DNA of 39,752 bases from Candidatus Poribacteria bacterium (lineage in GTDB: Bacteria > Abyssobacteria > SURF-5): positions 1-39,752 of the forward strand of contig JACRIR010000127.1 of assembly GCA_016215705.1 (NCBI GenBank), given 5' to 3'. The number at the start of each line of letters is the position of its first letter. Position 1 is the stretch's first letter. A program made the position numbers and the translations under genes. The notes beneath the pieces are model-generated. The model saw only the letters and a program-made list of their open reading frames with translations. It did not search any database and was not told where the DNA came from. This document shows, in pieces, positions 1 to 39,752 of the stretch.

Positions 1-1777
1 CATAAGCCGTCAGTCTGATTCCGTCCAGTGACGGAGGCGGAAGAATACGCAACTCGAAATCCTTCCCGCTTCGCGGCTCCAATGCGCCGAGTGACACCTT
101 GTTATGTCGCGAGACTATGAAGCATTGTTTCAGCGGAAACGGCAAGGCGCTCTCGATGCGCCCCGTGAGGACGCCATGCTCCAGATTCAAGGAACACGAT
201 ATCGCATCTGCATGTTTGGCAACTGATTGGAATTCCAGGAATTTCATTCCCCACATCGGAATCTCGATGTCGGATACTTTCACTCTGTCGCCAAAGTAGC
301 GCATCTGTAGCGGGAACCGGCCCACTTTTTTAACTTCATCCCAGCTCGTCACCATGATCGGATCGACAACATGAGGGATGTGACCATCCGTTTCGAGCGC
401 CGACAGTTGGAAAAGCCCCTTGCGTGGGGATAGAACGCCCACATATCGACGGTGGTCAAAGACGGTATCTCCCGCTTTTCCTACTGTCACGGCCCTAGTT
501 ACTTTTATTGCCTTATCTCCTTTCAGGGACAATCCGGCGCAAAACGCCCCGATTCCCAGCAGGAGAGTCACGACGGGGATCGTCAGGAGAATGAATTCCC
601 TTCTGTCGAGTTTTCTGAGGAGCGCATAGTTGATCGGCCCCAACACCACGACCAGGACGATGAGATAAACGGCGACCGGCCCGAAAACGTTCTGCATCTT
701 TGTCTGGGGCGCCTCGGCGACGGATTCATTCCACGACACACTTCCCTCGTTGCGTTTGCAGCGTTCCAGTATGGTCGTCCAAATCTTTCTAACGATCGGA
801 TCGGATCGACTGCGGTCTTTCAAAGAAATCTCTTGAGGATCGAACGTAAGCGCCCAAAGGAAACCAATGCCTGCCTCATGCCGCAGGATAAGCGGCGTCT
901 CCTGGGTCTTCAAGAAAATATCGCGGTTTTCCGCCGCGATTTCGAGCGAATCAAGTCTCTCAATCGAGTCCGGGCCCTCGTCGCAAAACGCTGCCAACGC
1001 ATAAGGAGACATGATGGTTCTTCTCCCCGAGTATTCGAATCCGGAGAGCGACTTGAGCCGTTGGTCGGAGGCGTTCGCGTCAAGTCCGGCTGACGTGAAC
1101 ACGACATTGCCTCCTCTATACAACCATGAGGCGAAGGCATCGAACTGCTCAGCGGTCAGAGAAGAGAGTTTGACATTGTCAACGATCACACACTCGAGCG
1201 CGTGATAGAACGTCCAGTCTTTTCCGAGAGATGATGGAGAGAGAAACATCGTCTTTATGTCGTATCGCATCTTGATGCTGGGGATGATATTGAAAGATTC
1301 AGGCTGCGACGTGAGTACCAGGACGAACGTTTCCCTGCCTCTTTCCAGCCGTTCCAGGAAATGGGCTTGTTGAAGAAGCCGGCGTCCATCCTTTGAGATT
1401 TGGAGGATGATGTAATTCGAATTCGGCGTAAGATAGATAGGTATCGACAATTCGGCAGCCGCATCGCCGTGATGGCTTGACAATGAGGCTGAATAATGCC
1501 GGAGCGTTTTCACCTCGTGTCCCTGACGCTGCGAGATCGTCAGAACGACATCAACCGGGGCCATGTTCGCGATTTCCGGGTCGATTTCAAGGGCAACGGT
1601 CGCCCATGTCCTGGCCTTATAATTGCCGTCCACGCCGATATTAACCTTGACGCGCGGGTCATTCTGCGCGAATGAATGGGACTGCGCAAGGAGGGTTAGA
1701 ACAATCAGACCGGAAAGGAATATGGGCTTTGTTCGCGCGAGTTTGGCCGTCAAAAGGTTTGGACAGGGAAATCGCAA
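1..1777 (-). CDS. Exported membrane protein with amidotransferase-like fold, 3' end outside window
   Basis: A frame of 592 codons without a stop runs off the left edge, so the C-terminus is missing. I chose a TTG start at 1777-1775 because AGAGG (1788-1784) lies 6 bases upstream. It gives a signal peptide of about 38 residues (hydrophobic FLSGLIVLTLLAQSHS, cleavage near SFA-Q). Residues about 190-260 resemble the Rossmann-like GATase1-like region found in related membrane proteins (LSSLTAEQFDAFASWL followed by RGGNVVF). Two membrane segments follow near residues 362-385 and 393-417, separated by the short linker LRKLDRREF. This layout, a long periplasmic part and then paired helices with the GPINYxLLRxLDRRE signature, is seen in uncharacterised proteins encoded near Bat/VWA or ABC-export genes. 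The function is unknown. Plus-strand frames here are antisense shadows. Confidence 0.8.
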   Translation of the reverse strand, partial: MRFPCPNLLTAKLARTKPIFLSGLIVLTLLAQSHSFAQNDPRVKVNIGVDGNYKARTWATVALEIDPEIANMAPVDVVLTISQRQGHEVKTLRHYSASLSSHHGDAAAELSIPIYLTPNSNYIILQISKDGRRLLQQAHFLERLERGRETFVLVLTSQPESFNIIPSIKMRYDIKTMFLSPSSLGKDWTFYHALECVIVDNVKLSSLTAEQFDAFASWLYRGGNVVFTSAGLDANASDQRLKSLSGFEYSGRRTIMSPYALAAFCDEGPDSIERLDSLEIAAENRDIFLKTQETPLILRHEAGIGFLWALTFDPQEISLKDRSRSDPIVRKIWTTILERCKRNEGSVSWNESVAEAPQTKMQNVFGPVAVYLIVLVVVLGPINYALLRKLDRREFILLTIPVVTLLLGIGAFCAGLSLKGDKAIKVTRAVTVGKAGDTVFDHRRYVGVLSPRKGLFQLSALETDGHIPHVVDPIMVTSWDEVKKVGRFPLQMRYFGDRVKVSDIEIPMWGMKFLEFQSVAKHADAISCSLNLEHGVLTGRIESALPFPLKQCFIVSRHNKVSLGALEPRSGKDFELRILPPPSLDGIRLTAY

Positions 1778-2013
1778 AACCCACCTCTTGTTGGACGCTC
1801 ACGAAGCAAACATGGGAGGACAACGTGAAGAATACAGCCGGTTGACCCCTCCCAAAGATGGAAATCTCTCAACCTGGCAGTCGAAGAAGATGCGAAAAAC
1901 CGACGTATTTGCGCAAACTGCTGATTAACTCAGAGTGTTGCGCCTTCAGTCGGGCTAATGCTAGCACATTTGACCATTCTCAGTCAAGTCACGCTTGCCG
2001 TGAATGTAGATCG

Positions 2014-2817
2014 TCATGAATCCTGCTTGAATGACGGCCTGCGTTTCTGGATGAAGGAGGATGAGCCCTCGATGATATCGTAGCTGTCGAGAACGGTCTG
2101 GCCGACTTCGGCCTCGATGCGAAGTCCTTCCTCGAGCGGACGGCCGTATCCCATGAGAGCGGCTTGCTTGTCAGTCCGGAGAGCGCCCTGCGGCAGTTTG
2201 CATATTTGCAACGCCAGCTCTTTTGCGCGTTTCAGCGCCTGACCTTGCGGAACAACCTCGTTCGCCAGACCGATGCGATAAGCTTCCTTTGCATCGATGA
2301 ATCTGCCCGTGACAATCATCTCCATCGCCCATCCCATTCCCACTATACGGGGAAGGCGCTGGGTGCCGCCGTCGAGGAGCGGCACATTCCATCGCCGGCA
2401 TGCGACCCCGAATTGCGCGTTCTCGGTCGCGATCCGTATGTCGGCGAGACAGGAAAGCTCGAGGCCTCCCGCAAGCGCGTATCCGTTGACGGCTGCAATG
2501 ATGGGCTTATATATGTCCACCTGTCGCGTGTAGCCCATGTATCCGGGTCCATGAGTTATGAAGCGCCGTTTTTCATGGCGAGTCGCATCGGGCGCCGGCC
2601 CAAGCGTCTGAAGGTTTCTCAAGTCCGCGCCGGCGCAAAAAGCCACGTCACCCGCGCCGGTGAGAATGGCCACATACAAGTCCTCATCGTCCCGGAACGT
2701 TTTCCATGCTTCCTCAAGGAGCGTCGCTGTCTCGCCGTCGACGCAGTTGCGCACTTCCGGCCGATTTATTGTGATAACCAAAACCTGATCTTCTCTCTCC
2801 GCCAATACCTTGCTCAT
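2014..2817 (-). CDS. Enoyl-CoA hydratase/isomerase (crotonase) family protein
   Basis: 267 residues, the usual crotonase length. The oxyanion-hole regions are present: AFCAGADL near residue 60 and AAVNGYALAGGLEL near 109-121, which carries E120, equivalent to rat hydratase Glu144. The second catalytic Glu (Glu164 in rat) should follow AQFG but is replaced: the sequence reads FGVACRRWNVPLLDGGTQRL with C140 at that position. Standard syn-hydration of enoyl-CoA is therefore doubtful, and an isomerase, hydrolase or decarboxylase role on an acyl-CoA is equally possible. GGAGG lies 6 bases before the ATG. No other beta-oxidation gene is adjacent. Downstream on the same strand, 236 bases away, is the exported membrane protein gene. 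Confidence 0.9.
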   Translation of the reverse strand: MSKVLAEREDQVLVITINRPEVRNCVDGETATLLEEAWKTFRDDEDLYVAILTGAGDVAFCAGADLRNLQTLGPAPDATRHEKRRFITHGPGYMGYTRQVDIYKPIIAAVNGYALAGGLELSCLADIRIATENAQFGVACRRWNVPLLDGGTQRLPRIVGMGWAMEMIVTGRFIDAKEAYRIGLANEVVPQGQALKRAKELALQICKLPQGALRTDKQAALMGYGRPLEEGLRIEAEVGQTVLDSYDIIEGSSSFIQKRRPSFKQDS

Positions 2818-3145
2818 TCGCGTTCCTCCCTCAAATAAGGATATGTCTGCGATGCGCGCCGTGATTTCAGACGCTGATTCTACCGCAAAGTCGCAAGGAA
2901 CGCAAAGCCGGGAGAAACGAAAGTCTTAAGAGTTGCTGAGCCGATGCAGCAGCGCCATTGCACGCGAACTCGATTTGACATCCCGGCACATCCATGCCGC
3001 TTCACCCTGCGTTCATAGTCTCCCGCTCCACCCTGAGAAATGCGGTCTGATATAGTATAATGACATGCTGAATGATATCAAAATCAAGCTATCTATGCTT
3101 GTCTGACTTGGAAACAGCGAAGAAGCAATGGAGGATGGGCGAAAA
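2818..3145. other. Divergent intergenic region with a promoter but no gene
   Basis: This 328-base stretch separates the divergently read crotonase and TPP-enzyme genes. I see no credible ORF or RNA gene. It contains a candidate sigma70 promoter for the plus-strand gene (listed separately). The fragment CGCAAAGTCGCAAGGAACGC near 2884 looks like the degenerate intergenic repeats found elsewhere in the window. Confidence 0.6.
3033..3061 (+). promoter_or_regulatory. Candidate sigma70 promoter for the TPP-enzyme gene
   Basis: A perfect TATAAT lies at 3056-3061. A weak -35 (CTGAGA, 3033-3038) sits 17 bases upstream of it. The 5' leader to the ATG at 3146 would be about 75 bases. Confidence 0.5.
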
Positions 3146-4909
3146 ATGAAAATGAATGTCGCAACTGCTATCGTCAGGTTCCTCGAAAAAGCCGGTGTAG
3201 AAATAGCTTTTGGATACAACGGACACGGAAACTGGGCGATGCTCGACGCGATCGAGCATGAGTCAAGAATACGGGGCATCAAGGCTAATGCTGAGGATAC
3301 CGCCGTTCACATGGCCGACTGCTATTGGCGGATGCGCCGCCACGGGCCGCTGCCGGTGGTCCTGACAACGGTTGGTCCCGGCAACATGAACATATGCGCC
3401 GCCATGGCCAACGCTTTTTATGAATCCTCGGCCATGCTCATCCTCGCCGGAGCGGGCCCGACGCAATGGATGGACAAGGGTTGCTTCGAGGAATGCTATC
3501 GTTATGGGCCCGAAGAGTTCATCCAGGTGATCAAGCCTATCTGCAAGAAAGCCGCTCTGGTCACGAGGCCCGACACGGCTCTGGAGATCGTGGTGCGCGC
3601 ATATAAAGAAGCTCTTTCCGGCAGACCGGGTCCCGTGGTGGTTCAGTTGCCGTTCGATATTCAGCATACTGAAATCGAATTGGACGAAATCCCGATGCCC
3701 GACTTGTGGACGCACGTTCACCAGCCCGGCCCGGACCCCGAGGCAATCAATAAGGCGACCGAAATCCTGAAAGAAGCAGAGCGTCCCCTATTGCTGGCCG
3801 GAAGTGGAGTGCTCAATGCCGGGGCCGCCGGAGCGCTCATGGAGCTTGCCGAGGCATATCAAATTCCGGTGGGCACGACGTTTTCCGGGAAGGGGGCGTT
3901 TCCGGAAAACCATCCCTTGAGCGTGGGTACCATTGATCCCTCCGGCATGCGACACGGCTACCAGGCTGCCCGCGAATGCGATGTTCTCATCGCCGCCGGA
4001 GCAAGATTCCACGACTTCAACACGCTGGCGTGGTGCCTGTATCAAATCCCCGGCCAAACCCGACTGATCCACATGGACATCGATCCGATCGAGCTTTCTC
4101 GGAACTATCCCTCATCAGTCGCTCTCATAACGGACGCCCGGCTGGGATTGCAGGCGCTCAACCGAAGTCTGGCCGGCGCCAAATTGAAGTCAAAGGGATT
4201 CAAGGAATGGAGAGGCCAAATCGATGGTTGGCGCGCTGATTGGGTCGCGGAAATCGGAGAGCGCAGGAACGACCAGGGCATGCCGATCTCGAACGCAAGG
4301 ATTCTGCACGATGCCGCCAAAGTGGTCAGGGAAGTCGATCCCGAGACATCCGTGACATTCGATACCGGAAACATGCTGCTCTTTGCGCCGGCGTTCTTCG
4401 AGGCAACGTCCGTTCATATGGCTACCAACAACGGCCATTTTGCGCGAATGGGCTGGAGTTGCGGCGGGGCGCTCGGCGCAAAGCTGGCAAACAAGAAGCA
4501 TCCATCGCTGGCATTCATCGGAGACGGTTCGTTCATGATGACCGGCCTGGCGATCTCCACCGCCACCGAACACAATATAGCGGCCGTCTGGGTGGTCCTG
4601 AATAACCGTACCATCGGGATCGAGCGAGAGGCGATGGAAGCGATCTACGGGCGTTCCTCTTTCTGCGATACGAAAATGGCGGGAACCGGTGAGTCCTGGA
4701 GCCCCGACTACGTCAAAATGGCAGAATCAATGGGAGTCAAAGGCAGGAAGATCAAGGCGCCGGATGACTTTGGGCCGGCTCTCAAAGAAGCTCTGTTGAG
4801 CGACGCCCCATTTGTTCTCGATGTGGACGTGAACCCCATTGAGGAAGGTTACAGGTTGGCGCTTCTCCCTATCCCGATGAACTGGTATCAGCCAACATTG
4901 AGGGTCTAG
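3146..4909 (+). CDS. Thiamine-diphosphate-dependent enzyme, acetolactate synthase/IolD superfamily
   Basis: 587 residues with the three-domain ThDP enzyme architecture: PYR domain at about 1-165, central domain at about 185-320, PP domain at about 370-550. The catalytic Glu that activates ThDP is E50 in NAEDTAVHMADCYWR. The Mg/ThDP motif begins at GDGSFMM (about 459) and ends about 30 residues later with LNNRT. The N-terminal loop reads FGYNGHGNWAMLDA. The GHGN form resembles trihydroxycyclohexanedione hydrolase (IolD) rather than the GIPG of acetolactate synthase. TGGAGG at 3129-3134 supports ATG 3146 (MKMNVAT), matching the MKMTGGE start of the second TPP enzyme at 14304-16103. ATG 3128 is an alternative. 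No regulatory subunit (ilvN) or ilvC lies nearby. The substrate is unknown. The gene converges with the AsmA gene, 27 bases away. Confidence 0.85.
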   Translation: MKMNVATAIVRFLEKAGVEIAFGYNGHGNWAMLDAIEHESRIRGIKANAEDTAVHMADCYWRMRRHGPLPVVLTTVGPGNMNICAAMANAFYESSAMLILAGAGPTQWMDKGCFEECYRYGPEEFIQVIKPICKKAALVTRPDTALEIVVRAYKEALSGRPGPVVVQLPFDIQHTEIELDEIPMPDLWTHVHQPGPDPEAINKATEILKEAERPLLLAGSGVLNAGAAGALMELAEAYQIPVGTTFSGKGAFPENHPLSVGTIDPSGMRHGYQAARECDVLIAAGARFHDFNTLAWCLYQIPGQTRLIHMDIDPIELSRNYPSSVALITDARLGLQALNRSLAGAKLKSKGFKEWRGQIDGWRADWVAEIGERRNDQGMPISNARILHDAAKVVREVDPETSVTFDTGNMLLFAPAFFEATSVHMATNNGHFARMGWSCGGALGAKLANKKHPSLAFIGDGSFMMTGLAISTATEHNIAAVWVVLNNRTIGIEREAMEAIYGRSSFCDTKMAGTGESWSPDYVKMAESMGVKGRKIKAPDDFGPALKEALLSDAPFVLDVDVNPIEEGYRLALLPIPMNWYQPTLRV

Positions 4910-4936
4910 AAGACCGGAGTAGTGACCCTTTCACTT

Positions 4937-7534
4937 CTATTTCTTGCCTGGCAGCAACTTATCCACGGCCGCCAGTTTGACATCGGGGTGGGCGATTGGC
5001 CCGCGCGCAACGAAGTCGGTGGAGAGGATGGCCTCTTTTGTGCCTTTCAACACGCCGCCCACGATAGGCGCCTTGCCCATCAGCGAGCCCACGAAGCCGA
5101 GCGGCGTAGCCCTTATCTTCATGTCCATGATATTCTTTGCAAGGTCCATGTCGCCTTTGCATATCAAGTCGACCGTGCCGCTCTCGAAGCGCAAGTCCTT
5201 GGTGTGAGCGACCCCCCCGGCGACGCTGAAACTGCCGTCGATTTTATGAAACGAAACTCTGGTAGGGTCGAGAGTACGGCCGGCCGTTTTCGCAACATCA
5301 AGCAACGTGCTTACGCCAACCACTTCCCTGAGGCCGGGTATGAGCGAAGGGCCGACGGGAACTTGTGTAAGCAACAGGATGTCTTTCAGCAGCGAATACT
5401 CCATGATCTCTCCCTCGCGGACAGCAATCCGCAGGTTTCCGCCGAGAGATCTCAAAACATTTTCTTTTCCACCCGTCGCCATGCCGCTGATGTTTCCATT
5501 TACGTTAACCAGGCCGCTCCCTTTTGTGGAGCCCTTGTGAAACTCCGCTATCACGGTCTCGAGCGACATGTCCTTGCCCTCGAACTGCGCGGTCCAGCGC
5601 AGTCCTTCTTCTGACGGCTTGAGTTCGGATGTTCCGCTAAGGGCGCCACCGAAAACTTGAATTTGGAACGGCGAAAAGCTGTGCGAATCCGCTGAGCCTT
5701 TCCACGTGGTTGTTAGAGGACCGGTTTTGAGACCGGCTGCGTCCATCGAGTCCGCCTCGACGTTCAGTTCTATCGACATGCCTGGCCCTTCGGCTGAGGC
5801 CGGTTCATCGTCTCTGCTCTTTTCCCGGCCCACCGCGGCCGTGATTGCCCGTACGTTCAAGCTGTCGGTGTGGACTTCTCCAACCAATCTGGGGTTGGCA
5901 AAGTTGCTGATTTGCGCGTGGCCGACATGACTTGACCCCGCAAACAAGAACGAGACCGAGTCCGCCACCGCCTTTTGATTGTCCCAGGTAACGTTCGCGT
6001 TCAACTCGCGGAACGGTTCTCTCAGCGCATCGAGCTCAACCGTCGCCTTTGCAATCGCCGCCTTGCCCGTGTGAGTTATTCTGCCGTCTTCCGGACGCGC
6101 CTGCTCGACGTCCACTGCGAGAGCGAGCGAGCCTTTCTCGAAACTGGCGGAAGGCAATTGATCCAGAATCTGCAGCGGGAAATCCGAAGTAGTGACCGAT
6201 GCCTGCAGCCACGGCGTTGAGGCGGGGGCAGCTCGCCCTTTTCCAGCGACCTCCGCTCCAGCGACCAGTAGTTCGAGATCATTCACGATGAGTTCAGCCG
6301 GCATGACGTAGCGGACATCAAACGAGAGCGAGGCCGGCGCGCCACGTTGTTTCCGCATGAGCTTAGGAAAAGTTATCTCTGCTTCCTTGAGGTTCAAATC
6401 TCCCTTCACATCAAATCTCTTTTCGATGGCAACTACGGAAACCGGACCGGTAACTGCGCCGGCGGGTTCGAGCCTTTCCAACGCCTCGACGCCGGGGATT
6501 GCCTGCGCGTCCTCGAGCATGAATCTGACCCTTCCTTCGAGACTGATTTTCCGCCCGCTTGATCCGATGCCGTTCACCACGCCCGAAAGAGAGGCTTTGC
6601 TTCGGCCGAACAAAGCGTCGAGTGACGAAATCTCAAAAACGTTTTTATTGGTCTTCAACGTTCCCTTCACATTTCCTCTTGTCGCAATGCCGGCGGTGGC
6701 AAGTCTATTCATGGAAAAGGAGCTCTTGATGGTCAAGGAATCGAGGCGACCCGAAACGCTCCCGCTGAGTTCGACTATCGTTGCTTTTTTGGAAATAAGG
6801 GCGGGCCCGAAATTCCTCAACGGGCCTTCTTTCTCCACACGAACGTCCGTCTCAAAATCGAGAACAGGGTTCGAGTCCGACAGATGGGATAAAGTCCCGG
6901 ACGTTTTTGCCTGCACGGCGGGAAGGGAAATCGACGCTGAATCAAACCTGATGAGGTCGTTGTTCAAGTCGACGGTGGCCCTCGCTTTTGACACCTCGAC
7001 GCGAATCCCCGATTTTTTGTCGTGAACATGCAAGACACCTTGACGGATAGCTATCGGGCCGATTTCCGTTTCAGGTGAAGTCTTGGCCGTCTCTTCCTTC
7101 GTAGGGGGTTCACTCGAGCCGAGCCGTCCGATGAGGTCTTCCACGTTCCATTTCCCGGTTATGTCGCGATCAAATTCGAGCTCCGGCGCAGTGACGACAA
7201 TGTTCTCCACGATATATCTCTTGTTGAGAAGTTCCCGCGTATCCAGGTCGAGGCGGACTTTCTGTGCGGAAACCAACCTTTGGGATGTTCGCGGATCAAC
7301 AATGGTCACGTCCCACGCCACGAACTCGAGGTCAGGATAGAAACCGATGGACACTGAATCGATGGCAACAATCTGATCGAGTTTTCTCGACAACTCTCTT
7401 TCGAGCGCGGTTCTGATTTTCTCTTCCGGAAAGAATAACCAGAGAGCGACCACAGTCGCAACGCAAAGCGCTGCCACGAGCAAACCGAATTTGACGACCA
7501 GCTTGAATATCCGTTTTCGCACACTGCCGCTCAA
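4937..7534 (-). CDS. AsmA-family envelope protein
   Basis: 865 residues. A short basic N-terminus is followed by one membrane anchor (about 12-34, VVKFGLLVAALCVATVVALW) and then the AsmA signature region (FFPEEKIRTALERELSRKL, then repeated beta-strand motifs such as VAIDSVSIGFYPDLEF). The C-terminal third contains the AsmA-like C-terminal region (GREGEIMEYSLLKD-like start, GSFSVAGGVAHTKDLRFES, GLREVVG). Family members such as AsmA, TamB and YhdP span the periplasm and are linked to phospholipid transport or outer-membrane assembly, so this supports a diderm cell. The start codon is TTG at 7534, since no in-frame ATG or upstream alternative exists before the TGA about 30 bases upstream. GTG 12 bases downstream is another option. 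Confidence 0.9.
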   Translation of the reverse strand: MSGSVRKRIFKLVVKFGLLVAALCVATVVALWLFFPEEKIRTALERELSRKLDQIVAIDSVSIGFYPDLEFVAWDVTIVDPRTSQRLVSAQKVRLDLDTRELLNKRYIVENIVVTAPELEFDRDITGKWNVEDLIGRLGSSEPPTKEETAKTSPETEIGPIAIRQGVLHVHDKKSGIRVEVSKARATVDLNNDLIRFDSASISLPAVQAKTSGTLSHLSDSNPVLDFETDVRVEKEGPLRNFGPALISKKATIVELSGSVSGRLDSLTIKSSFSMNRLATAGIATRGNVKGTLKTNKNVFEISSLDALFGRSKASLSGVVNGIGSSGRKISLEGRVRFMLEDAQAIPGVEALERLEPAGAVTGPVSVVAIEKRFDVKGDLNLKEAEITFPKLMRKQRGAPASLSFDVRYVMPAELIVNDLELLVAGAEVAGKGRAAPASTPWLQASVTTSDFPLQILDQLPSASFEKGSLALAVDVEQARPEDGRITHTGKAAIAKATVELDALREPFRELNANVTWDNQKAVADSVSFLFAGSSHVGHAQISNFANPRLVGEVHTDSLNVRAITAAVGREKSRDDEPASAEGPGMSIELNVEADSMDAAGLKTGPLTTTWKGSADSHSFSPFQIQVFGGALSGTSELKPSEEGLRWTAQFEGKDMSLETVIAEFHKGSTKGSGLVNVNGNISGMATGGKENVLRSLGGNLRIAVREGEIMEYSLLKDILLLTQVPVGPSLIPGLREVVGVSTLLDVAKTAGRTLDPTRVSFHKIDGSFSVAGGVAHTKDLRFESGTVDLICKGDMDLAKNIMDMKIRATPLGFVGSLMGKAPIVGGVLKGTKEAILSTDFVARGPIAHPDVKLAAVDKLLPGKK

Positions 7535-7572
7535 TGCGAAATGTTTCCCTTCATCTCATGAGAAATCGCCGG

Positions 7573-7613
7573 CTTATTCGGGGACACCATGCGATATGGT
7601 GTCCCCGAATAAG
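7573..7613. repeat. REP-like palindrome, copy 1
   Basis: Perfect 18-base arms (CTTATTCGGGGACACCAT, 7573-7590, and its complement 7596-7613) around a 5-base loop GCGAT. The same element recurs at 16200-16242 and 35517-35561. A trailing fragment CGAATAAGC (7629-7637) suggests a second decayed arm. There is no T-tract, so it is probably not a plain terminator. Confidence 0.95.
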
Positions 7614-7721
7614 CGCCCATCGTATTGCCGAATAAGCTCTCGCCTTTGCGGGAATGATAAACGGTCGTTCCGCCTGTTCCAATAACCTTACACCAGGAGG
7701 CCGGATTAGGCAATACAAGAC

Positions 7722-7762
7722 AAAAAGGAAGCGGAGGGTTCTTCGCGAGAAGCTCCCTCCGC
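7722..7762 (-). terminator. Rho-independent terminator of rnpB
   Basis: On the minus strand GCGGAGGG (7762-7755) pairs with CCCTCCGC (7738-7731), extended by an inner CTTCTCGCGAAG hairpin. It is followed by TTCCTTTTTG. It lies 14 bases past the rnpB core. Confidence 0.9.
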
Positions 7763-7775
7763 ATCTAGGACTCTT

Positions 7776-8179
7776 GGAGCAGGCCTATAAGCCGAGTTCT
7801 GTCTAGCTCCGCTCAAAAACGGAACCGAGACGGCCATTCCTCTGGGATGTTCGTTGCCGAACACCTCAAGCGATCCAACCCGGAGGCCAAAGGAGCGGGC
7901 CACTCCATCGCCTCCCTATTTGATCTTGCTCCGGATGGGGTTTACAAGGCCGGCAGGTCACCCTGCCGCCGGTGCGCTCTTACCGCACCATTTCACCCTT
8001 ACCGGCGCGTCTGTCGACACGGGCTCATCCCGCCTCAGCGGGATTCCGGCGGTATGTTTTCTGTTGCACTTTCCTTGGGGTCACCCCCACTCGCCGCTAG
8101 CGAGCATCCTGCCCTCTGGAGCTCGGACTTTCCTCAGCCCGGAACGCGAATGCCGGGCCGCGGCCATCCAGCCTACTCC
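7776..8179 (-). ncRNA. rnpB: RNase P RNA (M1 RNA), bacterial type A-like
   Basis: The catalytic RNA of RNase P, which removes tRNA 5' leaders. The minus strand shows the conserved 5' core GAGGAAAGTCCGAGCTCC (8134-8117 region) and the 3' core AGAACTCGGCTTATAGGCC. The ends pair as helix P1: GGAGTAGGC at the 5' end with GCCTGCTCC at the 3' end, including one G-U pair, which sets the limits given. Length about 404 nt, normal for type A. A promoter lies immediately upstream and a terminator immediately downstream. ORFs predicted across it on the plus strand are spurious. Confidence 0.97.
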
Positions 8180-8186
8180 ATATATT

Positions 8187-8216
8187 ATTATAACAAGTTT
8201 CCCCGAGCGTATACAA
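8187..8216 (-). promoter_or_regulatory. rnpB promoter
   Basis: Minus strand: -35 TTGTAT (8216-8211), 18-base spacer, perfect -10 TATAAT (8192-8187). The -10 ends 7 bases before the predicted RNA 5' end at 8179, as expected for +1. Confidence 0.88.
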
Positions 8217-8379
8217 GTGATGAAAACCACATCAACTCGCAAAAGGAGATTCCTCGCATTGCTCATACTATGCTGTGTCCGCCACGAGATGAGTAACATC
8301 CCGGATTTGTGGACTATGTTACAATCTTGTTATCCGGCTTCGCAAACCGACGCAGGACGGGCTCTTGCAGCGCCCTGAT

Positions 8380-8409
8380 TTGCCAAACGAATCTGTGCTA
8401 TGCTACAAT
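8380..8409 (+). promoter_or_regulatory. Candidate promoter of the HDOD gene
   Basis: TTGCCA (8380-8385), 18-base spacer, TACAAT (8404-8409). It lies about 60 bases before the HDOD ATG. A second TATGTTACAAT-like sequence at 8317-8333 lacks a clear -35. Confidence 0.6.
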
Positions 8410-8471
8410 ACGCGCGAACCCGAGGTAAACGAGCGTGAAGGCGAAACCTGTGTGGGATACCGTCTGAGGAT

Positions 8472-9377
8472 ATGTCGGCAAAAGCGCTCGAAAAAATCAG
8501 GCGCGAAGTTGAAGAGATAGGCGCCCTTCCCACTCTTCCGGATGTCCCGATGAGGATTCTCGAGCTTATCGCAAGCGAAGAGTCTTCGATGGGAGAAATA
8601 TCCAAGACGGTATCGAGAGACCCCGCTCTCACGGCCAATATTCTGAAAGTTGCGAACTCGCCCTATTATGGCGTCCGCGAGAAAGTCGGATCGCTTAAGC
8701 TCGCCCTTGCAATTGTCGGGCTCAACGAGATAATAAACATTATCACCAGCATTTCGCTGGTGCGAATGTTCGGATCCCAGAAATCTCCGGGGCGGTTCGA
8801 CCGGCCCAGATTCTGGCGGCACTCGTTTGGCTGCGCGTCCGCGTCACAAATGCTCGCGCGAGAGTTGCGGTTCGCCTTCGAGGGCGTCGAGTTCGTTGCC
8901 GGCCTGCTCCATGATATCGGCAAACTCATCATGGATCAGTATTTTCATGCGAAGCTGAACGAAATCTGGAATCTGAGCGAAAAAGAGGGAATTCCGATTC
9001 TTGAAGCCGAGTCGCGAATTATGGGCGTTGACCACGCCACACTCGGAGCGTGGCTGGCGCAGCGGTGGCATCTTCCGGCGGCCCTCGTCGAGGCCATTAC
9101 GTATCACCATAGCCCTCTGGATGTCCTGGCGCTTCCCACGCCGAGCGGCAAGCCTGCGCTCACGGCTATCGTCCACCTTGGTGACATTTTGGCGTGCGAG
9201 CCCGACCTGAACTTTACGGAAAGTTCGGCTTCGCCCGAGGCGTTCGGAAAGAATCTGGCGTGGAAAATCATACTGGCCGAGCGCCCCGATCTCGACCGGG
9301 AGAGGCTCGAGAGATTCGTCGGCAAGTATGACGAATACAAGGCGCGTGTGAATGCGTTAGTTGAAGCAGTTGCCTAG
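8472..9377 (+). CDS. HDOD domain signalling protein
   Basis: 301 residues made almost entirely of an HDOD domain (about 15-215). The domain opens with LPTLPDVPMRILELIASEES and continues SRDPALTANILKVANSPYYG, the usual HDOD signature. An HD-like pair is kept in GLLHDIGKL near residue 147, though HDOD proteins are generally not shown to be phosphohydrolases. Members act as intracellular scaffolds or signal transducers in c-di-GMP, motility or stress pathways. No GGDEF, EAL or receiver domain is attached. It sits 95 bases upstream of the sigma54 activator gene on the same strand, a pairing that suggests joint function; this is inference. Confidence 0.93.
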   Translation: MSAKALEKIRREVEEIGALPTLPDVPMRILELIASEESSMGEISKTVSRDPALTANILKVANSPYYGVREKVGSLKLALAIVGLNEIINIITSISLVRMFGSQKSPGRFDRPRFWRHSFGCASASQMLARELRFAFEGVEFVAGLLHDIGKLIMDQYFHAKLNEIWNLSEKEGIPILEAESRIMGVDHATLGAWLAQRWHLPAALVEAITYHHSPLDVLALPTPSGKPALTAIVHLGDILACEPDLNFTESSASPEAFGKNLAWKIILAERPDLDRERLERFVGKYDEYKARVNALVEAVA

Positions 9378-9472
9378 CACCAGGCGGTTCGATTCATGAG
9401 TTCGGGGACATTCGTGGTCTTACTGTCCGGATACCCTGGTACACTTTAGGCGCTTCAGGGCTCTGAACTATT

Positions 9473-10837
9473 ATGAAACATATCCTTCTCATCAGCAGAG
9501 AGGGTGCTCTCAAGGACCCGCTCACTCAAGCCATGGGGCAGGACAAGCTGAAGCTCGATTGGGCTCAGTCGTTCCAGGTCGCATTCTCCCTTGCCACAAA
9601 ATTGCAGTACGACGTTGCGTTGCTCGAGGTGAATAAATTCGACGCATCCGCTGCGGAATTCATCGACAAGTTCCTCGGTCACAACCCGCAGACGATGTTA
9701 ATACCTGTCTCACCGAACGCAGCCGTCGAGCACGTGACGGAGGCGATGCGCCGTGGCGCCGTGGATTTCGTCCATCAACCGACCGGCGCCGCCGAGATTC
9801 TCGAGCGCATCTGGAAATGCATCGAGAATCGACGTCTGAAAAATGAGGTGGACTTCCTGCGGCACACCCAGCCCGTCATCTACCGCTTCGACGACATCGT
9901 CGGCGTCTCGCCTCCAATGAAGCGCGTTTTCTCGATTCTGGGCAAAGTGGCGCCCACCGACGCTACTGTCCTCATCATGGGAGAGACGGGCACGGGAAAG
10001 GAGCTCATAGCGGGCGCAATACATTTCAACAGTCCGCGTGCGAGGAACAGCTTCATCAAGGTCAATTGCGCCGCGCTTCCCGAAAATCTGCTCGAAAGCG
10101 AGCTTTTCGGACATGAAAAAGGCGCATTTACGGGAGCCCATCGACAACGCGTGGGCCGCTTCGAGCAGGCCAACGGCGGGTCCATTTTTCTCGATGAGAT
10201 CGGTGACATGGGCGCAAGCACGCAGGCGAAAATCCTTCGCGTGCTCCAGGAACAGCAATTCGAACGACTCGGAGGAACTCAGACCATCAACGTCGATGTG
10301 CGAGTCATGGCCGCCACGAACAAGGACCTGCCCGAGCTCATAAACACGGGCCAATTCCGCGAAGACCTCTTCTACCGCCTCAATGTGGTCACCATCGAGC
10401 TTGCCCCCCTTCGCGAGAGGGTCGAGGACATCGAACCGCTCGTGAAGTTCTTCCTCAGGAAATACGCTTTTCAGATATGCAACCGAGCAATGGAAATGAC
10501 CGGCCCCGCCATGAAAATGCTCCAGGACTATCATTGGCCGGGCAACATACGCCAGCTTCAGAACGTGATCGAGCGGGCCGTCATTATGTGTGAAAGCGAC
10601 AAGATTTCACCCGAACACATCGCGCTTTTTGACAGGCGCCCGCTGAAAAAGCGAGAGTCCGCCCTCGAGATTCCCGACGGCGGAATAAAGTTGATGGAAG
10701 TCGAGCGGCTGCTGATTGTGCAGGCGCTGGAGCGTACGGGATGGGTTCAGAAAAACGCCGCCAAACTCCTCGGAATAAGCCCGCGCGTGATAAACTACAA
10801 AATCCAAAAACACAAGATCAAACGCGAAAGCATCTGA
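9473..10837 (+). CDS. Sigma54-dependent activator with degenerate receiver domain
   Basis: 454 residues with NtrC layout: receiver-like domain about 1-118, AAA+ domain about 138-375, Fis-type HTH about 410-450. The AAA+ part is intact: Walker A GETGTGKE (170-177), sigma54-contact loop GAFTGA (217-222), Walker B GSIFLDEIGD (236-245), REDLFYRL near 297-304. The receiver is not intact: the acidic pair is S8-R9 (ILLISRE), the phospho-Asp position is E52 (ALLEVN), and the conserved Lys before Pro is Q102 (FVHQP). It probably cannot be phosphorylated; E52 could mimic phosphate or the domain could bind a ligand or protein, perhaps the HDOD partner. The helix-turn-helix (VQKNAAKLLGISPRVINYK) appears functional. 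No classical Shine-Dalgarno sequence precedes the ATG. Confidence 0.95.
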   Translation: MKHILLISREGALKDPLTQAMGQDKLKLDWAQSFQVAFSLATKLQYDVALLEVNKFDASAAEFIDKFLGHNPQTMLIPVSPNAAVEHVTEAMRRGAVDFVHQPTGAAEILERIWKCIENRRLKNEVDFLRHTQPVIYRFDDIVGVSPPMKRVFSILGKVAPTDATVLIMGETGTGKELIAGAIHFNSPRARNSFIKVNCAALPENLLESELFGHEKGAFTGAHRQRVGRFEQANGGSIFLDEIGDMGASTQAKILRVLQEQQFERLGGTQTINVDVRVMAATNKDLPELINTGQFREDLFYRLNVVTIELAPLRERVEDIEPLVKFFLRKYAFQICNRAMEMTGPAMKMLQDYHWPGNIRQLQNVIERAVIMCESDKISPEHIALFDRRPLKKRESALEIPDGGIKLMEVERLLIVQALERTGWVQKNAAKLLGISPRVINYKIQKHKIKRESI

Positions 10838-10857
10838 TTTCTGCCACAGAGGGCACG

Positions 10858-10975
10858 GCATAGCCTCAACCAAAACATCTTTAGAACACGAATACCACGA
10901 ATCGCGCAAAGCGCGAGACGAATTACACGAATGCGGTCTCCGCAGTGTCATTCCTGCGAAAGCGGGAATCCATTC
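10858..10975. repeat. Cluster of dispersed intergenic repeats between 10838 and 11132
   Basis: Three kinds of element lie in this gene-free stretch. GCATAGCCTCAACCAAAA (10858-10875) recurs with one change at 26973-26990. ACACGAATACCACGAATCGCGC (from 10887) and TTACACGAAT belong to an ACGAAT-type degenerate family also visible at 21360-21385. ATTCCTGC-GAAA-GCGGGAAT (10950-10969) is a short palindrome of the ATTCCC..GGGAAT type repeated at 13536-13555 and 21325-21350. Confidence 0.75.
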
Positions 10976-11132
10976 ATTTCGAGTTCTGTAAACCAGAAAC
11001 GAGAAGGAAGATTTCAACCACATCATTGCGTTCCAACAGGAAAGCCACACAAGAGCAGGAGACTATGAAGGATAAACCGTGGACCGTGAATTGATTTCCC
11101 AATCCAAAATTCATAATTACGAAGGAGTGCGG

Positions 11133-11678
11133 ATGAAACACCCAGGCATTCCACACGCGGCGAAATGGGTCATATTGCTGCTTATGGCGTTGACTCTTTT
11201 GCCCGGCTGCGGCCATGGCCGCAAGAAATACCTCGAGCAGGTTGTGCCCATTGTCGAGCAGAACGACGCCGTTGACGCTCGCTTTTCGCAACTGCCCCGA
11301 ATAAACGCATTCCAGGACCCGAACTACCTCCCGACGCTCGACAGTTGTATCGGCGAAAAACAAGGTCTTCTGGGGCGGTTGGAGATTATGCAACCGCCTT
11401 TCCTCATGGCGACTACGCACGCGAAGCTGATACAGGCCATGAAAAACGGCATACGCTACCTTCAATCCGAACGCGAAAAATTCGTGATTGCGGCCCGGAA
11501 GATGGCGCAAATGCCTCCTCCTGTGCCGCAGGGCAGCGAAGAGATGGAGATCGTCCGCGAATACCAATCTCAGACTTCCGCATATCAGGCGGACATGCGA
11601 GAGCAACTGATGAAGCAACAATATGAGAAGCTTTACGATGAAGTTCGAGACGAACTCGAACGCGCCAAGAAATTATGA
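11133..11678 (+). CDS. Small predicted lipoprotein
   Basis: 181 residues. The start at ATG 11133 is set by AAGGAG 6-7 bases upstream; a frame opening 18 codons earlier lacks such a site. The N-terminus is a type II signal peptide, WVILLLMALTLLPGC, with lipobox LPGC near residue 24-27. The mature part is charged and helical, with no recognised domain; its last 60 residues (MREQLMKQQYEKLYDEVRDE) look like a coiled coil. The function is unknown. It is followed by 7-bp tandem repeats and the M24 gene. Confidence 0.85.
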   Translation: MKHPGIPHAAKWVILLLMALTLLPGCGHGRKKYLEQVVPIVEQNDAVDARFSQLPRINAFQDPNYLPTLDSCIGEKQGLLGRLEIMQPPFLMATTHAKLIQAMKNGIRYLQSEREKFVIAARKMAQMPPPVPQGSEEMEIVREYQSQTSAYQADMREQLMKQQYEKLYDEVRDELERAKKL

Positions 11679-11733
11679 TTTATTCTGTAAACCGTAGACT
11701 GAAGACCGTAGACAGCAAACTGTAAACCGTGAA

Positions 11734-11754
11734 CTGTAAACTGTAAACTGTAAA
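11734..11754 (+). repeat. Heptanucleotide tandem repeat CTGTAAA x3
   Basis: Three perfect 7-bp units, with degenerate relatives upstream (CTGTAAACCG at 11695 and 11720, ACCGTAGAC repeated at 11692 and 11705). It fills the gap just before the ribosome site of the M24 gene. Confidence 0.9.
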
Positions 11755-11774
11755 CCATGCCCCAGGAGGACTTC

Positions 11775-12947
11775 ATGAACGTCTACATCGATTATCCGGG
11801 CCGAATGGCGAGAATACGCAAGGAAATGGCCGAAGAAGGAATAGACATCATTCTGGCGACTCGCGAGAAAAGCGTTTGTTATATCAGTGGCGCGTTTGTG
11901 CCGTGGCGCAGCTACGCGCTTGTGTCATCCGACGGCCAGATCGAACTGAACACGCTTATGATGGACGCAGAGCGCGTCAAATCCGAATCGTGGCTCGAGA
12001 ACGTCGTCGGCTCCGCACCCACGATGCCGGGTTTCTCGCTCATCGAGCAGGCCATCAGCCGCATCGAATCATGGGGCTGCGCGCAGAAAACTATTGGCGT
12101 CGAACTGGGACATTCTCCACGGCTTGCGGCAGGATTCCTCTTCGCGACCGAGTACGAGATGCTTTTGAAGGGGCTTCCGAAAGCGAAATTTGTGAATGCG
12201 GTCGATATTTTGGACAGGGTCTCCGCGATCAAAGAGCCGGGAGAGATCGCGCTCATGAAGCGCGCGGCCGCAATATGCGATGCCGCACAAGAAGTGGTCA
12301 AAGAGGAACTGCGGCCCGGCTTGACCGAACTCGAGATTGCCGGCATCGGCGAGCTTGCAATGCGCCAACTGGGCAGCGAGTTCCATTGGCCTATCACTGG
12401 CAGCAACGAGATCGCCTCGGGCGAACGCACGGCCTACACCCTGTGCGGTTGCACTCCACCGACCGACAGAATTCTGCAGCCCGGCGACAACCTGCTCGTT
12501 GACCTGCACAGCACTTACGGCCACTATTATTCCGACCTCTCGCACAATTACATCATTGGCAAGCCGACGCGCGAGCAAGACAAACTTGCCAAAGTGTACG
12601 AGGATGCCGCAAACCTGTTGCTGAAGAAGCTCGTGAAAGGCGCGCGCATAGGCGACATATGGCAGGAAATGATGGACCATCTGAGCTCGGTGGGCTACGT
12701 GCAGGATACTCTCGCTGCCTTCGGGCACGGGATCGGCATCGTCGGCCACGAATGGTACCCCGCGATTGTCAACAATGAGGAGTTCAGCCACCTGACGCTT
12801 CAGCCGAATTTGACCGAGGTCGCCGCCCTTGTGATAAACAGAGCGGGCGTCGGAGGAATGCGCCTCGAATGTCCCGTCCTGATAACGGAAAGCGGCAACG
12901 AAGTCCTCACAAAGACTCCGGTTGAGACAACGATAATCGACATCTGA
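11775..12947 (+). CDS. M24 peptidase-fold protein (Xaa-Pro dipeptidase/creatinase superfamily)
   Basis: 390 residues: creatinase N-terminal domain about 1-145, pita-bread domain about 155-390. AGGAGG lies 5 bases before ATG 11775; an ATG six codons upstream is less likely. Four of the five M24 dimetal ligands are visible: D243 (VDLHSTYG), D254 (YYSDLSH), H318 (FGHGIGIVGHE) and E365 (GGMRLECPV). The fifth, normally Glu in an IEPG-type motif, aligns with N355 in LVINRAG, and the PG of that loop is also absent. The protein may bind one metal or use a creatinase or ectoine-hydrolase type mechanism instead of classical prolidase chemistry. It is followed by AhpD-like and VOC genes on the same strand, suggesting a small-molecule catabolic role. 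Confidence 0.88.
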   Translation: MNVYIDYPGRMARIRKEMAEEGIDIILATREKSVCYISGAFVPWRSYALVSSDGQIELNTLMMDAERVKSESWLENVVGSAPTMPGFSLIEQAISRIESWGCAQKTIGVELGHSPRLAAGFLFATEYEMLLKGLPKAKFVNAVDILDRVSAIKEPGEIALMKRAAAICDAAQEVVKEELRPGLTELEIAGIGELAMRQLGSEFHWPITGSNEIASGERTAYTLCGCTPPTDRILQPGDNLLVDLHSTYGHYYSDLSHNYIIGKPTREQDKLAKVYEDAANLLLKKLVKGARIGDIWQEMMDHLSSVGYVQDTLAAFGHGIGIVGHEWYPAIVNNEEFSHLTLQPNLTEVAALVINRAGVGGMRLECPVLITESGNEVLTKTPVETTIIDI

Positions 12948-13003
12948 CGCGCAGAATAGATCGGGAGTCCGCAGAATCTGACGGGAATCAAAGAATCCTG
13001 AAG

Positions 13004-13023
13004 GGGCGCGATTCATCGCGCCC
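13004..13023. repeat. GGGCG-type palindrome
   Basis: GGGCGCGAT-TC-ATCGCGCCC: 9-base perfect arms with a 2-base centre. It belongs to a family with conserved outer GGGGC/GCCCC and variable core (see 20811-20883, 23197-23217, 30406-30427, 32151-32190). Confidence 0.85.
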
Positions 13024-13076
13024 GACATGCGCTTGGAACCCGGAACTCCGCATGCGGTCGCGAGACGAAGGACAAA

Positions 13077-13439
13077 ATGGACACAAAAGACAGACAAGAA
13101 ATCGAGAAGATCATCGACGACAGGAAGAAAGCCCACCACGCGCTTCTCTTGAAAAACTCGGAAGTCTACAAGACTTTTCTCGAAGTGGAAAGAAAAGCTT
13201 TTTCGATCGGAGCCCTCGGGAAGAATCATAAGGAGCTCATTGCCCTCGGAATATCAATCGCAATCAATTGTGAATCGTGCATGGAATGGCACATTCATCA
13301 AGCGCTTGAAGCGGGCGCAACTGAAAGAGAAATCCTCGAAACTATCGAAGTGGGGATAGAAATGGGTGGCGGTCCCGCGACCGTCTCCAGCCGCTTCGCC
13401 CTCAAGGCGTTGGAGTATCACACTCAAGAAAAGCCGTAG
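13077..13439 (+). CDS. AhpD/carboxymuconolactone decarboxylase-like protein
   Basis: 120 residues, the usual single-domain length. The redox motif CxxCxxxH is present as C65-E-S-C68-M-E-W-H72, as in AhpD-type proteins, followed by the conserved helix (ATEREILETIEVGIEMGGGP). The family includes alkylhydroperoxidases and gamma-carboxymuconolactone decarboxylases; with CxxC an antioxidant or thiol-redox role is more likely than a decarboxylase. GAAGGA lies about 5 bases upstream of the ATG. It sits in a plus-strand run between the M24 and VOC genes. Confidence 0.92.
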   Translation: MDTKDRQEIEKIIDDRKKAHHALLLKNSEVYKTFLEVERKAFSIGALGKNHKELIALGISIAINCESCMEWHIHQALEAGATEREILETIEVGIEMGGGPATVSSRFALKALEYHTQEKP

Positions 13440-13535
13440 TACGGCCAAACTTCCACGGCGCGTTGCCCGGATGGATTCCCATGAATTTCTCGCTCAAACG
13501 GAGCAGGCTGCTCGGAGAATTCCTGGGTTTTTGTC

Positions 13536-13555
13536 ATTCCCGCGAAAATGGGAAT
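13536..13555. repeat. ATTCCC..GGGAAT element
   Basis: ATTCCCGCGAAAATGGGAAT, followed by CCATG. It has the same layout as the element at 10950 and the reverse copy at 21325. It resembles the dRS3-type short repeats described in Neisseria (ATTCCC-N8-GGGAAT); here the spacer is also 8 bases. Confidence 0.85.
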
Positions 13556-13637
13556 CCATGTTTCTTGCAGTTTTCTGTGGATGAGTCTTTTGGGCGACAC
13601 ACCGGCAATGCCTGACCTCGCCGGCCGGGAGGAACTC

Positions 13638-14096
13638 ATGACTATCGAAGCAAGATTCGTTCATGTCAACATCGTCGCTGAAGATTGGAGGAAGCTCGCA
13701 GAGTTTTATCAGAAAGTTTTCGGGTGCGCCGTCGTCCCTCCCGAACGAGACATCTCAGGCCAGTGGCTCGAGGATGTCACAAACGTGGAGCGCGCCAGAA
13801 TTCAAGGGGCCCACTTGCGTCTCCCCGGCCACGGTGACAGCGGACCGACGCTCGAAATTTTCCAATACAATCGTGCCGGAACAAGGGACGAAACCGCTGC
13901 CAATAGGCCCGGCTTCGGCCACATTGCGTTTGCAGTCGAGGATGTCGAAGCTGCTAAGAATGCCGTGGTGTCAGCGGGCGGCAAGGCCTTCGGTAAGCTT
14001 GTCTCTGTGGATTACCCAGGGTATGGAAGGCTCACCGTGGTTTATGTGACCGACCCCGAAGGGAACTTGATCGAGTTGCAGAAGTGGACGCACTGA
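13638..14096 (+). CDS. VOC (glyoxalase/bleomycin resistance) family protein
   Basis: 152 residues forming two beta-alpha-beta-beta-beta modules. The start at 13638 is chosen because GGAGG lies 5 bases upstream; the frame opens 30 codons earlier across a dispersed repeat. The four expected metal ligands are visible: H9 (RFVHVNIV), E73 (TLEIFQY), H95 (GFGHIAFAV) and E147 (GNLIELQ). Family members include glyoxalase I, methylmalonyl-CoA epimerase and extradiol dioxygenases; I cannot choose between them. It closes the plus-strand run, and the next gene reads toward it. Confidence 0.9.
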   Translation: MTIEARFVHVNIVAEDWRKLAEFYQKVFGCAVVPPERDISGQWLEDVTNVERARIQGAHLRLPGHGDSGPTLEIFQYNRAGTRDETAANRPGFGHIAFAVEDVEAAKNAVVSAGGKAFGKLVSVDYPGYGRLTVVYVTDPEGNLIELQKWTH

Positions 14097-14303
14097 TAAG
14101 TCAAGAGTCACAGGTCGAAAGCTAAAGGTCAAGAGCAAAAGGAAACTGGCAAGAAATGATGAATGAACGGCTGATAAAAGCGGAGAAGCAAGCGGGATTC
14201 GCGATCTAAAATCGATTGCTCCTTCACCCTTCACTATATGTCGCGTTTCCCCTTTTTCCCTTGTCTTTTCCTCCCTTTTGCCTTTGCCCTTTCGCCTCTG
14301 TTT

Positions 14304-16103
14304 CTAAAGCGCTTCCTCCTCCCGCGCCTTCTCATATTCGTTGCGCCGCGCTTTCAGATACGTGGGCACAGGCACGTCCCACCAGCCGACAGCCGGGCTG
14401 CCGGTGTAAGGATGCTGCCGGTTGACTATCACCTCTACGACCGCCGGCTTGCCACTGTCGAGCGCGCGCCTGACAGCCGGTCTTATTTGGTCGGCCTTTG
14501 TCACGTGCTCGGCATGGCATCCGAATGCTTCGGCCACTTTCGCGAATTCGGGTGAGTAGGGCTTGCCCTTTTTCTCGAAATCGCACGCATACGCCCGCTC
14601 CTCACCGTACGCCGACATCTGCAAATCTCTTATTGATATCCAGCCCGAATTGTTCACCAGGAACACCACAACGGGAATGTCGTACTGCACAGCAGTAGCC
14701 ATTTCCTGCATTGTCATCATGAAATCTCCGTCGCCGATTGCGACCACTACCGGCGCATTCGGCTTGGCAAGCTTTGCGCCCATCGCTGCCGGAAGCGCCC
14801 ACCCCATTGTCGAAAAGCCGCCCGTCGTCAGAAGTGTTTTCGGCTTTGTGAAAGGAAACTCCTGCAGGATCTGCGCCTGCGAGTTGCCCGACGAGCACGC
14901 CACAATTGCCTCCTCCGGCAGTTCTTCGCGCAATTCCTTGAGCGCGCGTGAAAGCGTGGGCGGCGTTCGATTGGCCTCCTGCAGTTTACCGACAGCCGCA
15001 AGCCATTTCTTCCTGAGCGCCTGTATCTCCCTGAAATATTCCCCCTTCTTCCGTCCGGCCTTGTACCCGCTCTGGATAATGGCGTTCAGCAAATCGGCCA
15101 GCACGATTTTCGCGTCTCCGATCAAGCCCACTTCAATGGGATAATTCTTTCCAATCTCGGCTGCGTCAACGTCGGCATGGATCAGCTTCGTCGGCGGAAT
15201 TGAGAAACTCACGCCGTGGCGATAGGAAGACGCGGTCTCGTCGGCGAATCTGCATCCGACCGCGAGGAGTACGTCGGCCTGCGAGCACAGAGTGTTGCCG
15301 ACTGTCGTGCCTTTGCTGCCGGCATGCCATCCGTACAGCGGGTGGTTCTCCGGGAAACAACTCTTACCCATCATGGTTGTGACAACCGCCGCCCCGATAA
15401 ATTCCGCCAGCACCTTTAACTCTTCCCACGCCTGGGAAGAAATCACTCCTCCGCCTGCTAATATCACAGGTCTTTCCGCCGTCGCAAGTAATCTCGCCGC
15501 TTGCTCGACGGAAGCAGGGTCGGGCTTCACTCGAGTTGCGCATTTGTGTTCCTGCGGATCGGGAATCTTGACGTCTGCGCAGTCAGCCTGAACGTCCATC
15601 GGCAGGTCTATCAGCACTGGTCCGCGCCTGCCGCACAGCATATGACTGAATGCGCGCTGCATGATATGGGGCAACTGAGCGACGTCCACAACCTGCCAAT
15701 ACCGCTTGACGACAGGCTCGAGCACTCGAGGAAAATTCGCGCTGTGCGTCCGCTCGATCTCCTGGAGCACTCCGCGCCCGAACATGTGCACGTGTGTGTC
15801 GCCGGTCAAAGCGAGGACGGCGGTCGAATCGACATATGCCGTCGCGAGCCCGATGGCGGTGTTGATCGCGCCAGGCCCGATCGAAGTGAAAGCCGCAAGC
15901 GGTCGGCCGGAAATCCTGTAGTAGCCGTCGGCAAGGTGTACCGCGCTCATCTCCTGCCGCACCTGGATCACTGAGATTCTGTCCTTCGCTTTGAATAGCG
16001 CGTCAACCAGCCCGAGGCAGCCATGGCCCGGGATGCCGACGGCATACGGCACTTTCTCCTTTACAAGATATTCGACCACGATCTCTCCGCCGGTCATTTT
16101 CAT
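14304..16103 (-). CDS. Thiamine-diphosphate-dependent enzyme, acetolactate synthase/IolD superfamily
   Basis: 599 residues. GAAGGAGA lies 8 bases before ATG 16103 (MKMTGGEIVV); the frame extends 16 codons upstream but without a better site. The PYR domain carries GIPGHGCLGLVDALF and the catalytic Glu in VRQEMSAVHLADGYYR. The PP domain carries GDGDFMM and ends the cofactor motif with VNNSGW. The stretch beginning VLQEIERTHSANFPRVLEPV resembles IolD more than IlvB, but I infer this from memory of motifs. No ilvN or ilvC is present. It lies 70 bases downstream of the IlvD/Edd-type gene on the same strand, so the pair may be co-transcribed. Together they suggest carbohydrate-acid or cyclitol breakdown or a variant branched-chain pathway. 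Confidence 0.88.
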   Translation of the reverse strand: MKMTGGEIVVEYLVKEKVPYAVGIPGHGCLGLVDALFKAKDRISVIQVRQEMSAVHLADGYYRISGRPLAAFTSIGPGAINTAIGLATAYVDSTAVLALTGDTHVHMFGRGVLQEIERTHSANFPRVLEPVVKRYWQVVDVAQLPHIMQRAFSHMLCGRRGPVLIDLPMDVQADCADVKIPDPQEHKCATRVKPDPASVEQAARLLATAERPVILAGGGVISSQAWEELKVLAEFIGAAVVTTMMGKSCFPENHPLYGWHAGSKGTTVGNTLCSQADVLLAVGCRFADETASSYRHGVSFSIPPTKLIHADVDAAEIGKNYPIEVGLIGDAKIVLADLLNAIIQSGYKAGRKKGEYFREIQALRKKWLAAVGKLQEANRTPPTLSRALKELREELPEEAIVACSSGNSQAQILQEFPFTKPKTLLTTGGFSTMGWALPAAMGAKLAKPNAPVVVAIGDGDFMMTMQEMATAVQYDIPVVVFLVNNSGWISIRDLQMSAYGEERAYACDFEKKGKPYSPEFAKVAEAFGCHAEHVTKADQIRPAVRRALDSGKPAVVEVIVNRQHPYTGSPAVGWWDVPVPTYLKARRNEYEKAREEEAL

Positions 16104-16173
16104 GTGGATTGTCTCCTTCTGCCGTCCTTTATTGCGGGCATGATGGCGCATCGTGTCCCCAATTTTGCCACCT

Positions 16174-17895
16174 TCATGTAAATCGTTTCCTTTTGCTACG
16201 ATTATTCGGGGACACCTTGCCGCAAGGTGTCCCCGAATAATCCAAGCGAGCTCCTTCCGACGCGCTTCCGACAGTTTGTTGATATATACCCAAGAATCCC
16301 TTTGCCATCTTCGGCGTTGGCGGCTTCCATACGCGCATTCGCTTCGCTATTTCTGATTTCGTGAGCTTGACATTCAGTTTTCTCTCGGGAATATCAATCT
16401 CAATCAGGTCGCCGTCTCTCACGATGGCAAGCGGCCCTCCCTGCGCCGCCTCCGGGCTTACGTGGCCGATGCAAGGTCCCCGCGTCGCGCCCGAATAGCG
16501 TCCGTCGGTCACCATCGCAACCGAGTCGCCCAAACCCATTCCGACGAGCATGGCTGCCGGTATGGACATCTCTCGCATGCCCGGGCCGCCTCGCGGGCCT
16601 TCGTATCTTATAACCAGTACGCTGCCCGGCTCTACCTTCTGCCGGGTCAGATGCTCGCGGACGTCTTCCTCTCGCTCGAAAACCACCGCCGGTCCTTCAT
16701 GTTTCATCATCTTTAGACTCACGCCGCTTGTCTTCACGACTGCGCCTTCAGGCGCGAGGTTACCATAGAGAACCGCGATGCCGCCCTCTTCAGCGAGCGG
16801 CTTGCCGAGCGGCGCGATGATCTCTCTCTCGGGCGCGTGCGCCGACCGCGCGATCTGTCTCAGAGTTTTCCCCGAGACCGTCATCTGGTCCAGATGAAGC
16901 AGGGGCGACAATTCCTTCATAAGGCCCGGCACTCCTCCCGCGTCATGAAAATCGAGCAGGTTGAACGCAGAGGCGGGTTTGAATTTGCAGAGTAGGGGAG
17001 TCGAACGGCTCAAACGATCGAACTCCTCCAAAGGAAGCTTGATGCCGAGTTCGGCGGCGACCGCAGGCAAATGCAGCACGGCATTCGTCGAGCCGCCAAA
17101 CGACAACAGCACTCTGACGGCGTTCTCGAACGACGAGCGCGTCAGAAAACTCGAGGGCTTCATCTTTCGCCTAACCAGTTTCACAATCTGTTTGCCCGTT
17201 GCCCGAGCCAGGCGAGAGCGCGCGGGGTCGACCGCCGCGATGGTGGCCGTGCCCGGGAAGGCAAGCCCCAGTACCTCGAGCAGACAGCACATCGTGCTCG
17301 CGGTTCCCATCATGTTGCAGACGCCAACGCTCGCGCAAGTGGTCGACTCTATCTCGTCGAACTCCTTTTGCGTCAGTTTGCCGGCCACAAACTTTCCAAT
17401 CGCTTCCTTGATGTCGCACGTCACCATGTCGCCGCGCGGCATCATGATGCCGCCCGTGAAGAATATTGAGGGGATATCGAGCCTGAGAGCGGCCATGAGC
17501 ATCCCGGGTATGATCTTGTCGCATGAGCCGATGAGCACGAGACCGTCAGCCTGATGTGCGCCTGCCATCAGTTCAACCGACGCGGCAACCACGTCGCGTG
17601 AAGGCAGAACGTAATGCATTCCGCGCCCTTGAGCGATCCCATCGCAAGGCCCGATAGTGTTGAACTCGGCGGGCATGCCGCCGGCTTCCCAGATTCCCTC
17701 TTTGATGCGCTCGGCGGTCTCTCTGAGATGATAATGGCCGGGGTTCATCTCCGACCACGAGTTGGCTACCGCAATCAATGGCTTCCTCATGTCCTCGTCG
17801 GAGTACCCGACCGCCTTGTACAATGCCCGGCGGTAAGCGTCATCGGTTGTTTTATTTTGGATTTTGGATTTTGGATTTTGGATTGAAAGCGTCAT
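16174..17895 (-). CDS. ilvD: IlvD/Edd family dehydratase (dihydroxy-acid dehydratase-like)
   Basis: 573 residues. Reaction class: Fe-S dependent dehydration of a 2,3-dihydroxy acid (DHAD) or an aldonic acid (Edd-type). The three cluster cysteines are visible: C84 ([11 protein letters not shown]), C125 (GSCDKIIPG, with the adjacent Lys that is carbamylated in related enzymes) and C193 ([10 protein letters not shown]). The C-terminal DHAD block is intact: [20 protein letters not shown]. Both ends are odd. Residues 4-15 ([12 protein letters not shown]) are encoded by a 7-bp tandem repeat, and the final residues after GSASEGA, where DHADs normally end, come from a REP-like palindrome. The substrate cannot be settled: the neighbour is an IolD-like TPP enzyme, not ilvC, so the ilvD symbol is by family only. 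Confidence 0.88.
16200..16242. repeat. REP-like palindrome, copy 2, inside the ilvD-like reading frame
   Basis: Perfect 20-base arms (GATTATTCGGGGACACCTTG, 16200-16219, and complement 16223-16242) around a 3-base centre. It lies within the last 23 codons of the dehydratase frame. A partial relative (GTGTCCCCAA) lies at 16153-16162. Confidence 0.95.
17856..17883 (-). repeat. Heptanucleotide tandem repeat ATCCAAA x4
   Basis: Four perfect TTTGGAT units on the plus strand (ATCCAAA on the minus strand). They are translated as the N-terminus of the dehydratase. The same unit recurs near 18097-18112, at 21657-21670 and singly at 11101-11108. Confidence 0.93.
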
Positions 17896-17992
17896 GCACA
17901 GTCTCTCATGTCGTCTGTTGATTCCTTATTCTGCCTCTCGGTCGGCGATCTGTGGCCCGCATTGCTCATGCTTGAAATCTTGATCCCTACCC

Positions 17993-18058
17993 TGTTTCTT
18001 CTTTTCTTGGTGTCTTCATGGTAAATTATTTTGCTTTCATTGGGGCTTCGCCGCGCTG
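17993..18058. repeat. Dispersed intergenic repeat, copy A
   Basis: A stretch running from TGTTTCTTCTTTTCTTGG to GGGGCTTCGCCGCGCTGTG. A clearly related copy lies at 21482-21552, the two sharing most positions with small indels. The gap 17896-18149 holds this repeat and heptamer units; I see no gene in it. Confidence 0.75.
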
Positions 18059-18149
18059 TGTTTATCTGTGGTTAATACGTTTTTCTTCTCTTCCAATCCA
18101 AAATCCAAAATAGAAAGGCCCACAGCCATCTGCGGCTCCCTCTGCCGCT

Positions 18150-18599
18150 TTAGCTGATCTTCAACATTTCCTTCAACACCCCCGACACGATCTTCCCATC
18201 CGCGTTCGAGTGAGCCGACATAAACGCTTTCATCACCCTCCCGAAATCCTTCTGTTCGGTTGCGTTCAACTCCGCCACGAGGCTTTGCATGGCGGACCGT
18301 ATCTCGCTCTCGTCCATCATCTGGGTGGACAAGAAGCTCTTGATTACTTCGATGTCGCGCAGATACCCCCGGACTTCGTCAGGTTTGCCGAGAGACTCGT
18401 ATTCCGCCTTCGCCTTCTCATATTTCTTGAGCATCTTCTGGACCGCCTGATTGGCCGCCGCGTCCTCTAGAGTCTTGCCCGTTTCCTTTTCTTTCAGAAG
18501 CAGTTCAGCTTTGATCATTCTTAAGGCGGAAAGGCGTTCCTGATTCTTACTCTTCATTGCATCTTTGAGCGCAGCTTCAACCTTCTCTTTTATCGTCAT
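18150..18599 (-). CDS. yqeY: GatB/YqeY domain protein
   Basis: 149 residues, the standard YqeY length. The start MTIKEKVEAALKDAMKSKN and the region RLSALRMIKAELLLKEKE are characteristic, as is the C-terminal DFGRVMKAFMSAH followed by DGKIVSGVLKEML. YqeY resembles the tail domain of the amidotransferase subunit GatB and is thought to bind tRNA, but its cellular role is not settled. GGAGG lies 7 bases before the ATG, and its own promoter is visible upstream, back to back with that of the kinase gene. Confidence 0.94.
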   Translation of the reverse strand: MTIKEKVEAALKDAMKSKNQERLSALRMIKAELLLKEKETGKTLEDAAANQAVQKMLKKYEKAKAEYESLGKPDEVRGYLRDIEVIKSFLSTQMMDESEIRSAMQSLVAELNATEQKDFGRVMKAFMSAHSNADGKIVSGVLKEMLKIS

Positions 18600-18644
18600 G
18601 ATGAATCCTCCTGAGAAATGAACGCCATTCTCATAACGAACGCA

Positions 18645-18673
18645 ATTCTAACAGCATCAATCCCAAAATTCAA
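18645..18673 (-). promoter_or_regulatory. Promoter of the yqeY-like gene
   Basis: Minus strand: TTGAAT (18673-18668), 17-base spacer, TAGAAT (18650-18645). The start codon is 45 bases downstream of the -10. Confidence 0.65.
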
Positions 18674-18691
18674 TTGTGATAGTGGGTTTCT

Positions 18692-18720
18692 TTGGCAGTC
18701 CTGAACACATATGCTATAAT
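18692..18720 (+). promoter_or_regulatory. Promoter of the kinase-FGE gene
   Basis: TTGGCA (18692-18697), 17-base spacer, TATAAT (18715-18720) with an upstream TGC (extended -10). It lies 18 bases from the divergent yqeY promoter. Confidence 0.78.
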
Positions 18721-18788
18721 ACACCATTGGAAATACCCTTGTGTATTTTCGATGCCGTGGGCATCGTTCCAGCGAGAGAAAGGCTGAT

Positions 18789-20774
18789 ATGCCGTCCGCC
18801 GAGGACTCCAAACTCGACAAAAGGCTTGATGAGGATGCCATCTCCGTGCAATCTAACCCCCCGCTGGACGAGTCATTAGACTCCGGAAAGCCGATTACTC
18901 CTCCGGACGAGTCGCCGGATGCCGGAAAGCCGACTCCCCCTCCCGAAAGTGTGTCGCCCCCATCTCCCCAAGTCGAAAAAGAAGCGCGCCCGGATGATAA
19001 GCAACCTCAGGAATTCAAGGCCGGCGACACAGTCGGCATCTATCGAATTGAAAGAATGATTGGCAAGGGGGGAATGGCGACCGTCTATAGAGCGTTCGAC
19101 ACGTCCACGCAGCGCGTTGTCGCTCTGAAAGTGCTCAAGAAGAGGTTTGCCTCGAGTCTCAAGGCTTTGGCTCGCTTCGACCGGGAATTCCTCGCTCTCG
19201 AGTCGCTCAGTCATCCCAATATCGTGCGGGTGCTCGATAAGGGGGTTGAGAATGGCGCTAATTATTTCGTCATGGAGTATGTTGACGGCGCCAGCTTCTC
19301 CCGCTTGCTCAGGCATAGAAAACTGGCCTTCAATACCAAGGCGCAAATATTACTCCAGGCCGCCGCTGCGCTCGATTACGCCCACAGGAAAGGGATAGTT
19401 CATAGGGATGTAAAACCTGACAATATACTCATCGACCGCACCGGCCGCGCAAAAATAGCCGACTTCGGCATCGCCCAGATAACGAAGTCCCGACTTCCGC
19501 TCACTTCGATAACGGTCGTCAGCAGTTTCATGGGCACCGCCGATTATATGGCCCCCGAGCAGCGCGTGGATGCGAAATCCGTTGACCATCGCGCCGACAT
19601 ATTCTCCTTCGGCGTGATGCTCTATGAAACGTTTACCGGACGCCTCCCCATCGGCAATTTTTCTCTCCCAAGCCAGTTGAATCCGGAAGTCAGCAAGAGG
19701 ATGGATGGCATTATCCTGAGAGCCCTACGCCAGAATCCCGCTGAACGATATCAGTCCATGGCGGAACTGGCTGACGACCTGCGGCGGGAAACGCAGACTT
19801 CGCAATGGAGCAAACTTGCCGCCCGCATGTCGCTCATCCTTCAGGTCGAAAGTTGGAAGAGAGTGTTCCAGATCAGGGCCATAGGGGCAGCGGGCTTGTT
19901 TGCAGTTGTCCTGGCCGCTCTCATATGGCTTCTTTCGACAGTCGGCAAGTCAAGTCCTCCCTCCACTGACCTCAAACAGGCCGAAACAAGCGAGACCCCG
20001 GCGGGTCAAGCAACAACGGAGCCGTCCGGCGAATCCCTTCCTCCGCAGCCCGCAAACACGCCCGAGAATATGGTCTATGTTCCCGGCGGCGATTTCATAA
20101 TGGGGAGCGAATCCGAGTTCAGCGACCAGCGCCCACGACACAAAGTGAATCTGAGCGCCTACTTCATCGACATATATGAAGTCACAAATGCGGAATATGA
20201 GAAATTCGTGGAAGCCACAGGGCGTCCCCAGCCGTTGGTCAAGGAATTCTGGGCCGAGCCGTTCAACTGGCACAACGGCACGTATCCTCCCGGCAAGGGC
20301 GACCATCCCGTCGTGCTTGTGAGTTGGAATGACGCGGCCGCCTATGCGAAGTGGGCCGGCAAACGCTTGCCGACGGAAGCGGAATGGGAAAGAGCCGCGC
20401 GCGGAGCCGACGAGCGCAAATGGCCTTGGGGAAATAAGTGGGAAGTGGACAGGTGCAACACGGCAGAAAGCTTCCTCAATTCGACGCAGCCCGCGCATTC
20501 CTTCGCCAAAGGCAAGAGTCCCTTCGGATGCTTTAACATGGCAGGCAACGTAATGGAATGGACTGCAGACTGGTTCTCCGAGAGCTACTATCGCGATGCG
20601 CCGTCCAGAAATCCGCTTGGCCCCCTGACAGGCGCGTACAGAGTTGCGCGCGGCGGCGCATGGGACAGCAACCTCAATCTTTACGTCCGCACCAGCTACC
20701 GCCAGTACTTCTCGCCCGATGCAAGAAACTCCGACCTAGGCTTCCGTTGCGCAAAAGACTACGTTCGGAAATAG
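18789..20774 (+). CDS. Membrane Ser/Thr protein kinase fused to formylglycine-generating-enzyme-like domain
   Basis: 661 residues. ATG 18789 is preferred; an ATG at 18741 lies only about 15 bases from the predicted +1. Residues 1-75 are Pro/Asp-rich and probably disordered, with an imperfect repeat (SGKPITPPDES, AGKPTPPPES). The Hanks kinase domain (about 80-345) is complete: GKGGMATVY, VALKVLKK, HRDVKPDNIL, DFGIAQ, APEQR. One membrane helix (about 363-386, AAGLFAVVLAALIWLLS) leads to an FGE/SUMF1-like domain (about 425-660): YVPGGDFIMGS, RLPTEAEWERAARG, NMAGNVMEWTADW, DLGFRCAK. The second domain should be extracytoplasmic and probably senses ligands; I see no clear catalytic Cys pair for formylglycine formation. 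The kinase would relay this inward. Targets are unknown. Confidence 0.93.
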   Translation: MPSAEDSKLDKRLDEDAISVQSNPPLDESLDSGKPITPPDESPDAGKPTPPPESVSPPSPQVEKEARPDDKQPQEFKAGDTVGIYRIERMIGKGGMATVYRAFDTSTQRVVALKVLKKRFASSLKALARFDREFLALESLSHPNIVRVLDKGVENGANYFVMEYVDGASFSRLLRHRKLAFNTKAQILLQAAAALDYAHRKGIVHRDVKPDNILIDRTGRAKIADFGIAQITKSRLPLTSITVVSSFMGTADYMAPEQRVDAKSVDHRADIFSFGVMLYETFTGRLPIGNFSLPSQLNPEVSKRMDGIILRALRQNPAERYQSMAELADDLRRETQTSQWSKLAARMSLILQVESWKRVFQIRAIGAAGLFAVVLAALIWLLSTVGKSSPPSTDLKQAETSETPAGQATTEPSGESLPPQPANTPENMVYVPGGDFIMGSESEFSDQRPRHKVNLSAYFIDIYEVTNAEYEKFVEATGRPQPLVKEFWAEPFNWHNGTYPPGKGDHPVVLVSWNDAAAYAKWAGKRLPTEAEWERAARGADERKWPWGNKWEVDRCNTAESFLNSTQPAHSFAKGKSPFGCFNMAGNVMEWTADWFSESYYRDAPSRNPLGPLTGAYRVARGGAWDSNLNLYVRTSYRQYFSPDARNSDLGFRCAKDYVRK

Positions 20775-20810
20775 TTCCCCGATCTGCGTGAATAGTTCTC
20801 CTAAATATGT

Positions 20811-20883
20811 AGGGCCGCAATTCATTTCGCCCTTGGATGCATTCCCATCTCTTTGTAGGGGCGACTCGGTGAGTCGCCCTTAC
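20811..20883. repeat. Two GGGCG-type palindromes
   Basis: A decayed copy AGGGCCGCAATTCATTTCGCCC (20811-20832) matches the element at 13003-13023 with several changes. Next to it is a clean copy, GGGCGACTC-GGT-GAGTCGCCC (20859-20879), flanked by GTA and TAC. The gap 20775-21016 otherwise holds no gene. Confidence 0.8.
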
Positions 20884-21016
20884 CCAAGAGGCTATTCGCA
20901 TCCCTGAAAGCGCATACGCATCCTCCCGTTGGTGTGAATTTATTCGCACAATTCGTGCAGGAAACATCGCCCCAAAATAGCAACGTGAATCCACGATCTC
21001 AATCGTGACTACCGCC

Positions 21017-21055
21017 AAAAAAACAAAAAGCCGCTCACGTGGAAACGTGAGCGGC
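21017..21055 (-). terminator. Rho-independent terminator of tRNA-Leu
   Basis: Minus strand: GCCGCTCACGT, short loop, ACGTGAGCGGC (21055-21030), then TTTTTGTTTTTTT. It begins 3 bases after the tRNA 3' end. Confidence 0.95.
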
Positions 21056-21058
21056 AAG

Positions 21059-21142
21059 TGCGGGGAGGGGGACTTGAACCCCCACGAGATTGCTCCCGTC
21101 AGCCCCTCAAGCTGGTGTGTCTGCCAGTTCCACCACCCCCGC
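21059..21142 (-). tRNA. tRNA-Leu (anticodon GAG)
   Basis: 84 nt, class II. Acceptor GCGGGGG pairs with TCCCCGC (one G-U), discriminator A. Anticodon loop TTGAGGG gives GAG, reading CUC/CUU. The variable arm pairs CGGGAG with the TCTCG side, and the T arm is GGGGG-TTCAAGT-CCCCC. CCA is not encoded. Confidence 0.96.
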
Positions 21143-21152
21143 AAACCAATTC

Positions 21153-21181
21153 ATTATAACCACCACCAATCAAAATGTCAA
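21153..21181 (-). promoter_or_regulatory. Consensus promoter of tRNA-Leu
   Basis: Minus strand: perfect TTGACA (21181-21176), 17-base spacer, perfect TATAAT (21158-21153). The -10 ends 10 bases before the tRNA, so the 5' leader is only a few bases. Confidence 0.95.
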
Positions 21182-21694
21182 AAAACGACAAAACCTCTCT
21201 TATCCGCAGATTACGCCGATTCTCCCAGATTCTTCTCTGCGCAAATCTGTATTGCTCACTGTCAATTTCTTGAGTTTCTTTCGCGATTTTCTTGAACACA
21301 TTTGGATAACTCATTGTCCTGAAATGGATTCCCGCTCTTGCGGAAATGACCCCGACGGTTGTCCATTCGCGTAATTCGTGTTCCCAATAGTTTTTCTTTT
21401 TCCCCGAATCCGTGTTAATCCGTGTGAATCTGTGGATAAGAATGCCTCTTCTTTTTCTTCTTCCTCCCAAATCCATTTCCTTGTTTCTTCTTTTCTTGGC
21501 AACTTGGTGATAAATTCTCTTGCTTTTATTTGGTTGCGGCTTCGCCGCGCTCTGCAATCTGCGGATTGTCATTTTTTTCTTTGCCTTCTTCGCCTTTTTA
21601 TGATTTAATTCTGTTCAGTCCAGAATCCAAAACCTGTCCTCGACTCTGATCGAGAATCTAAAATCCAAAATCACTCGAGAGGAGGCTACTTCAA
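21182..21694. other. Gene-free stretch of dispersed repeats
   Basis: No credible gene. It holds ATCCGCAGATTACGCCGATT-type words, an ATTCCC element in reverse (21325-21350), ATTCGTGTTCCC, CCCCGAATCCGTG with a T-rich run (shared in part with 30225-30300), dispersed repeat copy B (21482-21552, matching 17993-18058) and heptamer units ATCTAAA-ATCCAAA (21657-21670). The ribosome site GAGGAGG of the next gene is at 21679-21685. Confidence 0.75.
21325..21350. repeat. ATTCCC..GGGAAT element, reverse copy
   Basis: TGGATTCCCGCTCTTGCGGAAATGAC reads, on the minus strand, as GTCATTTCCGCAAGAGCGGGAATCCA, matching the elements at 10946-10972 and 13532-13558. Confidence 0.8.
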
Positions 21695-23131
21695 ATGGCC
21701 CTTCGAACCCCCGAAGAATACCGGAAAAGCCTGCGCGACGGAAGACGCATCTACATGCTCGGCGAAAAAGTGGCGGATGTCACTGCGCACCCGCTGCTCA
21801 AAGTCGCGGTCGAAACAGTGGCGCAGGATTTTGCGCTCACGGAATCCAACGACCCCGAAATCCGAAATCTCTTTGTCTTTCCTGACAACGAAACAGGCGA
21901 GCCGATCAGCCGCTTCTTCAAAACACCGGAAAACACCGCTGACCTCGAAAAAAGGAGCGAGATGATCGCGCGCTCCATCCGCCTTACCGGTGGTCTGCCG
22001 TTCGGTAAGGACGTCGGCACTGATTGCCTGAATGCGGTAATGGTCGTCGCCGACCAGATGGGCAATGAGGAGTACAAGGAGCGCGCTAAAAACTATTTGC
22101 GCTTCATCCGGAAGAACGATTCCGCCATGTGTGGCGCCGTGACCGATGCCAAGGGCGACCGTAGCAAACCGCCCTCAAAACAGGCGCATCCCGACTATTA
22201 TCTTCACGTCGTGGACAAACAGAAAGACGGCATCGTAGTCAAAGGCTGCAAAATGCACATAACGAGCGGGCCGGTGGCAAACGAGATCATTGTCACTCCC
22301 ACCCGGCAAATGCGCGAGGACGAGGGCGATTATGCCGTCAGCTTCGCGATTCCCGCGAACGCCGAGGGGATCACCATGATATGCAGGCCTGGACGCGGCG
22401 AGCAGACTCCCTATGAGTTCCCCTCCGGCGCGCCAGTGCGCACTCTATCCGAAGCGATGGTTGTGTTCGACAACGTCTTTGTCCCATGGGAGCGCGTCTT
22501 CATGTGTGGCGAATGGCAATTCTCGATGCTGCTTGCATACACGTTTGCGAGCTTCCACCGGTTCACCGCCATCAGCTACAAGATTCCGATTGTCGAGCTC
22601 ATTGCCGGCTGCGGCGTCGCAATGGCCGAATCGAACGGCCTCGAAAAGGCCGGCCACATTCGCGGGAAACTCGCGCAGATGGCGGCATACGTCGAGACGC
22701 TCAAAGCCCTTACCCGCGCCGCCGCAAGAGACCCAATCATGTACGGCGGCATCGCAATGCCCAACCCCCTCGTCGCCAACATGGCCAAGCTCCATTTCGC
22801 AAGCGGCTACCATAACTTCATTCAACTGGTTCAGGACGTTTCAGGCGGAATCATCACGACCTTCCCCACATATGAAGACTGGAACAATCCGGATACGCGC
22901 GGCTTCATGGAGCATTACCTGGGCGGCTCCGACAAATTCACAACAGAGGAGCGATTGCGACTAATCCAGCAAACTCACCGCTGGACCGCGTCCGCCGAAC
23001 ACGCCCACATGGAAGTCACCACGGTTCACGCAGAAGGCTCGATGGAAGCCCAAAAGATGATGATACTCCTCGAGGCGCCCCTCTCGGAATACGCAAACCT
23101 GGCAAAACAAATGGCCGGAATCAGTGGCTGA
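21695..23131 (+). CDS. 4-hydroxybutyryl-CoA dehydratase-like flavoprotein lacking Fe-S ligands
   Basis: 478 residues, full length for the HpaB/AbfD fold. Conserved family blocks: TPEEYRKSLRDGRRIYMLGEK, TDAKGDRSKPPS, DGIVVKGCKMHITSG (about 178-192), VVFDNVFVPWERVFMCGE (256-273), VHAEGSMEAQKMMI. From memory of the clostridial AbfD sequence, its cluster ligands Cys99, Cys103, His292 and Cys299 align with P102, D106, H288 and Y295, and its active-site Tyr296 aligns with A292. Only the His survives, so a [4Fe-4S] cluster is unlikely and radical dehydration of 4-hydroxybutyryl-CoA is not expected. The usual HpaB hydroxylase motif is also absent. It probably binds FAD and a CoA ester, with unknown chemistry. 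GAGGAGG lies upstream of the ATG. A secreted CocE-type hydrolase follows. Confidence 0.88.
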   Translation: MALRTPEEYRKSLRDGRRIYMLGEKVADVTAHPLLKVAVETVAQDFALTESNDPEIRNLFVFPDNETGEPISRFFKTPENTADLEKRSEMIARSIRLTGGLPFGKDVGTDCLNAVMVVADQMGNEEYKERAKNYLRFIRKNDSAMCGAVTDAKGDRSKPPSKQAHPDYYLHVVDKQKDGIVVKGCKMHITSGPVANEIIVTPTRQMREDEGDYAVSFAIPANAEGITMICRPGRGEQTPYEFPSGAPVRTLSEAMVVFDNVFVPWERVFMCGEWQFSMLLAYTFASFHRFTAISYKIPIVELIAGCGVAMAESNGLEKAGHIRGKLAQMAAYVETLKALTRAAARDPIMYGGIAMPNPLVANMAKLHFASGYHNFIQLVQDVSGGIITTFPTYEDWNNPDTRGFMEHYLGGSDKFTTEERLRLIQQTHRWTASAEHAHMEVTTVHAEGSMEAQKMMILLEAPLSEYANLAKQMAGISG

Positions 23132-23586
23132 AGAACTGTCCAGTGACCAAGAATATGTTTTCATAAATATGGTCACGTATCCCCGGCCTTACGTCGGGGC
23201 GACCCGGTGGGTCGCCCTTGCATCCGTGTTCTGGTGAAAAACGTGATTGAATTTGTGAAACAGACCGCTAGGTAGAGCGTTTCCCAAATAACATAGCATT
23301 GATTCGGCGACGTTCCCCCCTTTTTCAAAGGGGGAGCATTGCTCAGATGCCACGACACGGTCGCGTGCCTGCCCCTGTGCAGACCAACGCCAGCGGCGCC
23401 CGGAGTCAGTCCGGCCACGCGCAAGAGGTCCCGTGTTCGGCCTGGGCTGCGTTTCATGGCGTGATCAAAATATCCATAAAGGACATGTTCATGTCTGGGA
23501 CGCATTTCCCACAAACTCATAGAACTCACAATAGAGATGATCGTCAGAGAAAGCGTCAGACCCAACGAATCGGAGGAGTTTCAAAG
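23132..23586. other. Gene-free stretch with two palindromes
   Basis: No gene is supported; a plus frame open here is only an upstream extension of the CocE frame. GGGCGACCC-GGT-GGGTCGCCC (23197-23217) is a GGGCG-type palindrome with the same GGT centre as the copy at 20859. CCCCCTTT-TTC-AAAGGGGG (23317-23335) is another short hairpin. Confidence 0.75.
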
Positions 23587-25470
23587 ATGAAAATAACAAG
23601 CAAATTAGCAGGTTCTCTCGGAATACTGGCCGTCTCACTCTGTATGATTGTCACTGCGAATCAGTCCTCTGTGGGAAGCCAGTCCTATGGATATCAGAAG
23701 CGGAGTTTCCTTAAGGCGGACTTGCAGTGGAAGTTCTCCACCCTCATCGATGAATTCGACAAATATTTCAAGCTGCCTAACGAGAAGATCGAGAACGGGA
23801 CGCCGGACAGGCACGATAAGATAGAGATCGAGAAGAATGTTCGAATCCCGATGCGTGACGGCGTTGCGCTTTATGCCAACGTCTACAGGCCGAAGGCCGA
23901 TGGGGAATTCCCGGTCATCCTGACCAGGCTCCCTTACGGCAAGGATGAATACTATTGTTCCATGCCTGCCATGGGAAAATTCTGGGCTAAGAAGGGATAC
24001 GCTTTCGTGGCTCAGGACGTTCGCGGAAAATTCTGTTCCGACGGCGAGTTCGACCCTCTCATCAACGAGGTCGAAGACGGATACGACACGCTCGAATGGA
24101 TTTCAAGACAGCCATGGTGCGATGGCAACATTGGGATGGAAGGAGAATCGTACTACGGTTATACGACCTGGGCGGCCGCTGTGAGCGGACACACAAGTCT
24201 GAAATGTATCTCTCCTATGAACACCGCGATGGATTTCCATAATGTGATATTCCAAAACGGCGCGCTCACGCTGCAGACGGCGGGACTGTATCCCATTTTG
24301 ATGCATGGGAAGAAATATCAGAATGTGATACGTCTCGACCGAATGCATCTTCCACTCATCACAATGGATGACGAAGCCGGCATCCCCACCCAGTCTTACG
24401 ACAAGCTCCTCAAGCATCCGTTTCGGGATGAGGTCACGGAAAGTTACAATCTTCACAATAGGCGAGAACGTGTTGAGATACCGACGCTTGTTGTTGGAGG
24501 TTGGTACGACGTGTTTCTCAAAACTACCATTGATGACTGGTTCATGCAAAAACAGAAGAACGCGGCTACTGAAGCCGGAGGAAAACAGTGGGTACTCATA
24601 GGCCCCATTGATCATGAGTCTACCACATCGCATACAAACCGTATCGGCCGGCTTGATATCGGTGCCAAAAGCGCTACGACGATCTGGAAGGTCAGGCAAG
24701 AGTTTTATGACAAATACCTGAAGGGAATCGACAACGGCTTCGAAGAAACGCCGCCGGTCCGGATTTTCGTCATCGGCGACAACGATTGGCGATACGAAAA
24801 CGAGTGGCCTCTTGCAAGAACACAATATACGGATTACTACCTTCACAGCGGTGGGAGCGCGAACACGCTGAACGGAGACGGCACATTGAATCCGGGCGCC
24901 CCCCTTGATGAACCGTTTGACACTTATGTATATGATCCCAAGGACCCCGTAAAGATACACTATGATATTGATCTCTGGGCACTGGCCGCGCAGATGAAAG
25001 ATAGGCTTCCTGCAGAGAAGAGAGAAGACGCTCTTGTGTATACGAGCGCGCCGCTGGAGGAAAATACGGAAATCACCGGTCCGATCAAGGTCACGCTTTA
25101 TGCCGCGTCATCGGCTGTGGATACGGATTTTACCGCCACCCTGGTCGATGTTTTTCCGAATGGATATTTGCATTTGATCCAGGAAGGTATACAGCGGGCA
25201 AGCTCCCGCGAATCCGACACAGGGCCGACCTTTCTCAAGCCCGAAGAGATTTATGAGTACAACATCGATCTCTGGGCCACAAGTTATGTTCTGAAAGCGG
25301 GCCACAAGATACGCGTCGAAATATCAAGCAGCAACTTCGACCGATTCGATCGCAATCTGAACACCGGCGCCGAATTCGCCACGACTTCCGAAACGGCAAA
25401 AGCTACCCAGAATATCTACCACAGCGAGGAATACCCGTCATACATAACTCTGCCGGTTATTCCCAGATGA
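23587..25470 (+). CDS. Secreted CocE/NonD family hydrolase (X-Pro dipeptidyl-peptidase S15-like)
   Basis: 627 residues. ATG 23587 is chosen because GGAGGAG lies 8 bases upstream and it gives a signal peptide (KLAGSLGILAVSLCMIVTA). Alpha/beta hydrolase domain about 80-380 with triad: S188 in GMEGESYYGYTTW, Asp near 308 in VVGGWYDVF, His near 343 in IGPIDHES. The family opening VRIPMRDGVALYANVYRP is typical. The C-terminal jelly-roll (about 430-627) carries ITGPIKVTLYAASSAVDTDF and GHKIRVEISSSNFDRFDRN. Relatives include cocaine esterase, glutaryl-7-ACA acylase and X-prolyl peptidases; the substrate is not predictable. Export suggests action on external esters, amides or peptides. Confidence 0.95.
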   Translation: MKITSKLAGSLGILAVSLCMIVTANQSSVGSQSYGYQKRSFLKADLQWKFSTLIDEFDKYFKLPNEKIENGTPDRHDKIEIEKNVRIPMRDGVALYANVYRPKADGEFPVILTRLPYGKDEYYCSMPAMGKFWAKKGYAFVAQDVRGKFCSDGEFDPLINEVEDGYDTLEWISRQPWCDGNIGMEGESYYGYTTWAAAVSGHTSLKCISPMNTAMDFHNVIFQNGALTLQTAGLYPILMHGKKYQNVIRLDRMHLPLITMDDEAGIPTQSYDKLLKHPFRDEVTESYNLHNRRERVEIPTLVVGGWYDVFLKTTIDDWFMQKQKNAATEAGGKQWVLIGPIDHESTTSHTNRIGRLDIGAKSATTIWKVRQEFYDKYLKGIDNGFEETPPVRIFVIGDNDWRYENEWPLARTQYTDYYLHSGGSANTLNGDGTLNPGAPLDEPFDTYVYDPKDPVKIHYDIDLWALAAQMKDRLPAEKREDALVYTSAPLEENTEITGPIKVTLYAASSAVDTDFTATLVDVFPNGYLHLIQEGIQRASSRESDTGPTFLKPEEIYEYNIDLWATSYVLKAGHKIRVEISSSNFDRFDRNLNTGAEFATTSETAKATQNIYHSEEYPSYITLPVIPR

Positions 25471-26124
25471 CCAGAATCAAATGTTCCGAAAGGATATGAA
25501 CTCGTTCAAACCTTGACTATTCCGAAGCTTTCACTCTTCCAACCGTTCAAATATCGCCCCGAGAGAGTGAAGAGTTCGTTTGCAACTCTGCACTCTGTTC
25601 CATCACCGTAGTCATGCCATGAAAGTCACTGCTGTCCAAGATAATCTGAAAACGGTATCCTGGACAAGAAAAACCCCTGATTTTATCGGATGTTTTTGGT
25701 CCTCTGGAAATGAGGTTCCCTTTAGCCCGTAAAATGCTGTCCAAGACACGCAAGGGCCATAAGTGGAGGCCTTTTGTCGATCAGAAGGCTTCCAAGCTCA
25801 TAAAATAAGGGTTTGCTACGGTCCCATTGGCTTGATCTGAGCGCTTCGCGTGCTCCAAACCTTAAAATGCTGTCCAAAACAAAAAGCTATCTTGGACAAG
25901 AGTGATGATAAAGCAGTGTTTTCCATTGAAAAAGCTTCGGGGGAAAAGAACAAGAAGAGGCGAAAGGGAACAGGAAGAGTTTCGGGTCAATCGGTTGCGG
26001 ATTGAATCGGAAACGAGGAATCCCATGAAGCGCAGGACTTCCGGGGTCAGCCATGCCGATGAACGCTGATGGGCAGCGTCGCAAAGGGCAACGTCAAGAA
26101 TACTCGCGAAGGTTGTCGGGGGAG
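25471..26124. other. Gene-free stretch holding a possible miniature element
   Basis: No credible CDS or RNA gene. The middle part (25633-25898) is listed separately as a candidate mobile element. The remainder shows no further structure I can name. Confidence 0.6.
25633..25898. mobile_element. Candidate MITE or decayed insertion sequence
   Basis: 266 bases bounded by perfect 11-bp inverted repeats: TGTCCAAGATA (25633-25643) and TATCTTGGACA (25888-25898). The same motif occurs three more times inside: TATCCTGGACA (25656-25666), and AAAATGCTGTCCAA as a direct repeat at 25731-25744 and 25864-25877. No transposase is encoded. Target duplications are not obvious. It could instead be a cluster of protein-binding sites. 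Confidence 0.45.
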
Positions 26125-26472
26125 CTATTCCGTTTTTTCCAATTTTCTCAGGAGATGCTCGATCTCGGGGCGGAGGGGCGGCAATTCATCTTTGATGACG
26201 GTCCAAACAATGCTCAGGTCCACACCGAAATATTCATGGATAAGCTTATCGCGCATTCCCGCCATGCGTTTCCATGGCACGATGGACGCTTGAGCGCGTA
26301 AGTCGTCGGGAATCCGTTTGGCGGCTTCGCCAAGCACCTCCAGACTGCGCACCACGGAGTTGATCGTTTTGCGGTCATGCGTGAACTGCTCGAAGAACAT
26401 GCCCACGGTAAACTCGGCTGTCTCGTCAATGGCGTCAAGGATATCTTTCAGATAGTCGCCATAGTCTCGCAT
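26125..26472 (-). CDS. hepT: HepT-like toxin (HEPN family)
   Basis: 115 residues. The start at 26472 overlaps the MntA stop by one base (TGATG); a longer frame to 26562 runs back into mntA. The HEPN RNase/AMPylation motif R-X4-H-X-Y is intact: R74, H79, Y81 in RDKLIHEYFGVD. The fold is all-helical, with the family opening MRDYGDYLKDILDAIDE. In studied systems HepT is an RNase neutralised when MntA AMPylates the motif Tyr. Confidence 0.93.
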   Translation of the reverse strand: MRDYGDYLKDILDAIDETAEFTVGMFFEQFTHDRKTINSVVRSLEVLGEAAKRIPDDLRAQASIVPWKRMAGMRDKLIHEYFGVDLSIVWTVIKDELPPLRPEIEHLLRKLEKTE

Positions 26473-26771
26473 CACAGCATGGCCACTTCGTCGAGGATGT
26501 GGCGGCCAATTCGCGGCTTTAGCGCCGCTTTTGTCACCAATTCCACTTTCGCGCCGAGCCATTCGCTCATGCGTTCCTCGAGTTCGAGGAACTTGAAGAA
26601 GCCCACGGGCCTGGCGAATTCGACCAAGATGTCGATATCGCTGTCTTCGGTGGCTTCCTCCCGAACGCAGGAGCCGAAGACTCCGATCTCGGTCACGCCA
26701 TAGTCGCGTGACAGTTCATCTCGTCGTTCTTGCAGGATTGTCTTGATTTCTCTCAAACCTAGCGGCTTCAT
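26472..26771 (-). CDS. mntA: MntA-like minimal nucleotidyltransferase antitoxin
   Basis: 99 residues. The nucleotidyltransferase motif GS-X10-DXD is complete: G33-S34 and D45-I-D47 in GVFGSCVREEATEDSDIDIL. Members transfer AMP to the partner HepT. It is the first gene of a two-gene unit with a one-base stop/start overlap. A purine-rich AGAGGGAGAG directly precedes the ATG. It is transcribed away from the MatB-like gene, leaving about 500 bases between them. Confidence 0.93.
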   Translation of the reverse strand: MKPLGLREIKTILQERRDELSRDYGVTEIGVFGSCVREEATEDSDIDILVEFARPVGFFKFLELEERMSEWLGAKVELVTKAALKPRIGRHILDEVAML

Positions 26772-27186
26772 CTCTCCCTCTCGCCTTTCGTGTGCGATTC
26801 GGGCGACTCTTTGGGCAGAACGAATTTGCCCGGTTTTCCCTGTTGGTCCGACACGGCAGAGCAGGCAACTCCGTATCTTTCACCGTCAGTATATAGCAGA
26901 CGCCGGCAGAAATGCAAACACGATTCGTCTTCAGAGTCAGAATATGATTCAACCGTATTGGCACACGGCGAAGCATAGCCCCAACCAAAAAGAAGAAATG
27001 GGAACCGCAGACTAACGCAGATGAATGCGGATGATGGGAGGCGAAAGGCGAAGGGGGAAATGAAGAAGGAGCGACGCCGACAATCATTATCCGTTCTTTC
27101 CCTTTTGACTCTCGACCCGGGACTCGCGACGCGGGACTGCATTTCATTGACATTCGGACCTGAAACCCCATAGAATTTCCAAAGGC
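26772..27186. other. Gene-free stretch upstream of the toxin-antitoxin pair
   Basis: No credible gene. It carries GCATAGCCCCAACCAAAA (26973-26990), a near-copy of 10858-10875, then CCGCAGACTAACGCAGATGAATGCGG-type repeat words (27004-27030) and a purine-rich run (27035-27075). No confident promoter is visible for mntA. Confidence 0.65.
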
Positions 27187-27294
27187 GTGGCGGAACAGGT
27201 CGGCGAGCTAATGGGCGAAGAAATCAGCGATCTGATAAAGATGCTGAAAAGCCGCGCAAACCGGCTCAGAGAAAAGTTGGAAGTATCAGATTGA
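27187..27294 (+). CDS. Possible small ORF ahead of the MatB-like gene
   Basis: GTG start, 35 codons, stop TGA at 27292-27294 overlapping the TTG start of the next gene. The product is helical and charged (MAEQVGELMGEEISDLIKML ...). I do not recognise it and see no convincing ribosome site. It may be chance or the remnant of a larger gene; it is listed because of the tight overlap. Confidence 0.25.
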   Translation: MAEQVGELMGEEISDLIKMLKSRANRLREKLEVSD

Positions 27295-28835
27295 CAATGC
27301 CTGCTTTACCCCAAAGAGTCATCCAGAATCAAACGCTCATTGCGCTTATGCGGCAGACTTTCCATCGCTTGGGCCAAAAATGCGCCATTACATTCCTACG
27401 CAAAGGCGTCCTTGATACAAGCCTCTCCTTCCATCAATTGGACAAGGATTCCGACTCCATTGCCCGTTCTTTCATCGAGATGGGTGTAAGAAAAGGCACC
27501 CGTGTAGCTATGCTCTTGCCCAAATGCGTTTACTGGGTCGTAGCCCAGTTCGCCCTTCAGAAGATTGGGGCTATCAACGTTCCTTTGAATCCTGCCTTCA
27601 AAGCTAATGAGGTCGAATATCTTCTCAAAGAAACCGAGCCCAGGCTGGTCGTGGTCGGAATTAACCAGGAAGAACTGATCAGGACGATTGAGCCCGGCCT
27701 CCGCAGGTATTGCGTTGACCCTGAGGAATCATATAAGAGCCCGTCTTATTCAGACGAGGCGCCTATCCTTCGAGGAATCGAGGAGCCCGGCCTCCAAGAT
27801 CCCGCAATTATTGTCTTTACTTCAGGCACGACTGGCCGGCCAAAGGGCGCGGTACTGACGCAGGGCAACCTAAGCCATGACGCCCAAAATGTTGTTGGAA
27901 TATGGGAAATCAGCCCGGAAGACAGCTTTTGCCATGCCCTGCCTCTATTTCACGTGCATGGGTTATGCTTCGGGCTCCATACATCTCTTCTTGCCGGCGC
28001 CACCACGGTCATGCTTGATTCTTTCGATCCCAAGGTAGTCCTGGATATCCTGTCCAGAGAAGAGACCACCATGTTCATGGCTGTGCCGACGATGTACTCT
28101 AAATTGGTTGAAAGCCATCCGAAGGCCAAAGTGGACTATTCCCATCTCAGGCTTTTGACTTCGGGCTCCGCTCCTTTGCTCACGAAAGATTTTGAGCGAA
28201 TCAAGATGACCTTCGGGAGGGAGCCGGTCGAACGGGAAGGGATGACGGAGACCCTCATGAATTTCTCCAATCCTCTTCGGGGAAACCGAAAGCCCGGCTC
28301 GATTGGACTGCCACTGCCATATCTTCAAGTGCGGATAGTCAACCCTGATACTTTTGAGGATGTCCAACCGGGGCAGGTCGGCGAAATCTGGTTGAAAGGT
28401 CCGGGAATCACCCCGGGGTATTGGCAAAATCCGGAGGAGACAGAACGCGCCTTTAAAGACGGATGGTTCAAAACAGGAGACCTGGGCAGGAAAGATGAAG
28501 ACGGCTATTACTCCCTCACCGATCGGATCAAAAACATCATCATCACGGGAGGCGAAAATGTTTCACCCAAGGAAGTCGAGATGATCATCAATGAGCACAG
28601 CGATGTTGTTGAGTCTTCGGTTGTGGGCATCCCGGATGACACCTGGGGCGAAGTCGTGGTGGCAGCCGTGGTGGTCAAACACGGCGTTCATCTTGCTCCT
28701 GAAGCGCTTAAGTCTATGTGCAAAGAGCGGCTCTTGAACTGGAAATGCCCCCAAAGGATCCTCATAGTGAGCGAACTCCCCAAGAATCGAATGGGCAAGG
28801 TGTTGAGAGACGAAGTCAAACAGCTCTTCATGTAG
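27291..28835 (+). CDS. AMP-forming acyl-CoA ligase, malonyl-CoA synthetase (MatB)-like
   Basis: 514 residues, ANL superfamily. P-loop VFTSGTTGRPKGAVL near 174-188; A5 motif EREGMTETLMNFSNP near 313-327; A7 GWFKTGDLG near 390; catalytic Lys K503 in NRMGKVLRDE. The MTETxMNxSNPxxGxRxPGSxGxPLP block resembles malonyl/methylmalonyl-CoA synthetases, so an aliphatic dicarboxylate or short-chain acid substrate is inferred. The start is TTG 27291, with GGAAG 7 bases upstream; ATG 27297 is the alternative. It probably forms an operon with the creatinase-like gene 47 bases downstream. Confidence 0.9.
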   Translation: MTMPALPQRVIQNQTLIALMRQTFHRLGQKCAITFLRKGVLDTSLSFHQLDKDSDSIARSFIEMGVRKGTRVAMLLPKCVYWVVAQFALQKIGAINVPLNPAFKANEVEYLLKETEPRLVVVGINQEELIRTIEPGLRRYCVDPEESYKSPSYSDEAPILRGIEEPGLQDPAIIVFTSGTTGRPKGAVLTQGNLSHDAQNVVGIWEISPEDSFCHALPLFHVHGLCFGLHTSLLAGATTVMLDSFDPKVVLDILSREETTMFMAVPTMYSKLVESHPKAKVDYSHLRLLTSGSAPLLTKDFERIKMTFGREPVEREGMTETLMNFSNPLRGNRKPGSIGLPLPYLQVRIVNPDTFEDVQPGQVGEIWLKGPGITPGYWQNPEETERAFKDGWFKTGDLGRKDEDGYYSLTDRIKNIIITGGENVSPKEVEMIINEHSDVVESSVVGIPDDTWGEVVVAAVVVKHGVHLAPEALKSMCKERLLNWKCPQRILIVSELPKNRMGKVLRDEVKQLFM

Positions 28836-28882
28836 TGGAGGAATTTCAAGGCATCGAGCTCAAAGAACATGGGAGGGAAGCT

Positions 28883-30049
28883 ATGAAGAACTTATTGAAG
28901 CCGATTTCCTCGCCCCCACGCGAAGAAGAACTGATAGGCCGATTGGAAAAGGTCAGGACCCTGATGGCTCAAAAGGAGCTGGATTACTATGTCTCTTTTG
29001 ATCCAATAAACATCTACTACCTCACCAACTTCGCCAACTATGTGCACGAACGCCCTTTCATTCTCCTGATTCCCATAGACGGAACGCCTAAAATGGTTTG
29101 TCCTCTCCTGGAGACAACCCATGTGAAAACGCGGGCACGGCTGAAAATGGAATATGTGACTTACTACGAATTCCCGGCGCCAGAGGGTCAAAACTGGTAT
29201 GAGGTTTATCAACCTCTTATCAGCAACAAAGCCCGAGTGGGAGTTGAGTCGGTTATGCCCTTATTCATATCAGAAAAAACCCCAGGAGAACAAATCGTCA
29301 CCGATATAATCGACGAGGCGCGGCTTGTAAAGACGGAATACGAAATAGGGCGGACCGTTCACGCATGCGAACTCATAAGCGAAGGGCACAAGATACTTCT
29401 CGAAGTCGCAAAACCCGGCACATTGGAACTATTAATATTCACCGAAGTTCAGAAATTCCTGATGGAAAAGCTCGTCGCGGATATCCCGGATTTCAATTAT
29501 TATGTCACGAAGGTCGGGGCAGCAGTGTTGCCTCCCTCAAAATCTCACGATCCACATTTTGTGCCGACCCCGTTCCTCCCGATGGAGGAAGGTGGCCCTC
29601 ATGTTTCCGGTGTCGGCGGTCAGGTTGACGGATACGGCGTGGAGATCGAGAGGACTTTCTTCCTCGGATATGTGCCGAACGGCATTAAAGAGCCCTTCGA
29701 AGTTTGCATGCAGGCGAGAGCCTTGGCCTATGAGATGGCGAAACCCGGTGCTATCTTGAGCGAGATAGACAAGAAGGTGAGAAAAGTGATTATAGATGCA
29801 GGCTATGGAGATCGGATTCTCCACCGCACCGGACATGGTCTCGGAATAACGGGTCACGAGGCTCCTTATATCGCCATAGGGGATGACAGAGAGCTTGTTC
29901 CGGGGATGCTCATCAGCATTGAACCCGGAATATACATAGAAGGACAAGGTGGTTTTCGCCACTCCGATACGGTATTGATAACAGAAACGGGCAACGTGAA
30001 ACTGACGAATGCGCCTGAGAAAATGCAGGATCTCGTGATCCCGGTATGA
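28883..30049 (+). CDS. Creatinase-like M24-fold protein with degenerate metal site
   Basis: 388 residues. ATG 28883 is chosen because GGAGG lies 6-8 bases upstream; the open frame reaches back into the ligase gene. Creatinase N-domain about 15-145, pita-bread domain about 155-388. Of the five M24 metal ligands, H318 (HRTGHGLGITGHE) and E347 (ISIEPGIY) remain. The two Asp positions read G243 and E254 (VSGVGGQVDGYGVEIERTFF) and the last Glu reads S361 (GGFRHSDTV). Metal-independent hydrolysis, as in creatinase, is the closest precedent. Its position behind a MatB-like ligase suggests a shared catabolic route: C-N bond cleavage releases an acid that is then activated with CoA. This is inference. 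Confidence 0.87.
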   Translation: MKNLLKPISSPPREEELIGRLEKVRTLMAQKELDYYVSFDPINIYYLTNFANYVHERPFILLIPIDGTPKMVCPLLETTHVKTRARLKMEYVTYYEFPAPEGQNWYEVYQPLISNKARVGVESVMPLFISEKTPGEQIVTDIIDEARLVKTEYEIGRTVHACELISEGHKILLEVAKPGTLELLIFTEVQKFLMEKLVADIPDFNYYVTKVGAAVLPPSKSHDPHFVPTPFLPMEEGGPHVSGVGGQVDGYGVEIERTFFLGYVPNGIKEPFEVCMQARALAYEMAKPGAILSEIDKKVRKVIIDAGYGDRILHRTGHGLGITGHEAPYIAIGDDRELVPGMLISIEPGIYIEGQGGFRHSDTVLITETGNVKLTNAPEKMQDLVIPV

Positions 30050-30485
30050 GCAAAAGATAACAGCAGGGCACTACCTGCTGAGCGGGAACTCCTCTGGCGC
30101 CGACTTTCACCCTGATTGTGGCCTCAGAGTTCGTGAGCCAGAGATTCTCGTTGTTTCGCTTCAGAGTTTTCATCACTCATCATTCCGCATCGGTTGCCGT
30201 TTCCCTCTTTCCCCTTTTTTTGATATTGGCGTTCATCTGCGTTCATCGGCGGTTAAGAATGCTTCTTTTTCTTCTTTTCCCCGAATCCGTGAAATCCTCA
30301 CTGCAATCTGATATGCTATTCTTTGCGAAAACTCCATCGGACAATAATATTGGCTAGCATCATGTCATGACAAAATCTTTGGAGATTGACGCGCTGTTCC
30401 TCGTAGGGGCACGGCGCGCCGTGCCCCCACAAGTACTAACAAAAACAACTTGACCTGACACTTGTATTCGGCGATAACACCATAC
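30050..30485. other. Gene-free stretch with dispersed repeats
   Basis: No credible gene. It contains pyrimidine-rich text and TTCATCTGCGTTCATCGGCGG, AAGAATGCTTCTTTTTC and CCCCGAATCCGTG words (30225-30295) shared in part with 21400-21470. A clean GGGCG-type palindrome is at 30406-30427: GGGGCACGGC-GC-GCCGTGCCCC. A weak promoter-like TTGACC (from 30450) precedes the next gene. Confidence 0.65.
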
Positions 30486-31049
30486 ATGACCGGTCAGAGA
30501 AGAATAATTCCAAAAGCATCTCTGGGCTTTGCCGCCAGCCTGATATCGGTTTTGATCATATTCATTCTTAACCGCAACGGCATCTATTTGGCCTGGGCGC
30601 AGGTTATCGCGGCAGCTCTTATAGGCGCAGTAGCGGGCGTTATTGAAAAGTCGCATAGAAAGGTAGTGCTGGGCATGGCTTTGGCCTGCATAGGTTGGAT
30701 TTCCGGCGAGCATTTCTCAAGATTGCTCTTCCATTCCGTCGCCACATGGGTTTTTGTCGGAAGCTTCATAGGCATGACCGCAGGTATCCTCGAAAAATCG
30801 CTAAAGTCCGGCATCGGCGGGTTCTTTCTTGGCGCCATCGGCGGATTGGTTGGAGTGGCTGCGGGATTATCAACAATAATGGTCGACTGGACCCGCAGTC
30901 TTGACATGCAGGCAATGAGCATCCTGGGGGCCGGAGTTTTCATAAACCTGCTGCTCGCCTTTAAGGGTCCGAAGAGCCCCGATAGAGCTATTGTTGCCGC
31001 CGATGAGATTAGCAAACCAGAATCACCCAACAAAGATTTGGGTGGTTAG
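30486..31049 (+). CDS. Small polytopic membrane protein with duplicated glycine-rich unit
   Basis: 187 residues from ATG 30486; a TTG at 30462 is an alternative, and neither has a clear ribosome site. About five membrane segments. Two halves repeat one pattern: IGAVAGVIEKSHRKVVLGMA and IGMTAGILEKSLKSGIGGFF, each followed by a glycine-rich helix, so an internal duplication is likely. The C-terminal 25 residues are polar. No family is recognised with confidence; such glycine-zipper units appear next to kinase or FHA-type membrane proteins. It lies 16 bases before the Tat-exported gene and is probably co-transcribed. Confidence 0.75.
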   Translation: MTGQRRIIPKASLGFAASLISVLIIFILNRNGIYLAWAQVIAAALIGAVAGVIEKSHRKVVLGMALACIGWISGEHFSRLLFHSVATWVFVGSFIGMTAGILEKSLKSGIGGFFLGAIGGLVGVAAGLSTIMVDWTRSLDMQAMSILGAGVFINLLLAFKGPKSPDRAIVAADEISKPESPNKDLGG

Positions 31050-31065
31050 CGGGAGGCAGAGGTAA

Positions 31066-32127
31066 ATGATTTTCCCAAATGGCGATACTCTCACACACGC
31101 ATCCATGAATAGAAACTCCCGGGAGCATATTTCGCGCAGAGACTTCATTAGGCAGACAGCCTTCGGAGCAACAGCAGTTTCGCTCTCGGCCGGCGTATAC
31201 GGATGTGCCGCATCTCCCGTGTCTCCCAGATCTGATCATACAAACCGTTTCATGAGCAACGGGAAAGCAGTTCTGCTTGTGGTGGAGGGTACGGATACAG
31301 GCAAAATGCTGGAGGCCGGCTTGAGCAGGCTGAATAGCTTTGCTCCGGATTGGATGCCGAAAAGCCTGGCCATGAAAACCAATACGGATTCGGCCGATCC
31401 TTATCCGGTCAATATCGACATGGAACTGATCCAGCCAATGGTTCGATATATAAAAGATTCCGGGACTGAAGATGTTATCATTTGTGACGCTCCCACTACA
31501 GGCATGGACAAAGATCGCGCCTTCAAGGGTCTCGGATACTTCGCTTTGGAGAAACAATCCGGCGTGAGGATAGTAGCCGGTGACGCCGGTGCTCGCAGCC
31601 AGTTTGTCCCTGTTCGCGATGACCGATGGGAGATCAGTCAAAGCATCGATGTGTTCAGGCCTTTGCACGAAGCCTCTTTCATCATAAATGTGGTGGTTCC
31701 CAAGCGTCATGTCGCTGCTCGCCTGACTTGCGCCCTTAAGAATCATTTTGGCTCTGTCTACGGCCCGGAACGCTGGTCGGCCCACCGAAAGGCAGAGGAG
31801 GGGGCGGATGGAACAAAACTCTTTGACAAGACGCTGTCGGAGTTTGCGGATGCGGTCAGGCCTGAACTTACAATTGTAGATGCGAGGTCACTGCTGACTA
31901 AAGACGGGCCGAAGCTCAGGGGAAGGTCGGAAGTCAAACGGAATATCAATAAATTGATCCTGAGCGGTGACATGGTTGCCACAGACGCTTACTGCGCTGA
32001 TCTGATGAAGAAATACGATGATACATTTGACCCCGAAATGATAGCCCTGCAGTTGAGCTACGCCGAAGAGATCGGGCTTGGTACGACGCAGAAAAACAAT
32101 ATCGAGATCGTCGAAGTTTCTGCGTGA
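31066..32127 (+). CDS. Tat-exported DUF362 domain protein, probable lipoprotein
   Basis: 353 residues. The twin-arginine motif SRRDFIRQ (about 24-31) is followed by a mild hydrophobic stretch ending GVYGC, a possible lipobox. The DUF362 body follows: PVNIDMELIQPMVRYIKDSG, VIICDAPTTGMDKDRAFKGLGY, FIINVVVPKRH, and LILSGDMVATDAYCADLM near the end. Unlike many DUF362 proteins it carries no 4Fe-4S ferredoxin module. Tat export implies folding, perhaps with a cofactor, before transport. GGGAGG lies 9 bases before ATG 31066; an ATG at 31105 lacks such a site. The function of DUF362 is not established. Confidence 0.87.
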   Translation: MIFPNGDTLTHASMNRNSREHISRRDFIRQTAFGATAVSLSAGVYGCAASPVSPRSDHTNRFMSNGKAVLLVVEGTDTGKMLEAGLSRLNSFAPDWMPKSLAMKTNTDSADPYPVNIDMELIQPMVRYIKDSGTEDVIICDAPTTGMDKDRAFKGLGYFALEKQSGVRIVAGDAGARSQFVPVRDDRWEISQSIDVFRPLHEASFIINVVVPKRHVAARLTCALKNHFGSVYGPERWSAHRKAEEGADGTKLFDKTLSEFADAVRPELTIVDARSLLTKDGPKLRGRSEVKRNINKLILSGDMVATDAYCADLMKKYDDTFDPEMIALQLSYAEEIGLGTTQKNNIEIVEVSA

Positions 32128-32150
32128 AGAAGGATAGGACTCAAAATCCT

Positions 32151-32190
32151 GTTCCTGTATGGGCGCAGCATGCTGCGCCCATACAGGAAC
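32151..32190. repeat. Perfect 40-bp palindrome
   Basis: GTTCCTGTATGGGCGCAGCA (32151-32170) is followed at once by its exact reverse complement (32171-32190), with no loop. It lies 23 bases after the DUF362 stop. The inner GGGCGCAGCATGCTGCGCCC is of the GGGCG palindrome type. There is no T-tract. Confidence 0.95.
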
Positions 32191-32322
32191 CGACCAAAGT
32201 TGACAAAGCATTAGAGACGAAAGGAGCAAGTGGGAAAGGAATTCGTTTCTTTCCCCTTTTGACCATTTGCCCGTTTTCCCTTTTCCCCCAACAACCGGCA
32301 TAGAGACTGGAGAGGTGATCTC

Positions 32323-33756
32323 ATGCGTAAAAGAAAACTCAAGCTTGGCTTTGCCCCCACCCGCAGAAAAGTGTTCAGCAAGGAAGAGGCTGGACGGCAA
32401 CGGAAACTAATCTTGAAAAAGATCAAGAGCCTCGGCGGCGTCGAGGTGGTGGACATCAACTGGCTGAATGATGAAGGCCTCATCTATGATATCAGCCAGG
32501 CGCACGAAGTTTTCAAGAAATTCCGCCACGAGTTCGTCGATGCCGTCTTTGTCCCCCACTGCAACTTCGGCACGGAGGACGCCGTCGCGAAACTGGGCAA
32601 AGAGCTTGGACTGCCCCTGCTTCTATGGGGTCCGCGCGATGATGCGCCTGGGCCCGACGGTCTGCGACTGCGCGACACGCAGTGCGGCCTGTTCGCAACC
32701 AGCAAAGTATTCAGGCGCATGGGCGTTCCGTTCACTTATATCGTCAACTCGACGCTCGACGATCCGGTTTTCGAGAGAGGGTTCAAGACTTTTGCCGCAG
32801 CCGCCTCAGCCGTGAAAGCGTTCAAGAACATGCGCGTGGGGCAGGTGGCCCCGAGGCCCGGCGCGTTCTGGACGATGATGGTCAACGAGGGCGAATTGCT
32901 CGAACGGTTCGGTCTCGAGGTCGTTCCGCTTACGCTCTCAGAAATAATCAAGCGCACCGAAGACAAAGTCAAGGCCGATAGAAAGGCAATCAACAGGGAT
33001 GTCAGAAAGATCAAGACCGCCGTCGATACGACGAGTTGCAGCGAGGAGTCGCTTCAACGGATGGTCGGCCTTAAACTGGTGCTCAAGGAATGGGCCGAAG
33101 CCGAGGGGCTGGGCTCAATCGCGCTCCAATGCTGGACTGCCATGCAGGAAGAGATCGGAATCGTCCCATGCTTCATCAATGGTTTGCTGACAGGCGAGGG
33201 ACTGCCGGTCACATGCGAAACCGATATCCACGGGGCTATGACCGCGATTCTGCTCCAGGCGGTCGGACTCAATGAGCGTCCCATCTTCTTCGCGGATCTT
33301 ACCATCCGCCACCCGCAAAACGACAATGCCGAACTCCTCTGGCACTGTGGCAACTTCCCGCTCGCACTGAAAGACGAGAAAAGTCCCACCCTTGCATGCG
33401 GCCCTCACTTCGGAATGGAAGGCAACATGATCGGCTGCGGAGAGTTCCGGCTCAAGGAAGGCCCTATCACCGTTGCAAGAATGGACGGTGACCACGGCGA
33501 GTACTCGCTCCTAATGGGTGAAGGAAAAGCGGTGGCAGGCCCGCTCAGCCGGGGCACGTACATCTGGGCCGAATTCGGGAATTGGCCCCTTTGGGAAGAA
33601 CATGTCGTTCGCGGACCCTATGTCCACCATGTCGCGGGCATTCACGGCAACTTCGCGCCTGCCCTCTACGAGGCCTGTCGTTATATCCCCGGCCTTAAGC
33701 CTGACCCCGTCGAGCCTTCAGAAACCGAAATCCAGAAGTGGCTTCGCGGACAGTGA
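32323..33756 (+). CDS. L-fucose/L-arabinose isomerase-fold protein
   Basis: 477 residues. The N-terminal Rossmann-like half (HCNFGTEDAVAKLGKELGLP, LLLWGPRDDA) and the C-terminal block IALQCWTAMQEEIGIVPCF then CETDIHGAMTAIL match fucose isomerase C-terminal-domain proteins. In these the Glu and Asp of CExD bind Mn with a downstream His. Later His-rich segments (LLWHCGNFPLAL, ACGPHFGMEG, YVHHVAGIHGN) are also conserved in the group. Typical aldose isomerases are longer (about 500-590), so the substrate may not be fucose. GAGGTGA precedes the ATG. No sugar kinase or aldolase is nearby. Confidence 0.85.
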   Translation: MRKRKLKLGFAPTRRKVFSKEEAGRQRKLILKKIKSLGGVEVVDINWLNDEGLIYDISQAHEVFKKFRHEFVDAVFVPHCNFGTEDAVAKLGKELGLPLLLWGPRDDAPGPDGLRLRDTQCGLFATSKVFRRMGVPFTYIVNSTLDDPVFERGFKTFAAAASAVKAFKNMRVGQVAPRPGAFWTMMVNEGELLERFGLEVVPLTLSEIIKRTEDKVKADRKAINRDVRKIKTAVDTTSCSEESLQRMVGLKLVLKEWAEAEGLGSIALQCWTAMQEEIGIVPCFINGLLTGEGLPVTCETDIHGAMTAILLQAVGLNERPIFFADLTIRHPQNDNAELLWHCGNFPLALKDEKSPTLACGPHFGMEGNMIGCGEFRLKEGPITVARMDGDHGEYSLLMGEGKAVAGPLSRGTYIWAEFGNWPLWEEHVVRGPYVHHVAGIHGNFAPALYEACRYIPGLKPDPVEPSETEIQKWLRGQ

Positions 33757-34073
33757 ATAAGGGAAAGACGAAAGGAACAAGGCGAAAGGGGAAAAGGAGA
33801 AAAGGAGATGGAACACAAGTGCCACAAACGTGAACGGATGGCACGAGTAGGACGTTGGAAACCTGAAGCCAGAACGTCATTCTGAGCGAAGCGAAGGATC
33901 TCTTCTTTGCTTTCTTTCCCTTTCGTCTTGCTCCTTTCGTCTTTCGCCTGGTCAAGGCGTTTCGCCTTGACTTCTCAGGGTCTGTGTGCTAGATTATCGC
34001 CGTTTTTTGTGCTATCGTTGAAATAACTATTGCCCGCGCATTATTCACCCTCTAACTCAAAGAACAGGAAAAA
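33757..34073. other. Gene-free stretch with mirrored purine and pyrimidine tracts
   Basis: Begins with a purine-rich run (AAGGGAAAGACGAAAGGAAC, 33760-33779, continuing to about 33808) and ends with its approximate complement (33911-33951, CTTTCCCTTTCGTCTTGCTC ...). The two could fold into one long imperfect stem. Between them lies GTCATTCTGAGCGAAGCGAA (33877-33896), a word familiar from dispersed repeats in many bacterial genomes. No gene is visible. Confidence 0.65.
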
Positions 34074-35465
34074 GTGATGGAAAAATTCGATGTAGGTGTG
34101 ATCGGAGGCGGGCCGGGCGGCTACGTCGCAGCCATTAGGGCCGCTCAATTGGGCGCCCGAGTTGTTCTGGTAGAAAAAGACGAAGTCGGCGGAACCTGTC
34201 TGCTGCGTGGTTGCATCCCCACAAAAGCGTTCCTGGCCACGGCGGATGCGTTGGTCAAAGCGAGCGAAAGTGAGGCATTCGGCGTCAGCGTCTCCGGAGC
34301 CAAACTCAATTATGACAAGGCGTTGGAGCGCAAGAACACAATCGTCCAAAGACTTGTCGGCGGAGTCCACGGTCTCCTCAAGGCAAACAAGATAGAATTT
34401 GTGCGCGGCGCGGCCACTTTGCTCGGCGATGGCTGGATCAATGTTACGCTTCCACAGGGTCAGGCAAAAGGTGAATGCTCGAAGATTATCATCGCCACCG
34501 GCTCCGTGGCGATGCGTCCCGCAATCTTCAAGGTGGACGGAGTCAACGTTATCACCAGCGACGAGGCCCTTGATCTGAAGGAAGTCCCAAAGTCCATATT
34601 AATCATCGGCGGCGGCTACGTCGGCTGCGAATTTGCAAGCATGTTTCGCGATTTCGGGGCGCAGGTGACACTCATCGAGTTGCTCCCGCAACTGGTCCCG
34701 AGCGAGGAAAGAGAAGTCGCCCAGTTGCTCAAAGTCCAGTTGAAGAAGCGGGGCATCAATGTATTGACCAACTCGAAAATCGTCAGTCTGGATGTCTCAA
34801 GCGGCAAAGTCACCGCCAAAATAGAGTCCGGCGAAACATTCGAGGCCGAAAAAGCGCTCGTTTCGGTCGGGCGCGCCGTCGCCTCAAAGGGGCTCGGCCT
34901 CGAGGAGGCCGACGTCGATCTCGATGAACGGGGAGCCCCCAAAGTAAATGAAAAGATGCAGACAAGCATTCCCGAGGTCTACGCCATCGGAGATGTCCTC
35001 GGAACCGTGATGCTTGCCCATGTTGCAAGCGCCCAGGGCATGGTAGCCGCTGCGAACGCACTTGGCGGCTCGCGAGAGTTCTCCTACAAAGCGATTCCCA
35101 ACTGCGTGTACACGCGTCCTGAAATCGCCAGCGTGGGCATGAAAGAGAGTGAGGCGGTCGAGGCCGGCTACGAAGTTGCCACCAGCAAGTTCCAGTTCAC
35201 GGCCCTCGGCAAGGCGATGATCATCAATGATACCACCGGCTTCGTCAAGGTCGTGGCCGACAAGAAAACCGACAAGGTGCTCGGCGTCAGCATGATCGGC
35301 CCCGAAGTGACTGACCTCATTCACGAGATGGTGCTCGCGGTGCATCTCGGCGCGACCGTCGGCCAGATCGCGGAAATGATTCACGCGCATCCAACGCTCT
35401 CCGAGGCCATTCACGAAGCCATTGAAGGCATACATAAACAGGCCATACACATGATCAACCGCTGA
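34074..35465 (+). CDS. lpdA: Dihydrolipoamide dehydrogenase
   Basis: 463 residues. FAD-binding GGGPGGYVAAIRAAQLG (10-26), redox disulfide C41-LLRG-C46 in GGTCLLRGCIPTK, NAD-binding GGGYVGCEFASMF, second FAD motif VYAIGDVLG, and C-terminal interface HAHPTLSEA with the His439-Glu444 dyad. All catalytic parts are intact. It regenerates lipoamide for 2-oxoacid dehydrogenase or glycine cleavage complexes. No E1, E2 or gcv gene is adjacent, so it probably serves complexes encoded elsewhere. The ribosome site is modest (GGAAAAAG). Confidence 0.96.
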   Translation: MMEKFDVGVIGGGPGGYVAAIRAAQLGARVVLVEKDEVGGTCLLRGCIPTKAFLATADALVKASESEAFGVSVSGAKLNYDKALERKNTIVQRLVGGVHGLLKANKIEFVRGAATLLGDGWINVTLPQGQAKGECSKIIIATGSVAMRPAIFKVDGVNVITSDEALDLKEVPKSILIIGGGYVGCEFASMFRDFGAQVTLIELLPQLVPSEEREVAQLLKVQLKKRGINVLTNSKIVSLDVSSGKVTAKIESGETFEAEKALVSVGRAVASKGLGLEEADVDLDERGAPKVNEKMQTSIPEVYAIGDVLGTVMLAHVASAQGMVAAANALGGSREFSYKAIPNCVYTRPEIASVGMKESEAVEAGYEVATSKFQFTALGKAMIINDTTGFVKVVADKKTDKVLGVSMIGPEVTDLIHEMVLAVHLGATVGQIAEMIHAHPTLSEAIHEAIEGIHKQAIHMINR

Positions 35466-35516
35466 GGAGGCATCATAGCCGCAGTCATCGCGAAGACAAC
35501 CCCGTTGCAGACGGGA

Positions 35517-35561
35517 GCTTATTCGGGGACACCATGCGAGACATGGCGTCCCCGAATAAGC
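35517..35561. repeat. REP-like palindrome, copy 3
   Basis: GCTTATTCGGGGACACCATG (35517-35536), 5-base centre CGAGA, then CATGGCGTCCCCGAATAAGC (35542-35561). One position differs between the arms (A opposite C; a G-U pair if read from the minus strand). Same family as 7573-7613 and 16200-16242. It lies 51 bases after the lpdA stop. Confidence 0.95.
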
Positions 35562-35698
35562 GGGTTCCCTCTTCGTTGACGCGCCTTGTCGGCTTATGCT
35601 AAGATTACCTCCGTGACGGAAGCGAAAAAGCATCGAAGCAGCAATAGAATCACTCTTCCGGCATGAGGTCCAAAGCAGAGAAGATACGGAGACAATTC

Positions 35699-36694
35699 AT
35701 GCAGCTTTCGCAGGATATAAGTCTGACCACAATCTACCAGCCTATCGAGAAGGAATTGAAGGCGGTCAGGGAAAAGCTCCTTCTGCATCTGCGCGACGCC
35801 TTCGGCCTTATCAGAGGAATCGGCTTTGAAAGCACTGTTGTCGGCGGAAAGCAGATTCGCCCCGCGCTTGCCCTGCTTGCCGGTCTGTCACTCAGACCCG
35901 ATAAGAACGACGTTCTCATCAATGTCGCCGTGGCGAGCGAGATGACTCACTTTGCCAGTCTTATCCACGATGACGTTGTCGACAATGCCACGACACGCCG
36001 CGGCGGTGAATCGGTAAACGCGCGCTGGCACGACAAAGCGGCCGTGCTCCTCGGGGATTACATTATTTCGCAGGCGCTTTACATCCTCAGCGACTATGAC
36101 AATTCAAGCGTGCTTCGCACGATAATGAGCGCAATCAAAGAAATGTCGGAAGGCGAACTGCACCAGATAACCGCAGGCGCCGACGGCATAATCAGTGAGA
36201 CCGATTATTACGACATTATCCGGCACAAGACCAGTTCGCTGATGGGCGCTGTCTGCGAAATGCCGGTGCATCTTCTTGGAGAATCCGCCGAAACCATAAA
36301 CGCTATGCGGCTTTTTGGCCACAATTTTGGCATGGCCTTCCAGGTCGTGGACGATTTGCTCGACTTCGTCGCCGATGAAGATCAGGTGGGCAAACCCATA
36401 TTCTGCGATATCAAGGACGGGAAAGCCACACTGCCGACTATCTGCATGTTGAAGCGACTCGACACGGCAGGCTGCGCCAGAATCAGGCGCATTCTCGAAG
36501 AGCGGGTTCTCGAAGAAAAAGACAAGGATTGGCTTACGGAGACCATTCGCGCCACCGGGGCGGACGAATACTGCGCCGATGTCGCCCGCCATTTCACTTC
36601 TCAGGCGAAACACGTGCTTGAGATACTTCCTGATTCGGAATACAAGAAATCGATGCTCGACCTGTGCGACTACATAGTTGCACGGGAAAGATAG
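35699..36694 (+). CDS. Trans-polyprenyl diphosphate synthase
   Basis: 331 residues from ATG 35699 (CGGAGA 7 bases upstream); ATG 35663 is an alternative. Both Asp-rich motifs are intact: DDVVD (91-95) in LIHDDVVDNATTRRG, and DDLLD (218-222) in AFQVVDDLLDFVADEDQVGKP. The residues four and five positions before the first motif are small (S87, A86), which in this family goes with long products (C30 or more), so a quinone side-chain synthase of the IspB/HepT2 type is likely. It converts FPP or GGPP plus IPP to a long polyprenyl diphosphate. Confidence 0.93.
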   Translation: MQLSQDISLTTIYQPIEKELKAVREKLLLHLRDAFGLIRGIGFESTVVGGKQIRPALALLAGLSLRPDKNDVLINVAVASEMTHFASLIHDDVVDNATTRRGGESVNARWHDKAAVLLGDYIISQALYILSDYDNSSVLRTIMSAIKEMSEGELHQITAGADGIISETDYYDIIRHKTSSLMGAVCEMPVHLLGESAETINAMRLFGHNFGMAFQVVDDLLDFVADEDQVGKPIFCDIKDGKATLPTICMLKRLDTAGCARIRRILEERVLEEKDKDWLTETIRATGADEYCADVARHFTSQAKHVLEILPDSEYKKSMLDLCDYIVARER

Positions 36695-37121
36695 AGCCGG
36701 AAAATTGCGGTGGAAATGCGCGTTCCGCACACCTGTACCGCCCTTCACGATGTCTCTCTTGTTCGGTCTATATAGCCCAAAACCGGTTTTGTGAGCAGAC
36801 TTCGTTTGTGCGGCGCGATTATTCAGCAACAGTTTCTCAGGACACTATCTGAAAACAGGCGGCTGAGTGAAGGAATACAAACAGTTTCTTGGTTTCGGCA
36901 CAACGAAGTCCTTGGTGTAAGCTGTCTTGTATGTGATTGGATTCCAACGGGTAACATCTTACAGGATAATGCCCGGGTCCAGTATGGCAAACTCCTTGCA
37001 CATTAGCTTGTGGATATGCGACATGAGTAGTGATTACGGGGAAGGATGGCTGATGCGGCGATTTCCCGGATTTGACGCCGCTCTGTTATAATAAAACATT
37101 GACATTCACCCAGGAGAGGAA
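36695..37121. other. Intergenic region ahead of the cytochrome c assembly operon
   Basis: 427 bases without a supportable gene; short open frames here have no ribosome site or recognisable product. A TGTTATAAT-type -10 for resB lies at the right end (listed separately). I see no tRNA, riboswitch or clear hairpin. Confidence 0.6.
37087..37092 (+). promoter_or_regulatory. Candidate -10 element of the resB-ccsA operon
   Basis: TATAAT preceded by TGT, 29 bases before the resB ATG. No good -35 at 16-18 bases; TTGACG lies too close (37072-37077). AGGAGAGGAA then serves as the ribosome site. Confidence 0.45.
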
Positions 37122-38912
37122 ATGGCTAGAAAACTCTGGAAATTCCTTTGTTCCGTAAAATTGACAATCGTGCTTTTCGTGCTGATACTAATACCTTCCG
37201 TTATCGGCACGATCATCGTCCAGAATGCGCAGGACCCAAGCAAATACGCCGAAACCTACGGCCCTGCGTGGAACAACATATTCAGATATCTCGGTTTTTA
37301 CGACATCTACCATGATATCCGCTTCATTGTTCTTCTCGTGCTGCTTGGCGTCAATACTTTTGCCTGTACCATCAATCGCCTCAAGCTTAAGTGGACGCTG
37401 CTTGGCACCATGTCTACCCATTTCGGGTTGTTGCTCATATTAATAGGCTCTCTCGTAGGCGCAACCCTTGGCAAGAAGGGATTCATGGTCATCCGTGAGG
37501 GCGAAACCACTGACAAGATCAGCGTCGGCCGGGCGACCGAAACGATGTCGACCGTACCCTTCAAAGTAAAGCTCGTCGATTTTATCCTTGACGAGGAAGA
37601 AACACCGGAAGAGAGACTATTGGTTCTCAATGTAAAAGCAAATAAGGAGAGAGGATACAAACTCTCCGAAGGACAGACTGTTTCCCTTTTCGCCCCCCGC
37701 TCGACAAAGCTTGCATCGCTCGTGGGAATGAAACCCAAAGGCGGCGACAACTTCACTGTGAAACAGTTTCTGCCTCATGCCACGCTGGCGCCCTCGCTGA
37801 CCGAAGGTCCAGAGCCGACCGGCATAGCCGCAATGTCTTTCCGTGTGAAGAAAGACGGCAGCGAGCTCGAGGGTTTCACCGCCTCGAACGTCGAACATCC
37901 CTATCTGCTTGACGGCGGGCGCGTCGGCATCGGCTACAGCGAGATCGCATCGGCGAACGAGATCGATGAGCAGATTCGGAAAGTGGCCTCGCTGTCCAAA
38001 GCGAAAAATCAGATTGAGATAAGTCTTCCGGGAAAAGGAGTGAAAAAGGATTATCCGGCCGAAGTCGGCTCGAGGTTTAAGGTCGAAGGGACCAACTATT
38101 CGCTGGAAGTGCTGAGGTACGTGGCTGACTTCGTGAGGGATGAGACGGGGACGGTTTTCTCAAGGTCTGATTTGCCCCGCAATCCGGCGGTCCACGTGCG
38201 GATCACGTCGCCCTCCGGCTCAAAGGAGCAATGGATTTTTGCGAACTACCCAACGATGCATGCGACCGGCGAATTGCCTTTCGAGATCAAATTTGTGAGG
38301 AATGAGCTCGTCGGCGCCATTGCAGACTATATTCTTGTGGCAAACCCCGAGGGTGGCAAACCGATCCTTGCTCACGTGCGCCAGGGCAAGCTCGCTTCAA
38401 GAAAAGAGATTAGCCTCGGCGTGCCCGTCAACCCCGAGGCGACTGGCTATAGCATAATCGTCGATAAGTTCTTCAAAAACGCCAACATGGTCCGACAAAT
38501 GATTAACCGCCCCGAAATGTCCAATCGGCCCGCGGTGGAACTTGCAGTTCAGTTGCACGGCGAATCGCATCCGATTTACCTCTGGGAGGGAGAGCCCGCG
38601 GACGTGAATGGATACAAAATGCTTTACAGGAGGGAGCCGAGGATAAAAGACTTTTACAGCGTCCTCCAGATAATCGACAGCGGGAAAATCGTGGCCGAGA
38701 AAAAGATCGAGGTGAACGACCCGATCCGTTATGCGGGATATGCGCTCTATCAGGCCTCGTACGACTCCGAAGGCCAGACATGGAGCGGCCTGCAAGTGAA
38801 GAAGGACCCGGGCGTTCCTCTTGTCTACGCCGGCTTCTTGACCCAGATAGTGGGGATGATAATCATCTTCTACATAAATCCTCTTATTAAGAAAGCGAGA
38901 AAAGCGCAATGA
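37122..38912 (+). CDS. resB: Cytochrome c biogenesis protein ResB/Ccs1
   Basis: 596 residues. Three N-terminal membrane segments (about 10-32, 66-85, 97-113), a long periplasmic domain (about 115-565) and a final helix (FLTQIVGMIIIFYINPLI). The opening LWKFLCSVKLTIVLFVLILI and the cytoplasmic loop NRLKLKW are typical of ResB. With CcsA it exports heme and attaches it to apocytochrome c (System II) on the outer face of the inner membrane. AGGAGAGG precedes the ATG. Its stop overlaps the ccsA start as ATGA, showing translational coupling. Confidence 0.95.
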   Translation: MARKLWKFLCSVKLTIVLFVLILIPSVIGTIIVQNAQDPSKYAETYGPAWNNIFRYLGFYDIYHDIRFIVLLVLLGVNTFACTINRLKLKWTLLGTMSTHFGLLLILIGSLVGATLGKKGFMVIREGETTDKISVGRATETMSTVPFKVKLVDFILDEEETPEERLLVLNVKANKERGYKLSEGQTVSLFAPRSTKLASLVGMKPKGGDNFTVKQFLPHATLAPSLTEGPEPTGIAAMSFRVKKDGSELEGFTASNVEHPYLLDGGRVGIGYSEIASANEIDEQIRKVASLSKAKNQIEISLPGKGVKKDYPAEVGSRFKVEGTNYSLEVLRYVADFVRDETGTVFSRSDLPRNPAVHVRITSPSGSKEQWIFANYPTMHATGELPFEIKFVRNELVGAIADYILVANPEGGKPILAHVRQGKLASRKEISLGVPVNPEATGYSIIVDKFFKNANMVRQMINRPEMSNRPAVELAVQLHGESHPIYLWEGEPADVNGYKMLYRREPRIKDFYSVLQIIDSGKIVAEKKIEVNDPIRYAGYALYQASYDSEGQTWSGLQVKKDPGVPLVYAGFLTQIVGMIIIFYINPLIKKARKAQ

Positions 38913-39751
38913 GCGGAACGCTAGTCAATTTTTCGTTTCTCACCTTCATAATCGCCTCGTTCGTTTACGCGGCCAATAATTTCGTCAAACGGGAAAAACT
39001 GGGCAAAGCGCTCGGATATGCAGGGTCGTTATCCCTCCTCGCGGGCCTCGTCATGATGACCGCCGCCATCCTCATCCGGTGGCGCTTGGCGAATCGGCCC
39101 CCTTTCAGCAACATGTACGAATCGCTCATACTGTTCGCATGGGCCATCCCGCTCATTTATCTCATACTCGAGTTCGCGTACCGCATCCGGGTCGCGGGCG
39201 CTATCGCATCGATCCTCGCGGTCATAGCGATTGCCGCGGCTTCCTTCTTCGATAACACAATCGAGGCGCTCGTGCCCGCGCTTCAAAGCAACTGGCTTTT
39301 GTACCATGTGCTCACGTGCTTCGTGGGTTACGCCGCCTTTGCGATCTCGGCCGCGGCAAGCGTTGTCTACCTGATCCTCATAGCCTCCGGCAGAGCGCCT
39401 AAAGCGGCTGGCGCAGCAAGTCCCACGGAAGCAGTTCGCGTGCTGCAATCATTCAACTACGAGGCCGTCCGGTTCGGCTTCCTCTTCCTCGGGATAGGAA
39501 TCATTACAGGCGCGGTCTGGGCGAACGAAGCATGGGGAACTTATTGGAGCTGGGACCCGAAGGAGACGTGGTCGCTTATCACGTGGATCATCTACGCCAT
39601 AATGATTCACTTCAAGTACGTCTCCGGCAGATTCGGCATAAAGGACATCAATTTCTTTAACGCGGTCTGCTCGATCCTCGGCTTCCTTGCTGTGGTATTC
39701 ACCTATTTCGGTGTTAATTTCCTGCTCAGCGGGCTGCACTCATACGCATAA
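38909..39751 (+). CDS. ccsA: Cytochrome c biogenesis protein CcsA/ResC
   Basis: 280 residues with about eight membrane segments. The heme-handling WWD motif is present as AWGTYWSWDPKETWSL near 209-224. Conserved His residues occur before and after it (WLLYHVLTCF, MIHFKYV). NRPPFSNMYESLILFAWA is typical of the CcsA family. It forms the heme channel/synthetase with ResB. The complete frame ends with TAA one base before the right edge of the window. Confidence 0.95.
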   Translation: MSGTLVNFSFLTFIIASFVYAANNFVKREKLGKALGYAGSLSLLAGLVMMTAAILIRWRLANRPPFSNMYESLILFAWAIPLIYLILEFAYRIRVAGAIASILAVIAIAAASFFDNTIEALVPALQSNWLLYHVLTCFVGYAAFAISAAASVVYLILIASGRAPKAAGAASPTEAVRVLQSFNYEAVRFGFLFLGIGIITGAVWANEAWGTYWSWDPKETWSLITWIIYAIMIHFKYVSGRFGIKDINFFNAVCSILGFLAVVFTYFGVNFLLSGLHSYA

Positions 39752-39752
39752 C

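Follow-up and report, generated by a model that had tools for sequence, protein, structure and literature searches.

A group of AbfD-like proteins without cluster cysteines, with a glutamate at the apparent acyl-CoA dehydrogenase base position

The gene and its authenticity

The window, a stretch of 39,752 nucleotides from a genome whose lineage is Ca. Abyssubacteria as described earlier (PMC6121073), contains an intact open reading frame with exact boundaries for a protein of 478 amino acids (Table 1). The gene stands alone, with an opposite-strand tRNA-Leu gene upstream and a gene for a CocE/NonD-type hydrolase downstream. The two other genomes in the family each have an orthologue (85% and 78% identity) with identical substitutions at the ligand sites discussed below, which are likewise maintained in about 20 more relatives at 41-68% identity. 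These substitutions are therefore neither chance events nor assembly errors. The gene is under strong purifying selection, with dN/dS values of 0.05 and 0.09 against the two orthologues (at dS of 1.7-2.0, near saturation); together with the orthologues themselves, these values rule out a sequencing error or a pseudogene. A search for viral relatives of the protein found none.

Table 1. Features of the window discussed in the text or read alongside the gene
Feature	Position	Strand	Comment
Acetolactate-synthase-like ThDP enzyme	3128-4906	+	by-eye reading
Acetolactate-synthase-like ThDP enzyme	14304-16151	-	by-eye reading
IlvD-like dehydratase	16174-17895	-	after the ThDP enzyme gene 14304-16151
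Open reading frame	20674-21144		overlaps tRNA-Leu (gag); probably spurious
Terminator-like hairpin	21055-21030		strong; beyond tRNA-Leu (gag)
tRNA-Leu (gag)	21058-21142	-
Open reading frame	21099-21572		overlaps tRNA-Leu (gag); probably spurious
Promoter TTGACA-17-TATAAT	21181-21153		perfect; of tRNA-Leu (gag)
Shine-Dalgarno AGGAGG	21680..21685	+	9 nt 5' of ATG, read from sequence
CDS, cluster-less AbfD-like flavoprotein-fold enzyme, 478 aa	21695..23131	+	ATG 21695 to stop 23131
L101-P102-F-G-K-D106 codons	21995..22012	+	position of AbfD C99-x3-C103
H288-R-F-T-A292-I-S-Y295-K296 codons	22556..22582	+	position of AbfD H292, Y296, C299, K300
H445-A-E447-G-S449 codons	23027..23041	+	matches acyl-CoA dehydrogenase catalytic E-G-T; AbfD H-G-A-G-S

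Family membership and the former ligand positions

A Pfam search (E 1e-5) returned HpaB_N and HpaB, both full length, as the sole matches, and the acyl-CoA dehydrogenase domains PF00441, PF02770 and PF02771 had no match in the protein at this threshold. By sequence, the best solved relative is AbfD, a 4-hydroxybutyryl-CoA dehydratase (1u8v, 258 bits), followed by 6vjr (231 bits) and HpaB (2yyg, 171 bits). Comparison of the AlphaFold model (pLDDT 95.5, pTM 0.92) also places AbfD first, with Z 46.0 and an rmsd of 2.2 over 472 residues, against Z of about 41 for HpaB and about 23 for acyl-CoA dehydrogenases. The initial annotation, made from the sequence alone, had matched the protein to the AbfD family along its length, and both measures bear this out; its description as a full-length flavoprotein holds for the length, by Pfam and by fold, whereas FAD content is something that we infer from the fold. 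The best NCBIfam match, HpaB-1 (TIGR02309), falls well below its cut-off (195 vs 480 bits), and the equivalog cut-off of TIGR02310 is also missed (137 vs 885 bits).

AbfD (1u8v, and 6vjr from N. maritimus) shares with the window protein its full-length fold, 32% identity and the positions of His292 and Lys300, which are kept as H288 and K296. In contrast, of the four cluster ligands of AbfD (Cys99, Cys103, His292 and Cys299) only the histidine is retained: on the 1u8v mapping C99 corresponds to L101, or to P102 by spacing, given one residue of alignment slack, C103 to D106 and C299 to Y295. The AbfD active-site residues Tyr296 and Glu455 are replaced by A292 and T442, and Ala460 by E447. The cysteine replacements, the change of Tyr296 to alanine and the retention of H288 as sole ligand had all been read correctly in the initial annotation, which did not include the replacement of Glu455 and overlooked the new glutamate. 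HpaB (2yyg), at 24-25% identity, has the same fold and likewise lacks an iron-sulphur cluster, but it lies on another branch, and its Arg100, Tyr104 and His142 correspond to K105, C111 and G147 (with one to two residues of slack around 104-111), in agreement with the earlier claim that the HpaB motif is missing.

Of the six cysteines left in the protein, four are often present in close relatives and none is invariant among the 21 aligned sequences of its cluster-less group. The ligands have therefore not merely shifted to other positions, the outcome that the initial annotation had named as speaking against it. Within this group (A2), H288, R289, T291, A292 and Y295 are invariant, and in 25 of 25 related sequences position 106 is D or E while His288, A292 and Y295 are fixed. 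Together, residues 106, 288 and 295 may make up a triad linked by hydrogen bonds or a site for a single metal ion.

Distribution and phylogeny of the cluster-less group

Relatives with the cluster-less motif are found in Syntrophaceae, Desulfobacterales (Desulfobacterota), Dehalococcoidia, Lokiarchaeota and Abyssubacteria; one orthologue (L016) comes from the isolate Desulfatitalea alkaliphila. Of 198 genomes sampled from the phylum to which L008 belongs, 9 have a match at E < 1e-150; L078 matches L004 (Candidatus Abyssobacteria SURF_17). Each checked genome with a cluster-less gene encodes one to seven additional family members. The window assembly has three members in all, namely the window gene and two paralogues. 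One paralogue (L001) has all AbfD ligands and Glu455, and the other (L002, G000:C227:5893-7347) has the four cluster ligands and the motif HGGGS, lacks Glu455 and is probably not a 4-hydroxybutyryl-CoA dehydratase either.

A tree was built with the ligand and Glu columns removed and HpaB as outgroup. The full-ligand rows form a single group (starred support 99), and the window protein lies outside both this group and the HpaB branch (each at a starred 99). It belongs instead to a cluster-less group, as the tree check proposed earlier had asked, with a close group of 16 to 18 rows (starred 99 and 97). A second group (starred 98), with the motif HCMG...HRLFGTCKM, lacks C99; in most of its rows C103 is retained and a Cys follows the His at a distance of six residues, as in the full-ligand HRQSYACK rows. 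Every one of the 54 rows in the cluster-less and sister HRLFG groups has Glu at the 447 position, and all of them lie on one side of a branch with an unstarred support of 73.9, whereas the 31 readable full-ligand rows all have Ala or Gly. A clade of all cluster-less rows was not recovered, because L080, L086 and L071 (VVLIK...HRFTA) lie at the unresolved base of the tree, but such a clade is not rejected (p-AU 0.105); for the Cys-bearing rows as one clade, p-AU is 0.046.

The initial annotation had described the ligands as lost, which the tree does not establish. Since the full-ligand rows are one group and C99 needs a single change, a gain in the AbfD branch explains the pattern as well as a loss does on the HpaB-rooted tree, and the complete ligand set may be such a gain. 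The sister HRLFG group, with C103 and probably C299, counts against this reading. As Glu and C99 require one change each and C103 two, both cluster loss and cluster gain are possible.

Other arrangements of the family were seen in passing. A full-ligand paralogue (IQRCMG) directly precedes an HRLFG-type paralogue without C99 in L022, L023 and L024 (at about 6.4-9.5 kb in the latter two); the paired paralogues are possibly subunits of one enzyme. The paralogues L092:1468-2883 and L060:4620-6065 represent a further, unassigned cluster-site variant, with three Cys, a Cys spacing of x4 instead of x3, the His ligand changed to Tyr and K300 to V.

A literature search with sparse coverage of subscription journals found no description of the cluster-less AbfD-like group, and no known cluster-less or 'type 2' dehydratase was found in three papers (PMC7819960, PMC12794621, PMC13101534). 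A second copy of the dehydratase, Msed_1220, has been reported without an assigned role, with no ligand information given (PMC7078158).

Glu447 and candidate chemistries

E447 lies in the sequence context H-A-E-G-S-M-E-A-Q, where AbfD has H-G-A-G-S-P-Q-A-Q and the acyl-CoA dehydrogenases of the window genome have Y-E-G-T-N-Q-I-Q. In the AlphaFold model it sits in the loop that joins helix 434-445 to helix 450-460. VIA-align comparisons with seven acyl-CoA dehydrogenase structures ended at the residue pairs (window protein-dehydrogenase) 466-395 (3mdd, 4p13), 467-396 (1egd, 1ege), 466-387 (1jqi), 466-420 (8sgp) and 466-411 (2vig). Traced back over the last 19-20 residues, which are assumed to align gap-free, these end points put E447 on residue 376 of MCAD, 368 of SCAD and precursor numbers 401 and 392, the catalytic glutamate in each case by established numbering. 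An hhalign comparison of a narrow group profile with the genome's own acyl-CoA dehydrogenases also placed E447 on the YEGT Glu; in two of three local runs, with wider profiles, the 447 position was not placed there, and global hhalign against acyl-CoA dehydrogenases gave no result. MCAD and SCAD have in common with the window protein the core of the fold, the E-G-S/T motif and a Glu at the catalytic position, but they are shorter than the window protein by about 100 residues and only 13-20% identical to it. The structural end points and the motif together suggest that E447 occupies the position of the acyl-CoA dehydrogenase catalytic Glu, a positional argument that provides the strongest clue to the chemistry. 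The protein merits neither AbfD nor HpaB as a name, and with the cluster cysteines absent and a Glu at the dehydrogenase base position, the usual annotation is probably wrong.

The genomic surroundings vary between loci, and no conserved operon was found around the cluster-less genes. Of about 21 independent loci, 7 have an acyl-CoA ligase gene at most four genes away, with roughly one expected by a rough estimate that uses only the density in the window genome (26 in 5.47 Mb). The seven are the window, L010 with L020, L013, L015, L019, L160 and L161; in L013, L019, L160 and L161 the ligase is directly adjacent on the same strand. Genes for enoyl-CoA hydratase (two loci), 3-hydroxyacyl-CoA dehydrogenase (two) and acyl-CoA dehydrogenase (one) also occur nearby. 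L015 has the fullest such row, of 3-hydroxyacyl-CoA dehydrogenase, the cluster-less gene (after one short ORF), enoyl-CoA hydratase, acyl-CoA dehydrogenase and ligase. Inspection of the neighbourhoods, as the initial annotation had advised, thus reveals ligase and beta-oxidation genes often close by but no fixed operon, and its verdict of unassigned chemistry is incomplete, as the group has an invariant Glu at the dehydrogenase position and its gene surroundings point to acyl-CoA substrates. At L161:6759-9711 a VVLIK-type cluster-less gene is flanked by genes for an acyl-CoA ligase and for a phenylphosphate carboxylase-like decarboxylase of the UbiD family, neighbours that hint at an aromatic substrate. 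No ETF genes were found beside the gene; the window genome encodes two ETF alpha subunits, which is not specific.

The most likely function is that of a cluster-free, flavin-dependent acyl-CoA dehydrogenase, and we tentatively propose an FAD-dependent acyl-CoA enzyme of the AbfD/HpaB family that performs dehydrogenation via E447 as in acyl-CoA dehydrogenases. This proposal draws on the group-wide absence of the ligands, the invariant E447 at the catalytic position, the ligase neighbours and the two ETF alpha subunits; the FAD, the acyl-CoA substrate, the direction of the reaction and the electron acceptor are inferred. FAD would be seated as in AbfD, with Asp106, His288 and Tyr295 occupying the former cluster pocket. 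Glu447 would abstract the alpha-proton of the acyl-CoA thioester and a hydride would move to FAD, replacing the dehydration by cluster and ketyl radical in AbfD, and the electrons would exit to electron-transfer flavoprotein. Against a dehydrogenase stand the far closer sequence and fold relationship to AbfD and HpaB, the missing Pfam match to acyl-CoA dehydrogenases, the two wider hhalign profiles, and the variable neighbourhoods with no adjacent ETF genes.

The main rival, which we regard as unlikely though worth serious weight, is a redox-neutral acyl-CoA flavoenzyme, either a delta-isomerase of the vinylacetyl-CoA type or a C4-eliminating lyase, in which E447 and His288 would act as an acid/base pair and FAD would not be a net oxidant. 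AbfD exposed to air loses its dehydratase activity and keeps its isomerase activity, and the AbfD-equivalent His288 and K296 are retained here. In L015 the row includes a conventional acyl-CoA dehydrogenase, which leaves no evident need for another. A precedent is the gamma-butyrobetainyl-CoA TMA-lyase BbuA, described as acyl-CoA dehydrogenase-like, with a putative flavin cofactor, about 10% identical to AbfD and eliminating trimethylamine from C4 without net redox change (PMC8364193). BbuA is a flavoenzyme of the acyl-CoA dehydrogenase superfamily for which the passages considered report no cluster. However, the proposed base of AbfD, E455, is T442 in the window protein, and the new Glu lies at the dehydrogenase position.

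A single metal ion in place of the cluster, held by Asp106, His288 and Tyr295, seems improbable: these metal-capable residues (D or E at 106) are conserved at positions that hold one cluster in AbfD, but a hydrogen-bonded triad would account for equal conservation. That the enzyme is an HpaB-like hydroxylase using oxygen is very improbable, since, despite the shared fold and HpaB-1 as best NCBIfam match, the score is far below the cut-off, Arg100 and His142 are absent and Tyr104 is not kept, the protein is outside the HpaB branch and the hosts are largely strict anaerobes; no flavin reductase partner HpaC was seen among annotated neighbours. That the protein is a 4-hydroxybutyryl-CoA dehydratase after all, with its cluster on some of the six remaining cysteines, is scarcely credible given that the group has no invariant cysteine and that Tyr296 and E455 are also missing.

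AbfD is the marker by which the hydroxypropionate/hydroxybutyrate and dicarboxylate/hydroxybutyrate cycles of carbon fixation, as well as 4-hydroxybutyrate fermentation, are recognised, and homologues at 32-40% identity that cannot bind a cluster would yield false positives. The AbfD-like group without cluster cysteines is widespread and apparently uncharacterised, with its Glu at what is probably the acyl-CoA dehydrogenase base position. It is conceivable, if somewhat doubtful, that the AbfD/HpaB family hides under dehydratase and hydroxylase annotations a large cluster-free branch in anaerobes that represents an independent second origin of acyl-CoA dehydrogenases (or of isomerases), with a sister branch whose partial ligand set records an intermediate state. 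If the reading of Glu447 as a dehydrogenase base is true, cluster-radical chemistry and ordinary acyl-CoA dehydrogenation would be linked on one scaffold, and the switch between them would be addressable by single mutations.
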